From Lampris incognitus (Eukaryota; Chordata; Actinopteri; Lampriformes; Lampridae), in NCBI RefSeq assembly GCF_029633865.1, contig NC_079213.1:109416582-109480581 (forward strand): 64,000 nt of DNA. Direction: 5' to 3'. The position numbers were made by a program, and so were the translations under genes. The first letter of the stretch is position 1, and every line of letters begins with the position of its first letter. Shown here piece by piece: positions 1-64,000 of the stretch. The notes beneath the pieces were generated by a model. The model saw only the letters and a list, made by a program, of their open reading frames with translations. It made no database searches and was not told the origin of the DNA.

Positions 1-1337
1 CACGAGATGTTGCAGTTGATATGAAGTGAGTTCAGCTTATTTATTCGTTACTGTAAAGCTCAGTTGTTGGCAGCCGAGTTTGTGCAGTTCATACGTAGCT
101 ACGCCCTGTAAATACAAGCCGTTTTGAGTCTGCCTCCTACCGCTCAGGCCAGACTTCCCCGCAGACCCTCATGCAACAACAACAAAAAATGAATCAGATC
201 AGTACACAAAAGGTTTGTCCAATTTATGAGAAGAAGAGAGAATTGTTGTCCATGTGTAATTCATGAGCATCATGTGCATACAGCACACACATCCTCATGT
301 AGTATACCAGGTTTCCTTTGAAACCTGTAGTGCATCCATCCGTCCAGGAGCCGAACCGCTTATCCTTACCCAGGGTGGCGGGGATGCCGGAGCCTATCCC
401 AGCAGTCATCGAGCCGGTCCATCACAGGGACGACGCACACATAGGGACAGTTTGGTTCGGCCGATATAAAGCTTCTCACGGTTGATGGATAATCTGTTGA
501 AATTTGCCCGGCAGCACTTTTTCTTAAAATCTGGATGATGCATCGGGCTAACCTGTTCTGTCTTAAAGGTTGGTCATCAAAAAATAAACACTCCTTAGAC
601 ACACCCCGTGTGCGTCACTCATCAAATAGTAGCGATCTATACCACACTATTGCAGGCGTACCGCAGCTTCCTGTACACGTCGTAATACAGATGTTGCTTA
701 AAACAGTGAGTTACATAATGACCAAGGTGGGATTGTTTTCTGGGGGGGGGGTCTTAATTATGATTATACGGTAGCGTATAGCTTACCTGCTGGCCTTTGC
801 ATGTTCAGTGGTCATTGCCTAATAAGGACACTTTCATGGTAGGTGCACAGTGTTGGGTAAATTTCCTGTTTCTCAAAGACATGCGTACCGGTTTTGCCCA
901 ATATCGATCGTAATCTAAAATCTTCCAGATTGAATTGCTTCATAAGTACTTTCCAGAGGGTGCTGTGAGTACGACGGGGCCGAGGGAACAGCATGTGCTA
1001 TGTGTCCGAACATAAAAGTGCATTCACCGCCCCCCCTCCCCCCCCTCCCCGTTATTTTGCCAGACAACCACGCTGAACAGAACAAAAAAAAAAACACAAC
1101 CTTATTTTCGGAGGAGAAAATCCAGCGTCCTCCTACGTCATTGTCTCCTGACCTTAGATGTAAAAATGGAAGCACACAGGATACTCGGGGAGGAAATGTT
1201 TACGTAATAACAGCCTATCGGTGCCTTGGACTCTGGAGTCATAATGGGTGAATGGTTGTTTACACAAGCAGGGCCAATCACGTTAAAGAGCTCCGGTCTG
1301 GGCCCGCCCCCCGGCTGGATCACAGTCAGTAGGAAAC
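1..1337. other. Intergenic region upstream of the RGS gene
   Basis: Apart from a SINE fragment at 333-468 I recognise no gene. The stretch has homopolymer runs (G run near 741, C runs near 1030, A run near 1083). The last few hundred bases, which end in a TATA motif, probably hold the promoter of the downstream RGS gene. Confidence 0.5.
333..468 (-). repeat. SINE-A fragment (3' end, GGAT tail)
   Basis: Reads as the reverse complement of the 3' half of a SINE that recurs at 8.5, 20.5, 27.7, 42.4, 48, 50 and 58.4 kb. Diagnostic words are GAACCGCTTATCC, GGAGCCTATCCCAGCAGTCA and TAGGGACA, preceded by a short CATC-type tail. The tRNA-like head is missing. Confidence 0.7.
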
Positions 1338-1343
1338 TATAAA
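1338..1343 (+). promoter_or_regulatory. Candidate TATA box of the RGS gene
   Basis: TATAAA lies 57 bases before the ATG at 1400, in a suitable place for initiation near 1365-1372 and a short 5' leader. A GC-rich stretch lies just upstream. The call rests on motif and position only. Confidence 0.45.
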
Positions 1344-1399
1344 GCTGTCTGACGGGTCAAGAGGGAGAAGGAGACTAGTGCCGAGTCTGAGGTTAAAGC

Positions 1400-3338
1400 A
1401 TGTCAGAGAAGCTGCTTTTAATGTCCTCCACGAATATGGCATCGACAGACTGTGTGAAAGCTCCCGGCCTGTCCGCGGGGAAACCAGGAATAAGGTGAGC
1501 CCGACTCTGCAGCATTTGATCCCTCAAGTTGCTGGTTGTGATGGTCTATGAGAAAAAAAAAAACTATTTCAGAAGTCATGTTTTTATAAAAAACTCTTGC
1601 AAATAATTTTTTTTTTTTTTCCAGGAGGGGAAACTTGAGAATGAGACTGAGGCTCTTTTTGAAGATGGGCTTTTCCCAGGCAAAACCCAAAGTGAAGAAG
1701 AACAGATCCTATAGGTAAGTGGAGATGGCCTGGTTAATGGAATATTATGACTGTTTTATACCACACGTGCACACACACACACACACACAGCATAATTTCA
1801 TTTCAAAATGATATTCACCATCGAAAGACTCCTTGCATGGTAGCACGCACACAGCAGAGTAGGAATGGATAAATATTAGCTATTTGAAGGGATCAGCTCT
1901 GTCATCCATAAACGTTGGTTTTGGGGCTTTTGCTGCATATCTTGTGTGGGAAAGTTCAAGATGAATGTGAAGCAGAATCTGTCACTTGCTTTTCTTCCAA
2001 AGGAAAGCGCACACTGGTTGCTATCTTTTTAAAACAAACAGCATGGGTTGCTATGTTTCACTCATTTATCAGAGCAGCAGACCGCGCCGGTATTTCTACT
2101 GTGATTGATTTGGGGTTGTGTTTTTTTTTTTTTTTTTTCCATCTCTGCTCGCAGGCCAACCGCCGATGACGTGAGCCAATGGGCGCAGTCGCTTGACAAA
2201 CTACTCGGTCACAAATGTAAGCATCACTCGCTGCGCCGCGGGGGCGTGATTACATGAAACAGCCTCGGACGCCGCACGGTAACCGGGCCGTGCGTGGCGT
2301 CGGCGTATGACACACAGTAAAACCAATGGGTTTGGCCTCGCGTCGCCTTGTCTGACCGATGACCGCTTGTGCTTCCTCTTCTCCAAATGTCCCGCCTGCA
2401 GACGGGAAGGCCGCCTTTGCCGTCTTCCTGAAATCCGAGTTCTGCGAGGAGAACATCGAGTTTTGGAGCGCCTGCGAGGACTTCAGGGGCAGCGCGTCCA
2501 AGAAGGAGCTTTCGGCGAAGGCCAGCAGCATTTATGAGGACTTCATCAAAAGCGCCGCTCCAAAAGAGGTCAGTACAGACACGCACGTGTGAACTAAAAA
2601 GCATCGCCGGTGTGTCACTGCACAGGTCAAAATAAGTGATGGGGGGCATTACCTCAAATAATTCACGTTTGAGGGTGTCCGGGTGGCGTAGGGGGATCGC
2701 CGGTTCAAATCCCCGTGTCGCCTCCGGCTTGGTCGGGCGTCCCTACAGACACAATTGGCCGTTTCTGCGGGTGGGAAGCGCCTCCTCTGATCAATTTGGG
2801 GGGGGGGGGACTGGGGGGGAATAGCGTGATCCTCCCACGCGCTACGTCCCCCTGGTGAAACTCCTCGCTGTCAGGTGGAAAGAAGCGGCTGGTGACTCCA
2901 CATGTATGGGAGGAGGCGTGTGGTAGTGTGCAGCCCTCCCCGGATCGGCAGAGGGGGTGGAACAGAGACCGGCACGGCTCGGAAGAGTGGGGTAATTGGC
3001 CAAGTGCAATTGGGGAGAAAAAGGGGGGAACCCCCCCCCCAAAAAAATCATGTTTGCAAACAAAGATCATGTCCAATTATTAGGGCGAAGTCTCAATTTG
3101 GCATGTTTCTCTTCGGTCACAGATCAACCTCGATTTTCACACCAAGAACACCATCGTCCAGAGCCTCGGCGAGCCCGACGTCAGCAGTTTCCTGGCAGCT
3201 CAGAAGAAGGTTTACACCCTGATGGAGAACGACTCCTACCCCAGGTTCATTAACTCCGACCTCTACAAAGAGCTGTGCGCAGCCGCCAAGAAGAGGGCGA
3301 ACACGGTAGCGCCTGGTCAGCCCACACTGGCGCTCTGA
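1400..3338 (+). CDS. rgs2: R4-family regulator of G-protein signalling, probably RGS2
   Basis: Five coding exons join in frame with GT-AG introns: 1400-1494, 1625-1714, 2155-2216, 2402-2568, 3123-3338. The product is 209 aa (human RGS2 is 211). RGS proteins bind active G-alpha subunits and speed GTP hydrolysis. Residues about 30-50 form a basic, amphipathic stretch (RLRLFLKMGF) like the membrane-targeting helix of R4 RGS proteins. The RGS box runs from about residue 70 (VSQWAQSLDKLL) to 195, with hallmark words SEFCEENIEFW, AAPKEINLDFHTK and LMENDSYPRF. SEFCEENIEFW, ACEDF and LMEN-SYPRF fit RGS2 best among R4 members, and adjacency to uchl5 supports this. The C-terminal tail is divergent. The ATG was chosen because it opens exon 1 just downstream of a TATA motif. 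A SINE lies in the last intron. RGS1, RGS13 or RGS18 remain possible paralogues. Confidence 0.9.
2677..3050 (+). repeat. SINE-B (tRNA-derived) in the last RGS intron
   Basis: Begins with a tRNA-like head (GGTGGCGTAG, B-box GGTTCAAATCC), followed by CTCCGGCTTGGTCGGGCGTC and a body ending in GGGGAGAAAAAGGGGGG. Part of the head is shortened relative to the copies at 45.5 and 61.6 kb. It has the same orientation as the gene and lies wholly within the intron. Confidence 0.75.
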
Positions 3339-4454
3339 ACTGGCCCGTTTACCGGTGACGGTGTGACTGTACACGCGATGCCGCTGAGCCAGGCTACGGC
3401 TGTGGACGACGGGCCCGTATGCTAATCCCTGGCATAAACACCGCCGGTAAATTGGCGGGGGCGGAAGCAAAACTTGAAGCCGTCGCGGACTCCCGTGCGG
3501 CCTTCCGCGTCTCCCCTCGAGGCCCGCCAGCGGCGTTGGGATCCTGAAGCTGAATGTGACAGGACGCCGCCTGCAGCACACGAGGCGTCGCCGCCAGAGG
3601 ATCCAGGTCACGTGGTCTTCGGCGACTCACGATCTGCCCTCTCTTTCCTGTGTTTTACTGTAAACGTGTCACTTTCTGTGGCGTAATCCGGGGCGGGGTA
3701 CTTACCCTCATTGTGTTCGGGACAACATTGAGCGGTGCTACTTGATGCCAGCGCTGCATGACGCACTATTCTGAAAACTACTCATTTATACTGCAGTGTG
3801 TGTGTGGGTGTGCATTTGACTGTAGTTGCACCAACACTTTTTATTTTTTATTTTTATTCATGCCACGGCAGAGGAATGTTTTTTTTTTCTTCTTCTTTTT
3901 TTGCTGTCACAGCAAATTTTTGACATTGAATGCCGACTTTTCAACAGCGTGGCAGCTTACTTTATGGTTACGGTTTTCAGCAAGGCGTTGCCTTGTTGCA
4001 TGGCAGGAGGTGTAATAGTTACACATTTCTGGGCGCCATGTTGTCGAGTATTACATACACGACATATTTAATTGTAAGTATTGTGAGATTGTGTGTATTT
4101 AAGTGGAGGGCAGCTGGATTGCTCTATAGAAATACAGTTTTTTTTGGGGTTTTTTTTTTTCCTGACCGCTTCAGCAGTGATTCTTGAAGCACTACCTGTG
4201 AAACGTTTTATAACACACTTTTTGCAAAACTTTAAACACAACCCACTGATTTGTACACCCGGTTTGCAATTAGATGAGATTTAGCTTAATTTTTTTTTTC
4301 TTCTAACACAAATGTTTTTGTTTTCTTCTTCTGCGCTTTTGTTGTTCGAGGAGTATTTCTTTGGAGAAAAATGTGAGAAATTTATGAGAAAAAATAAATT
4401 GTATTGACAGTGTGTTATGTTCGGAATACACAGCCATACTTTACACATTTGCAT

Positions 4455-4491
<37 letters not shown>

Positions 4492-4505
4492 CCCTCAGAA
4501 ATAAA
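3339..4505 (+). other. Probable 3' UTR of the RGS gene
   Basis: From the stop codon the sequence becomes T-rich with several ATTTA words. It reaches candidate polyadenylation signals AATAAA at 4393-4398 and 4500-4505, with a GT microsatellite between them. No other gene is seen. The true cleavage site cannot be fixed from sequence alone. Confidence 0.5.
4461..4490. repeat. (GT)n microsatellite
   Basis: About 15 GT units between the two candidate RGS polyadenylation signals. Confidence 0.95.
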
Positions 4506-4600
4506 GTGACTTAGTTCTTGTGTGTGAAGTGTGGGGTTAACAAAGAGCTGCTATGATGCTGTATGTCTCCAGACACAAGCTAATAACCTCTTTATACAAC

Positions 4601-4601
<1 letters not shown>

Positions 4602-4647
<46 letters not shown>
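4602..4647. repeat. (AC)n microsatellite
   Basis: About 22 AC units. Confidence 0.95.
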
Positions 4648-4649
<2 letters not shown>

Positions 4650-4928
4650 TTTATTCGTTAGTTGTTTGGAAGTGTGAGCAGAATTATTTTATTGGCTTCA
4701 GCAACACTGATGGAAATGAAGTCCATCTGAGATAGAGACAAACATCCTCATCTGATGTATTGCTATTGACTTGTTTTATTGATTTATCTTTATTGATCTG
4801 TTTGATATCACTGATAGACTTTCACCACCCAAACATTGTTTCACTGATTTATTTATTTATTTACTTATTTTACTTACTCAGTCCCATTCTGCTTCTCTAT
4901 TTCAAATCTTTTTTAAACTGAACTGAGT

Positions 4929-5245
4929 TGAGACAGACAGACTGAGAGACAGACAGATGGAGGCAGAGACAGACAGACAGATGGAGACAGAGACTGAGAG
5001 ACAGACAGATGAAGAGAGTTGGAGAGAAAGACAGATGGAGAGACAGACAGAGACAGATCAAGAGACAGACAGATGGAGCGACAGACAGATGGAGACAGAG
5101 ACTGAGAGACAGACAGACTGATGAAGAGAGTTGGAGAGACAGACAGACTGACAGACTGATGGAGAGACAGACAGACAGAGAAAGACAGATGGAGAGACAG
5201 ACAGACTGAGAGACAGACATATGGAGCGACAGACAGACAGACTGA
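4929..5245. repeat. Degenerate GACA-type minisatellite
   Basis: Roughly 320 bp of GACAGACAGA, GATGGAGAGACA and GACTGAGAGACA variants. The low-complexity order keeps reading frames open on both strands, but these are not genes. Confidence 0.85.
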
Positions 5246-5390
5246 GACAGTGTTTGGTACATGTATGACAAAACTGTATTGCAAACTGCTACGCCCTGCA
5301 CACAGAAAAAGCAAAAGCCACACGTGTTTTTCGTTTACACCATCAGTGCTCCATGTGTGCTCCATGTGCTTATGTAAATGAGGGTTTGTG

Positions 5391-5482
5391 TGACCGTGTG
5401 ACGGTGTGTGTGTGTGTGCTGTATTGACGCAAAAACCAAATGTGTGACGGTGTGTGTGTGTGCTGTATTGACGCAAAAACCT
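5391..5482. repeat. Two-copy tandem repeat
   Basis: A segment of about 45 bp containing GTGTGACGG, a GT run and TGCTGTATTGACGCAAAAAC occurs twice in a row. Confidence 0.75.
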
Positions 5483-5754
5483 TTGTTTGTTTGTTTGAAG
5501 AGTTTTGCAAGAGTTTTTTTCCTTTTGCAAGCGATGTGCAATGTTTTGCTGGTTTGGCAGCTGCTGGTTAGATAGCGCCTAATCAACCAGGGGGAAAAAA
5601 GAACTAAAATGTCTTATAACGTGTGTTGGTGACACCAAATAAAGTGATGTTCTGCTTCCCAGACAAGACGCGTTTTCATTGGCGTGGCTCTTTAAGAGAG
5701 ACGGAGGACGAGAGAGAAGGACTTTATTTGTCACGTTTCACACCGTGAAACAAA

Positions 5755-5889
5755 TGTAACCGGTTAATTTCTTGCCCGGTGCGGGATTCGATCCTGGATG
5801 TACTGCGCCGCAAGGCGACATCGCGAACTGCTCGGCTAAAGGGTCAGACCCGTTAGCTAGCGGCTAACGTGTCTTATTAGTAGTTTACA
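5755..5889 (-). mobile_element. Solo LTR of the tRNA-like TRIM family
   Basis: A 135-bp LTR copy on the minus strand. On the plus strand it begins TGTAACCGGT and ends AGTAGTTTACA, and it is flanked by a perfect 4-bp duplication CAAA (5751-5754 and 5890-5893). Inside is the same tRNA-like block seen in the complete copy at 6.8-7.2 kb. The target duplication supports LTR-type integration rather than a SINE. Confidence 0.75.
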
Positions 5890-5999
5890 CAAATACTACA
5901 CAAGTCCGCAACGCTGACGTCACGCTGGACTCCACCCTCCCATTCCAGCCACGCGCCAAATCCGTCACCAAACCCGCTTTCTTTCGCCCCGAAACCATC

Positions 6000-6253
6000 G
6001 GTAGAGGCTAGTTCCCGTCGATGCAGAGAACGGTCAACTGAGCATGCGCAAGCACTCGTTGCCTCCGTTGTTTTGGTAGGTTAGGGTTAAAGTTAGCTAA
6101 TCAGACGCAGAGTAGGGGCGGGTCTTCCTAGAATCCTAGCGCCTGGATGCTAGGATACGAATAGGCCTCTGGTAGAGGCATTTCGCGCATGCTCAGTTGA
6201 CCGTTCTCTACTCCCATTTCCGTTCTCTGCATCGACGGGAACTAGCCTCTACC
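6000..6253 (+). mobile_element. Foldback MITE, copy 1 (possible Mutator-like)
   Basis: Ends are inverted repeats of about 34 bp starting GGTAGAGGCTAGTTCCC. A second inverted pair (AACTGAGCATGCGC) lies inside. Flanking 10-mers CGAAACCATC and CAAAAGCGTC agree at 7 of 10 positions. Further copies lie at 9118-9390 and 10881-11152. There is no coding capacity. Confidence 0.75.
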
Positions 6254-6616
6254 CAAAAGCGTCTCCAGACTCCGGCCGTTACGCGCAGACTCCGTGGCGG
6301 AGGCCCTCGTCCGCGCCTTCATGACGTCACGCACAGCAAGTACCGTTTCCCGCTGCCAAAACGCGCATACGAAACCACGTGGTCACTTAAACGGGTCCGT
6401 AAAACGGCTGGACTGGACCGGAGACGACGTGGAAAAACGCGCGCCTACGCGGCGGCCATTTTACATCGGGTAAGTTCATTTCTGTTTTTGTTCAACTTAA
6501 AATTGTGTCGCTTAAACTGAACGTTAGACGCCTTTATGGCCCACGTCACGCAATGGTGTGCGCGCGTTTTGGCAGCAAAACCACATGATCGCCGTTTACG
6601 ACTGTGAAAGGGTCCA

Positions 6617-7690
6617 TTGCAACGGAGTCCTGGCTGGGGTACCCAGCGGAGCCCCAGACCGGCTCCGGTATGTGCAGCATTGAGCCGCTATAGGGTGCTC
6701 ACCCGCACCGAGCCCCGGGCAACACATCGCACCCACCCTAGTCCGCCTTCACCGGCTCCCGGTCAAATCCCGCACTTCTTAGGAAATCCACCTCCTCGCC
6801 TATAAACCCCTCCATGCCTGTAACACGTAGGATTGTTCTTCCTAGTGTAAACTACTAATAAGACACGTTAGCCCCCTAGCTAACGGGTCTGACCCTTTAG
6901 CCGAGCGGTTAGTGACGTCGCCTTGTGGTGCAGTATACCTCGTCTCGAATCCCGCACCGGGCAAGAAAATAACCGGTTACATTGGTGGCAGCGGTGGGAT
7001 CCGGAAGTGTGCAGATCCTCAGAAGTCTCTTCGGAGCGCGGGAAGAACAAAGCGCGAGGGTCACCCTTCCGGGGAGGGTGACGACTGTAAACTACTAATA
7101 AGACACGTTAGCCCCCTAGCTAACGGGTCTGACCCTTTAGCCGAGCGGTTAGTGATGTCGCCTTGTGGCGCAGTACACCCCGTATCGAATCCCGCACCGG
7201 GCAAGAAAATAACCGGTTACATTAGTTTGTGGTTCCGAGGAGCAATTAGAGTGTGACACAGGCCGCGAGTGACGTGGGCTAGAGATGGAAGTAGCGGAAC
7301 TGTTCGGCCTGAGGATTCCTGTAGACAACTAAAGCTTTAACCGTCCATTCTGTAGGGTTACAATGCCCCCCCCCCCCAGTACCTACCAGACCTCCTCAAC
7401 CCCGATATTCCGTCCCGGAATCTGCGGTCCACAGGCACGGGCCTGCTTCCCATCCCCCACACCAGCCTGCGGACTTCTGGGGAGAGAGCCCTTAGTGCGG
7501 CAGCCCCCCACCCTCTGGAGCTGTATAGAGATCCGCAGCGCTGCTTCTTTGGTCAGATTTTAAAAGACTACTGAAGACCTACCTTCTTACCAAGGCCTAC
7601 GGTCCGCAGTCTTCTGGTCTTTGTTTTTCTTGTCTAGTGTAAAGCATCCTTGGACAAAACTAAGTTGTTGTTGTAACAGGAATTTCACTT
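6617..7690 (+). mobile_element. LINE fragment (L2/CR1-like RT C-terminus) interrupted by a TRIM
   Basis: Six-frame reading gives words from the region after the reverse transcriptase core of L2/CR1-type LINEs: CNGVLAGVPSGAPDRL near 6617-6680, LVRLHRLPVKSRT near 6740-6775, and after the insertion DLLNPDIPSRNLRSTGTGLL near 7387-7450. Its 3' part ends near a C run at 7690. A TRIM (6846-7221) sits inside, so it entered a LINE that was already there. The reading frames are broken and 5'-truncated. Confidence 0.6.
6846..7221 (+). mobile_element. Complete TRIM-type miniature LTR element with tRNA-like LTRs
   Basis: Two 136-bp LTRs (6846-6981 and 7086-7221) begin TGTAAACTAC and end CGGTTACA, and differ at about five positions. 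The 104-bp interior starts one base after the 5' LTR with TGGTGGCAGCGGTGGGAT, an 18-nt match to the 3' end of tRNA-Leu including CCA. A purine-rich stretch (GGGGAGGG) lies near the 3' LTR. Flanks CTAG and TTAG match at 3 of 4 positions. Each LTR holds TAGCCGAGCGG (fits the A-box consensus) and, about 45 nt on, GTATCGAATCC (B-box, 9 of 11). It has no coding region, so mobility would need proteins from another element. It looks structurally whole. Confidence 0.8.
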
Positions 7691-7720
7691 GGTCCCCCCC
7701 CCCCCCATTTTTCCTCTGTC

Positions 7721-7721
<1 letters not shown>

Positions 7722-7761
<40 letters not shown>
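7722..7761. repeat. (CA)n microsatellite
   Basis: About 20 CA units, just after the C run that ends the LINE fragment. Confidence 0.95.
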
Positions 7762-7762
<1 letters not shown>

Positions 7763-8537
7763 CCTAAAGCGGGTCAGAGTTCAGGCTCGTCTGCAGTGTA
7801 CAGCGCTGCCACTTCAGCAGTGGCGTTGAGTTTTTAGATTCAGACACCATCTCCCTCCCCCCCCACACACACACACCCACCCCATCCCATTTCCGGTCAG
7901 CATTCATCAGCGTTATCATTCAAACCTGTGTTTTCCCAGTTGTGGGTTACGCTTTCTATCCTCGGGCCCTCTGAAAGGCCACAATGACCTTTTCTCTCCT
8001 TCTGCAGCCCAAAATAAGTCGTGATGTATAAACAGCCACCGTGCACTTGGCAGTTTAACATGAATGAATGAGTGTTTTGCCGTAGTTCGCACAAACCGCT
8101 GACACACGCAGAGGCCGTGCACGTGATATTCAGCAGTTTCTAAACAAGGAAAATATTTCATATTTTGGCAGACGTCACGTCACGTTCCTTTTCATGAGGG
8201 GATAAAGTTGTACTCGTTTCCAGTAAGAGTAGTCCAAATGTGCTGTAGTCACAGTGCAGAGGAAAACAGAGCGGCGTGTCAACAGTGTCTGTTGTTTCGT
8301 CTCTGATGCAGGGGCTGCACCAAACCGTGAGCTCATTGTGGGGGCTGACAGTGACCAAACACTTCTCCAGATGGTCTGATGATCCCAGCTGTGGCCCACT
8401 GCTGGGACATTAACCAGGTGATGGGACCGTATCCTGCACTGTATGCGCCGCACTGCATCTCCTGACAGTCAGCAGGGCCGGGGAATGTCGTAAGGAGAAA
8501 CACATTCCCCCCCTTCTCCCCAATTGTACCCGTTCAG
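7762..8537. other. Stretch without recognised features
   Basis: No exon, RNA gene or repeat that I recognise, apart from short CA runs near 7865. Confidence 0.4.
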
Positions 8538-8890
8538 GGTGGCATGGTGGTGGCAGTGGTTAACGCGGTCGCCTCACAGCGAGAAGGTCCTGGGTTCGAG
8601 CCCCAGGGGAGTCCAGCCTTGGGGGTCGTCCCGGGTCGTTCTCTCTGTGGGGTTTGCATGTTCTCCCCGGGTCTGTGTGGGTTTCCTGCGGGGCCTCCGG
8701 TGTCCTTCCACAGTCCAAAGACATGTAGGTCAGGTGACTCGGCCATACTAACTTGTCCCTAGGTGTGTGTGGGCCCTGTGATGGCCTGGCGACCTATCCA
8801 GGGTGTCTCCCCACCTGCCGCCCAATGACTGCTAGGATAGGCTCCAACATCCCAGTAGGCAACGGAATAGACCGCTACGCCACCCGAACA
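8538..8890 (+). repeat. SINE-A copy joined to a SINE-B head fragment
   Basis: tRNA-like head with A-box-like GGTGGCAGTGGTTAAC and B-box GGTTCGAGCCCC, followed by the SINE-A body (CAAAGACATGTAGGTCAGGT, TGATGGCCTGGCGACC). Near 8853-8890 the sequence switches to the reverse complement of a SINE-B head (GGCAACGGAATAGACCGC). It is therefore a chimera or a nested pair. Confidence 0.7.
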
Positions 8891-9117
8891 CCCAGGAGAA
8901 ACCATTTTTAACATCATCTGCCTATATGTGTAGAAGGAATAATGCTCCATTTGCAGCCATAATCCTGAGCAGTCTTCTGTAAGTCTCGGAAACGCCACTG
9001 AAAACTGTGCGGAAAAGTTTCCACCATTGACACGTGGCTGGTCGAACAGTCAGCGGATGTGAAAACCTACTTCCTGGTTTGCCATGTGACCATGCTGACA
9101 TCTTGCTGTCTGGTGAC

Positions 9118-9390
9118 GGTAGAGGCTAGTTCCCATCGATGCAGAGAAAGGGAAATGGAGTCGAGAACGGTCAACTGAGCATGCGCGAAATGCCTCTACC
9201 GCACCTCCACACGCCCCGCGTAGCATCCAGGCGCTAGGATTCTGGGAAGACCCGCCCCTACTCTGCGTCTGATTAGCTAACTTTAACCCTAACCCCGCCC
9301 TAACCTTAACCTACCCAAACAACGGAGGCAACGAGTACTTGCGCATGCTCAGTTGACCGTTCTCTGCATCGATGGGAACTAGCCTCTACC
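9118..9390 (-). mobile_element. Foldback MITE, copy 2 (possible Mutator-like)
   Basis: Same ends as copy 1, interior reversed. The core contains CTAACTTTAACCCTAACCCC, resembling telomeric repeats. Flanking 10-mers GTCTGGTGAC and GTCTTGTGAC match at 9 of 10 positions, the best target-site evidence for the family. Confidence 0.8.
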
Positions 9391-10032
9391 GTCTTGTGAC
9401 GCTCAGGATGGGAGACCAGAAGTGAACCGCTGCGTCTCACCATGCCTCGCCGCTGCGTCTCACCATGCCTCGCCGCCATTGGTTGTATTTTGTCAGTTGG
9501 AAACCGGTGACATGAGAGGTCTTTTTGCCCGACTCTTTACATTTATATGAGTTACAACCTGGCACACAGCACCAAGGTTATGTTTATACGGCAGGTCTCG
9601 ATGCCCATTTTGAATGTTTGGGCAAGAGTGTGACAGCGTCACGTTCTGAATGATGTACGACGCGCGTGACAAGCCCCCATCGATCTGCGTGGCAGCGCGG
9701 GAGTTACACTGGCACATATCCGGTTCCTGTCCCCAATTTATTTTCACATGTGCCTGTGGTCATAATCAGATTAGCAAACATCCGATTCCACACGCCTTCT
9801 TCCCGGTCACGCAGGGCCTAATGCATGTCCAATCTTGTGGCACATCAAAAAAATAAATCAATATTGGGTCATTTTTTGCCACCAAGGCTGTTTAAACGAA
9901 GCCCAAATCATTGCAGCTCTTGTTGGCAGTCACGGGATTCAGATGACGCGCGAGATTCAGACGGAGGGCAGGAAGTGGAAAGCAGAATGGACGAGGTGGA
10001 GCTGGTTTAGCCCGAACTGTGTTAGTTTAGAC
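9391..10032. other. Stretch without recognised features
   Basis: Contains a short direct repeat (CTGCGTCTCACCATGCCTCG, twice near 9430-9475). No gene or known repeat is seen. Confidence 0.4.
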
Positions 10033-10598
10033 CAGTGGTTCTCAACCTTTTTGGGGTCCTGGACCCCCTGCGTATTTTTGATCTACCCTGAGGACCCCTC
10101 CACCTGATCTTGGGGGAGGGGGGTTGCAATTTGATAGAAACAGTAGAAACTGCATTTTAAATTGCATTATAGCATTTATTCACTCTTTGGGGCAAAAATA
10201 AGAGCTTTCAGTTGTAACTTAGATATAGTTAACAAAACAGAATTCTTATGCAGTAACTTTCAGATATATGTAACAAAACAGAATATGTATTCAGTAACTT
10301 TCAGATATATGTAACAACGGAATTTTTATGCAGTAACTTTTAACAATGCAAACGGGAGCGAGATCTCTTATTAAAATACAATAGATTACACTTGTGAAAC
10401 AGATGTAATTAGCGAAAAAAGTCCTGTTACCCTTTATAGTTTAGGTAGATAAAGGTCTCAGTCACATTTGAGTAAAATAATCCTATTTCTATAAATGTCA
10501 TAGGATCTTTTTTTTAAAATATATTTTATTTTCACGGACCCCTTGCAATTACACCACGGACCACTAGGGGTCCGCGGACCCCCGGTTGAGAAACACTG
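10033..10598 (+). mobile_element. hAT MITE with internal 41-bp minisatellite, copy 1
   Basis: Ends are CAGTGGTTCTCAACC and the inverted GGTTGAGAAACACTG. The flanks are a perfect 8-bp duplication GTTTAGAC (10025-10032, 10599-10606), typical of hAT. Two units of a 41-bp repeat containing CAGTAACTTTCAGATATATG lie in the middle. No coding region. Confidence 0.9.
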
Positions 10599-10880
10599 GT
10601 TTAGACGATGTTATGAGAGAAAGCTATAAACAGAAAGTATGACGTGTCGGATATGATGCTTATGTTATGAAGAGGGATTGTTTTGGACAAAGTGGCCAGT
10701 GCACACACCCGCGTTACGTGACTCCGCTCCTCCCGACCGCAGTCGACGGTTTGCAACCCATTTTTTTCTTCGGTCAATTTCTTGCACCCCCCCCCCCCCC
10801 ATGAACAACAACTTTTGGTACTCAATAAAAACCCCTTGTGGTTTCTCAGTTAATGACGCCAAACATAGGCATTTTGAAAG

Positions 10881-11152
10881 GGTAGAGGCTAGTTCCCATC
10901 GATTCAGAGAACGGTCAACTGAGCATGCGCAAGTACTTGTTGCCTCCGTTGTTTGGGTAGGGTAAGGTTAGGGCGGGGTTAGGGTTAAAGTTAGCTAATC
11001 AGACGCAGAGTAGGGGCGGGTCTTCCTAGAATCCTAGCGCCTGGATGCTACGCGGGGCGTGCGGAGGCGCGGTAGAGGCATTTCGCGCATGCTCAGTTGA
11101 CCGTCCTCTGTTCCGTTTCCGTTCTCTGCGTCGATGGGAACTAGCTTCTACC
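10881..11152 (+). mobile_element. Foldback MITE, copy 3 (possible Mutator-like)
   Basis: Third copy of the GGTAGAGG family, with the same inverted ends and telomere-like core. Flanking 10-mers ATTTTGAAAG and TTTTCGAAAG agree at 8 of 10 positions. Confidence 0.75.
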
Positions 11153-11238
11153 TTTTCGAAAGTTTGTGACAGTGCTTCCTGTGTAGAAAACCACTTCCTG
11201 CCCTCCATCTGTAATTCGTGACGTCATATGCAAACAAC

Positions 11239-11595
11239 TGCAGCCGGTTATTTTCTCGCCCGGTGCGGGATTCGATATGGGGTGTACTGCACCACAAGGC
11301 GACGTCACTAACCGCTCGGCTAAAGGATCAGACCCGTTAGCTAGAGGCTAACGTGTCGTATTAGTAGTTTACAGTCGTCACCCTCTCCCGGAAGCGCGCC
11401 CTCGCGCTTTGTTATTCCCGCGCTCCGAAGAGACTTCTGAGGATCTGCACACTTCCGGATCCCGCCACTGCCACCAATGTAACCGGTTACTTTCTTGCCC
11501 GGTGCGGGATTCGATACGGTGTACTGCACCACAAGGCGACATCACTAACCGCTCGGCTAAAGCTAGGGGCTAACGTTTCTTATTAGTAGTTTACA
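11239..11595 (-). mobile_element. Complete TRIM element with tRNA-like LTRs, second copy
   Basis: Two LTRs (11239-11373 and 11478-11595) flank a 104-bp interior whose tRNA-Leu primer site reads, in reverse, ATCCCGCCACTGCCACCA. A perfect 4-bp duplication CAAC flanks the element (11235-11238 and 11596-11599). One LTR is shorter than the other. It is clearly older than the copy at 6.8 kb, but its organisation is the same. Confidence 0.8.
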
Positions 11596-13315
11596 CAACC
11601 GTAGGCTGTGCTGTATAAGAAAATGCGAACTACTCTATACAGCTGTATGTAGCGGCGTTAATCACATTTTCGTGTACAACGCCGCCTATCGGCAAACCAG
11701 CCTAGTAAGGTTTCACATCCGCAAACTGTCTGCCAGTGTGACGTCACAGGCGGACACAATCTCGGCGTCGTTTCAGAAAACGCACAAGACACAGCTCAGC
11801 ATGACGTCTGCTAACGGGGAGTTAGCCCGTACACACGTGTGAACTGTGGAGCCCCAAACAGAAGAGACACGACGTTGAAAATCCCGAGTTGCCATCTGAG
11901 AGTGGCGCTCGAAACTAAACCGTGTCTTTTTGCACAGCACGGTGATTGATGATGGGAATACTGTACAAATAGATGCACATTCGCCCAGTTAACATAAGAG
12001 CAAGAAGTGCGCAAGAGGGAACCTTTCCAAATTGAATTTCATGTTGTTTTTGGGTGTCACGTAATGACATCAACCAGATATGATCAGTACAAAGTAATGA
12101 TAACTGTTTGTCGATGACTAAGCACTTGGTGTAAGCCAGTGAAAACACTATCAACTATACTCTTGGAAAATATGCTCTGCCAGAATAAAAGCACCATTTT
12201 GCTGCCTGGTGGCCTGATCTAAGATAAAATAATAAATGAGATGTTATTCTCTCTTGTTGGTGGCAGTAAACACCTGCAGGCTTCGTATGTTGCCATGACG
12301 GGACTTGGCACCGCAGTAGCTGGAATCAGGTCCAAGCGGTGCTTAAGGTGCATATGTAAACAGCGGGGCCCAAAATAGAAAAGGACTGCACGGCACTTTA
12401 GCTGCGTCACACTTTGGGACCCTGCAAACGCACTTGAGTTTCGAAGCCAATGAGCCAGAACGCAGCCACGGTCTTGCGTAGAGTCCTAATTACAAACAAA
12501 GCCTTTCAATGAAATTTATGAGACGAATTAGCTACGTCTTGCGTTGCCATTTACTGTACGTCTCAAAGATGAATATAAACAACTGGCGGGAAACCACCAC
12601 AAGACACACATTACTCACAGACTTTATAGTTGTATATAACCTGCCCCATTGCTTTTGATGCTCTTATATGGACAAGGAAACATGCCCGTGTGCCCACATT
12701 AGGCCAGAAGATTGCTTCACACTCAGAAGAACTGGGTAATATACTACAGACGTCTTTAAATATTTCAACAATTAAAGTTTATCAACGTTTTGTTTATTCA
12801 TTTCATTTGTGAGGCAAGAGAGAATGATTCAAAAGATGACAAATGACTCAAAAAAAGGTATTTCATCATCCTGCCTAGGTCCACCTCAGGCAACTCTGTC
12901 TTTCTACTAATACACCAGCAGGTGGCGGTAATAACCTGCAACGATCTCAATTAAGAATTGGCTCATTTAAATGAAAAATGTATACTGGTCAGTGTGAGGG
13001 GGGGGGGGGATCCTAAAAAGTGCCATCAACTGATCAACCATTGTCAAGAAACTAAAGCAGCTAGTAATGGCTCCATGTCATCGCATATCCCCCTCAAACA
13101 TCGCAGAGTCAACGGACTCGCTGCATTTGAAATCGCACAGCCTTTGCCTGGTAACCGTTATTAATTCGGAACTTGCAGGTAAATCTGTGTGCTCAGGGGC
13201 ATGTGGACAAATTGACTGACAACTGGCTAGGAAAGGGTTATCTAAATGGTCTGTAGAAATACAGCTGGACGTTTCGTAGAAAGTAAAATCCGACCTTGCT
13301 CAAACATCATGACAT
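11596..13315. other. Intergenic stretch, no recognised features
   Basis: I find no exon or known repeat family. Base composition is moderate, with a G run near 13000. The end nearest uchl5 may hold its 3' UTR. Confidence 0.4.
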
Positions 13316-13321
13316 TTTATT
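13316..13321 (-). terminator. Candidate polyadenylation signal of uchl5
   Basis: AATAAA on the minus strand, about 390 bases after the uchl5 stop codon at 13713. Motif and distance only. Confidence 0.4.
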
Positions 13322-13712
13322 ATGAAAATAAGACAGAACGTAATTCGAGCACATATTTCCTTCTATCATGCATCACAGCTGATGGACATACACGAGCGCA
13401 GTATCTTACAGACAGTTCAACGCCTCTGCCCCACCAGCGACTCTGATATCTGGGTGGTTCACTGTGCACCACAGCGAGCGACAGATGATCCGCGGCCATT
13501 ATTATGAACACGACAACAGATGGATTTGTCTGTGTGGGCATTTGTGTGTAGATAAGCATGTGGGGCTGGTGATGTGAAAGTGTGCGAGCCCATGTTTGTG
13601 TGCGAGTCTGTATAATTGGGTTGGTGTACGTGTGTGCATGACTAATGAAAAAGTGTGTGTTTGTAATGTAGATGTGTGTAATTAAGGGCTTCTCTGCCGG
13701 AAGATGGAGTTG

Positions 13713-16700
13713 TCACTTCGCCTCTTGAGCTTTTTTGGCACTCTGTTTTTCTTTTGCCTTGGGGACAAAGACAGAAAAATGACATTAGTGCTCAGGAGTG
13801 ATAAGGAATCAATGACCGTCTGTATCTGTATAGATCTAATCGCTGGAAACGGGCATATGCTTTGCAGAGTTTTAACTCTGGATAATCTTCATTAGATTTC
13901 ATCACTCAAATGATAATTCACCTTCACAAGTCCTGCCCCTGAACTAGGCAGAATATTCACCTACAAGATCAATTTTGCCCTCTAGTGGATAGCTGGAATG
14001 CTAAACAAAGTCAGGAATTTATTATAATCTCTTTGATACAAACCTGTGGATATTTTCTTCTGTGTGCATTTCAGTTTCATCAGACTAATATGAAAGATGT
14101 TAAATGGCTCAACTGAATTTAAAAAGGAATACCTTGACACCACATATTTTTGTTGTTTATTTTAGTTTACCTATTTTTTATTCACAAGGCACTTCCAAAT
14201 TAATGAAAGTCTTTGCCCTTTAGTGTCCCTAAAAATTGCTTGTAAGTTCATGCTTTTTTTTTAAATGAAAGTCAAAGGGTATGGCTATGAGGAGTCTCTG
14301 GTGAAGAGAAATTGCTCACTTAATATCCAAATGTCAAGGTGTTATTTCATGGTTTCTAAATTCAAAGGTCATACAATTAAAACAAAAAAGAAAGAAAGGT
14401 TTTAGAAAAAATTATTTACCTTCTCCACCAGAGGTATTAACTGCTGGTACTCTGCCAGTGTCTTCAGGAGCTCCATGATGAATGGTAGGTAGTTGTGCTT
14501 TCGTCGAATATTTTCAATCTAACACAGATTGAAACAGATCAATGAAAAGCATTTAAAATAAAAACACACTCGCTCATGCAGAAGAACAAAGCTCTCACTG
14601 TGTCTATGTGGTGCATTCTTAATATTATGTTACTTCAGGTTTCTTACTTTGACTCAGATTCGTAACCAATTATTAAGCATGACATAGTGCAAAGAATAAT
14701 CAACATGTAATTTTTAAATGTGATTATTGGTCATATTAGCATTTACTTTTTTTGCTTCATCAAACTTGGATATACTGCTGGCATTACAAGATGTTTCCCT
14801 CTATTTACATCTTGGCGGAAAATACTGGTACGATAAACTCACCTTATATCTTTTGAGTTTCTGGTTTTCCTCTTCAATGAGGAGCTGATGCTTGGCTATC
14901 TCTGACTGAATGGAGCTGAGAAAGGTGCTGCTCTGATCTGTGTCCATCGGTTCTTCCTAGGGAGAGAAAAAAACAGGCTGAAGACCAAGGTGCAATAGCT
15001 GTGCAGGAAACGAAGAAATTATATATGTAAGGGCTATGTAGGCTGTAGCTGGGATCATGTAAGAAGTACAACCTTTACCTCGTCTACGACATATTCTAAT
15101 GAGGGATGTTATATTTAAAACCAAAAATTTTTTTGGCATACTTTAATGATCGCCGTAGGGAAATTACACTTTGCATTTAACCTATCCTAGCTGTGTAGTT
15201 AGCTGTGGGGCAGCCGCCGTGCAGCACCCGGGGACTAACTCCAGTTTGTCTTGCCATGTCTCGGTCAGGAACAGACAGGAGTATTAACCCTAACATGCAT
15301 GTCTTTTTGATGGTGGGGGAAACCAGAGCACCCGGAGAAAACCCATCGCAGACACAGGGAGAACATGCAGACTCCACACAGAGTGACCTGGGATGACCCC
15401 CAAGGTTGGACGAACCCAGGACCTTCTTGCTGTGAGGCGACAGCGCTAACCACTGCGCCACCGCACCGCCCAAGATAAGTGTTATATTGGGTTTAAAACT
15501 TTTCGAATAGATATTTGACTTAAGCCACTTGGGATTCCAAGTTAACTTGGTAAGACAATTACCAAGAAGAAAATTGACATACAGTAGTTGGGGAAACATT
15601 GATATTGAATGGGGATTAAAATTCTGCTTCACTGTTTACATTGTGAACAGTGAAGCAGTTCATTACCGTTTTGTCATCATTAAGGGTGCACATTACAACA
15701 CCTTGAAGTTACAATTCTGAAGATGACTGTTTGACAAACTGACGACTATGATGATTGCGCTGATGTTTGAGCACTCCAAAAAGTTTTGCCAGTGCTACTG
15801 TGTCAGTATCGTTGCCCAGTGTTGTAGTTGACTCACTAAACCTCGAGTCCAAGTCGAGTCTCGAGTCCCCAGTGTTTGAGTTCGAGTCCGAGTCCCCAAA
15901 GAAGAGTCCGAGTCGAGTCCTCATTACCTGAGTCCGAGTCCGAGTCATCAAGGTTGAGTCCGAGTCGAGTTCCAAGATGGGCTCCAGTGCTCCACTCTGG
16001 CATCGTAAAAAAGCTCCTGATCATCAATGGTATGGTATTAATATAGCTATCGGTATCTTATGCCAAATTACTACTACTACTACTACTTTCGGCTGCTCCC
16101 GTTAGGGGTCGCCACAGCGGATCATCCGCCCTAATAATTTGGCATTAACAAAAACAAAAAAACAATCTTTATCAATTAACGAGTCCGAGTCTGAATGCAG
16201 TCAATGCTCCAAATCCGAGTCATCAGTGCTCAAGTCCAAGTCGAGTGACGAGTCCTGAAAATCAGGACTCGTGTCCGACTCGAGTACTACAACACTGTCT
16301 TCGCCACTATCAAAAAAAAAAAAACATGGCTAAACCAGGAGTTTAGCTGTTGATGTTTTAGCCTCTGCTAGCAATGGTATTATGGGCAGGGAGGAGTAGG
16401 GATCGAGTCAGTGCAAAAGCTGATACTAAGCAGTTACAACTGATATCACAGCATTTCCGCTGAGCCGAAATGTTGAAGCACAGGGAACGGATGTCGTGAA
16501 GAACTCTGATGGAATGTTTTCAACATCTCTGAATTTATGGATTTGACTTGTTTGGATGTTTACCCAGGGATGCATACTCGTGCTTAAAAGGGAAAGTTCA
16601 CCAATTTTCAACATTATCTCTGTCTATCTGCAACAGGGATAGCACACCTGCAACTGTTCTCGATCGTTTCTGCACCTTCGTTTTTTTTCCAGCCACCAAG

Positions 16701-19700
16701 TGACGTATTATGACATCAGTTGGCGGCCTGAAAAACTGCAGCCAAGCAGGGTTTCTGGTATTCTAATCAACTCTAAACATGCCGTTCAAAAAAACAAATC
16801 CTAAGTTTCCGATGATGGAAATGATGTCCCACAACACTAGCACAGAGGCTTACATGTAGGAGCTGTAGAAAAGACTGAGCAGGAGAAGGCCGATTTCTCC
16901 TTCAATATAGTAAGATGTGAGGATTTTATTGCTTCAATCGACAATACGCCTCACCAATACTGATTGCACATACACAAAACCATACGTGAAAGTTCCCTTT
17001 AAGCTTTAGGGGCACAGTGGAGCTTAAAATTAATTTGTTTTGTTGTACATGCTTTCTTTGGATTTTTGCAGTTTTCAGATTTCACGGCAGATAAAGATAA
17101 TATTGAACTTCAATATTTCTATAGTGATATTTCAAAAATTGCAATATGCACTGAATTGGCGCTAAGATATCAAATCGGGACCCCTCTATTGATTCCCAGC
17201 ACTAAAATGTATTCTAGATCTTGATATCTGCATACCACCTGCCCTATTCTTCAGCGTTTTGATACTATGGCAAATACATGAAACAGTTTGCGCTATAATC
17301 ATTTGCCCTGGGAAAGTCCTACCAGTTAAATGTTCAAATGAGCGAGCACAAAAGCATTCAGGACTTCCTAGTATTTGTAGATTAACAAGTATCTTTAATA
17401 TGCCAGCTTGTTTGCATGTAAATCTTCAGGATTGTATCTTTAAAGGAGTGGTGAATATTTAACGGTTATACAGAGTTATGGGGTATCCAAGTGTCATGAT
17501 AAAAGGTAGTCAGGGCAAGTGTATAGATACCATCCCCCATAAAAGAAGTAGTCACCTGTTTGACCAGTCAGTAAATTAACACCAAATGTATGTAGTTTCT
17601 GTATTTTAGCTTTATCTTAAGTCTCCTTCGGCTACAGGTGTAGAAATCTTAAAAATAAAACATGACATTAATTGTAGCACCCCCAGTATATTTTTCTAAA
17701 TCCTTGATTTTGGTGGCATCATTCCTTTATGATTTTCGCAAAATTAGACCATTAGCATCTGCCATTTCCTGCATGAAATGAGGCATGACTGGGAGACCCA
17801 CTGTAATCATGTTGTGTAACTCGAGACTTTTTGAACTGTGGCTTCTCAATGTAAGTGAAGATGAAATACACTGCTCAAAAAAATAAAGGGAACACATAAG
17901 CAATGCAATGTAGCTCCAAGTCAATCACACTTTTGAGATATCAACCTGTCCAGTTAGGAAGCAACACTGATTTGTGAATCAATTTCACCTGTTGGTAAAT
18001 TGTCTAATTTCCACCAGGTGGAAATTAGACAATTTGCAAGACACCCCCTATAAAAGGAATGGATTTGCAGGTGGTGGCCACAGACCATTTGCCTGCCCTC
18101 ATCTTTTCTGGCCGATCTTTGGTTAGTTTTTCATTTTGCTAGTGCCCTCACCACTAGAGGTGGCATGAGGCGGTATCTGCAACCTACAGAAGTTGCTCAG
18201 GTAGTGCAGCTCATCCAGGATGGCACATCAATGCGTGCTGTGGCAAGAAGATTTGATGTGTTTCCCAGCACAGTGTCCAGAGCATGGAGGAGGTACCAGG
18301 AGACAGGCCAGTACACCAGGAGACGTGGAGGGGGCCGCAGGAGGACAACAACCCCGCAGCAGGACCGCTATCTGGTCCTTTGTGCAAGGAGGGACAGGAG
18401 GAGCACTGCCGGAGCCCTACAAAACGACCTTCAACAGGCCACTAATGTGCAGGTTTCTGCTCAAACAGTGAGAAACAGAATGCATGAGGATGGTATGAGG
18501 GCCCGACGTCCACAATTGGGGCCTGTGCTCACAGCCCAACACCGTGCAGCCCGATTGACCTTTGCCAGAGAACATCTTGGTTGGCAGATTCGCCATTGGC
18601 GCCCTGTGCTCTTCACAGATGAGAGCAGGTTCACACTGAACACATGTGACAGACGTGAGAGAGTCTGGAGACACTGTGGAGAACGTTCTGCTGCCTGCAA
18701 CATCCTCCAGCATGACCGGTTTGGTGGTGGGTCAGTGATGGTCTGGGGAGGCATATCCTTGGAGGGCCGCACAGACCTCTACGTGCTAGCCAGAGGTACC
18801 CTGACTGCCATTAGGTACCGGGATGAGATCCTCAGACCCATTGTCAGACCATATGCTGGTGCAGTGGGCCCTGGGTTCCTGCTCATGCATGACAATGCTC
18901 GTCCTCACGTGGCCAGAGTGTGTCAGCAGTTCCTGTATGTCGAGGGCATTGATGCTATGGACTGGCCTGCACGTTCCCCAGACCTGAATCCAATCGAGCA
19001 CCTCTGGGACATCATGTCTCGTACCATCCGCCAACGCGATGTCGCACCACAGACTGTCCAGGAGTTGACCGATGCCCTGATCCAGGTCTGGGAGGAGATC
19101 CCTCAGGAGACCATCCGTCGTCTCATCAGGAGCATGCCCAGACGTTGTAGGGAGTGCATACAGGCACGTGGAGGCCACACACACTACTGAGCCTCATTTT
19201 GAATCGTCTTGAAGAATTTCCACAGAAGTTGGATCAGCCTATGTTCTCATTTTCCACTTTGATTTTGAGTATGATTCTGAATCCAGACCTTAATGGGCTA
19301 ATGATTTTGATTTCCATTGATCATTCTTAGGTTATTTTGCTCTAAACACATTCCTCTGTCTAATAAATAAAGATTTTCAGCTGAAATATTTCATTCATCG
19401 AGGTCTATATTGTGTTTTTAGGTGTTCCCTTTATTTTTTTGAGCAGTGTATATTCTTTCTGATGTCCGCACCTCAGATTTTGCCCTTGAGATACCACTCA
19501 CCTCAGTAAGCTGGGCCTGGAGCTCTGCAATTTTCCTCTCATAAATCATCTTTCTGTCTGACACGATGGCCATCAGGTTGAATCGGATTTCCCCTTCACT
19601 GTACCTGCGAGGATGGATAACACGATTGGTTCAGTGAAAAACGAAGAACATGGCTTGTGTTTAGCTGGAGGAATATAAGCACGGAAATATAAACCGCTAA

Positions 19701-22700
19701 GTCTTCACAGACTCAAAGCAGTGAAAGACCTTTTGGTTATGAGCATAGAGGAATACACGAATGTGCCTGCATACAAAAAAAACCCGAGGTACTCCATGTC
19801 TCACCGCCGACTGGAACATGTTACCGAGAAAATACAGGAAAATATTTTAAACAATGGTAAAAGATTTGAGTGTGCGGGAGTTTTAGCAGACCCATAATAT
19901 AAACTGCAGAAGCAAGCATATGTTTACTATAAAATGAATTGGGTATAGGTGTTTACTTCTGTATTCTTTTTTCGATCACTGGACGAACTGCATTGATCCA
20001 GTCATCCTGGTTGCAAGCACCTGGAACACAACACAAATAAGGAGAGGAAGTAATTTAGAAATATCACACATTAGACTGCAGGTGCCCATGTATAATTATC
20101 ATCACAAAGCCAACAGCTTTGGGTGAAATGGACCATGACAAACAGGGGGAAATTAGCTTAATTGGAGTGCACAGTAGAGTCTGGCACCAGGCAACTTTCC
20201 ACATTAATTATTGTCAATCCTCAAACTGCAAACTGAAAGACGTGCAACAATTGCAAAATGATACAAAGTATCTACATTCTCTTTTCAAGATGCATGAATG
20301 TGTAACCCACACAGCACGTTTGATTGGTCAGATGAGTACAACTGGGTGGACAGACAGGTGGGTGGAGTTTTCACCTTTCTAAGCAGTGACTGACAATGAC
20401 ATCTGCACCCATCAGCGATCTCCATCATGCAAAATGAACTCAACCTCTGGTTAAAGCAACGTGCATGTCGCTGATCTGATGATTGAAAATTGTGTTCTTT
20501 CAAGTTGTTATCAATATGAGATTGATTAATTGTCCACCCCTAGGCCCTGTGATGGCTTGGCGGCCTGTCCAGGGTGTCTCCCCGCCTGCCGCCCGATGAC
20601 TGCTGGGTTAGGCTCCGGCATTCCCACGACTGAGAGTAGGATAAGTGGTTTGGATAATGGATGGATGTCCACCCCTAACACCAACACCATCCACATTCCG
20701 ATGTCGGCAATTGAAAGTCTGGCCATGTATATTATATAATGCTCTGATGAAGGCAAAAGCCAAAACCCATCAGTCAGCCTTGCATGGCCAAAAAAATAAA
20801 TAAATAAAAGGTTTGCATGGAGCAAATCCTGCCACTTCCATGGTGTGTGTGGATTGCGCTCTACATGTTGCTGCTTACCCAGGTCGATTGGTCCCTCTCG
20901 TAGTCCATCCAGCTCATATAGTCTACCGTTTACAGGGACATAGCTCACAAAGTGAAATGCGTCCTCATCCTTTGCTGAAGATTTTGCATCAAATTCAAAC
21001 ATTTGCTGTCTGTAAAGAGAAACACAAAAAGTCTGCTTATATCAAAATAAAGAACAAGGAAATTTACAGTCACATACTATTGAAAGAGGAAATAAAGCAC
21101 CAAGGAATACTTAGATGTGGTGCTGGTTTTAGGCCATGTTAGCAACCAGGGCCAGCTTCATGGTGAAAATGAGATATCCAAATGATAATCAAATACATAA
21201 ATACAGACATATTTGGTTTATGGATGTGGTGAGGGAGGACATGCAGGTGGCTGGTGTGACAGAGGAAGATGCAGAGGACAGGAAGAGATGGAAACGGATG
21301 AGCCGCTGTGGTGACCCCTAATGGGAGAAGCCGAAAGTAGTAGTAGTGGTGGTGGTAGTAGTATAAGATATGTAAATCAATACATACGAACAACGTGGTG
21401 TTAAAATCATAGATAGAATTTGCTATTACAATTTACAATTTCATTTAGCAGACGTTTTTATCCAAAGCGTACATCTGAGAGTTAATACAACACAAGCAAG
21501 GATCTAGTCAGGAGGCGACAACACAAGCAAGTGCCAAAAAAAATAGGTTCAAGTCCGACAGGACAATAAATGTCAACAGGCAGTGCACAAAGGCAATGCA
21601 TAGGGTGAACAGAGGCGATTTGTTTTTTTCAGATGGTCATGCATATATACATAGTCATACACTTACATTTAAGTATCGGAAAGTATGAATGAAATGAAAA
21701 ATGCACCATACGATTCTTAAGCTGTCTATCATCTCAAAAGGATGACATGCTAAGTGATGTGAGCCTGGTTAGACCCTCGTCTCCCATCAGTACATTTCTA
21801 TTCCAGCAATACACTACCTAGAATCCTCATTAAAGACATTATCAAAGTGAGGGAAATAGGCTTGCTGTAAGGATGTTTGGACTGGAATAAGGTAATACTA
21901 TGATAAATACTACTACTAATAACAATAATAAAGTAATATTTTACAGTCATCACCAAATATAATATTTATTAAGAACTACAAATCTTTGAGTCACATTAGA
22001 AAGTTATACTAGTTAGAAATAATGAAATGATGCAGTGCTCAATGATAAACCAAGTAACGGGTCCACTAAGCCAAACTGGTGCATCACCAATACCATCAAC
22101 TAAGTGTCATCATTGAGTGTTTTACTTCTAAATCTCTTACCTAGGGCACTTACTGCACACCTATCCGTCCTTGAAAAGGAAACCCTACACTTTATAATCC
22201 TAAAGTTTGTGATTGCAAACATTCCCAAATCCTCTGTGTATAGTACACCTGGGCATTGAAACTCTCGTTAATGGTCATGCCTATTTGCATATGAAACCGA
22301 TCGTTGGGTTTCAGTCTATGCAGATGTATTGTTTATAGGGTGGGGACACCTGCAGTCAGTTTAGACTGAAGAGGTCACAGTAACACTTTCTATGAAGCTT
22401 GCATCTATAACGCCCTATAAGCATCTATAATGCCCGATAAGTGTAGCTATAAGTCATTGTAAGATTCATTATAACCATGTATATGCCCTCACAACACCTC
22501 ATAACCACCTTTATGATACATTATACAGATTCATGCATTATAAATGTCATCATTAGCCTGTTTATCTGTCAAATGTCATAATGCATCATAGCCAACTTGT
22601 TTTGCTGAAGTTTTGTCGAGATGCATAATGAGACTTCAGTGCTATTTCAGTCTTCCGCCATAGCCGTTAGTCATTGTAATACACATTATAGGAAAGTATG

Positions 22701-25700
22701 GGCGTTATAGATGCTTATAGGGTGTTATAGATGCAAGCTTCATAGAAAGTGTTACCGAGAGCACTTATGCCCCTTTTCCACTACATGGTACCAGCTCAAC
22801 TCGACTCGTGGAGTGTTGTTTTCCATTACCGTAACAGTACCCCCTCAGTGTAGCTGGTCTGCATTGATTTTGGTACCCGCTCCAGTTTTTTTGGAACCTC
22901 GACAAAGGTGGTACCTGAAAAGTGGTAATTGTTACCAAAATGCCGGCACTTTCCAGTAATGGAAAACGAAAAAGTTGAGTTGAGTTGAGCCGGTACCATG
23001 TAATGCAAAAGGGGCATTAGATGATTGATGAAACGTTTCTGTCAATAAACGTTGTATCCAGATGAACTGATTCAACTTTCTTTGATTTTCTTACCTGGCT
23101 TATTGAGCATGCATAAAAACAATCCTAAGGTTTCTCTCTCTTTTTTTTTGTCTCAAAAGGTTTTTTTTTTTCCCTGTGGAATTTTCCCTCATCAAAGGTC
23201 TAAGGATAGGGGGTGTCACAAATTGTCAGTTACTGTATCTATCCGTTTTTACTTTGTGAATGCTAAGCCCCCTGAGACTAACTGATTTTGAGCTATCCAG
23301 ATCAAATTGGCTTGACTAATAGGTGTTAAGGATAATTAAACAACCATTAAGTCTTTATGCACGCTCAATAATCCAGGTAAGAACAAAGAAAGTTGAATCG
23401 GTTCACCTGGATACAACATTTGACAGAAACGTGTCATTACTCGTTCAGTCTAAACTGACTGCAGGTATCCCCACCCTAATAAACAATAGAGTTGCATAAC
23501 GACTGAAACCAACGATCCCTTTCATATGCTAATAGGCATGACTCTTAACTGGAGTTAATGTTCCTCATCCTTGAAAGAGTGGCCAGTGGCCTGTGCACAC
23601 CATTGATAGGGAGTAATGCTGGTTTGAACGGGGAGTCAGAGGACATCTATGTGAAGAGGGAACGACCATCCCTGAACCGACGGGGGGGCGCTAAGAGTAC
23701 GAGTACCTCTGTCTTAACTTATTGAAACTCTTGGTCATGCCAATTAGCATATGATACTGATCATTGGTTTCGGTCGTTGTGCCATTGTATTGTTTATAAG
23801 GGTGGGGATACCTGCAGTCAGTTGAGACTGAAGAGGTCACCTACATGAGTGATGAAACGTTTCTGTCAATACACGCTGTCCAGATGAACTGATTCAGCTT
23901 TTTTTGAACAACCATTAAGGACAATTTGTCAATGAATCCGAACATCCCAAGTTTGCATAACAACTTACCTGGCAAAGCTGTTGTGAACTTGTCTGATAAC
24001 CTCAGAGTTGCTGAGAGCCAACCCTTTCATCTGTCAAAAAGAGAAATTCCGGAATCAGAAACACAATGCCAAATAAGTCAAGCTCCTGCCAAAATTCATT
24101 CACGATTCATTGTTGCTAACTTTAAATGGGAATCAATTTTTATAAAGCAGATATACTACCATGAAAACTTAAGTGTACCAAAATATGCATGATTGAAAGG
24201 ATGGACTACTAAAAAGTATGATTGGCCCCTTTAAAAATCAACTACTGCTTTAAGTACATGCAGTTGCAGGACAACAGGCAGCACAGCTCATTTGATTGAC
24301 TTGAAAAATCATGTGAACATACAGCAGCATCAAAACTGTGTGAAAATTCTCTGAACTCTGTCAATGTGTCTCCCAGCAACATGTCAGAATGGGAACAGTT
24401 GAGCAGTACGCTGACTATTGCCTGGGTGGCACACGCATTGTTTATAACCTGAAAACGAACAGACAGGACATAAATCAGACATTAGAATAATGTAATATTA
24501 CTATACATCAACAATAAAATTATCAATATGCTCATTAATATAAATGAGTGAACCATAGTGCTAGTGTTACCCAAGGTGATATGAATTTAGAAACCACAGT
24601 ATGCAAGTTAACTGAATAATCAAGTCAAAACAAAAGTATATCATGCCTGTTTGGCAAAGAAGATATTTTCAAGTCTTGAATCCTGGACAATTGATCCTGC
24701 TGGTTCTTCGCCTGGTTGCCACTTGAAGAGGAAAATCAATCCGTGAACTGGTCTGGAAAAGGAAATATAATCCTATCTTCATAAACTTAAAAGCCCAAAC
24801 AAACACCTGGAGTGTTGTAGCTGACTTAACTTTACTGAACTTACTTTAAATTGTCGAAGTTTTCCGGCTCCATACTCCAAATTTCTTCAACCTGGGCTCC
24901 TTTGCAACCTAATGACGTTTAGCAACATATGGGGACATTGATTCAGGCCCTGTTGAAACTGCTCAACCTTAAGTATTTAATGCTATCAGTGTAGTCTGCA
25001 TTGTTCTGCTTCACCTTAGTTATTGCACATCTGTTACTGTACCTACTGCATGTCTATCTGTCCTGAAAGAGGAATACCTCCCCTGATGCCCTTCCAAAGG
25101 TTTCTCCCTTGTTTGCCCCCCCCCCCCCAAAAAGGCCTTTTTCCCCCCTGTAGTTTTTCCCTCATCCGGATTGAGAGTCTAAGGTGGGGGGGTCTCGTAC
25201 ACTGGCATCTATCCTATCTGCTGGAGAATGAAATGTGATTGTAAAGCCCTATACAGAGAGTTACACAAATACAATTTGACATGACTTAACCCAAGTGGCT
25301 GGGCATCAGCGAGCAGCCTGTATGTACTTCTAAGCAACACAGAGACCGATGTCACTATCGTGGTGTCTTGTTTTCACCCGCTCTAATGCATGTTGAACGC
25401 TGAGTAATGCTAACCAGCAACCTTATCATGAGCTGCAAAGCTAGCATGGTGAATGTGATCATATCCACTATTTGAGACTAATACGGCGTCCGAGTGGCAA
25501 AGCGTAGAGCCTGGCCTCCGGAATGATTCATTTCTGCCAAACCCCACGCCTGACAACCACCAGGTAGTTAACCGTTAGCTCACAGGCACCCCTGCTAGTT
25601 AGCGAGCTAGCCATTTAGATAGCTAGCCACGTTATATTGAACAGGCTAGGTTAGCAACGGCTCACTCACCAAACCCTTTGATCAATTCAGTAAATACTCC

Positions 25701-25745
25701 GGGATCACTCTCCATTAGACACCATTCCCCTGCACTGCCAGACAT
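13713..25745 (-). CDS. uchl5: Ubiquitin C-terminal hydrolase L5 (UCH37)
   Basis: Eleven coding exons, in gene order: 25670-25745, 24845-24908, 24647-24752, 24323-24448, 23969-24030, 20879-21009, 19957-20020, 19502-19604, 14843-14956, 14420-14518, 13713-13757. They join in frame to 329 aa, the human length. The cysteine deubiquitinase binds the proteasome through ADRM1/RPN13 and the INO80 complex through NFRKB. The start [16 protein letters not shown] is near-identical to the family. Catalytic residues fall at family positions: Gln82, Cys88 (NNACATQ), His164 (DAFHFVSY) and Asp179 (LYELDGL). The C-terminal ULD segment ([17 protein letters not shown]) and lysine-rich tail are present. All introns begin GT except intron 3, which begins GC (24646 downward). 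Introns contain an intact Tc1 element, SINEs, MITEs and a Penelope relic, all outside exons, so the gene looks functional. Confidence 0.98.
15190..15472 (-). repeat. SINE-C (tRNA head, CTGC-rich 3' part) in a uchl5 intron
   Basis: Shares the tRNA-like head of SINE-A (reverse: CGCTAACCACTGCGCCACC) and GAGAACATGCAGACTCCACA, but has a different 3' body (CAGACAGGAGTATTAACCCT, CAGCACCCGGGGA). The same body occurs at 53.66-53.95 kb. Confidence 0.7.
15817..16297. mobile_element. hAT-like MITE with a GAGTCC-repeat core
   Basis: Inverted ends CAGTGTTGTAGT and ACTACAACACTG. Flanking 8-mers TCGTTGCC and TCTTCGCC agree at 6 of 8. The body is made largely of degenerate GAGTCC/GAGTCG hexamers. A LINE/SINE tail with CTA repeats (about 16070-16150) is inserted in it. 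It lies in a uchl5 intron. Confidence 0.65.
16298..17868. other. uchl5 intron sequence, no recognised repeat
   Basis: AT-rich intronic sequence between the MITE and the Tc1 element. I see no exon-like segment on either strand. Confidence 0.4.
17997..18035. repeat. Perfect palindrome inside the Tc1 element
   Basis: Two 19-bp arms (AAATTGTCTAATTTCCACC and its reverse complement) separated by one base, between the left terminal repeat and the transposase start. It could bind transposase or form a hairpin. Confidence 0.8.
18165..19190 (+). CDS. Tc1-like transposase, 341 aa, apparently intact
   Basis: Cut-and-paste transposase of the Tc1/mariner superfamily. The N-terminal half has paired-like helix-turn-helix segments ([30 protein letters not shown]) followed by a basic GRRR-type linker (RRRGGGRRR, about residues 52-60). 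The catalytic triad is complete: Asp in LFTDESRF, Asp in LMHDNARPH and Glu in [11 protein letters not shown] count 34 residues between the second Asp and the Glu, i.e. DD34E. The start codon is the first ATG of the frame, the length is normal, and the protein ends in the usual GGHTHY. Nothing in the frame is broken, so it could encode active enzyme. Only an assay could show that. Confidence 0.95.
20538..20670 (+). repeat. SINE-A 3' fragment in a uchl5 intron
   Basis: Starts at GGCCCTGTGATGGCTTGGCG and ends GGATAATGGATGGATG. Head missing. Confidence 0.75.
21220..21363 (+). mobile_element. LINE 3' end (RTE-like) with TAG-repeat tail
   Basis: Translates to [20 protein letters not shown] followed by [12 protein letters not shown] and a stop, the usual C-terminus of RTE-like fish LINE proteins. 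Then comes AATGGGAGAAGCCGAAAG and a (TAG)n/(TGG)n tail. Severely 5'-truncated. The same tail occurs at 16.07, 30.68 and 37.88 kb. Confidence 0.6.
21364..22254. other. uchl5 intron 5 sequence, little recognised
   Basis: AT-rich, with short TAC repeats near 21905. A segment near 22140-22190 resembles the start of a LINE 3' end. No exon is seen. Confidence 0.35.
22379..22756. mobile_element. hAT-like MITE nested in the Penelope fragment
   Basis: Inverted ends of at least 45 bp beginning AGTAACACTTTCTATGAAGC. Flanking 8-mers GAGGTCAC and GAGAGCAC agree at 6 of 8 positions. No coding region. Confidence 0.65.
22768..23016. mobile_element. Harbinger-like MITE nested in the same site
   Basis: Ends TGCCCCTTTTCCACTACATG and the inverted CATGTAATGCAAAAGGGGCA. 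Flanked by TTA on both sides (22765-22767, 23017-23019), the 3-bp duplication typical of PIF/Harbinger. 249 bp, non-coding. Confidence 0.8.
23136..23330 (+). mobile_element. L2-like LINE 3' UTR fragment
   Basis: Carries the fish LINE 3' UTR words TTTTTCCCTGTGGAATTTTC, CATCAAAGGTCTAAGG and AAGCCCCCTGAGAC. Related pieces lie at 25.0-25.29 kb and 42.62-42.79 kb. Confidence 0.45.
23345..23925 (+). mobile_element. Penelope-like element fragment with inverted ends and GIY-YIG remnant
   Basis: Between two inverted copies of the terminal sequence (23345-23560 reversed, 23725-23910 forward) lies a short piece that translates with the C-terminal signature of the Penelope GIY-YIG endonuclease (WFERGVR and [14 protein letters not shown]). 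This identifies the repeat family also seen at 22.3, 41.1 and 57.4 kb. It is a broken fossil copy, heavily 5'-truncated. Confidence 0.65.
25000..25290 (+). mobile_element. L2-like LINE 3' UTR in uchl5 intron 1
   Basis: CCTGAAAGAGGAATACCTCC, TTCCCTCATCCGGATTGAGA and AAGCCCTATACAGAGAG followed by an ACAAATACAATTTGACATGA-type tail, the normal end of L2-like fish LINE insertions. No coding part. Confidence 0.55.
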
Positions 25746-26132
25746 TTTTGTTGTTGTTGTTGTTGAATCTGCTTTACAATCACTGTGGGGGGATACACAA
25801 CTCCAGCGGCACCGTTTATTCTTATTCTTCTTCGGCGTCTTCGTACTTTTTCTTCTTGTCTTTTTATTAACGTTTGACAAACAGTGCAATGGCACGTCAC
25901 CGCCCCCGCCTGGTGTGGAAAGCAGTTTCACCCACCCCCCACCCCTTTTTTTTTAAATACTCTTTATTGGATTTTTGCACAGGTTTATAAGACAAAAGGG
26001 AACAACATGTAAACGTGCTTGTGAGTTTTACTCCATGGAAACCAAACCCACCAACCAATAACCCACCCTCAATCCACCCAACTGCACCCTAAATTGGAGA
26101 AGCATAACAACCGGACGGGGAAAAAAGTGTGT

Positions 26133-26178
26133 GCGTGTGTGTGTGTGTGTGTCAATATAAATATATATATTGTATGTA

Positions 26179-26267
<89 letters not shown>
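26133..26267. repeat. (GT)n / (TA)n / (AC)n microsatellite cluster
   Basis: A GT run, a short TA stretch, a long GT run and an AC run lie end to end, just left of the DD36E transposon. Confidence 0.95.
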
Positions 26268-26271
<4 letters not shown>

Positions 26272-26274
<3 letters not shown>

Positions 26275-27492
26275 TCACTGGCCACTTTATTAGGTACACC
26301 TTGCTAGTACTGGGTTGGACCCCCTTTTGCCTTCAGAACTGCCTTAATCCTTTGTGGCATAGATTCAACAAGGTACTGGAAACATTCCTCAGAGAGTTTG
26401 GTCCATATTGACATGATAGCATCACGCAGTTGCTGCAGATTTGTCGGCTGCACATCCATGATGCGAATCTCCCGGTCCACCACATCCCAAAGGTGCTCTA
26501 TTGGATTGAGGTCTGGTGACTGTGGAGGCCATTTGAGTACAGTGAACTCATTGTCATGTTCAAGAAACCAGTCTGAGATGATTCGAGCTTTATGACATGG
26601 CGCGTTATCCTGCTGGAAGTAGCCATCAGAAGATGGGAACACTGTGGTCATAAAGGGATGGACATGGTCAGCAACAATACTCAGGTAGGCTGTGGCGTTG
26701 ACACGATGCTCAATTGGTACTAAGGGGCCCAAAGTGTGCCAAGAAAATATCCCCCACACCATTACACCACCACCACCAGCCTGAACCGTTGATACAAGGT
26801 AGGATGGATCCATGCTTTCATGTTGTTGACGCCAAATTCTGACCCTACCATCCGAATGTCGCAGCAGAAATCGAGACTCATCAGACCAGGCAACGTTTTT
26901 CCAATCTTCTATTGTCCAATTTTGGTGAGCCTGTGCGAATTGTTGCCTCAGTTTCCTGTTCTTAGCTGACAGGAGTGGCACCCGGTGTGGTCTTCTGCTG
27001 CTGTAGCCCATCTGCCTCAAGGTTCGACGTGTTGTGCGTCCAGAGATGCTCTTATGCATACCTCGGTTGTAATGAGTGGTTATTTGAGTTACTGTTGCCT
27101 TTCTATCAGCTGGAACCAGTCTGGCCATTCTCCTCTGACCTCTGGCATCAACAAGGCATTTTCGCCCACAGAACTGCCGCTCACTGGATATTTTCTCTTT
27201 TTCGGACCATTCTCTGTAAACCCTAGAGATGGTTGTGCGTGAAAATCCCAGTAGATCAGCAGTTTCTGAAATACTCAGACCAGCCCGTCTGGCACCAACA
27301 ACCATGCCACGTTCAAAGTCACTTAAATCACCTTTCTTCCCCCATTCTGATGCTCAGTTTGAACTGCAGCAGATCGTCTTGACCATGTCTACATGCCTAA
27401 ATGCATTGAGTTGCTGCCATGTGATTGGCTGATTAGAAATTTGCGTTAACGAGCAGTTGGACAGGTGTGCCTAATAAAGTGGCCGGTGAGTG
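26272..27492 (-). mobile_element. Tc1/mariner transposon of the DD36E (Incomer) type
   Basis: Terminal inverted repeats of about 30 bp (CACTCACTGGCCACTTTATT at the left, CACTCACCGGCCACTTTATT reversed at the right, 28 of 30 matching). TA target duplications flank it within a TA-rich microsatellite. Length 1,221 bp. It carries one long transposase frame. It lies between the divergent-side ends of uchl5 and glrx2. Confidence 0.93.
26304..27305 (-). CDS. DD36E Tc1/mariner transposase, 333 aa from an internal ATG
   Basis: Transposase with N-terminal helix-turn-helix segments ([20 protein letters not shown]). Catalytic acidic residues are in [17 protein letters not shown] and [11 protein letters not shown] count 36 residues between the second Asp and the Glu (DD36E), the spacing that defines the Incomer group. 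Upstream, 13 codons ending in KKGDLSDFERG continue in the same frame. The expected initiator ATG just before them is out of frame by one base in a G run (near 27346), so the annotated start is internal and the N-terminus is slightly short. Otherwise the frame is open to the usual GGPTQY end. Activity is possible but less certain than for the DD34E copy. Confidence 0.92.
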
Positions 27493-27639
27493 TATATACA
27501 CATATATGGCGTTTTTTCCCCCCCGAAACCGTCAGCAGTGTTGATAGAAGTGCTCAACTAAGCAGCTGATGAGTGAGTGACACACATACAGGCTTGTACT
27601 GGTTTGTATTTAACTTTTTTCCCTGCCTCTGTGTGTATA

Positions 27640-27665
27640 CATATATATATGTATATATATATATA
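27640..27665. repeat. (TA)n microsatellite
   Basis: About 12 TA units directly before a SINE fragment. Confidence 0.9.
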
Positions 27666-27776
27666 GCCCTGTGATGGCCTGGCGGCCTGTCCAGGGTGTC
27701 TCCCTGCCTGCCGCTCAATGACTGCTGGCACAGGCTCCAGCATCCCCGTGACCCTCAGCAGGATAAGCGGTTAAGA
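27666..27776 (+). repeat. SINE-A 3' fragment
   Basis: CCTGTGATGGCCTGGCGGCC through GGATAAGCGGTTAAG, head absent. Confidence 0.75.
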
Positions 27777-27779
27777 CAA

Positions 27780-27834
<55 letters not shown>
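27780..27834. repeat. (GT)n(TA)n microsatellite
   Basis: GT run followed by about 18 TA units at the SINE tail position. Confidence 0.95.
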
Positions 27835-27838
<4 letters not shown>

Positions 27839-28557
27839 GGATATGCAGCAGATATGTACGCAGATATGCAGCATTGGTCTAGTTTGCCTCCATCTCTAGC
27901 AGGTTGTGTAGGTATGGTCAAGATGGTCATCTTACCTAAGTTCTCGTATCTCTTCCAGCACATTCCAGTTCTCCTTAAGACATTTTTTTTGTTTGCAGAC
28001 CTGGATAAACTCATCTCTTCTTTCATTTGGACTTTTTTTTCTAAACTTATAAATCACAAATTCTTCACTGAGTATTAAAAAAAGGCCACTTTTATTAAAT
28101 AAAAGCCAGTAAATCCATATACTTTTGGCATCATGAACTGGTGAGGTCATGCACAAATAAATGCAGGACTTTGTTCATGTCAACTTGTATTACAGTCATT
28201 TCGCATCCAAAGTAATAAAGTGTGCATGTCAAAGTCGAAACATAAAAATGACACTCTAAGCCTAAATACAGAGGTAAGCATGCAAATAGAGAGACCGTAT
28301 TTAGACTGCCATTATGTACATTAAAAAACACCTATCCTGAAAACTTGTATGGAAAGTATCAGAATCAGACTTCACAAATTGTGCTGAATAATATAGCAGC
28401 TTTAAATATACTGTGCAACACTATATGAGATCGAAGTATTCCGTAGATGCTGATAAATAAACAAGACCGCCATGACAGAGCAATGTACTACTTGTAAAAC
28501 AAAACCAAGAAAACGTTCAACAAATCCGGGCAGAGTAAAAACAGCAAGAACGGTTAG

Positions 28558-29953
28558 TCATTTAGCCGACTCAAACTGGCCGCTACCCGAGCCTTCGGAG
28601 CCGGTGGCCGCGCAGCAGGGGGCACACTGTTCAATTAGGGGCAGTAACTTGCCCTGCTGATGGAGCTGCTTGGTGTCTGAGCCTCCCCCGATGCAGTTCC
28701 CGTTAATGAAGACTCTGGGCACCTGGACACACAAATAACATCACAACGTCATCATAGCAGGGACGTCACACAAATATAACCCAAGAATAATGTCAAATAT
28801 TATATGAGTGAACTGATGTGTGCCAGTTTATTAATGTGTTTGATATAAAAAGTGGAACTGGATTTTTTTGAATTAATATCAGATCTTAACAAAAGGCAAG
28901 TAGAGTTTGATGACATGTATGTTCATTGTTATGTACAGAATAAAGATCACCTTCCCTTTATGATGCCATTTTTTATTATTTGTGACCATTACTCACAATT
29001 CTAACAGCAAATAATTTGGATGATTAGCCTGTACAATTAAACTAATATTATCAGGGCCGGATCTAGGCATAGGCAAACTAGGCAGCTGCCTAGGGTCTAA
29101 TTGGCACAGGGGGGCCCAGACAGACAGATAAAAGCATCAACTTTTGGTCTAAATTAAAAATATTTAACATAAAATATTTTAAACTATAAATAGATAAAAA
29201 CAAACAAAAACATATACCTAACTAACGAACCATAATAACCATGTGGCAGTTAAAAGTAATATTGTTTGTTTACAATGTATCAAAATGTGCTTGTTTGGGG
29301 GTGGGGTGGGGTGGGGAGCCCAAGAAAATGCTCTGCCTAGTGTAATCCATCCATTTAATCCGGCCCTGAATATTATTGCACACAAATATGCTTCTTTTTT
29401 TATATTTTGTCAACACTGCAACAAACTAAATGCCCATATTGAATAACAGGTAAATTCATTTGCCATGCCTAAATATGGCGAGGGGCTCTTACCGTTCTGG
29501 CGCCGGTCATCTGAGCTAAGGCCTCCTGAAGTCTCCTCCCGTCGCTGTGCTCGTCCAGTTCTATAACCTTATAATTGGTGCCTATTTCATTGAATACATT
29601 CTTTGCCATTTTACAATAGGGGCAGGTCGTCTTGGAGAATATCACCACACAGTTGCGTGACACCACCTCCTGAAACATTACAAAAGACTGTATGATTAAC
29701 AGAGAAAAGCCATGGGTTGTGCACATCCCAGGTCACGCGTGAAGGGAAGTGCAAAAACCAAACCGATTATGGGAATCTCCAAGCTTAACACGTGCGTCGA
29801 GTTTGTCTGAATCAAGTGCAATGTTTCGGGGAAGCACAGGAAATAAAGTTGTAAGAACAAATAACTACTTGTTCATGGATTTTCAGTAGACTTCAGCAGT
29901 ATTTATTTCAATATAACAACTGGTGAGAATGTCGCATTTAATCAGCTTAGTCT

Positions 29954-29992
<39 letters not shown>

Positions 29993-30693
29993 GGCCAATT
30001 TAGCATTTCTATCTTAGCATGTGTATCTTAGCGTGCGCTTTTGATTGTGCACATTCAGAGTTATGGGGAAACTGCATCTCTGTGACACGCTGCTACTTAC
30101 AAACACATTCACGTTCGTCCCAGTACAATTTTTCAATGAAGAAAACAGGAAATAAACTCGACTACTCTTTTCTTACTTAAAGGGCGGGGTCTATTGTTTG
30201 TGCTTTTGAGGTTTCTATATCATTCTCTGGCTTCCCAGCAGGGTAGTAGTCCTAGTATGTACTCAAAAACAAAAGTTAGACTTTAGGTTCTGTGGCAACA
30301 TGGTTTCAGCATCAAATCTGTTTTCCCCTTAAAAACCTTCCCCATGTGACCTGACGTAGGTTTCGCCACCTTCCTTTAACACTTTCATCACTCTCCATGC
30401 TTTCCCCTCCCTCACCCCCCCCCACACACTGTTTGTGTGTCGGGGGGGGTGAGGGAGGGAAAAGGGAAGTAAAGTGGGCATTTCCTTTTGAACGACCCCT
30501 TTAAGGGAAATGGCGTGGAGAAAAAAAAAATCTAAAATAGCCATTGGACAAATGCTCCATCCAGATACAATTAATTAAACTGCCTGTCAGTGAATTTAAT
30601 TTAAAACCAGCACACCATATTAAGGCTGGGCAATAATTCAACAGTATTGTTTATTTTCTTTCAATGGTATTGTATCCTAATGGGAGCAGCCGA

Positions 30694-30728
<35 letters not shown>

Positions 30729-31349
30729 TTCTTTCAGTGGTATTGTATTGGGATGAAATTATTGATATTGTCATATCGTGATACACAATCTTGTTGTCAA
30801 AATTAATGATAATGTGAATCTAGTACCTAAAATTTCTCACAAAACGAGGTCTGAATTATATCAGAGTTATGATTTAAAAAAGTCGTTTTAGTTTTATATT
30901 GTTACCTCACATTACCAAACAGTTCAAAGTGATGAGCTTCAGCTGGATTTTTAAACACAGTATTTTTGCATATGTACGCATATATCGTAATAAACAGCAC
31001 ACCGATATCATGCAAAATTCCCCACGATTATTGTGATGATGTTTTCCATACTAGCCAGAACTACACCACATGTCTATCACTTCAGTTTATTGAGTTGAAA
31101 TACACTTATTTAAGTTATAGACATTTATTGCACAAGTGGAATAGTACCATCTGATTTCTGAAAAAGTCATGACAACCACAAACAGACACTACTGTGTTTA
31201 TGACGGCTGCAGATGTACTTTCTCGTGTTTTACTCAAAACAGATCCAGGGAATAGACAAGTCTCGTCGATAGGCTCTTCTTACCTGAACATACTGCGTAC
31301 ACGCCGAGCTGGACAGACCACCGGCGGACGAGGACGTGAAATTACCCAT
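28558..31349 (-). CDS. glrx2: Glutaredoxin 2
   Basis: Three coding exons join in frame: 31284-31349, 29493-29669, 28558-28722, giving 135 aa. Glutaredoxin 2 is a glutathione-dependent dithiol oxidoreductase that reduces disulfides and mixed glutathione disulfides. The active site is CPYC at residues 38-41 (IFSKTTCPYCKMAK). Human GLRX2 has CSYC. The glutathione-binding TVP loop is split by intron 2 (Thr81 | Val82-Pro83), and GGGSDT follows at 93-98. The form seen starts MGNFTSSS with no mitochondrial leader. Gly2 with Ser6 fits an N-myristoylation pattern (inference). Upstream of the ATG, CTCAG could be a splice acceptor, so non-coding or alternative first exons may lie toward 33.9 kb. The C-terminus has extra cysteines (EQCAPCC) and ends GQFESAK. 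A hAT MITE lies in intron 2. Confidence 0.95.
29052..29368. mobile_element. hAT MITE in glrx2 intron 2
   Basis: Ends CAGGGCCGGAT and inverted ATCCGGCCCTG. Perfect 8-bp duplication AATATTAT on both sides (29044-29051 and 29369-29376). 317 bp, non-coding. Confidence 0.9.
29955..29989. repeat. (CA)n microsatellite
   Basis: About 17 CA units in glrx2 intron 1. Confidence 0.95.
30678..30728 (+). repeat. LINE tail with (TAG)n
   Basis: CCTAATGGGAGCAGCCGAAAG followed by about ten TAG units: the 3' tail of the RTE-like family with almost nothing else inserted. Confidence 0.65.
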
Positions 31350-32675
31350 GCTGAGGGGGGAAAAAGAAAAGAAAGGAAAGATTACCAGAACATCACTGCT
31401 AGCTTTTGCCCTATTGCATGCCATCATTAGCGCAAATTAGGCAACCTCAACACCTGACAAGCACAAGCCTTTAACATCAAAACACGCACAGGCTAACACA
31501 GTGACCTTAGAAACTTGAGGAAGTCGAAGGACGAGACGAAGGTGTGCTCATTTATCAGGGTCGATAGCATCACAATTTGCAGGATGCCTGATGATCTGTG
31601 AGATAGCGCTTCCATCATTATGTTAGCCGTTAGACCGCCACGAAACACTGTCTTAATCCCTATCCTGACAACTGCCACCCGAGTCCGATTTAGCTCTACC
31701 TCGCTGCTGATCTAGGATTAGTGTTAAGGGTGGCCAGACTCTCGTAACTCCCACCAGTTTATTTGTCTGATTCACCTGTGGAGAATAAACTCTACAGTGG
31801 CATGCCGCAACTCATATGAATCATCCAATACTACCGTTACTATTGTGCCCTCACTTAATCAGACATAATTACTGGCGTCTACTGCTGTGCCCTCCTCCCA
31901 TCTGCACTTGACATGTTATGAGCTAATTGGCGATGATGACATGTCTGTTGTACTGGTATGTAATAAAGCACAACTACTCTCTAGTTTGATTCTCCTGTTC
32001 ATCGCCCCTTGACGATCAAGGGCACACCCACACCAAATCTACTTGACATGACATGATAACAAGTAGCTACACTACTGCTGTGATTACTGTTCAGCAAAAC
32101 TACTACCACTTCATCAACCTTTATGAGGTGGCAGTAGTTGTACATTATTTAAATAGTCATCACAGCAGTAGTAGTACTGTCATCACCCTCGATCAAGAGG
32201 TACAACTGTATTACTATTTAACAAGTTACAGGTGTACTACTATGACTACTTCATATAGCACTACTATGATTACTATATAAAAATGTACTACTAGTTTCAT
32301 ATAGTACTACTATGATTACTATATAAAAATGTACTACTACTGTTTCACATAGTACTACTACATGATTTCTACATAGCCTGCGTCATGACACTTATTTATT
32401 ACTTATTAGTGTCATTACTTATTATTTATTAGTACCTTATTTGCTACTACTGCTACTTAATATGGTACTACCATGATAACTGTGTAGCAAATGCACGACT
32501 ACTTCTTGCAGCACTGCCATGATAGGATTACTATGAAGTAAATATACACCTAAAGTATTACAATGATTTAATTACTACTACTACTTCACATGGCACTGCT
32601 ATGATATGGTTAGGCTACTATGTAGCGAATGCACCACCACCACTACTACTAGTACTAGTACTTCATACTGTATGG
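31350..32675. other. Upstream of glrx2 coding start; TACT-rich degenerate repeats
   Basis: From about 31880 to 32660 the sequence is a patchwork of TACTAC, ATGATTACTA and ATATAAAAATGTACTACTA words, i.e. a decayed tandem repeat. A possible alternative first exon of glrx2 on the minus strand could lie near 31590-31690, but I cannot define it. Confidence 0.4.
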
Positions 32676-33363
32676 CAGTGGTTCTCAACCTTTTTGGGGT
32701 CCTGGACCCCCTGCGTATTTTTGATCTACCCTGAGGACCCCTCGACCTGATCTTGGGGGAGGGGGGTTGCAATTTGATAGAAACCGTAGAAACTGCATTT
32801 TAAATTGCATTATAGCATTTATTCACTCTTTGGGGCAAAAATAAGAGCTTTCAGTTGTAACTTAGATATAGTTAACAAAACAGAATTCTTATGCAGTAAC
32901 TTTCAGATATATGTAACAAAACAGAATATGTATTCAGTAACTTTCAGATATATGTAACAACACAGAATATGTATTCAGTAACTTTCAGATATATGTAACA
33001 AAACAGAATATGTATTCAGTAACTTTCAGATATATGTAACAAAACAGAATATGTATTCAGTAACTTTCAGATATATGTAACAACAGAATTCTTATGCAGT
33101 AACTTTTAACAATGCGAACGGGAGCGAGATCTCTTATTAAAATACAATAGATTACACTGGTGAAACAGATGTAATTAGAGAAAAAAGTCCTGTTACCCTT
33201 TATAGTTTAGGTAGATAAAGGTCTCAGTCACATTTGAGTAAAATAATCCTATTTCTATAAATGTCATAGGATCTTTTTTTTAAAGATATTTTATTTTCAC
33301 GGACCCCTTGCAATTACACCACGGACCACTAGGGGTCCGCGGACCCCCGCATGAGAAACACTG
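32676..33363 (+). mobile_element. hAT MITE with internal 41-bp minisatellite, copy 2
   Basis: Same family as 10033-10598, with a perfect 8-bp duplication CTGTATGG (32668-32675 and 33364-33371). The internal 41-bp unit is present about five times instead of two, which accounts for the extra 122 bp. Confidence 0.9.
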
Positions 33364-34130
33364 CTGTATGGTATGGTTTACTATGTGGCAAATGTCTTAC
33401 CACGACCACTTCATACAGTAATGATTTCTGTCCGTCGTTAACATTCAGATGTGTCTGCCCTTTGCTCGCTCCAGTCGCTTTGTCTAAATGCATGCCTATA
33501 AATATGAATATGAATATGAATGGTAACGCAAATGTAAACGGGAGCGTTTAGCTGGCTGGCTGCAAGTCAGAACAGACTACGGCTCCCCTGGATCGGGGTC
33601 ACGTGGACTGGAGGAAAGCCCATTTGACCCCCCCCCCCCCCCCCGTTAAACCAGATCAGGCAAGAGAGAGATCAGAGGCAGTCTAACACGTAGGAATGAC
33701 CTTCGGCAACCGCTCCACGCCAGTCTAGGAAGACCTCCCGTCCGGGCCAACATGGTCCACAACGAACACGCGAACACGAGATAACGCCGCCGCGCTCCCG
33801 CAGCAAACATGCGGCCGCCGCGGTTCTGGACGGGGTCCGGCGACCCGCAGCGCTTCTGTCGCCGCCGCCGACCACCGAGTAACGCTCAACGCCAATGCCT
33901 ACCTTACGCCGACACCGGAAGTAGTTTCTTACGCACACCCCGGCGGTCGTCCAATTAAAGGGAAGGTCAAGTCGGCCAAACCGAAAATGGAAAACCTCCC
34001 CCGGAGATTCCTTTCAAAATAAAAGCGCTCGCCGCGATCGCAGAAATAAAGGAAATGACGAGGTGTCCTCCAGACCTCATGATTCGTGAGGAACATTTAT
34101 GAGTAATCGGTGAATAGTCAAACACTTTTC
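33364..34130. other. GC-rich region, candidate promoter of glrx2
   Basis: CpG-rich sequence around 33680-33960 with an ETS-type site CCGGAAGT near 33914. On the minus strand a possible donor (GTAAGGTAGGC near 33900) could end a non-coding first exon of glrx2. This rests on motifs and position only. A long C run lies near 33629. Confidence 0.35.
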
Positions 34131-34140
34131 TAGGATCAGA

Positions 34141-34425
34141 GCTTTTGGGGTGCTGAGCACCCTGAGTGCTGGCCCGCCAGGCAAGATACATTTGGGGGGG
34201 GGGTGGATCAAACCATTTTCGAAGCATGGGGGGGTGCTGTATTTTTCTTGTTAAAAAATTACGTTTAAACCATATACCGGATATGGTTTTGACATTTCTT
34301 CAGCTTATTAAACGTGGACATACAGTAAAAAATAAAAAAATCTCTTCAATTTTAGGGGTACTGGGGTTCAATTTAGGGGTGCTGCAGCACCCCCAAAAAT
34401 GGGCTAGAAACGCCTATGATACATA
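34141..34425. repeat. Unclassified repeat with GGTGCTG/CAGCACCCC ends
   Basis: Left part has TTGGGGTGCTGAGCACCCTG, right part GGGGTGCTGCAGCACCCCCA. The paired ends suggest a MITE, but I could not fix boundaries or a target duplication. Confidence 0.3.
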
Positions 34426-35038
34426 CTTTTTAAGTCATCTGCTGCACGTTTTCTTGCCTTAATCTCAGCACTGGTCTCCACGTATAAACTGTGGGGTGAT
34501 TAAAAACTGTGGGGGGGGGGACAACCTTTAAAACTGTCTATACATAAGAAGCGTGCATACATAGCTTATACATTAGTACCCCCAGGGGCCCCTGGGCACT
34601 GAAGCTCATAGCCCCCCCCTCGCCTCGCCCCCCGCCTCCCACACACTCACCACGCCCACCCCACCCCAGCCATTAAACCACACCTTAATCATTTTGAGAT
34701 TCCAGTCAAGCTGGCATATCAAATCCACTAGACCATAATCACGTTAAAGGCTGAATGACCAGTCCAGCTGAGCAGGTATGCCTATAGCTACAGTTCAATA
34801 GCCCAAGTGCTGCCATTTCACTCGCAAATCACAAGACAAGGAAACGACGCATTAAATCATCCCAAGGTTGTGTATGACTCTACACTATGACAATATTTGT
34901 GTTCACCGAAAACCACCCAAGCAGACAGCACACCAGTTATTATTGATGCATAATTATGTGACTTACTAGGAATTGGCTCACAACAATGCCACCCTAAGGT
35001 AAACACACAGCGCAGCTGAATGCAGGGTTTCAAAATAA

Positions 35039-35153
35039 GCATAACCAGTTATTTTCTCGCCCGGTGCGGGATTCGATCCGGGGTATACTGCACCATAAGG
35101 CGACATCACTAACCGCTCGGCTAAAGGGTCAGACCCACTAGCTAGGGGGCTAA
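35039..35153 (-). mobile_element. Partial LTR of the tRNA-like TRIM family
   Basis: Reverse-oriented LTR from its 3' end through the B-box and A-box, incomplete at its 5' end. Lies head-to-head with the copy at 35269-35580. Confidence 0.7.
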
Positions 35154-35268
35154 GAATAAGTGAGCTGGGCAACCTCATACAGAACTGCAAAAGCCAAAAT
35201 CTCATGAACTTGACAAACCAGCTCCAACACTATACTGCAGCATCACACCACGGTGATGCAATACACGG

Positions 35269-35580
35269 TTTATCCGAGCGGTTAGTGATGTCGCCTTGTG
35301 GTGCAGTACACCCCGTATCGAATCCCGCACCGGGCAAGACAATAACCGGTTACACTGGTGGCAGCGGTGGGATCCGGAAGTGTGCACATCCTCAGAAGTC
35401 TCTTCGGAGCGCGGGAGGGCGCGCTTCCGGGGAGGGTGACGACTGTAAACTACTAATAAGACACGTTAGCTCCCTAGCTAACGGGTTTGACCCTTTAGCC
35501 GAGCGGTTAGCGATGTCGCCTTGTGGTGCAGTACACCCCGTATCGAATCCCGCACCGGGCAAGAAATATAACCGGTTACA
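35269..35580 (+). mobile_element. TRIM element with incomplete 5' LTR
   Basis: Partial 5' LTR (35269-35354), then the tRNA-Leu-type primer site (TGGTGGCAGCGGTGGGAT from 35356), a short interior and a full 137-bp 3' LTR (35444-35580). The primer site and LTR ends match the complete copies. Confidence 0.75.
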
Positions 35581-36345
35581 ACAGCAACACAAATGGTTCT
35601 TACCTTCTTCTTTCTTGACTTTTTCTCCGCAAACTCTGTGATCAAGTCCTCAAAATCCATCTGTGCATTACTGCAGCCGACGGTAGCTGCTTCCGGGCTA
35701 GCGCTACTGCTAGCTATGTAGCTAGCTCGACATCCTCCGCTGGAATGCCCTCTACTTCACTTTCTTTAGCTTTTATGAAAAAGCTGCTTGTTAGCGGGGC
35801 TTTTTTTATTATTATCGTGGCCGCTTCTCTCACTTCCTTTCCCTTCCTTTTCTTTTCTTCTGGCAGCCCCGCCGGGCTGTTGGTTAACGCCCTCCATTTT
35901 CTGCTGCTTGGCACGTTTTCCCGCGCACTTCTCACTGATACAACCTCACTGATAGCGGGTCAGGTGGAAATCACGTCCACTGTTTATAACCCTCGACTTG
36001 GTTTAAGAAAAACTGATCTCGAATCTGTGCAGTGTGAGCCACCTGCTCTCTATGCCCACCCACCGTGGCCGTTAGCCATTAGCATTACCGCTAGCTCACC
36101 AGTCACCGCTTGCCCAGCCAGCTCGCCAATAAGACAACCAATCATGAGGTTTAATTTTCAGAGAAACAGCTTTTACTTCATTCTGATTGGATAATTATCA
36201 AGACCAAGAGAATGGGTCATATTTCATTTCGGTGGAGTTCGACATATAAAAATAAATATCTAAAAACAAATGTCTCCCATCCCGGAGGGCCCTTTTGCAC
36301 TCAGGGGCCCCTGGTGATTCCCCATATGGTAGATCCGGCTATGTG

Positions 36346-36636
36346 TATAACTATACATAACATAACTTTTGTATGTATGTATGTAGATATGCATTTATTT
36401 ATTTACATGTCTATTTATCTGTTTATTTATATAATTATTAACATTTGTATTTATCAATAATTAACTATTCCATCAGAAAATACCTTGCTGGAATATAATC
36501 AAAAAGCTTTAACGTTACAGCTATATTCATCCATCCATCCATCCATACTTAAAATATTTTCATACACTTTTTTTTGTTATTTTGTGCAATTTATAATATA
36601 GAAAAAGTGAAAATCTCTCATGCACGATGCCCACCA

Positions 36637-36689
<53 letters not shown>

Positions 36690-36882
36690 TTTTTTATATA
36701 TATATTTTTTTTATGTAAGGCTACAAGCCTGAAAAGCATCGTTTTTATCAACCTCATGGTAACAGATAGTAGTTGCATTGGAGGTTGGCCACTCTCAATC
36801 CCAGAGGTCCATTTGAAATGCGACACCGGTGTTGTTGTGTCCGCACCTTTTCCGACCACCCAATAAATTGATGAATAGATAT
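36346..36882. repeat. AT-rich stretch with (TA)n microsatellite
   Basis: TA run of about 25 units at 36637-36689 and short CATC repeats near 36530. No gene seen. Confidence 0.7.
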
Positions 36883-37209
36883 TGTAGCGAAGTTGCTACC
36901 CCGTCAGAATTGTGCCAATTGTCCTGTTTTACCCATCAGGCACTGCGTGCAGATTGTCAGTTGTTATTAAATGTTTTGTAATTGTTTTATGTGGGTTTAT
37001 GTGTTTATGTGATTACTATTTGTTGTGGTGTAATTGCAGTTGTCATTCTGTTGTGTTGTGTAACCTTGGAACTGAAACCCTGAACAACTTTGTTGTTCGA
37101 GTAGATGACCCCCATGTATTGTGTCACATTTCGGTAAGTTCTTGTTTCTGTGTGAGTTCAATAAAGGGGCTGCAAAGTTACCTTTGTCGTTGTTTCTACG
37201 TTCGCCACA
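36883..37209 (+). mobile_element. Solo LTR, 327 bp
   Basis: Begins TGTAGCGAA and ends TTCGCCACA (imperfect inverted ends, TG...CA), flanked by the 4-bp duplication ATAT on both sides. An AATAAA signal lies near 37158, about 50 bp before the end, as expected for an LTR. Family (Gypsy, BEL or ERV) is not determined. It is a fossil with no internal region. Confidence 0.65.
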
Positions 37210-37876
37210 ATATGGTTGCATTTGAGTTTTAATTAAATCATTTCTAGCCATTTTATATCATGCAAGCTTAATCAAGCAGGCTTAATCTCAGACATTACAG
37301 TTGTTTCAACATTGGAATGGCTTCAATAAAGTTTCAGCATAGAAATACTTGCACAACTATAGCACTCATGATCTTCTTGCACTGATTTATTATCATAAAT
37401 GATTATGAACCAACAAGGGCAACATGTCCACGTGGCTGATGCTTGTCAAGCTCCCAAGTGGGTAACTGGGGGGGGGGACTGAATGTTTTTTTTTTTTACT
37501 GAAATGCATTTCTTGTTGTGCATGTTCAAGGGTTGACATTAGCAAACGCTATCATGACCAACACTTCTTCAAAATGTACCAGCACAGACAAGAAAGGGGT
37601 AGTGGTTGGTCGGTGGGGGCTCTTCTTTGCACGTGTGTCGTGTCTGTGGGCTTATGAAATTGGACACACGAGCGTTCCGGACTGCACGCTCAAGGCACAT
37701 GTCAGCCAGCAGCCACACGATGTTGGCAGATCTGTTAGACGGAACGAGAATAGGAGGGATCTCCCCCAGGGCTGCTGGGTGAGATGGAGCCAGGAAGTCC
37801 ACCTTCTCCACTCAAAAAAATGAAGAAAACAGGTCTGCAGTTGCTCTTCAAATATGCCAGATATAGAGAAAATCCT

Positions 37877-37910
<34 letters not shown>

Positions 37911-38132
37911 AGATAGAGAGTATTAAAAACACGTCAGCTTGCATGTGAATCTTCAGGATTGTAGTTTTTAAGGACTTTAAAATTTGCGCGTGACGTAACG
38001 AACAGTCTGCTTTCATTTTGAAAACAAAGCTTTCCACTTCCGTTTTCATTCCGTCTGCTCCTAGCTGACTTGACACAGCGGTTAACTTTAAGGGCCAACT
38101 TGCATGAAATCGATGAAGCGTGTTGTGCACGG
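37210..38132. other. Stretch without recognised genes
   Basis: Contains a (TAG)n run at about 37879-37912. Otherwise no exon or repeat that I recognise. Confidence 0.4.
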
Positions 38133-38183
38133 TTGTGCGCGCGCGTGTGTGTGCGCGCGCGCGTGCGCGCGCGCGCGCGTGTG
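38133..38183. repeat. Alternating (GC/GT)n tract
   Basis: About 50 bp of strictly alternating purine-pyrimidine sequence rich in GCGCGC and GTGTGT. Confidence 0.9.
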
Positions 38184-38741
38184 TCTCGCAGAGGCACACT
38201 CACGCTCCAGTCTAGTAGAAACAAGACCAGCACCGCTCCCTAGTGCCTGTTTAACCGATCGATCCTCGGAGGTAAACATGGGCATCGAATGTAAAATGAT
38301 ATGGGGACGGTTTCTCACACGGCACCTCAGCACATGGTCGATATGCACACGGGGAGCAGTTGTGCAAAAAAAAGAAAAAAAAGTTAAAGTTGAATGTTTA
38401 GTCTGCAACGTTTCGTTTTTGATCAACATCTATTTGGTTCTTGAGCCAGCTGATTTTCTTTCTCCTGCTTTGCAGATCTGCTCCGTAGTAATTCTGACGT
38501 GTATTTTTTGGGGGGGGGGGGCTGAATGAATTCCATCACATTTGAACTACGTTGGTTAATATTGCAGATTGTGGTTGTGCAAAAAAATAATAAAATGCAT
38601 TGAAAAAAAATGCATTGCAGCGCCCCCCTGCGATAATCCGTGTAGTTTTTCCGAATCCCAGTTTGCAGTGGTGAGATGGGTCCAAAACTCAGCAGTGTCC
38701 GATATCCATCACAAGTACATGGAAAAACAGTGGTGCCTGCT

Positions 38742-39789
38742 GCCAGTGGTGGACTCAGGCTGTTTGGGGGGACGGGGGGGGGGGGCACCAGCGAGCAGAA
38801 AGCCGTGAAGCATTCATTTATGGTGAAACAGTTACAAACCCTGGCTAAGATCAAAATGGTTTTATTTCGTGAGTATAAATACTGCACCATTGTAACAATA
38901 CACAGGAGGAAGTATTCACTATGTAACCATTTATTTCACCATGACACACGCGTGGCGATGTGGGTGAGAGTGAGCTGTCTTGTCTATCGAGGAGCTTGGT
39001 TGGGGTGGTGGAACCAGAGAAGAAGTCTTCTTTTGGCCATGTGCTTGCATACATATATATAAATGACCTCGTTTGGGTCAGCTGGGATGTGGTCTGAGAG
39101 CTGCCTTCCCCACATCTGTTCCTGAGCTGGGACTCGATCGGTTTCAGTTCAGAGAACGGCCGCTCTACTGAAGCGGTTGCCAGTGGCAACGTGGCATATA
39201 TATTTCGAGGAGCTTGGTCAGGGTAGGTAAAACTGTGCCCACATCGTTATTTTAAGGCACCTTAGCATCGCTTGCACGCTATGGTTGGGAGAGCATGGCG
39301 CGAGTGGAACGCCTTGAGTTCAGTGACAACATTTCCTTCTCCACGGACGGCAGACAGAGCAGCTCTGTCTGCCGTCTGTGCTTTCCAGTGACCTGGGATG
39401 GTAAGGCAGTGAGGACCAGATAGGATTGCCCTGGTTGGAGGGTCATCCTTCCCCTTGAGTCTCTGGTCTAGCTCCTTGGAGAGGACGTCAAGAAAAGTAC
39501 CTTTCCCCGGTATGGTGCTCCTTCAGGCTCTGGCCTTGATGGTCCTCTGTGGAAAATTGGGAGGTGTACTTGTATCTCTGAGGTACTTTTCTGTGTCGGC
39601 CTTGTCCAGTAGAGCCCTGCACAGGCCAAAAACTCCAGCCCTGACCCGGCAGTAGCCCGGCCCCTGGCCCGTGGTGTTCAGGTCTTAGCCCGGCCCCTGT
39701 CCGATAAAGTCTGCAATTTTTCAGCCCGAGACCGACCTGAGACCGACACCAATATCACTTTAAGCTCTCTTTGACGGGCACTCTCTCCG

Positions 39790-39823
<34 letters not shown>

Positions 39824-40386
39824 CTGTCATGTGTAATGCGCGCGTACATGCGTATGTATAATATTTATAATCAATATAACAGTATTTTATACCTTGGCCT
39901 ATGTGTGCTCTGCACGTATATGGGCAGCTGAATGAGCCTGAGTCGACCCAAGTCTGATCTATTAAGAGCAAAGAAGGCCTAAGCCCGGCCTGAATCGACT
40001 CAGCGTGCCACGGCCCGTCAGGACCCGACGGGCTTGCAGACCTCTGTTGTCCTGGTCCTCAACGCCAGCTGCCCCCTGCTTGTTCTTTGGCTTTTGAAAC
40101 GAGGACCTTGAATTCCTCATTGCTTTCACCCTTTCCGTGACGCCTTCCACGGTGGTGTATGACACTGACGGTGATATATCAAGGTCCTTTGTGTCCACTG
40201 GAAAGGCACCATAGAGGGTACTTTACCACATTGTCTTGCACATTGGGTCACCCTAGAGGGCACTATATCACGTTTTATCTACCTTAGGGGCACCCAAGAG
40301 GGTACGTTTGCGGTGTTTTTTCAAACGTGGAGGCACCAGGGAAGGGCAAACCCCCCACCCACCCTCCCCCCCGAGACCACCGGTGG
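38742..40386 (-). mobile_element. Decayed hAT transposon with a MITE inside
   Basis: Left end CCAGTGGTGGACTCAGG is matched in reverse by ACCGGTGGTCTCGG at the right. On the minus strand near 39090-39185 the frame reads LPLATASVERPFSELKPIES, the hallmark of the hAT C-terminal dimerisation domain. Frames upstream (FLDVLSKELDQRLKG near 39450, SPSVSYTTVEGVTERVKAM near 40110-40170) are open in pieces, and the gene is broken by frameshifts and a MITE (39610-40046). Confidence 0.5.
39610..40046. mobile_element. hAT MITE nested in the decayed hAT element
   Basis: Ends TAGAGCCCTGCA and inverted TGCAGACCTCTG. Flanking 8-mers TTGTCCAG and TTGTCCTG agree at 7 of 8. Interior rich in GCCCGACC-type words, with a CA microsatellite at about 39795-39822. 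Confidence 0.7.
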
Positions 40387-41084
40387 TAGGAATGCAGTGG
40401 TGAGATGCATTTGGCTTTTCCACCAAGTCCCATTAAAATCCCCATCAGTGATGCCTGAGATACACTGCGTGACACGTGGAAGAAACGACGTCACCAACGA
40501 CGTCACACATAATCAGCTAAAAGTTGAACCGGCGGACTCGCCTGAAATTAAACATTTTGCGGGTCGACCCCTGTTACGCGTATGCGATTATAACTGAGGG
40601 AAAAAAATCGAGTCCGCGGAATTTTAGAGGGATTAATTACTGTCATTATAATTTTTGAATGCTCCCCAATAATAACATCTCCGTTTTACAGCAAATGGTA
40701 CCAAAACTAGGGCGCAATAGCTGACATTAAGGCTTTTTGTGTGTGCGTGCGTGCTTGTGTGCGTGCGTGCGAGAGCGAGAGAGAGACGCACACTTTGTAT
40801 CATGCACAAAGCCATAAAAACAGGTAAATTATGACGTTACTAATTACTATGTTATCATATTTTAGCGTTTGAGTAACATATTACTGGCCAGTCACACAGC
40901 ACTGATACACGTGTGTGCGCGCGCACAGCTGCTCTGTATATCACCATGAACACATATTTCTGTGTTTCGATACAAAATATCCCACTACGTCGGAATACGA
41001 AAGTAAAGTAGTATCAGCTAAACAAGCGTCACAATGGCTACAGTTCGTTTAAAGCAAAAACGATACATATTCACATCAAAGAGG
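40387..41084. other. Stretch without recognised features
   Basis: Short GTGCGTGC and GAGA runs near 40740-40785. No gene or known repeat. Confidence 0.4.
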
Positions 41085-41165
41085 GTCGAGTCAGTTCATC
41101 TGGATACAATTGTATCCAGATGAACTGACTCGACGTTCTTTGATTTTCTTAACTGGGTTATTGCG
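41085..41165. mobile_element. Penelope-like terminal sequences forming a perfect palindrome
   Basis: 41085-41134 is a 50-bp perfect palindrome with no spacer, made of GTCGAGTCAGTTCATCTGG and its continuation. The right side continues with the Penelope-type end (TTCTTTGATTTTCTTAACTG). Two terminal pieces lie head to head. Confidence 0.7.
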
Positions 41166-41887
41166 CAATATCGAGGCAATATATCAAGCCGATACACATA
41201 TTCACAGGCAGCACTGGTCACAAGTGAGAGGTAACAATACGAGTTTTATAGTGAATCTCAACTCAAGTCATAACGTGAGTCATGAGTGTAGGCTATGTCG
41301 CCCCCAGGAGACTCCCAACCCTTACAATCAGCAAGCGTTTATTGTAGCTGCAGGGAAACCGACACCACCGATGAAAAACGTGTTGTGCTGTGCTTAGTGT
41401 GTCTCTGCAGCAGAGTGTTCAGCTATCGGATTAATCTATAATACGCATCGTGTTAACATTTAGCTACTCACGCCGAACCGTGCCTTAATGCTGTTAGGAG
41501 AACGGAGCTGGACAGGGCGGATTTCAGATCTAAAAGAAAAATCTCACCTTCCCATATCAGCCGAGGAAGTTCCTTCCTCCTCACCTCAACACAGTGTCTG
41601 TGCTGAAATTGGTGTGAGAAATGGACGCCACGCTTGCAGACTTTCGGCAGGGAAATGTGTGCACCGACGCTCCTGCTCCACCTCCTCATACTTGTGGAGG
41701 ACATGCTGTTGGAAAGGGGTGGGAAAAATTACCAACATGGGGAATGATTATGTCTCCCTCCAAAACAGGGAGGGCAAAAGTTTCCCCAATTTCCCCCTTG
41801 TGGCGGGTCTCAACATGAAGTGCAACTGCTGAATTCCCTTCAATTCTCCATTAATCTGATTCTGCTGCATTCTGAGCATTCTAAGTG
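41166..41887. other. Stretch without recognised features
   Basis: No exon passed inspection. Several short open frames near 41490-41830 have no recognisable motif. Confidence 0.35.
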
Positions 41888-42025
41888 TAACGGCCACGGA
41901 TGTGTAGACTAGCTAGCCCGTTGGCTAACGGGCCGGACCCTTTAGCTGACTGGCTAGCGCAGTCAGTCGCCCGTGGTGTGGGCGACCCGGGTCCGCTTCC
42001 CCGGCTGCCCCCTGAATTCGCTACA
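41888..42025 (+). mobile_element. LTR-like element of a second family with a similar tRNA-like block
   Basis: 138 bp, begins TGTAACGGCC and ends TTCGCTACA. Contains TTGGCTAACGGGCCGGACCC then TTTAGCTGACTGGCTAGCGC in the same order as the TRIM LTRs (hairpin, GGACCC hairpin, A-box-like segment). The flanks do not give a clear target duplication. Probably a related solo LTR, an old copy. Confidence 0.5.
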
Positions 42026-42029
42026 TGAG

Positions 42030-42310
42030 ACTCAATATCCATTAGAGACCGTCATCCGTAAGCCCTCTCAAGAACAACTCCCTAAAAAAAACCTTTAACC
42101 GGGAGAAAAACGAGGGAGAAACCTCAGGGAGAGCAACAGAGGAGGGGTCTCTCTGCCAAGACGCACAACGCGCAATGGATGTTGTGTTTACGCAATTTAC
42201 ACAACGCTGAAAGGGGATAACAGAATTGTAAGGGAATTATAAGATATATGGAGAATAGGATGAGGAGGATGCCAAGCAGTGTCCAGATGCCACTGGAGCA
42301 GCCTAGGACT
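42030..42310 (-). mobile_element. LINE 3' UTR fragment (L2-like), reversed
   Basis: CTCAGGGAGAGCAACAGAGG and GATGCCAAGCAGTGTCCAG are the reverse of fish LINE 3' UTR words. A near-duplicate of its right part occurs at 42950-43080. Confidence 0.45.
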
Positions 42311-42330
42311 TGAGCCACCTGACCCCTCTC

Positions 42331-42904
42331 ACCGTGTCCATCCATCCATCCATCCATCCATCCATCCATCCATCCATCCATCCATCCATCCATTATCCAA
42401 ACCACTTATCCTTACTCAGGGTCGCGGGGGATGCTGGAGCCTATCCCAGCAGTCATTGGGTGGCAGGTGAGGAGACCCCCTGCACAGGCCACCAGGCCAT
42501 CTCAGGGCCCACACACACCTAGGGACAACTTAGTACGGCCGATTCCCCTGACCTACATGTCTTTGGACTGGGAGGAAACCGGGGCCCCCAGAGGAAACCC
42601 ACGCAGCCACGAGGAGAACATTACACGGTGTCCATCTTGGGAGAGAGATCCCTCCTCTGTTGCCCTCCCTGAGGTTTCCCCCTATTCAAGTCAGGGAGTT
42701 GTCCCTTATCCGATGCGAGGGTCTAAGGGCAGGATGTTGTGTTGCTGTAAAGCCCCCTGTGATATTTGGCTATACAAATACACTTGACTTGACATGCAAA
42801 CGCCACACAGAGGACGACCCGCAAGGTTGGACTACCCAGGGGCTCGAACCCAGGACCTTCTTGCTGTGAGGCGACCGCGCTGACCACTGCGCCGCCGTGC
42901 CGCC
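42331..42904 (-). repeat. SINE-A, near full length, with (CATC)n tail and a nested LINE end
   Basis: A (CATC)n tail of about 14 units is followed by the full SINE-A body to the tRNA-like head (reverse ACCACTGCGCCGCCGTGCCG). Between GAGGAGAACA (42611-42620) and TGCAAACGCC (42796) an L2-like 3' end is inserted. Confidence 0.75.
42621..42795 (+). mobile_element. L2-like LINE 3' end nested in SINE-A
   Basis: GAGAGAGATCCCTCCTCTG, TTATCCGATGCGAGGGTCTA, AAAGCCCCCTGTGATATTTG and a tail of ACTTGACTTGAC. It breaks the SINE body cleanly. Confidence 0.65.
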
Positions 42905-43640
42905 GCCGTGTGAATCCGCATCACCGTGTTAAAAACGAAACGAACATCTTAGCGAGAGAAGGCTGTAAGATTGAGACAACATAACAAAATTATACGGATT
43001 TATGAGATATATAAAAAGGAAATGTGATGAGAGGGATGCCAAGCCGTGTCCAGGTGGCAACCACCATCGCCATGGAAACCTGGGAGGAGGACAGACCGCA
43101 CGTGCACACAGACTCACGTCACCCCATTCGCACAAACAGAAGCAGAGAACGGAGAAGGCATCGTTCAGAGAGAGAGAGCGAGAGAGAAGAGAACATTGTG
43201 TGTTTCCTTTCATTTTAAACTTCCCCAGTAAACTTCCCTCCCAAATTGATTGGTGGCTTCTGATTTTTTGTTTTGTTTCCTCGGTTTCTCCGTTCGTATT
43301 TGGCCTACACGCTTTGTCAGCCCACACATTCTCCACGGCCCCCGCTGCAGCTTTGGGCCAAGAAGCCAGGCGATAGTGAAGAAAACGCCCGCCGGTGGGT
43401 GTCCATAGATCACCGCGTGGCTCGCGGCCACGGGCCTGATCGAGTGCCGCGGAGACGCCGCTAAACAGGCAATCGGCAAAGTGCGTCATCACTCATTTTC
43501 AGTCAGCTCGTCGATAAACGAACACTGGAATCCATAGCACTTACCGCCCGGATAAGTAAACGCGTGTCAGCGTGATTTTTCACTTCTTCCACTTTAATCA
43601 AAATGAGAGGGGGGTTTGTTTTTTTTCCCTCCTTTACTTT
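42905..43640. other. Repeat-derived and unassigned sequence
   Basis: 42950-43080 resembles the LINE fragment at 42160-42300. A GAGA run lies near 43170. The 187-codon open frame here on the minus strand shows no recognisable domain. Confidence 0.35.
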
Positions 43641-43649
43641 TTTCTTGCT

Positions 43650-45165
43650 GAAGCTCCAGGCCTCCATACCTGCAGGCGCTCAGCAACTCGCAGGGCCGGC
43701 CCAAGCCTTTTTGGGGCCCCAAGCAGAATGTTATATACGCCCCCCCACCCCCCCAGGACCACTTTGTAACTCCATGTGGCGGCAGGACCCCAAGAGGCTA
43801 CTTGGTTAGCTTCTACCTGAAGCTCCAGGCCTCCATACCTGCAGGCGCTCAGCAACTCGCAGGGCCGGCCCAAGCCTTTTTGGGGCCCCAAGCAGAATGT
43901 TATATACGCCCCCCCACCCCCCCAGGACCACTTTGTAACTCCATGTGGCGGCAGGACCCCAAGAGGCTACTTGGTTAGCTTCTACCTGAAGCTCCAGGCC
44001 TCCATACCTGCAGGCGCTCAGCAACTCGCAGGGCCGGCCCAAGCCTTTTTGGGGCCCCAAGCAGAATGTTATATATGCCCCACACCCCCCCAGGACCACT
44101 TTGTAACTCCATGTGGCGGCAGGACCCCAAGAGGCTACTTGGTTAGCTTCTACCTGAAGCTCCAGGCCTCCATACCTGCAGGCGCTCAGCAACTCGCAGG
44201 GCCGGCCCAAGCCTTTTTGGGGCCCCAAGCAGAATGTTATATATGCCCCACACCCCCCCAGGACCACTTTGTAACTCCATGTGGCGGCAGGACCCCAAGA
44301 GGCTACTTGGTTAGCTTCTACCTGAAGCTCCAGGCCTCCATACCTGCAGGCGCTCAGCAACTCGCAGGGCCGGCCCAAGCCTTTTTGGGGCCCCAAGCAG
44401 AATGTTATATACGCCCCAACCCCCCAGGACCACTTTGGAACTCCATGTGGCGGCAGGACCCCAAGAGGCTACTTGGTTAGCTTCTACCTGAAGCTCCAGG
44501 CCTCCATACCTGCAGGCGCTCAGCAACTCGCAGGGCCGGCCCAAGCCTTTTTGGGGCCCCAAGCAGAATGTTATATACGCCCCAACCCCCCAGGACCACT
44601 TTGGAACTCCATGTGGCGGCAGGACCCCAAGAGGCTACTTGGTTAGCTTCTACCTGAAGCTCCAGGCCTCCATACCTGCAGGCGCTCAGCAACTCGCAGG
44701 GCCGGCCCAAGCCTTTTTGGGGCCCCAAGCAGAATGTTATATACGCCCCCCACCCCCCCAGGACCACTTTGTAACTCCATGTGGCAGCAGGACCCCAAGA
44801 GGCTACTTGGTTAGCTTCTACCTGAAGCTCCAGGCCTCAATACCTGCAGGCGCTCAGCAACTCGCAGGGCCGGCCCAAGCCTTTTTGGGGCCCCAAGCAG
44901 AATGTTATATACGCCCCCCCACCCCCCCAGGACCACTTTGTAACTCCATGTGGCGGCAGGACCCCAAGAGGCTACTTGGTTAGCTTCTACCTGAAGCTCC
45001 AGGCCTCCATACCTGCAGGCGCTCAGCAACTCGCAGGGCCGGCCCAAGCCTTTTTGGGGCCCCAAGCAGAATGTTATATACGCCCCCCCCCCCCAGGACC
45101 ACTTTGTAACTCCATGTGGCGGCAGGACCCCAAGAGACTACTTGGTTAGCTTCTGCCTGAAGCCG
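43650..45165. repeat. Satellite array, nine units of 166-169 bp
   Basis: The landmark CCTCCATACC (once CCTCAATACC) recurs at 43661, 43830, 43999, 44167, 44335, 44501, 44667, 44835 and 45004. Units differ mainly in the length of a C run and at a few bases, so expansion looks recent. Each unit holds GCAGGGCCGGCCCAAGCC, like the end of a hAT element, suggesting the unit includes a transposon end. Because 168 is a multiple of 3, long open frames appear, but they are not genes. Confidence 0.95.
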
Positions 45166-45523
45166 TCCCTGTTCAACTGTAATGCCACCTTTGTTGAGGA
45201 GATGACGGCCAAGTAGACCGTGGGAGCAAACGGGATTAGCTAAAGAAAGTAAGAGAGCGCTGTCACATATCCCCCCCGATTGTTTTCTGCCGATCCGGGT
45301 AGGGCTGCCTCCTCCCATACCAGAGGTGTAAAAACCAGGTCCAGAAAGTAAAGGTCCAAACCATGTATTTGCTGTATTCACGCACTACGCCAGAGATTCT
45401 AGTCAACACCACCCCTCAACTAGGTAGGGAAAACTAGCTAATGAAATCAGCTGGTTTACTAACATGGTTGGAGCAAATACACGGTTTGGACTTTTACTTT
45501 CTGGGCCTGGTTTTTACAACTCC
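45166..45523. other. Stretch without recognised features
   Basis: Begins with the ragged end of the satellite. A 20-base inverted word pair (CCAGGTCCAGAAAGTAAAGG near 45335, reversed near 45490) suggests an old MITE. Confidence 0.35.
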
Positions 45524-45832
45524 GTCCGATACGCGTGGAGTCGCCCCCCGCGTCTTTTCACCCGACAGTGAGGAGTTTCACCAGGAGGACGTAGCACATG
45601 GGAGGATCACTCTATTCCCCCCTCCTCCCCTTGAGCAGGCGCCCCAACCGACCAGAGGAGGCGCTAGTGCAGCGACCAGGACACACACACCCCCACATCT
45701 GGCTTCCCACCCGCAGACACGGCCAGTCGTGTCTGCGGGGACGCCAACCGAGCCGGAGGTAACACGGGGATTCGAACCCCGCGTGTCGGTGGGCAACGGA
45801 ATAGACCCGCTACGCTACCAAGACGCCCCCAT
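45524..45832 (-). repeat. SINE-B, near full length
   Basis: Reverse of the SINE-B body, ending in the tRNA-like head with B-box (reverse GGGGATTCGAACCCC) and GTAGCGGGTCTATTCCGTTG. Confidence 0.8.
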
Positions 45833-46025
45833 TTTCTCTCTTTCAAACGCGCCCTGATTTTTCATCAACGAACACCGGAACGTGTGCTTAGTCATTGACG
45901 GTCCGGTTGTAGAGAGTGGGTGAGCAGCACTCGTTTCTCCGGGGCCCCGCTTTGTTTGTCGACCGCTGATCCAGCAGCTAGTGACCTCAGAGGCCCGCCG
46001 CAAAACAACAGATACTACGGCAGCA

Positions 46026-46027
<2 letters not shown>

Positions 46028-46086
<59 letters not shown>
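46028..46086. repeat. (TA)n microsatellite
   Basis: About 29 TA units. Confidence 0.95.
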
Positions 46087-46087
<1 letters not shown>

Positions 46088-46764
46088 CTCCTGCGGTGCA
46101 ATTTATAGAACCATCACTATTAATCATTGCCATGGAATGTGAGATTGCCTAACTCACCCCGAGCCCTGATAGAAATGCAATCCCCCCCCCCCCGCTGCCT
46201 CAAGTGCTCAGGAGAGGGAGCTGCAGATGTGTGTGCTGCCCACACATCAGCTCCATCCTCACACTGGCATGGTAATAAGCAGTGTTGATTTAATATCTGT
46301 TTGCCACATGCAATTGCTTTGATGCCTAATCAGCCCATAAGGTGCTGCAAGAGGCCCTCGTGAATCATGTGGACTACACCCCCCCCGCCCCCGCCTACGC
46401 ACACAACCCCCACTACCCCCCTCACCTCCACCCCTGCTCATCTCCTCCAGTTGGACAATCACAGCTTTCCAGTGCGGCATGGTCAACTCGGTGACCCCCC
46501 TTGATCACAAGTCTGGACTCCGGTTGCTGTCCGGCACCACAGCGATATGGCGAATGTGAGACGGAGATGATTTTTTTTTTTTTTGCCTCCTCCAACTGTG
46601 CTTTTTGAAGACAACCGCTGTCAACTTAGGGTATGTAAAGAAATACCCCCCTTAGAAATCTCTGACCCCTCGCCCCCAGAAGAGCTTTGCCCCGCTGGCT
46701 TTGTGTGACGTTGATACAACAGATGATCGCAGATACCGCGTGCTTTTATTTTGGAGGGATTTGG

Positions 46765-46771
<7 letters not shown>
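46087..46771. other. Mostly unique sequence with a possible constrained non-coding element
   Basis: 46265-46360 is balanced, non-repetitive sequence with homeobox-type words (GATTTAATATCTG, GCAATTGC, CCTAATCAGCCCATAA), unlike its repeat-rich surroundings. No open exon. Confidence 0.3.

Positions 46772-46840
<69 letters not shown>
46772..46840. repeat. (GT)n microsatellite
   Basis: About 34 GT units, adjacent to the left arm of a large inverted repeat. Confidence 0.95.
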
Positions 46841-46841
<1 letters not shown>

Positions 46842-46843
46842 TG

Positions 46844-46982
46844 TAACCACTACACAAGATCTACATAACACGGCTGCACAATACAACTCGTAAGGATGGC
46901 AACTGTGCAAAATGTGGGTGTGCATAAAAAGTGTAAAATTGTGCAATGTGCAGAAATGTGCAAAACTATGGTGTCATGCTGT

Positions 46983-47046
<64 letters not shown>

Positions 47047-47275
47047 ATGTGTGTGTGTGTGTGTGAGTGTGAGTGTGAAGGGAGGTTGGGCTTAAAAGAA
47101 AGAACTGGAAAGCGTTCTGTCTTTGTCATGGTGGATCTAGAAAGGGAGGTCAAAGTGTATTTAGTATTGATTATATTAATAAGCCATTTAGAAACGTTGT
47201 TTTTCTAACAATGACATAGTATACCCCCAATATACTCATCTCCCCTCCTCCCCTTTTCTCACACATGCCCATAGT

Positions 47276-47349
<74 letters not shown>

Positions 47350-47488
47350 ACAGCATGACACCATAGTTTTGCACATTTCTGCACATTGCACAATTTTACA
47401 CTTTTTATGCACACCCACATTTTGCACAGTTGCCATCCTTACGAGTTGTATTGTGCAGCCGTGTTACGTAGATCTTGTGTAGTGGTTA
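46844..47488. repeat. Large inverted repeat (about 215-bp arms)
   Basis: The left arm (46844 to about 47060) starts TAACCACTACACAAGATCTA. The right arm (about 47272-47488) is its reverse complement, with one mismatch seen in about 140 bp of unique arm sequence. Both arms include (TA)n and (GT)n runs. The spacer of about 210 bp has no gene. Confidence 0.9.
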
Positions 47489-47627
47489 GCGGTGTATAGC
47501 ACTGTACAGTGTTGTGCTATATTAGCATGTGCAGTATTGTGCAGCCATGTTATGTAGATCTTGTGTAGTGGTTAGCGGTGTATAGCACTGTACAGTGTTG
47601 TGCTATATTAGCATGTGCAGTATTGTG
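47455..47627. repeat. 86-bp tandem duplication
   Basis: Two near-identical units beginning GCAGCC at 47455 and 47541, containing TTGTGTAGTGGTTAGCGGTG. It overlaps the right arm of the inverted repeat. Confidence 0.9.
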
Positions 47628-47957
47628 GTGTGCAGTGTCTTATGTGGTGTGGTTTTGGGTGTTGTGTGGGGTCGGTTGTGTTGTGTACTTTGTGCTGTGT
47701 AGTGCCGTACAGTTTGTATTGTACTGTGTGTTGGCTTAGTTGTCGGGTCGCTTTCACTCCTACAACGTAAGACTCCTACCATCCCTTGAGGATAGAGTTT
47801 GGTTTTTTTTTCTTATGAATTGAACTGAACTGCCATGAGCTGAGCTGAAGTGTATTGAATTCACAATAGTACGAAGATGCCAACTTGCGTTCGGCACATT
47901 TCAAGTGGATGTCGGTGTCAATTCTGGTTCCAGATGGATCGCCATCTGTGTGAAAGA
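47628..47957. other. Stretch without recognised features
   Basis: GT-rich and non-coding, up to the tail of the next SINE. Confidence 0.4.
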
Positions 47958-48363
47958 TCCATCCATCCATCCATCCATCCATCCATCCATCCATCCATCC
48001 ATCCATCCATCCATCCATCCATCCATCCATCCATCCATCCATCCATTATCTGAACCGCTTATCCTGCTCTCAGGGTCGCGGGGATGCTGGAGCCTATCCC
48101 AGCAGTCACTGGGTGGCAGGCGGGGAGACACCCTGGACAGGCCGCCGGTCCACCACAGGGCCGACACCCATACACACCACACATACTCACACCTAGGGAC
48201 AATGTAGTACAGCCGAGTCACCTGACCTACATGTCTTTGGACTGTGGGAGGAAACCCCCGCAGACACGGGGAGAACATGCAAACTCCACACAGAGGACGA
48301 CCCGGGTCAACCCACCGACGCTGGACTACCCCGGGGGCTCGAACCCAGGACCCTCTTGCTGTA
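47958..48363 (-). repeat. SINE-A with long (CATC)n tail, head truncated
   Basis: About 21 CATC units, then the SINE-A body to CCAGGACCCTCTTGCTGT, where the tRNA-like head is cut off. Confidence 0.85.
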
Positions 48364-48773
48364 AATAATGAATTCAGAGACCTGACTCCGCAGCACTATT
48401 TGTGGGTTTTGTATGTATTCTCTGCAGCTTTCTTCTTCTCTCAGCTTGTCCCTGCGGGTTTTCAACGTCGTCCCTGAGAGACACACGGCTTGTTTTCCCC
48501 TCTGCGACAGGGCAGCGCCATCGATGACATTCGTTTTGGGGAAGGTTATGACAGCGTGCCAAGTAAGTATTCTTCCTGAATGCTGTCCACACAAATTGTT
48601 GTTTTTGTAGCTGTTGCCAGGCGGCGGGGGGAGGGGGGATGGATGAGTGGGCGGGGGAGGGGGCGAGGCTGTAGCGCTTGACACAAATAGGATTGGTGGT
48701 ATGTCAGGCTAGCGGCTTCAAGTCGGAAGAGGACAGCTTCCGATCCTTTTGACAGCGTGTGTGCGTGCGTGTC

Positions 48774-48806
<33 letters not shown>

Positions 48807-49059
48807 GTCCTTGTTTCTCAGGATGGACACTGGGCAGTGTGTTTCTTTGGTGGGGGGAGGTCGACACCAGTTGTTTCAGAAGGCTCGAGGTGTCGGAAAA
48901 GATTTCACAGCTCCCTGGGCTTGGTAATCCGGGAGCTCTTGATACAAGATGGCAAATCAAACGGTCCCCTGGATGAGCCTAGGGGCACTTAACCGAGCTC
49001 CACCGATCTGGAGCGTTTCAGAACTGGGGAAAAAGTTCTGTCAGCCCACTAAAGTGCGG
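48364..49059. other. Mostly unassigned sequence
   Basis: Apart from the possible exon at 48511 and a GT run at about 48774-48808, no feature is recognised. Confidence 0.35.
48511..48562 (+). CDS. Possible 52-nt exon, unidentified
   Basis: A pyrimidine tract with CGACAG acceptor is followed by an open segment reading GSAIDDIRFGEGYDSVP and then a strong donor GTAAGTA. The codon pattern looks protein-like, but I recognise no family and see no partner exons. It could be chance. The adjacent frame is also open. Confidence 0.2.
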
Positions 49060-49885
49060 GGGAAGATGGCGGCGTGAACTGACGTTTGCGGCGGCCTCGC
49101 CTGGCGCCGACTATGCCGTGCCTTTGTCCACGTGTGCGTCTAAGTTTGTGTCATCGTGTGAAGTTTCTATTTTGATGGCCGGGAGAGCTGGCGTTGGATC
49201 GGCTGGGAGAGCCTGGTCTGCTGCATCCGGTGGGCCCGGGGACCACGGCCCTGCCCGGAGCTGTGCCTGAAGAGGAAACACCGGGGGTGGTCTGACAGGA
49301 TGTGGAACCCAGACAGCATCCGGATGTGGGCCACTTCAGGCAGTGATGCGGCACTTTCTTCTTCTGGCCCTGACACAATGGATGTGAGCCTGAAGTGGCC
49401 CACGTGTATAACAGCAAATATGGCCCAAATATGCCAAATCAAATATGGGCCGCCTTTGGCAAATATGTGGCACATGCGGCATTGCCGTGGCTCGGTTCTG
49501 GCCCAGATCGGGCAAACAGGAGCGGACCGCCCAAGTGCCATCATCGCACACGGTATGTGGGCCGGATGAAAGTGTCAGTGTGGGACGGGTCTGAGCCACA
49601 GCCATTTTGCTATCTGGGAAGCGGGGCAGGCTAAGCTACCTGCTAGCCCATGCAGACCGGCAGTTCCGGCGGTCATCCTGGCTGGCGTTCGTTCTCTGGA
49701 CGGGGTAGTTTTTGGACTGGGTTGCACCGAGTGGACTGTTACCTGTTTGTGGTGTTGTTTTTTGGGGACATTTTGGATGTGTGTTTTTGTCTTTTGTGTT
49801 ACTCTGCTGTGGGCTGGGGGAAATGGAAATGTGTTTATTTTGTGTACGCAGGTACATGAAAGAAATGACAATAAATTGTCCCTCA
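49060..49885 (+). mobile_element. Probable L1-like or non-autonomous retroposon
   Basis: Starts with GGGGAAGATGGCGGCG, like the 5' end of L1-type and derived elements, and ends with AATGACAATAAATTGTCCC. The middle holds imperfect repeats of GGCCCA..ATATG type (49395-49520). No reverse transcriptase frame is seen. Confidence 0.35.
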
Positions 49886-50007
49886 CTGTTCCTTATTCCT
49901 GCTGCCTGAAAAGGTTGAGCTTGTTTTCAAGAGGTCAGCAAGGTCTTCTATTGTACGTATCGCTTAAACTTAAGTTACGCATCAGGTCATCTTCTAAAAT
50001 GGAAATA

Positions 50008-50402
50008 CATACATCCATCCATCCATCCATCCATCCATCCATCCATCCATCCATCCATCCATCCATCCATCCATCCGAACCGCTTTTCCTGTTTCTCAGG
50101 AATGCTGGAGCCTATCCCAGCAGTCACTGGGCGGCAGGCGGGGAGACACCCTGGACAGGCCGCCAGTCCATCACACAGGGCCAACACACACATTCATACC
50201 TAGGGACAATTTAGTACGGCCGAGTCACCTGACCTACCTGTCTCTGGACTGTGGGAGGAGACCCACACAGACACGGGGAGAACATGCCAACTCCACACAG
50301 AGGACGACCCGGGGCGACCCCCAAGGTTGGACTACCCCGGGGGCTCGAACCCAGGACCTTCCTACTGTGAGGCGACCACGCTAACTGCACCACCGTGCCG
50401 CC
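50008..50402 (-). repeat. SINE-A, full length, with (CATC)n tail
   Basis: About 15 CATC units, the whole body and the tRNA-like head (reverse GGCGGCACGGTGGTGCAGTT, B-box GGTTCGAGCCC). Confidence 0.85.
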
Positions 50403-51939
50403 ATGGAAACACATACACTCGTCATATTAAAGGTCAAAGGGTGTAGCTACAGTATGCTTAGCTGTTTCAGATAGGGGTTTTATTTTTCTTCAGTTTTACC
50501 AAACTGTAGCACCACGTTTTTGTTGTGTGCTTGTTGTTGCACGCGTGCGTATTGTGCGTCTCGCTAGTCTACATGTTTCTGGACTCAGTGACTTTTGAGG
50601 GATCTAAATAATGTAAAAACAAACTAATGTTTTACACTTTGACGAGTTGAGCACCGGGTTTCTTCTTTTTTTAATGGCTATTTTACTGAGATATCCCACC
50701 GGATACAGGAAAAGCAATTGGCAGGTACTAATTAATCCCTCTTGCATCTTTTAATTGATTTCAGTCAAACCAGAAGAAGACGTTGTTTTAGGATTACTCT
50801 GATTTCCAAAAAGCTGGCGATAACGACCTTGCCTAGTAAAGACGTGAATGTAAACGCCAGGCGGTCGGCGAGGCCCGCGGGACCGCGTCGTGGGTTAAAG
50901 CAGCAGTGTCCAAATGAAACGTGTCTCAACTGAACGTCATGTCCACCTCCGTCACCAGAGACGTCAGTCCATGCTGGTGCAGTTTGCTTTCTACATCTGA
51001 GGAGGGCAGAGTTGCCTCGCTGTATCAGCCTGCCCAATCAAATGCAAGGACCTCACCACTGTCTGAATAGTCCCTTTATTTAACACCCCCCTCCCTTCCA
51101 AAAGTGCATGTAGTTTTAAAAAAACGTGTTATTATTCAAAAAACAATATGTTAAATCAGATTAAGAAAACCGAGAATCACGGGGGGGGGGATGCTTGGGA
51201 CATATTTTGACAGTTATTGCAATTTGGTTGTGAACCGATTCTGTTTATGCTATTATGGTGCAGAAATGGCCAAGAAATCGATTGCCTTGCTTTAATACAA
51301 ATGGATTTGTGTGTGTGCAAAAGGCATTTTTTTGTGTAGTTTATCGTAGGTTCGAAGTGCCGTATGCACCTGGCAATCACAGAGACACGTACTGAGCCGC
51401 GGCAAAAGACATTGGGGGGAGGGGGAGGGGGGCGAAAATGCTGCATTTATCTCTCTTGATCCGAGACCCCCGAGGCTCAGTAAGCTAAGGTAGATAAGTA
51501 AAACGCCTGTCACTGTCCCTTTTTCTGAGTGGGTGGCCTGCAGCCATCACGGATGACGTCCCGTTGGTGGAGTAGGCTGGTGCTCCATCTACCCCCCTCC
51601 ACCCCCACCCCACCCCCACCTCTCTTCCCTCTACCTTTCTCGTATCATTTTTGAGAAATCCTTTCCCGGGTGCTATTTTATCAGCTGGCTGGAGGCCCCG
51701 AGCGGAGCGCCTGCAGGTCTCTCTGTGTTATCTGGAGCAGGGACGACGTTGACCTTGCAGCCACTTTAAACACTTTATCAGAAACACAATAATCTACTTC
51801 AGAGGAAATCATTGGCAGTGGGGGGAAAAAAAAAGAAAAGACTATCAAGGCGGCAGGTCCCCAGGTTTATGTGGGGGGTGGGGGTGGGGGGGGTACACTA
51901 CCACTGACCCGCAGATTTAGCGAAGCTCAGTGATGTTGT
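50403..51939. other. Unassigned sequence with possible constrained non-coding elements
   Basis: 50660-50765 (AAGCAATTGGCAGGTACTAA, TCTTTTAATTGATTTCAG) and 51650-51820 (CTATTTTATCAGCTGGCTGG, CACTTTAAACACTTTATCAG) look unique and rich in transcription-factor-type words. G and C runs occur near 51182, 51415 and 51870. No exon found. Confidence 0.3.
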
Positions 51940-52998
51940 CTCAAGCGTTTAGAGGGGGTGGGTCGGCGCCGACCCACCGAGGCACGGACTCCGCAAGACC
52001 CCCGAAGGTGTTCTGCGGTATCTGGCACCAAAACGTTAGCGGCAGATCCTTCAAGTCCTGCAAGTTGCGAGGTGGAGCCGTCGTGGATCGGACTTGTAGG
52101 TCCAGCACATGCCACAGATGCTCGGTCGGCTTGAGATCCGGAGAATTTGGAGGCCAGGGGCCGCACCTTGAACACTTCATCGTGTTCCTGAACAACGGGT
52201 GCCATGTGGCAGGGTGCATTATCCTGCTGAAGGAGGCCACTGCCATCAGGGAACACCGTCGCCGTACCTGGTCTGCAACTGTTTAGGTAGGTGGCACGTG
52301 TCAAATTGACGGCCACATGAATGGCTGGACCCGGGGTTTCCCAGCAGAACCCAGAGCGTCCCCCTCCCCCCCACCAGCGTGTCGTCTTCCTACAGTGCAT
52401 CCTGGTGCCGCCACTTCCCCAGGTCAACGGCGCCCACGTACAGGGCCATCCGCACGATCTAAAAGAAAACGGATGAACGGGCGACCTTCTTCCATTACTC
52501 CCAAGGCCCCGTTCCGAATGCTTGTGTGCCCATTGTAGACACTTTCGAGGGTGGACAGGGGGTCATTAGGGGTACCCTGACCTGTCTGTGGCTATGAAGC
52601 CCCATACACAACAGAGTGCAATGCACTGTGTTCTGACTTGTGGCACAGTAGACTTTCTGTCAGTTCAGACTAGACAGGATGGCCTTGATTGCCCTCGTGC
52701 ATCGATGAGCCTTGGGCGCCCAACACCCTGTCACCGGTTTGTGTTCTGTTCTCCCCGGACCACTGTCAGTAGGTACTCACCACTGCTGAGGTGCTCTGAC
52801 CCAGTCGTCTGGCCATAACAATTTGGCCCTTGTCATCGCTCAGGTCTTTACCCCTGCCCATTTCTCCTGCATCCAACACATTAGCTATTTTTTGCTTACC
52901 ATCTAACCTACCCAGACCTTGACACGTGCCCTTGTTTGGAAATGATCACCATTATTCGATTCACCCGTGAGTGGTCATAATGTTTTGGCTCATCAGTG
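51940..52998 (-). mobile_element. Decayed Tc1-like transposon
   Basis: The right end is CACTGATGAGCCAAAACATT in reverse, followed by TA (52999-53000), a known fish Tc1-like terminus. Minus-strand frames contain transposase words in different frames (QQDNAPCH near 52215, NSPDLKPTEHLWHVLD near 52110, PPRNLQDLKDL near 52050), so the gene is frameshifted. The left inverted repeat was not clearly found. Confidence 0.75.
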
Positions 52999-52999
52999 T

Positions 53000-53659
53000 A
53001 CATCCCATGCTGTTTCGGACGGCTTCAGTAAGCGATTCAATAACCTTTGCATTTAGGGACGCACAAATACGTAGTATCTTTCGGAAGAAATTGGCAATTC
53101 AGTATTGCGCGTGCTCTTATTGGTAATGTCCATTTATTATCAGTACTGGTGGTTTTCAATCCATGGGTTGAGGCCCACAAGTGGGTCGCAGCAGGGGGCA
53201 AGGTGGGTAACCATGTTCACAACAAGCATTTTTTGTTGGGAGACACATTTATTTATTCATTTATATATTCATTGTGATCAAATATCTGCTTTTATTTAAA
53301 CAAAAAAAAGGAAAGGAAAGAAGGTGTCTATTTTCTTACTTTTTGAGTCAGTGCAAACAATCCGATGAGCTAACTGGATTCCAGAATATCACTGGAATAA
53401 TATTTATTGTTGACACGCCTCGTCTGTGTAATTTGATTATTAGTAGGCTAATACTGAAAAGAGGAATACTGCATGGATGAGCAATGCAGAGAGGATTGTT
53501 AATTATCTCACCTTATGGCAGGCAATGAGAATTTACTGCGTATTTTTACCACATAACATATTTGGTCGGTCCTGGGTCGAAAAGTCTCGCATATTGGCAG
53601 GGTCGTCGCAGGGGAGTGCGAGGCCCTGTGCGAACTCGATGTGTGCGGCCCTGCTTATC
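53000..53659. other. Possible hAT end and unassigned sequence
   Basis: GGTGGTTTTCAATCCATGGG at 53149 resembles a hAT end, and AGTGTGGAAACCCATG near 54714-54731 could be the other end, but nothing in between is recognisable as a transposase. Confidence 0.25.
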
Positions 53660-53955
53660 GACATGCATGCCACATTCCTCATGGTCACGTGCACAGTTCG
53701 CATGTTCTCTCCCGTGTCTGCATGGGTTTCCTCTGGGTGCTCTGGTTTCCTCCCGCCATGAAAAAGTCATGCATGTCAGGGTTAATACTCCTGCCTGTGC
53801 CCTTGACTGAGGCAATGGGAAAGAAGAACTGGAGTTGGTCCCCGGGTGCTGCAGCTGCCCGCTGCTCCTATACAATAGGATGGGTTAAATGCAGAGGACA
53901 AATTTCATTGTAGCCAAACAACTGTACAATGATAAAATAAAGTGGCTTTCTTTCT
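53660..53955 (+). repeat. SINE-C copy
   Basis: Contains GTTCGCATGTTCTC, GGTTTCCTCCCGCCATG, ATGTCAGGGTTAATACTCC and ends ATAAAATAAAGTGGCTTTCT with a TTC tail. It shares the body seen reversed at 15.19-15.47 kb. Confidence 0.7.
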
Positions 53956-54561
53956 TCTTCTTCCTGTTCTAGTTCTACTGCACATGGCCATTCTAGTTCT
54001 ACTGCATGCGCAATCTTGGTGCAATACATTTTTAAAAAGTAGAATAATACAGCACCATGCACATAGACTTAGACATTATAGTCTTTCAAAGGAAAAAAGA
54101 AATTGTAACACTATTGGCTTTACATCATGTCAGCTCAGCTGTCACTTTATTTTCGGCATGTTGCAAGTACGACAGTCTGCTACAGTTCAGTATTTCAGGT
54201 CCATAGCCTACATTTCCTTCAGACTTTAGATCATTTTTCAGACCTGTCATTACACTAAGCCAGTCTTGGCCACATGCACCCGCTAGCCTTTGACACCTGC
54301 TCAGCCACCACGTCTCTGGAAGCACCCGACTCATGTTTACGAAATTGGCTGCGCTCTCAGGCAGCCGACATTGTTTGCCCGTCTTCTTCCTTGCAGTAAG
54401 CAGCAAGATGGAGTGCGCACTGCGTAACGACACAATACTGAAAATGAAACAAGCCTGAATAATTTGTTAGATTCTTTTTCATGTGACTTTGGCTATGCAT
54501 AATGGAATTGACACACGGGAATTTCATTTTAGAAGCATGTTGGGTCAAGAACAGTCATAAA

Positions 54562-54568
<7 letters not shown>

Positions 54569-54590
<22 letters not shown>
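54569..54590. repeat. (TA)n microsatellite
   Basis: About 11 TA units. Confidence 0.85.
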
Positions 54591-54592
<2 letters not shown>

Positions 54593-54754
54593 CATACATA
54601 AAAACTGCAGGATTGCAGGCCAGGCACGAGGCCCTACAGGCGTGAGACCCTGTGTGGTCACACACTTCGCACAGCCCATGTGACGGTTCTGCATGTTGGT
54701 CACAGTATGAAAAAGTGTGGAAACCCATGATCTATGTCCACTTAATCTAATTCA

Positions 54755-55005
54755 GGGATGTGGGGGGTTGGAGTATATCCCGTTGTGCATTGGGTGGAAA
54801 GCAGGGAGACACACTGGACAGGTCACCATCCATCACGGGACACACGCATACAATCACTTAAAACACCTGTGTGGCTTTGCATGGTAAGAGGAAACCGACA
54901 CAAACACAAGGAGACTATGCAAACTCTACACAAATGGACTGGAATCACACCCAGGACCCTCTCTATTGCTGTGAGGTGACAGTGCTGACCACTTAATAAC
55001 CGTGT
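54755..55005 (-). repeat. Old, diverged SINE-A copy
   Basis: Keeps GGGAGACACACTGGACAGGT, AACTCTACACAAATGG and CCCAGGACCCTCTC, with clear divergence and no tail repeat. Confidence 0.65.
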
Positions 55006-55289
55006 CACTCATGGTTTAAATATTCTTGAATAATTCCTATTATGAATTAATGTAAATACGTATTATCATTATTATTACTTTATGCATATCTGGGTGACAG
55101 GATGGCATAGCATTAATGAGGATTACAAGTATTAAGTCACAATGTTGGCAGTGTCTCCTCCTATAGCATTTTTAATGACTGACATATTGTCTCTGGCTCC
55201 ATTGTTACACAAAAGTTAATGGGAAATATTATGACTTTGATACTGTACCCCTGCCTAATGCATGTCTTACCATCTCCAACCCCATCAGA

Positions 55290-57220
55290 GATGCTGTCCC
55301 CTGAGAAATGTTAGCATTTTGCTACGTTCTTCAACAACAAAATTATTGCCATTAGACAGAACATTAGGACCTCAAGATCCGGAAATGAACCTACTCTCCA
55401 GTTCTCCAGAAATTCACTGGCGTCATGTCTCACTTTGAGCTTCTAGACCTTAAAAAACTAGAAAATATTGTTTGGCAGCTCAGGTCCTCCACCTGCTGCT
55501 TGGATCCTCTTGGATCCTCTGCTTGGATCCTACCACGTTTTTTTTAAAGCTGTTTTTAATTGCTTAGCACCTGATGTATTTGAAATGACCTGCTCTCTTC
55601 AGTCAGGTATATTTCCTGCAGCACTTAAAACACTGTCATTAACCACTTCTGAAGAAGAGCAACCATGATGAGACAGTTATTGCCAACTATAGGCCCATCT
55701 CCAACTTACCATCTTCAACTAAATACTTGAGAAAAAAAAACAGTTTATTCTCAACTTAATAACTACCTAACATCAAACAACCTTCTAGACATTTATCAAT
55801 CAGGTTTTCAATCTCACCATAGCACAGAAACAGCACTTATCATAGTTGTGAACAATCTTGCATATGAACACGGGTTCTAATAAATTATCTGTTCTTGTGC
55901 TCCTGGATCTCAGCACCGCCTTCAACACTGTTGACTATGATATCTTAAAAGAGAGATTCGAAAAATGGGTCAGCCTATCTGGCCTGGATCTGAACTTGTT
56001 TAGAATCTACCTACAGGACAAGCAGTTTTTTGTGTCCATTGGAGACTTTGCCTCAGACAAAGTGGGTTTTATGTGTGGGGCACCCCAAGGTTCGATTCTT
56101 GGACCATTACTATTTAATCTCTATATGCTCCCACTCGCACATGTCATACAGAAACACAAAATAAATTACCATAATTATGCAGATAACTCACAACTGTATG
56201 TGTCCCTATCTCCTGATGACCTAGATCCCATACATTCCCTGTGTATTGGCGATATTAATCTATGGATGTCAGAGAAATATTTACAGTTGAACAAAGACAA
56301 GACAGAACTAATTTTTGGTGCAAAGACTCAGAGACAGAGAATTGCAGCTCATCTCAGCTCTCTGTCTCTGGAGTGCAAAAGTGAAGCTAGAAATCTTGAT
56401 GTAATCATAGACAGTGATCTAAATTTTAATAGCCGCATCAATCATCTCACAAGATCAGCCTTCTACCATCTTAAAAACATTTCAAAACTAAGGGGCTTTC
56501 TCTCAAAATCAGACTGAGAATTTAATCCATGTGTTTATATCATTGTAGACTTGTGAACTGCTGTTTTTAGCTATATTTTTGTGTTCTTTTCCTGTGTTGT
56601 ATTTCTTTGTTGTTGTCTTTAATATGGACCTACCTTTGTGTCTTTGATATAACAAGTAGACTAGACTACTGTAATGGTCTATTCACTTAGATCTCTGCAT
56701 TGGCTCCCTGTCAAAACTGGAACTGATTTTAAAATTCCATTTCTTGTATACAAAGCGCTAAATGGCCTTACACCTCAGTATATGAAAGACATGCTAATTA
56801 TACACAAACTGGCAAGAACGCTCAAGTCCAAAGTCTTTTAACCATCCCTCATACTAACTCTAAAGCAGGGGAAGCTGCCTTTTAAACGTATGCCTCAAGT
56901 GGACGGAGCGCCCTGACTGAGGACCTGAGAGAGGCCCCCACACTTAAAAGTAGGTTAAAAACCTTACTTTTCATAACAGCCTACAGCTAAGTTTTTGGTG
57001 TGTGTGTGTGTGTGTTTTGCATATTTTGATATTTGTATATTCTGCTCCGATTCCTACACTACACTAACAATTGTTGATATACACATTTATTTTCTACAAC
57101 CACACTTTTAAAATTGTTACGGTTGTATTGTCATTTTATGTAAAGCACATTGTGTTGTCCATGTATGAAATGTGCTTCATACATGAAGTTTTTTGCTGCT
57201 GTTGTTGTTGTTGTTGTCAC
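55290..57220 (+). mobile_element. L2/CR1-group LINE, 5'-truncated, reverse transcriptase broken
   Basis: Non-LTR retrotransposon read in pieces: FFNNKIIAIRQNIRTS (about 55328), an ANYRPISNLPS segment (about 55690), a 219-codon frame (55858-56517) with RT palm words LVLLDLSTAFNTVDYDIL, APQGSILGPLLFNLYMLPL and LNKDKTELIFGA, then LHWLPV (about 56697) and a 3' UTR ending near 57220 with GTAAAGCACATTGTGTTG. The catalytic box reads YADN instead of YADD, so this copy could not work even apart from its frameshifts. The endonuclease half is absent. Confidence 0.85.
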
Positions 57221-57354
57221 AGTATTAATACTTTATTCTTTTGTTACTCTCTTCTAGCCCCCACTACAGTTTTTTTTGTTTTTTTCATCATTTTGCAAAA
57301 TATGGCCACTATCTCAATATCTGTTTGTGCTGTTTTATGTAGTGTCTTGATACG

Positions 57355-57590
57355 TGCTCAATAATCCAGATGGGAAAATCAAAGAAGGTTGAATCAGTTC
57401 ATCTGGACACAACGTTTATTGACAGAAACGTTTCATCACTCATCTTAAGTGACCTCTTGAATCTAAACTGACTGCAGGTATCCTCACCCTTATAAACAAT
57501 ACAGCTGCATAACAACCGAAAACAACGACCAGTTTCATATGCAAATAAGGGTGTGGCCATTAACTGGAGTTACAATGACCATGTGCACTA
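57355..57590 (-). mobile_element. Penelope-like element terminal fragment
   Basis: Reverse of the same 3' sequence found at 22-24 kb (CAGAAACGTTTCATCACTC, TAAACTGACTGCAGGTATCC, CATATGCAAATAAGGGTGTG). Fossil fragment without coding capacity. Confidence 0.6.
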
Positions 57591-57601
57591 TTCACAATCA
57601 C

Positions 57602-58249
57602 CAGTGTAACGGAATACATGTAACGGCGTTACGTATTTAGAATACAAAATATGAGTAACTGTATTCCAATAGAGTTACAATTTAAGTTTATGGTATTCAG
57701 AATACAATTACATTCTTCAAATTAATGGATTACTTAATTTTTTTTTCTTTGGTGCCATTCTTATTTTAAGAGGATTGTGACACAAAATGCAGTGAAAGTG
57801 ATACCTAAACGTTAGTCCAACAGTAAATTAAGTATAACAGTATGCTGTATTTTCATCTTTGTCTAAGGTTTTTCATTCTAACAGCTATGGAGATAAAGAA
57901 AAGGACATGGGAAAGTTCTCTTCTTTTTTTTTAACCAGATAAAAATCACAGATGTTTTGTGTTTCCATACTCTTCTAGCCTTTGTTAATATATATTTAAG
58001 GTGACTCAAATGCATTCAGCCAGCTGATGCAGTAGAAGGAACAGAATAGTCTACTCAAGTAAGTAGTATTGTGTGAATGCTACATATACTGTTACACAAA
58101 AAGTGAGAAAATATTAAAGCAATCCGAAGTATTTTGAATACGTTATTCACATTGAGTAATGTAACGGAATACGTTACAGATTACATTTCATGACATGTAC
58201 TCTGTAATCTGTAGCGGAATACATTTTAAAAGTAACCCTCCCAACACTG
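57602..58249. mobile_element. hAT MITE beside the Penelope fragment
   Basis: Left end CAGTGTAACGGAATACATGT, right end (reverse) CAGTGTTGGGAGGGTTACTT. Flanking 8-mers ACAATCAC and GCAATCAC agree at 7 of 8. Interior AT-rich with GGAATACATT-type repeats and no coding region. Confidence 0.8.
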
Positions 58250-58312
58250 GCAATCACAGTATCGTAAGATGGCGACAGGTGTATTCTTAGCCCCCCCCCC
58301 CCCATCCCTGAA

Positions 58313-58313
<1 letters not shown>

Positions 58314-58341
<28 letters not shown>
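58314..58341. repeat. (CT)n microsatellite
   Basis: About 14 CT units. Confidence 0.95.
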
Positions 58342-58346
<5 letters not shown>

Positions 58347-58399
58347 GAGCTTGCACTTTATACTGTACCCTCTCTTTTCGATCATGGATCTTCGCTGTC

Positions 58400-58760
58400 C
58401 CCCTGTGATGGCCTGGCGGCCCGTCCAGGGTGTCTCCCCGCCTGCCGCCCAATGACTGCTGGGATAGGCTCCAGCACCCCCGCGACCCTGAGAGCAGGAT
58501 AAGCGGTTCAGCTGCAGGGGAGTCAAACTCCAGGCCTCGAGGGCCGCAGTGTCTGCAGGTATTTGTTGCAACCGTGCACTACACCACCTGATTAAACTAG
58601 TTCCTTTCCCTCCCTGATCCAGGAGGTGAGCTAATTAGTTAAATCAGGTGGTGTAGTGCACGGTTGCAACAAATACCTGCAGACACTGCGGCCCTCGAGG
58701 CCTGGAGTTTGACACCCCTGATTACTAATGGATGGATGGATAATGGATGGACGGATGGCT
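58400..58760 (+). repeat. SINE-A 3' fragment interrupted by a palindromic MITE
   Basis: CCCTGTGATGGCCTGGCGGC to AGGATAAGCGGTTCA, then the MITE at 58515-58720, then the GGAT-type tail (58729-58758). Confidence 0.75.
58515..58720. mobile_element. Near-perfect palindromic MITE
   Basis: Arms of about 80 bp are inverted copies starting CAGGGG and continuing CAAACTCCAGGCCTCGAGGG, separated by about 45 bp. The ends CAGGGG/CCCCTG fit hAT, but I see no 8-bp duplication. Confidence 0.75.
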
Positions 58761-60713
58761 CTTCGCTCTCATGGCACAACTTTGGGCGATCGATCGCCGG
58801 TTATCATTGGACGAACCGGCCCGTGCGGGTGCACGCACGCACGTGACACGTGTTTGTGTCCGCCTGTCAGCCGCGCGCTCTACCCTGCCTCCCGGCAGTC
58901 AAAGCGGCGAGGCGTCCAGGGGCGAGGCCGCCCTACCCCGGCTGCCCTCTTCATGCTGACAGCTGTCTAGCCGAGACGCTGTCAGCCGTCAGACTCCCCC
59001 TTCCTCCCAGCAGGGTGCGCAATAACGAAGAGACTCACGGGAAACGCGCTCTAAGCCGTCGGCCTTCCTCTTTGTACCTCCAAACACTGCCCGCGCAGGT
59101 TAAATCAGGGAAACGTGTCTTAAGGGCTGAACACACACTTGCTGCTTTGCTGGTTGTCCATGGTGCCCGATGATGACCATCTTCTTCTATTTGTGGGTCC
59201 TTTGAGGACTCAGATAGCAGAAGATACCTGCGCAGAGATGGTGTTTAAAGTGGCATGGGGGGTGCGCTTCTCCCAACGCCACATGACTTGATTGTAGAGG
59301 AGATGGTTCCGACGGCAAGGGGGACCCCTAGACGACCGGCACCTCCCACACAACTGCAGGGGGCTGCCGGAAATCCAGTTTTTCGGAAACCGCCTCGAAG
59401 CGTGCCGCCACAGCTTGCTTTTCTGTTGGGGTGAGCTCCCTTAGCCTTATGTCTTCCAGACTCACCCACAAGGCAGCGGGGCAGTGGTTGATAGGTGCCA
59501 GGGCGTGTCCACCAGGGTGGACCTGCACACCATATCTCTGGGGCCCACTGCTGCTCCGAGATCCCCTGCCAAGTTAGCCTGGGGCCGCAAGACCCCAGTT
59601 ACCACGTGTGGCCACGGGGAGGCCTGGCAGGAGTCTTGGTGAAGGAGAGGCTATGTACTGGCAAGGGAAGGCTTACACGCTAGGATGCTTCCCTATTCGC
59701 CACAGAGGCTAGCCAGCGGCAGCAAGCTAAGGGCAGGAGGGACACAAGCGGGTTGGAAGAACACATGCACCTTCCCTCCAACTACACACTGCTGCACTAG
59801 ACGCATCACAACACCCTGTGTGTATGTACACACACAGACACACAAAGAAAAAAGGAGAAAAAAAGAAAGGAGGGGGAAAAAAAAGAAAGAAAACCAGCCT
59901 GAAGCTCATAAATCTCCCCCCCTCCGGGAGAGAGATAGCAGCCGCTGCACAATCTAGCTAGGTTGTTGAGGGAGGAGATGATCAGGAGCCAGCGAGCAAC
60001 AGCGCCAGAGGAGCCAAAGACCATGTTTACCCTATTATTCAGCTTCCCCCCCCCCCGACTGCCAAAGCACCCCTTTCTGTACCTTTCAACTGCTGGGGCC
60101 CCTTTTACACGGAAGCGGCCACAAGGCTGGCAGAAAGTGACCACCTCAAAAACACACACACACACACACAATGCCTGGCTCCATTTTGAGCTTTCCCTCC
60201 CCTACTGGAAACGCACTAAAGGTTCGCAATGTTTGGTTTCCAGCGAAAGCCTCGCAACGTCACGGCTGACGCACTTCTTTTAATCATTATTATTATTATT
60301 ATTATTATTATTTTATAATGCCAGTTTATAGTCGGCTTTCCTTGTGGAAAGTGAGACTTACTTCCTGCCTCACTTCCGGCTTGGGTGTTCCGCTTCAGAG
60401 AAGAAGAAACCCTCCGGAGGCACCGCTTTTGTGAGCGTTTCATGTCTTCAACAAAGGGAAGGCTTTCTGGCCACTTTTCCGGCCGCCTCCCTCCCGCCAC
60501 TGTCAAGCTGAAGAGGCGTGTGGCAGGTGTAGCAAAGCGGAGAACTGCAAACGCCGGCCCCCATGTTCAGAGACGAGCACAGGAAGTCACAAGCCTTTCT
60601 CTTCCGGGAGCTGGCCAATCCCAGCGGGGCTTCCGCTTCCGTGGGCGAGCGAGGGACAACGACAGCTTGAATTGATATGAATGAAAGGTATCTACTCCTA
60701 TATTTTCATAATG
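58761..60713. other. Unassigned sequence with a promoter-like segment
   Basis: On the minus strand near 59345-59520 an open stretch reads SLEDIRLRELTPTEKQ and ARFEAVSEKLDF, protein-like but unrecognised, possibly from a retroelement. An (ATT)n run lies at about 60283-60312. 60365-60660 is GC-rich with CACTTCCGG, GGCCAATC and CTTCCGG words, which may be a promoter. No exon chain follows it. Confidence 0.3.
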
Positions 60714-60768
60714 TGTATGTGTGTGTGTGGTGTTAGTGTGTGTGTGTGTGTGTGTGTGTTAGTGTGTG
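60714..60768. repeat. (GT)n microsatellite
   Basis: Interrupted GT runs, about 55 bp. Confidence 0.9.
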
Positions 60769-60797
60769 TAGATAGCGGGACCGAAAACTAAAGCACT

Positions 60798-60937
60798 TGT
60801 AACCGGTTATTTTCTTGCCCGGTGCGGGATTCGAGACGAACGGGGGTGTACTGCACCAGAAGGCGACATCACTAACTGCTCGGCTAAAGGGTCAGACCCG
60901 TTAGCTAGGGGCTAACGTGTCTTATTAGTACTTTACA
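60798..60937 (-). mobile_element. Solo LTR of the tRNA-like TRIM family
   Basis: 140 bp, plus strand begins TGTAACCGGTTATTTTCTTG and ends AGTACTTTACA. The tRNA-like block is present. Flanking tetramers CACT and GACT agree at 3 of 4. Confidence 0.75.
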
Positions 60938-61440
60938 GACTTATGATCCTAGAGTAAGGGAAAAAATCCCAGAAAATTAAAATTATGCGTAATTATGCAT
61001 AAATATGCAAAATATGCATTGTCTAAAAATGGCTAAAAAACACGTTTCTCGGCATTTCAGATGATTCTGAGCATTTAGGGGGAGGGAGTTGGAGTGGGGG
61101 GGGGGTAAACCACTTTTCTCGGCATTTCAGATGATTCTGAGCATCTTTGATTTTTTCACCTATATAAAAAAAATTTCTGGGACTTAGAAATGTTTTGGCA
61201 TTATGCAAAATAGATGCATTTTTGCAAAAGTGCACTTATGATCCTAATTTTTTTTGGAGGTGGTAGGTATTGTTCCAGAGAGGACAAGAAAAATAGCAGA
61301 ACATTAAAATAATTATAATAATTATGCATAATTATGCAAAATATGCTTTTTCTAAAAAATGGCTAAAAACCACTTTTCTCAGCATTTCAGATGATTCTGA
61401 GCAATTGGGGGGAGGGAGTTGGAGTGTGGGGGGGGGGTTT
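60938..61440. repeat. Diverged direct duplication
   Basis: TTATGATCCTA, AATTATGCATAA, AAAATGGCTAAAAA, GGCATTTCAGATGATTCTGA and GGGGGAGGGAGTTGGAGTG appear in the same order at about 60940-61110 and about 61228-61425, with the second block part-repeated at 61110-61145. Family unknown. Confidence 0.6.
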
Positions 61441-61631
61441 AGGGGCAGGGGGAAGGCGGTTAGCTGGCAGGATGAAGAGGAGGGAGATTTAGACGGGTGG
61501 AGAACCAAACCGCTACATTGTAGCGGGGTTCTTCTAGTAATACTATATGTTTTCTTATCTGTTGAGCGAGCCATTTCAAGTCAGCAGTCAGCCGTGCCTT
61601 TAGCCCATAGCTGTTGAGAGCGTCCATTAGA
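61441..61631. other. Short unassigned stretch
   Basis: No feature recognised. Confidence 0.35.
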
Positions 61632-62013
61632 CCGGTCCCGGTCGCTGCTCCGCCCCCCTCTGCTGATCTGGGGAGGGCTGCAGACTACCACGTCTCCTCC
61701 CATACATGTGGAGTCGCCAGCCGCTTCTTCTCACCTGACAGTGAGGAGTTTCACCAGGAGGACGTAGCGCGTGGGAGGATCATGCTAGTCCCTCCCAGCC
61801 ACCCCCCCCCCCGAACAGGCCCCCCGAGCGACCAGAGGAGGCGCTAGTGCAGCGACCAGGACACATACCCACACCCGGCTTCCCACCCGCAGACACGGTC
61901 ATTTATGTCTGCAGGGACGCCCGACCAAGCCGGAGGTAACACGGGGGATTCAAACCGGCGATCCCCATGTTGGTAGGCAGCGGAATAGCCCGCCATGCCA
62001 CCCGGATGCCGTG
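61632..62013 (-). repeat. SINE-B, full length
   Basis: Reverse-oriented copy with the complete tRNA-like head (reverse CATCCGGGTGGCATGGCG) and body (GAGGCGCTAGTGCAGCGACC). It and the copy at 45.5 kb fill in what is missing at 2.7 kb. Confidence 0.8.
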
Positions 62014-63215
62014 AAGTCTCTTCTATTGGGCATGTGCAGGCCAACAGAAGGCTGGAGCCTGGCTCACGTGGCAGTCAAACCTACACCTGAGAACTTGTTT
62101 TCCCTGTGTGATGCATTTTTTTTTAAATCTGATTTTTGCTAATTGAAAAGCCCCCATTTCTGATAGTTTGGTGGTGTGGGTGGAAGGCAAAAACGGAGAA
62201 AAGATGTGTTTTCCAATTTATCCGCCGTGGTGTAGACATGGCCTTAGATGCCGTAAGGGGTGTTAGCTGCAAGCCCAAGAGCGAGTGGAAGGTAATTATG
62301 TTTTATGGAGGCAGAGGTTAACACAGACGTGACTTTGTCTGAGTTTTTGTTGTTTATTGGGTTTGGAGGGTGTTACATCGATGGCAGAATGCACAAATGA
62401 GGCACTTTAGAAGGCATGAATGGCCACTTTCATGTGCACATGAAAATCCCATCATTATTTGAGGCTACTTCATGACAATAAACTAATATGTTTGTTAAGA
62501 GAGACCTGGAGAAGATCCCTGGGATGTGCCGACACCAACAGCGGCACTGGAGTATGTAAACATCCTATTCCATCCATTGTTGTTGTTAGTTGTTTGGACG
62601 CCAAGCAACGTAGCAACAGCCGTTTATTTAGCAGTGGTCGATAGGAACCAGGTGGACTGGGCAGACAAAATTCTGTTCCCTGTAGACTAAATTGAAACAC
62701 GGCTATGCAGAAAAGATGCTCGACAGGAGTAAGAGCCAGCATGCGGGACAAAGCTCCATGTAGCCAGTAAGGGAATGCACCCACTTAATAAACCCAGTTT
62801 AGCTCATTGTCTGAACTGGTCCCTTGTATGAATGTTCCTTACTAGAGTATGGCACAAGGACTGCCACATTACTCCTGTGCAATGGTTTGTTGGACAAAGT
62901 TGGTGGTAGCTGTAAACTAATTCCCAGATAACGATATTTCATGTTGCACCTGGCATTAAGCTGCAATCTCTAGTAAACATTTTTATCCGTGTAAGGGAAA
63001 GCACGTGTCACCGCTGTGTGTGTACATTAACACAGCACACATCATGATTAAAAACCCGATAACATCTGCCAGAGCCCTTTCGAGGTCTCAAGAAGTATCC
63101 GAGACTTTTGTAAGTCGTGCAAGAAAAATGAGATCAAATCACACACGGGACAGGCTGCAGACAGCAAAAAAATGACAAAACGTCAACGCAAAGGCCATGA
63201 TGGGATTATTCATTT
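62014..63215. other. Stretch without recognised features
   Basis: No exon, RNA gene or known repeat was identified. Confidence 0.4.
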
Positions 63216-63427
63216 TGTGGTGACCCACATATATATAACGAGAGACATTCACCTAAGAGGACGGTGTACCTTTAAGGGAAGAGATGAGGGGTCAGATAAT
63301 GCACTTCCGCTTCCGAGACAGAGTTCAGTGTCGTTGTCGAACGTATGACATGCAAAGTTGGAGCTAGTAAACTACCTCGACTACGTCTACTCTCACGTCT
63401 CCTGTCTCGTTGTTTTCTAACTCCACA
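63216..63427 (+). mobile_element. Solo LTR, 212 bp
   Basis: Begins TGTGGTGACC and ends TAACTCCACA (TGTGG...CCACA), with a perfect 4-bp duplication ATTT on both sides and a TATA-like ATATATATAA near 63229. A fossil LTR of unassigned Gypsy or ERV type, without an internal region. Confidence 0.6.
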
Positions 63428-64000
63428 ATTTCCAAGATAGCATATCCAAATCATACTTAAAGCTGCAATCTGTGACTTTCCTCCATCGACAAGTTGTTAG
63501 TTTGTCCTTTCGAAAGGTGATGTGCCAAATCTGCCGGACAGACAATCAATATTACAGTAGAGCAATGTTCTGCTAGAGGTGGGTTTTCTGACTTTCTCCG
63601 AGTGCAAACGAGGGGTAGCAGCAGTGGTGGCTCATGCGCCATCTCCCCAACAGTAAACAGTCCCTTTCCTTTTAAAAATGGCATCTTCAGTCCAAAGCTA
63701 ACACGGGCCAGACTAATGTATTACAGACTTCATCAAACTGGATGGGAACACTTCCACTGTAATACTGATTGCCTATCCAACAGAGGACTCGCCAAATTGG
63801 CCTCTCGTTTTAATCTTTTTCCTGCTGGACTTGTTTCCGACGCGTTTGCCGTTGCACCAGTGTTTCGTGCAGTCCAACCAAAAAAAAATTCAATAGCGTT
63901 ACACAGAGACTGGAGAGTGAGTGTCTCCAACCATGGTAAAGATGCCAGGTTTGTATTACGTAACCTGCATTTATGGTCCAGATGGATTAGATAATGTCTA
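63428..64000. other. Window end, unassigned
   Basis: An open frame (63602-63994, plus) without a recognisable domain continues almost to the edge. AAGCTGCAATCTGTGACTTT near 63462 resembles a common fish MITE end, but the partner end may lie outside the window. Confidence 0.3.

Follow-up and report, generated by a model that had tools for sequence, protein, structure and literature searches.

A Helenus-type miniature LTR retrotransposon of Lampris incognitus and its hybrids with a Gypsy element, its likely helper

Helenus elements are TRIMs with tRNA-derived LTRs, reported from fungi, animals and one plant (Kojima 2024, PMC10886601). According to the portion of that paper used here, animal Helenus families generate 4-bp target duplications, the vertebrate primers are tRNA-His, tRNA-Leu or tRNA-Lys, and tandem arrays are seen in zebrafish. 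Gypsy is the suspected helper of animal Helenus, which is argued from the similarity of primer sites and the length of duplications, and fungal Helenus shares its interior with a Copia element (same portion of PMC10886601). Among the matches listed in the open-licence literature, Kojima 2024 is the only paper on Helenus or TRIMp3. Here we describe a family from Lampris incognitus, family T, together with a Gypsy element, G. T resembles vertebrate Helenus families, among them zebrafish LTR-11_DR with its relatives in Ostariophysi, in being a TRIM shorter than 1000 bp with an A/B-box block in the LTR, a tRNA-Leu-type primer, 4-bp duplications, tandem arrays and a suspected Gypsy helper; LTR-11_DR is compared by its published description alone. 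The best-matching tRNA is tRNA-His here, whereas the text used of PMC10886601 aligns fish Helenus with human tRNA-Val-CAC. The B box of T contains GTATC, whereas GGTTC is called conserved there. Hybrids with the helper are present for T and go unmentioned for Helenus in the same portion of PMC10886601.

ta-TRIM of tapeworms, whose proposed helper is lennie, is like T an animal TRIM primed by tRNA-Leu, with a helper suggested by common LTR ends and a common primer site (PMC4558846, in part). The helper of ta-TRIM is inferred by similarity, and the words Pol III and chimer- are absent from the main text of that paper, which also says in the part used here that no TRIM helper candidate had been identified before its own proposal. 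Cassandra of plants shares with T a captured Pol III promoter in the LTR, tandem arrays and the lack of coding capacity (excerpts of PMC10853983 and PMC7215508). Its promoter is that of 5S rRNA, not tRNA, and its partners are called unknown in the excerpt of PMC7215508. The earlier note on this DNA had proposed a tRNA-bearing counterpart of Cassandra in animals, and the LTR-type structure of T with its tRNA block supports the analogy.

RNAs of different LTR elements are reportedly joined during reverse transcription in the case of Dasheng and RIRE2 of rice. This pair is named in the part used of PMC4558846. Template-switch complexes of Triticeae are recognised by flanking target duplications (Sabot and Schulman, PMC1950507, in part). 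The G/T hybrids described below are similar to them in that RNAs of different LTR elements would be joined and in that the duplication criterion is used. The outer LTRs are alike in the Triticeae complexes as presented in that part of PMC1950507, whereas they differ in the G/T hybrids. Unlike T, which is a TRIM and has a Pol III-like LTR, the elements of both the Dasheng/RIRE2 and the Triticeae systems are long plant elements, as far as these sources describe them. No chimera between a Pol III-type TRIM and its helper was found in the titles and the beginnings of abstracts among the matches listed in the open-licence literature.

At positions 6846–7221 of the window, the whole 64,000-nt stretch of DNA that was analysed, lies a 376-bp TRIM with TG...CA ends, composed of a 136-bp LTR, a 104-bp interior and another 136-bp LTR. 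It contains no genes. The features of this element and the other copies in the window are as follows:

5755–5889 (−): solo LTR, family T; duplication CAAA/CAAA, exact
6846–6981 (+): 5' LTR, family T; 136 bp, 131/136 identical to the 3' LTR
6867–6884 (+): hairpin GTTAGC...GCTAAC upstream of the A box, from the sequence; the stem is also in the predicted RNA fold of the 3' LTR
6898–6908 (+): A-box-like TAGCCGAGCGG of the 5' LTR; 0 mismatches to the consensus
6942–6952 (+): B-box-like GTCTCGAATCC of the 5' LTR; 2/11 mismatches against GGTTCGANTCC
6982–7085 (+): interior, non-coding, 104 bp, from the sequence and blastn
6983–7000 (+): primer-binding site TGGTGGCAGCGGTGGGAT, tRNA-Leu; exact in 34 of 41 genome interiors
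7071–7078 (+): possible polypurine tract GGGGAGGG, read from the sequence; 7 nt before the 3' LTR, not adjacent to it
7086–7221 (+): 3' LTR, family T; A box 7138–7148, B box 7182–7192
11239–11595 (−): second complete element, family T; duplication CAAC/CAAC, exact
35040–35153 (−): LTR fragment, family T, truncated (35042–35153 by blastn)
35269–35580 (+): family-T element, 5'-truncated, from blastn
41886–42025 (+): solo LTR, diverged family F2, TGTAAC...GCTACA; flanks TAAG/TGAG (3/4)
60798–60937 (−): solo LTR, family T; flanks CACT/GACT (3/4)

The anatomy given in the earlier note (136-bp LTRs, tRNA-Leu site, 104-bp interior, no coding region) was confirmed, and so were the fit of the A box, the 9 of 11 matching bases of the B box and the hairpin GTTAG...CTAAC. 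The distance from A-box start to B-box start is 44 bp. The B box of the window copies of T is GTATCGAATCC or GTCTCGAATCC, with 2 mismatches each. Primer-binding sites of the tRNA-Leu type within 3 mismatches occur three times in the window, against 0.05 expected by chance. The same note considered the element an undescribed system. This claim fell, since the class had been published in 2024 as Helenus, fish included (PMC10886601, portion used here). The element at 6846–7221 is a Helenus-type TRIM.

All the other copies that had been named were recovered by blastn, and the duplications reported for the solo LTR (CAAA) and for the second complete element (CAAC) were found exact. The second complete element lacks 15 bp of its 5' LTR (at the high-coordinate end); the missing bases are those of the hairpin end and of the linker to the A box. 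The copy at 6846–7221 is flanked by CTAG/TTAG, which agree at three of four bases. Among the four window copies with both ends, exact 4-bp duplications are thus seen in two and agreement at 3/4 bases in two. The copies at 35040–35153 and 35269–35580 are mutually inverted and both truncated, and comparison of their flanks gave no matching target duplication for the pair. Just past the latter copy, at 35581–35660 (−), an apparent first coding exon with a splice donor was seen by eye. By its sequence, this truncated copy looks like one at the start of intron 1.

In the 1.48-Gb host genome, 2550 junctions of T LTR, primer site and T interior are present with up to 3 mismatches. The initial genome search scored 40 of 2464 candidates and gave 43 matches. 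Without the window copy, these correspond to 39 fetched loci, a sample biased towards the window copy. The test for 4-bp target duplications suggested in the earlier note turned out positive, with exact duplications at 23 of the 39 loci and at least three of four bases in agreement at 33. With L040, which has no left flank, left out, the exact rate of 23/38 compares with 1.9% for mispaired flanks, 16.6% of which agree at three or more bases. Three LTRs form an array at L041, and three or four LTR matches each are present at L040, L044 and L052. Because the identity between LTRs is 126–134 in 135–139 at all but two of the 39 loci, the LTR sequences point clearly to a family without very recent activity. 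Exact-pattern scans of IMG/VR and GTDB contigs and blastn against phages and plasmids revealed no relatives of T, and none are expected for a eukaryotic host.

The primer site of T matches the 3' end of tRNA-Leu at 18 of 18 nucleotides, and the host tRNA-Leu gene is 98% identical to the tRNA-Leu query. tRNA-Leu has also been copied beyond the 18-nt site: for 47 nt after a G LTR (L160) and, after T LTRs, for 43 nt (L162) and 48 nt (L163), lengths that come from local alignments with few mismatches. The other tRNA-Leu-matching stretches read, L161 and L164, have no G or T LTR. The read-through copies stop just 3' of the anticodon. The methylated guanine m1G37 at that position would halt the enzyme. 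Because of these read-through copies, the sequences support tRNA-Leu as the real primer of both T and G. After the primer copy, L162 (C16:10378370-) runs into an inverted T interior, and L163 (C1:50939480-) into the T interior from position 52.

The majority sequence of the T LTR was compared with 24 human tRNAs. tRNA-His is the best, with a score of 39 reached by none of 1000 shuffles, followed by tRNA-Asp and tRNA-Pro with 27, a score that 48 of 1000 shuffles attain across the panel. Val-CAC scores 18.5, which is at chance. The host tRNA-His, whose sequence was taken from three of eight loci, scores 45 against the T block, and none of 200 shuffles reach 45 against the tRNA panel. Judged by these alignments, the block in the T LTR is tRNA-derived and most like tRNA-His. 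Its A box contains TRGCY and YGG, the box A features of Helenus, and its B box lacks GGTTC. The Rfam tRNA model has no match at E up to 10 in the window, the element or the F2 copy, which led us to reject a functional tRNA, and the predicted fold of the block is not a cloverleaf. The hairpin loop upstream varies across the 83 family-T LTRs collected from the genome. Loose pairs of A and B boxes make up 26 rows in the window, against 2.8 expected per simulated window (largest 7 in 20 simulations); several of these rows count one LTR again because it has another A-like start, and some others are SINEs or chance pairs. As possible sources of the T block, nine further stretches with boxes, located in the window outside the LTRs, were considered and rejected, as none aligns with it convincingly (the best score is reached by 27 of 500 shuffles).

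The solo LTR of F2 had been absent from the earlier list of copies. Its alignment score with the T LTR is reached by none of 2000 shuffles. The alignment is confined to the segment from the hairpin to the B box, in which the hairpin, the A box and the B-box core are common, and the outer ends are diverged. F2 is a second family, older than T. Its LTR is about 134 bp long, and 46 matches were obtained in the genome from the 40 of 3281 candidates that were scored. The bases that follow 18 F2 copies are a primer site of the type TGGTGTCAGAAGTGGGAT in 15, a T-type site in two and a SINE in one. The site TGGTGTCAGAAGTGGGAT resembles, and presumably corresponds to, tRNA-Leu(CAA). The commonest state of the F2 B box is GGTTCGCTTCC, exact in 12 of 43, and it contains GGTTC. 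The F2 block (L014 and L089) is closer to tRNA-Asp or tRNA-Gly than to tRNA-His. An exchange of promoter bodies between related LTRs is a possible source of the resemblance of T to tRNA-His and of F2 to tRNA-Asp or tRNA-Gly. The other relatives, L107, L093 and L113, have no clear match to any tRNA.

An autonomous partner with shared LTR ends and primer site had been proposed as something to look for, and a candidate was found in the Gypsy element G. The primer site not followed by C was used as the search pattern; it occurs at 225 places, and 30 loci were read. Twelve of the 30 (L091, L095, L101–L103, L105, L106, L108, L109, L111, L112 and L114) match the 3' end of a 254-bp LTR (...CTCGGTTACA) on the same strand. 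In the G copy L126, Pfam searches with separate pieces detected an aspartyl protease, a reverse transcriptase, an RNase H and an integrase in this order, which is the Gypsy order (PR-RT-RNaseH-IN). G and T share the tRNA-Leu primer site and the LTR ends TGTAA...CGGTTACA. The two elements are identical over the five bases at the LTR start and over 27 uninterrupted bases, CGGTTACATTGGTGGCAGCGGTGGGAT, from CGGTTACA through the primer site. In the single G LTR examined there are four runs of at least four T, TATAA and AATAAA, with no A box within 1 mismatch and no B box within 2. Junctions of G LTR and G leader number 72 (up to 3 mismatches). Judged from these sequences, G is likely the autonomous helper of T. 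No G copy was found in the window by blast with the G LTR, the 5' region and a pol stretch.

With up to 3 mismatches, 269 junctions of a G LTR with a T interior and 10 of a T LTR with a G leader are present in the genome. Controls with reversed patterns gave 0 for each of the four combinations (T/T, G/G, G/T and T/G). T-type interiors behind a G LTR correspond to 269 of 2819, or about one in ten countable. This excess may be an overestimate, since a pair of unlike LTRs cannot recombine to a solo LTR. Another LTR element, Gypsy-like by eye, has the primer site of T and G and other LTR ends; it shows 12 junctions of its own and none with the T leader, and it is a modest control as it is rarer than G.

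The sample of hybrids comprised 28 of the 269 junctions, all of them exact plus-strand matches picked blind to structure, in addition to four compound loci. By a script rule, the start of a G LTR and the full end of a T LTR are present in 21 of the 28 loci. Sixteen of them are plain, with the order G LTR, interior, T LTR, and five are variants. Their structures are as follows:

L149: shortened interior
L156: interior and T LTR separated by about 130 bases of other sequence
L135, L155 and L159: followed by an additional T unit

The remaining seven of the 28 lack one outer end and were left out of the count of duplications; L135, in which the outermost LTR is cut, remained in this count and was scored as a mismatch. 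Exact 4-bp duplications flank 11 of the 21 hybrids, at least three of four bases agree in 18, and just two agree in three. Mispaired flanks gave 3.8% exact and 18.6% with at least three bases. Because the duplication rates exceed this control, many G/T hybrids are single insertions. The T parts of the hybrids do not form one clade (15 changes against a mean of 18 with shuffled labels; AU p = 0.010). The tree includes 21 of the 28 hybrid loci, rows without a complete interior and adjoining LTR being dropped, and its weak support (2 of 62 inner branches starred) qualifies the rejection of a single origin of the hybrids by this test. At least six of the 10 T/G junctions are compound, in the order G LTR, T interior, T LTR and then G body; four of these loci were read (L127, which is L101, L128, L129 and L111) and two were inferred from paired coordinates. 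At the T/G junction of L130, no G LTR is found upstream.

Very probably, T is a non-coding LTR retrotransposon with a tRNA-His-like LTR block that is copied in trans by the autonomous Gypsy element G. Priming by tRNA-Leu, integration with 4-bp duplications and the one-piece integration of hybrids with a 5' G LTR and a 3' T LTR are evident in the genomic copies. During normal reverse transcription, the strong-stop DNA of the plus strand, which consists of the LTR and the primer-site copy, anneals to the 3' primer site of its own minus strand. T and G nucleic acids are probably contained in one particle, where the plus-strand strong-stop DNA of G, ending in the primer-site copy, would anneal to the primer site of a T minus strand. 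Extension would give a 5' G LTR, the primer site, the T interior and a 3' T LTR. Repeats of the transfer on a G or T minus strand could produce compound elements and tandem arrays. Such a plus-strand transfer between T and G DNAs would need both nucleic acids in one particle. It appears to be the simplest path by which both LTRs stay whole, the primer site is preserved and a single target duplication results. The fuller scheme seems evenly balanced to us: T RNA made by Pol III would be packaged and reverse-transcribed by a Gypsy element transcribed by Pol II, the roughly one in ten interiors with a helper 5' LTR would record the trans-mobilisation of a TRIMp3 by plus-strand transfer, and tandem arrays of Helenus and Cassandra could be built in the same way.

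The hybrids would say nothing about particles if they were made after integration by DNA recombination at the shared 27 bp. CGGTTACATTGGTGGCAGCGGTGGGAT is indeed common to both elements at the junction of the LTR and the primer site, and recombination can also yield tandem arrays such as those of T. This is very unlikely, as duplications match outside the two unlike ends of the hybrids far more often than in mispaired flanks, and a shared duplication is not expected from two separate insertions (the criterion in the part used of PMC1950507); recombination at the DNA level was rejected on these matching duplications. Even less credible is the reading of T as a known tRNA SINE in dimeric or tandem form. 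The LTR contains a tRNA-like block and a true tRNA SINE is present in the same window, but T has LTRs (TG...CA) and a primer site, its copies show 4-bp duplications and include solo LTRs, it forms hybrids with an LTR element, and the nine box-bearing stretches outside the LTRs gave no convincing alignment. A tRNA SINE has no LTRs, no primer site and no 4-bp duplication, and a SINE dimer was rejected.

The role of the tRNA-like block is more finely balanced. Transcription of T by Pol III from the LTR block is slightly favoured here. Somewhat less than even weight is given to the block being a passive relic with dead A and B boxes, in which case T RNA would come from Pol II or from read-through of adjacent genes. 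Both A and B boxes had been expected in the family; the A box stood, and the B box did so in part. The B box GTATCGAATCC, found in 70 of 83 T LTRs, has 2/11 mismatches, and because of this the imperfection is family-wide and not confined to the element at 6846–7221. Among 126 eleven-base stretches ranked by variability, the B box is the 56th, which is average and no special conservation. The diverged relatives L092 (by eye) and F2 are nearer to the box consensus, and the tRNA model fails to match the block. The imperfect B box speaks half against the use of Pol III by T. Against a relic, the same A-box 11-mer is kept in 78 of 83 LTRs and ranks sixth, among the least variable, despite holding two CpGs. 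TATAA and AATAAA are each found in none of the 83 full T LTRs. T and F2 have in common the segment that starts with the hairpin and runs to the B box, and their outer ends are diverged. TTTT on the sense strand is rare, being present in two of 83 full LTRs and none of 41 interiors. Downstream of the six T copies of the window, the first TTTT appears 5 to 337 bases beyond the element. A Pol III transcript would therefore read through the 3' LTR, and the region downstream of the start would be repeated at both ends of the RNA.

So far the helpers of TRIMs with Pol III promoters have been inferred at best. The L. incognitus genome preserves a record of the helper in hundreds of hybrid junctions, many of which are single insertions. 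With T and G as one named pair, it becomes testable which elements copy TRIMp3. Plus-strand transfer at the common primer site could be considered a concrete route to hybrids and tandem arrays. In repeat annotation, LTR elements with ends from different families are to be expected.

The rest of the window contains other repeats and genes. A tRNA-derived SINE whose A and B boxes are perfect is located at 45768–45817 (−), where ARAGORN miscalls a tRNA-Pyl. The SINE repeat part at 45525–45622 is 86% identical to 61698–61795. Transposase frames of the Tc1/mariner type (HTH_Tnp_Tc3_2, DDE_3) are present at 18054–19187 (+) and 26307–27353 (−). The open frame at 55852–56514 (+) matches RVT_1 and is read as putatively LINE-type. 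An exon-like stretch at 20529–21041 (−) matches ubiquitin C-terminal hydrolase family 1 (Peptidase_C12), and we take it to be perhaps UCHL5. A tandem array with a spacing of about 168 bp, with at least nine copies among the matches listed, occupies 43572–45214.
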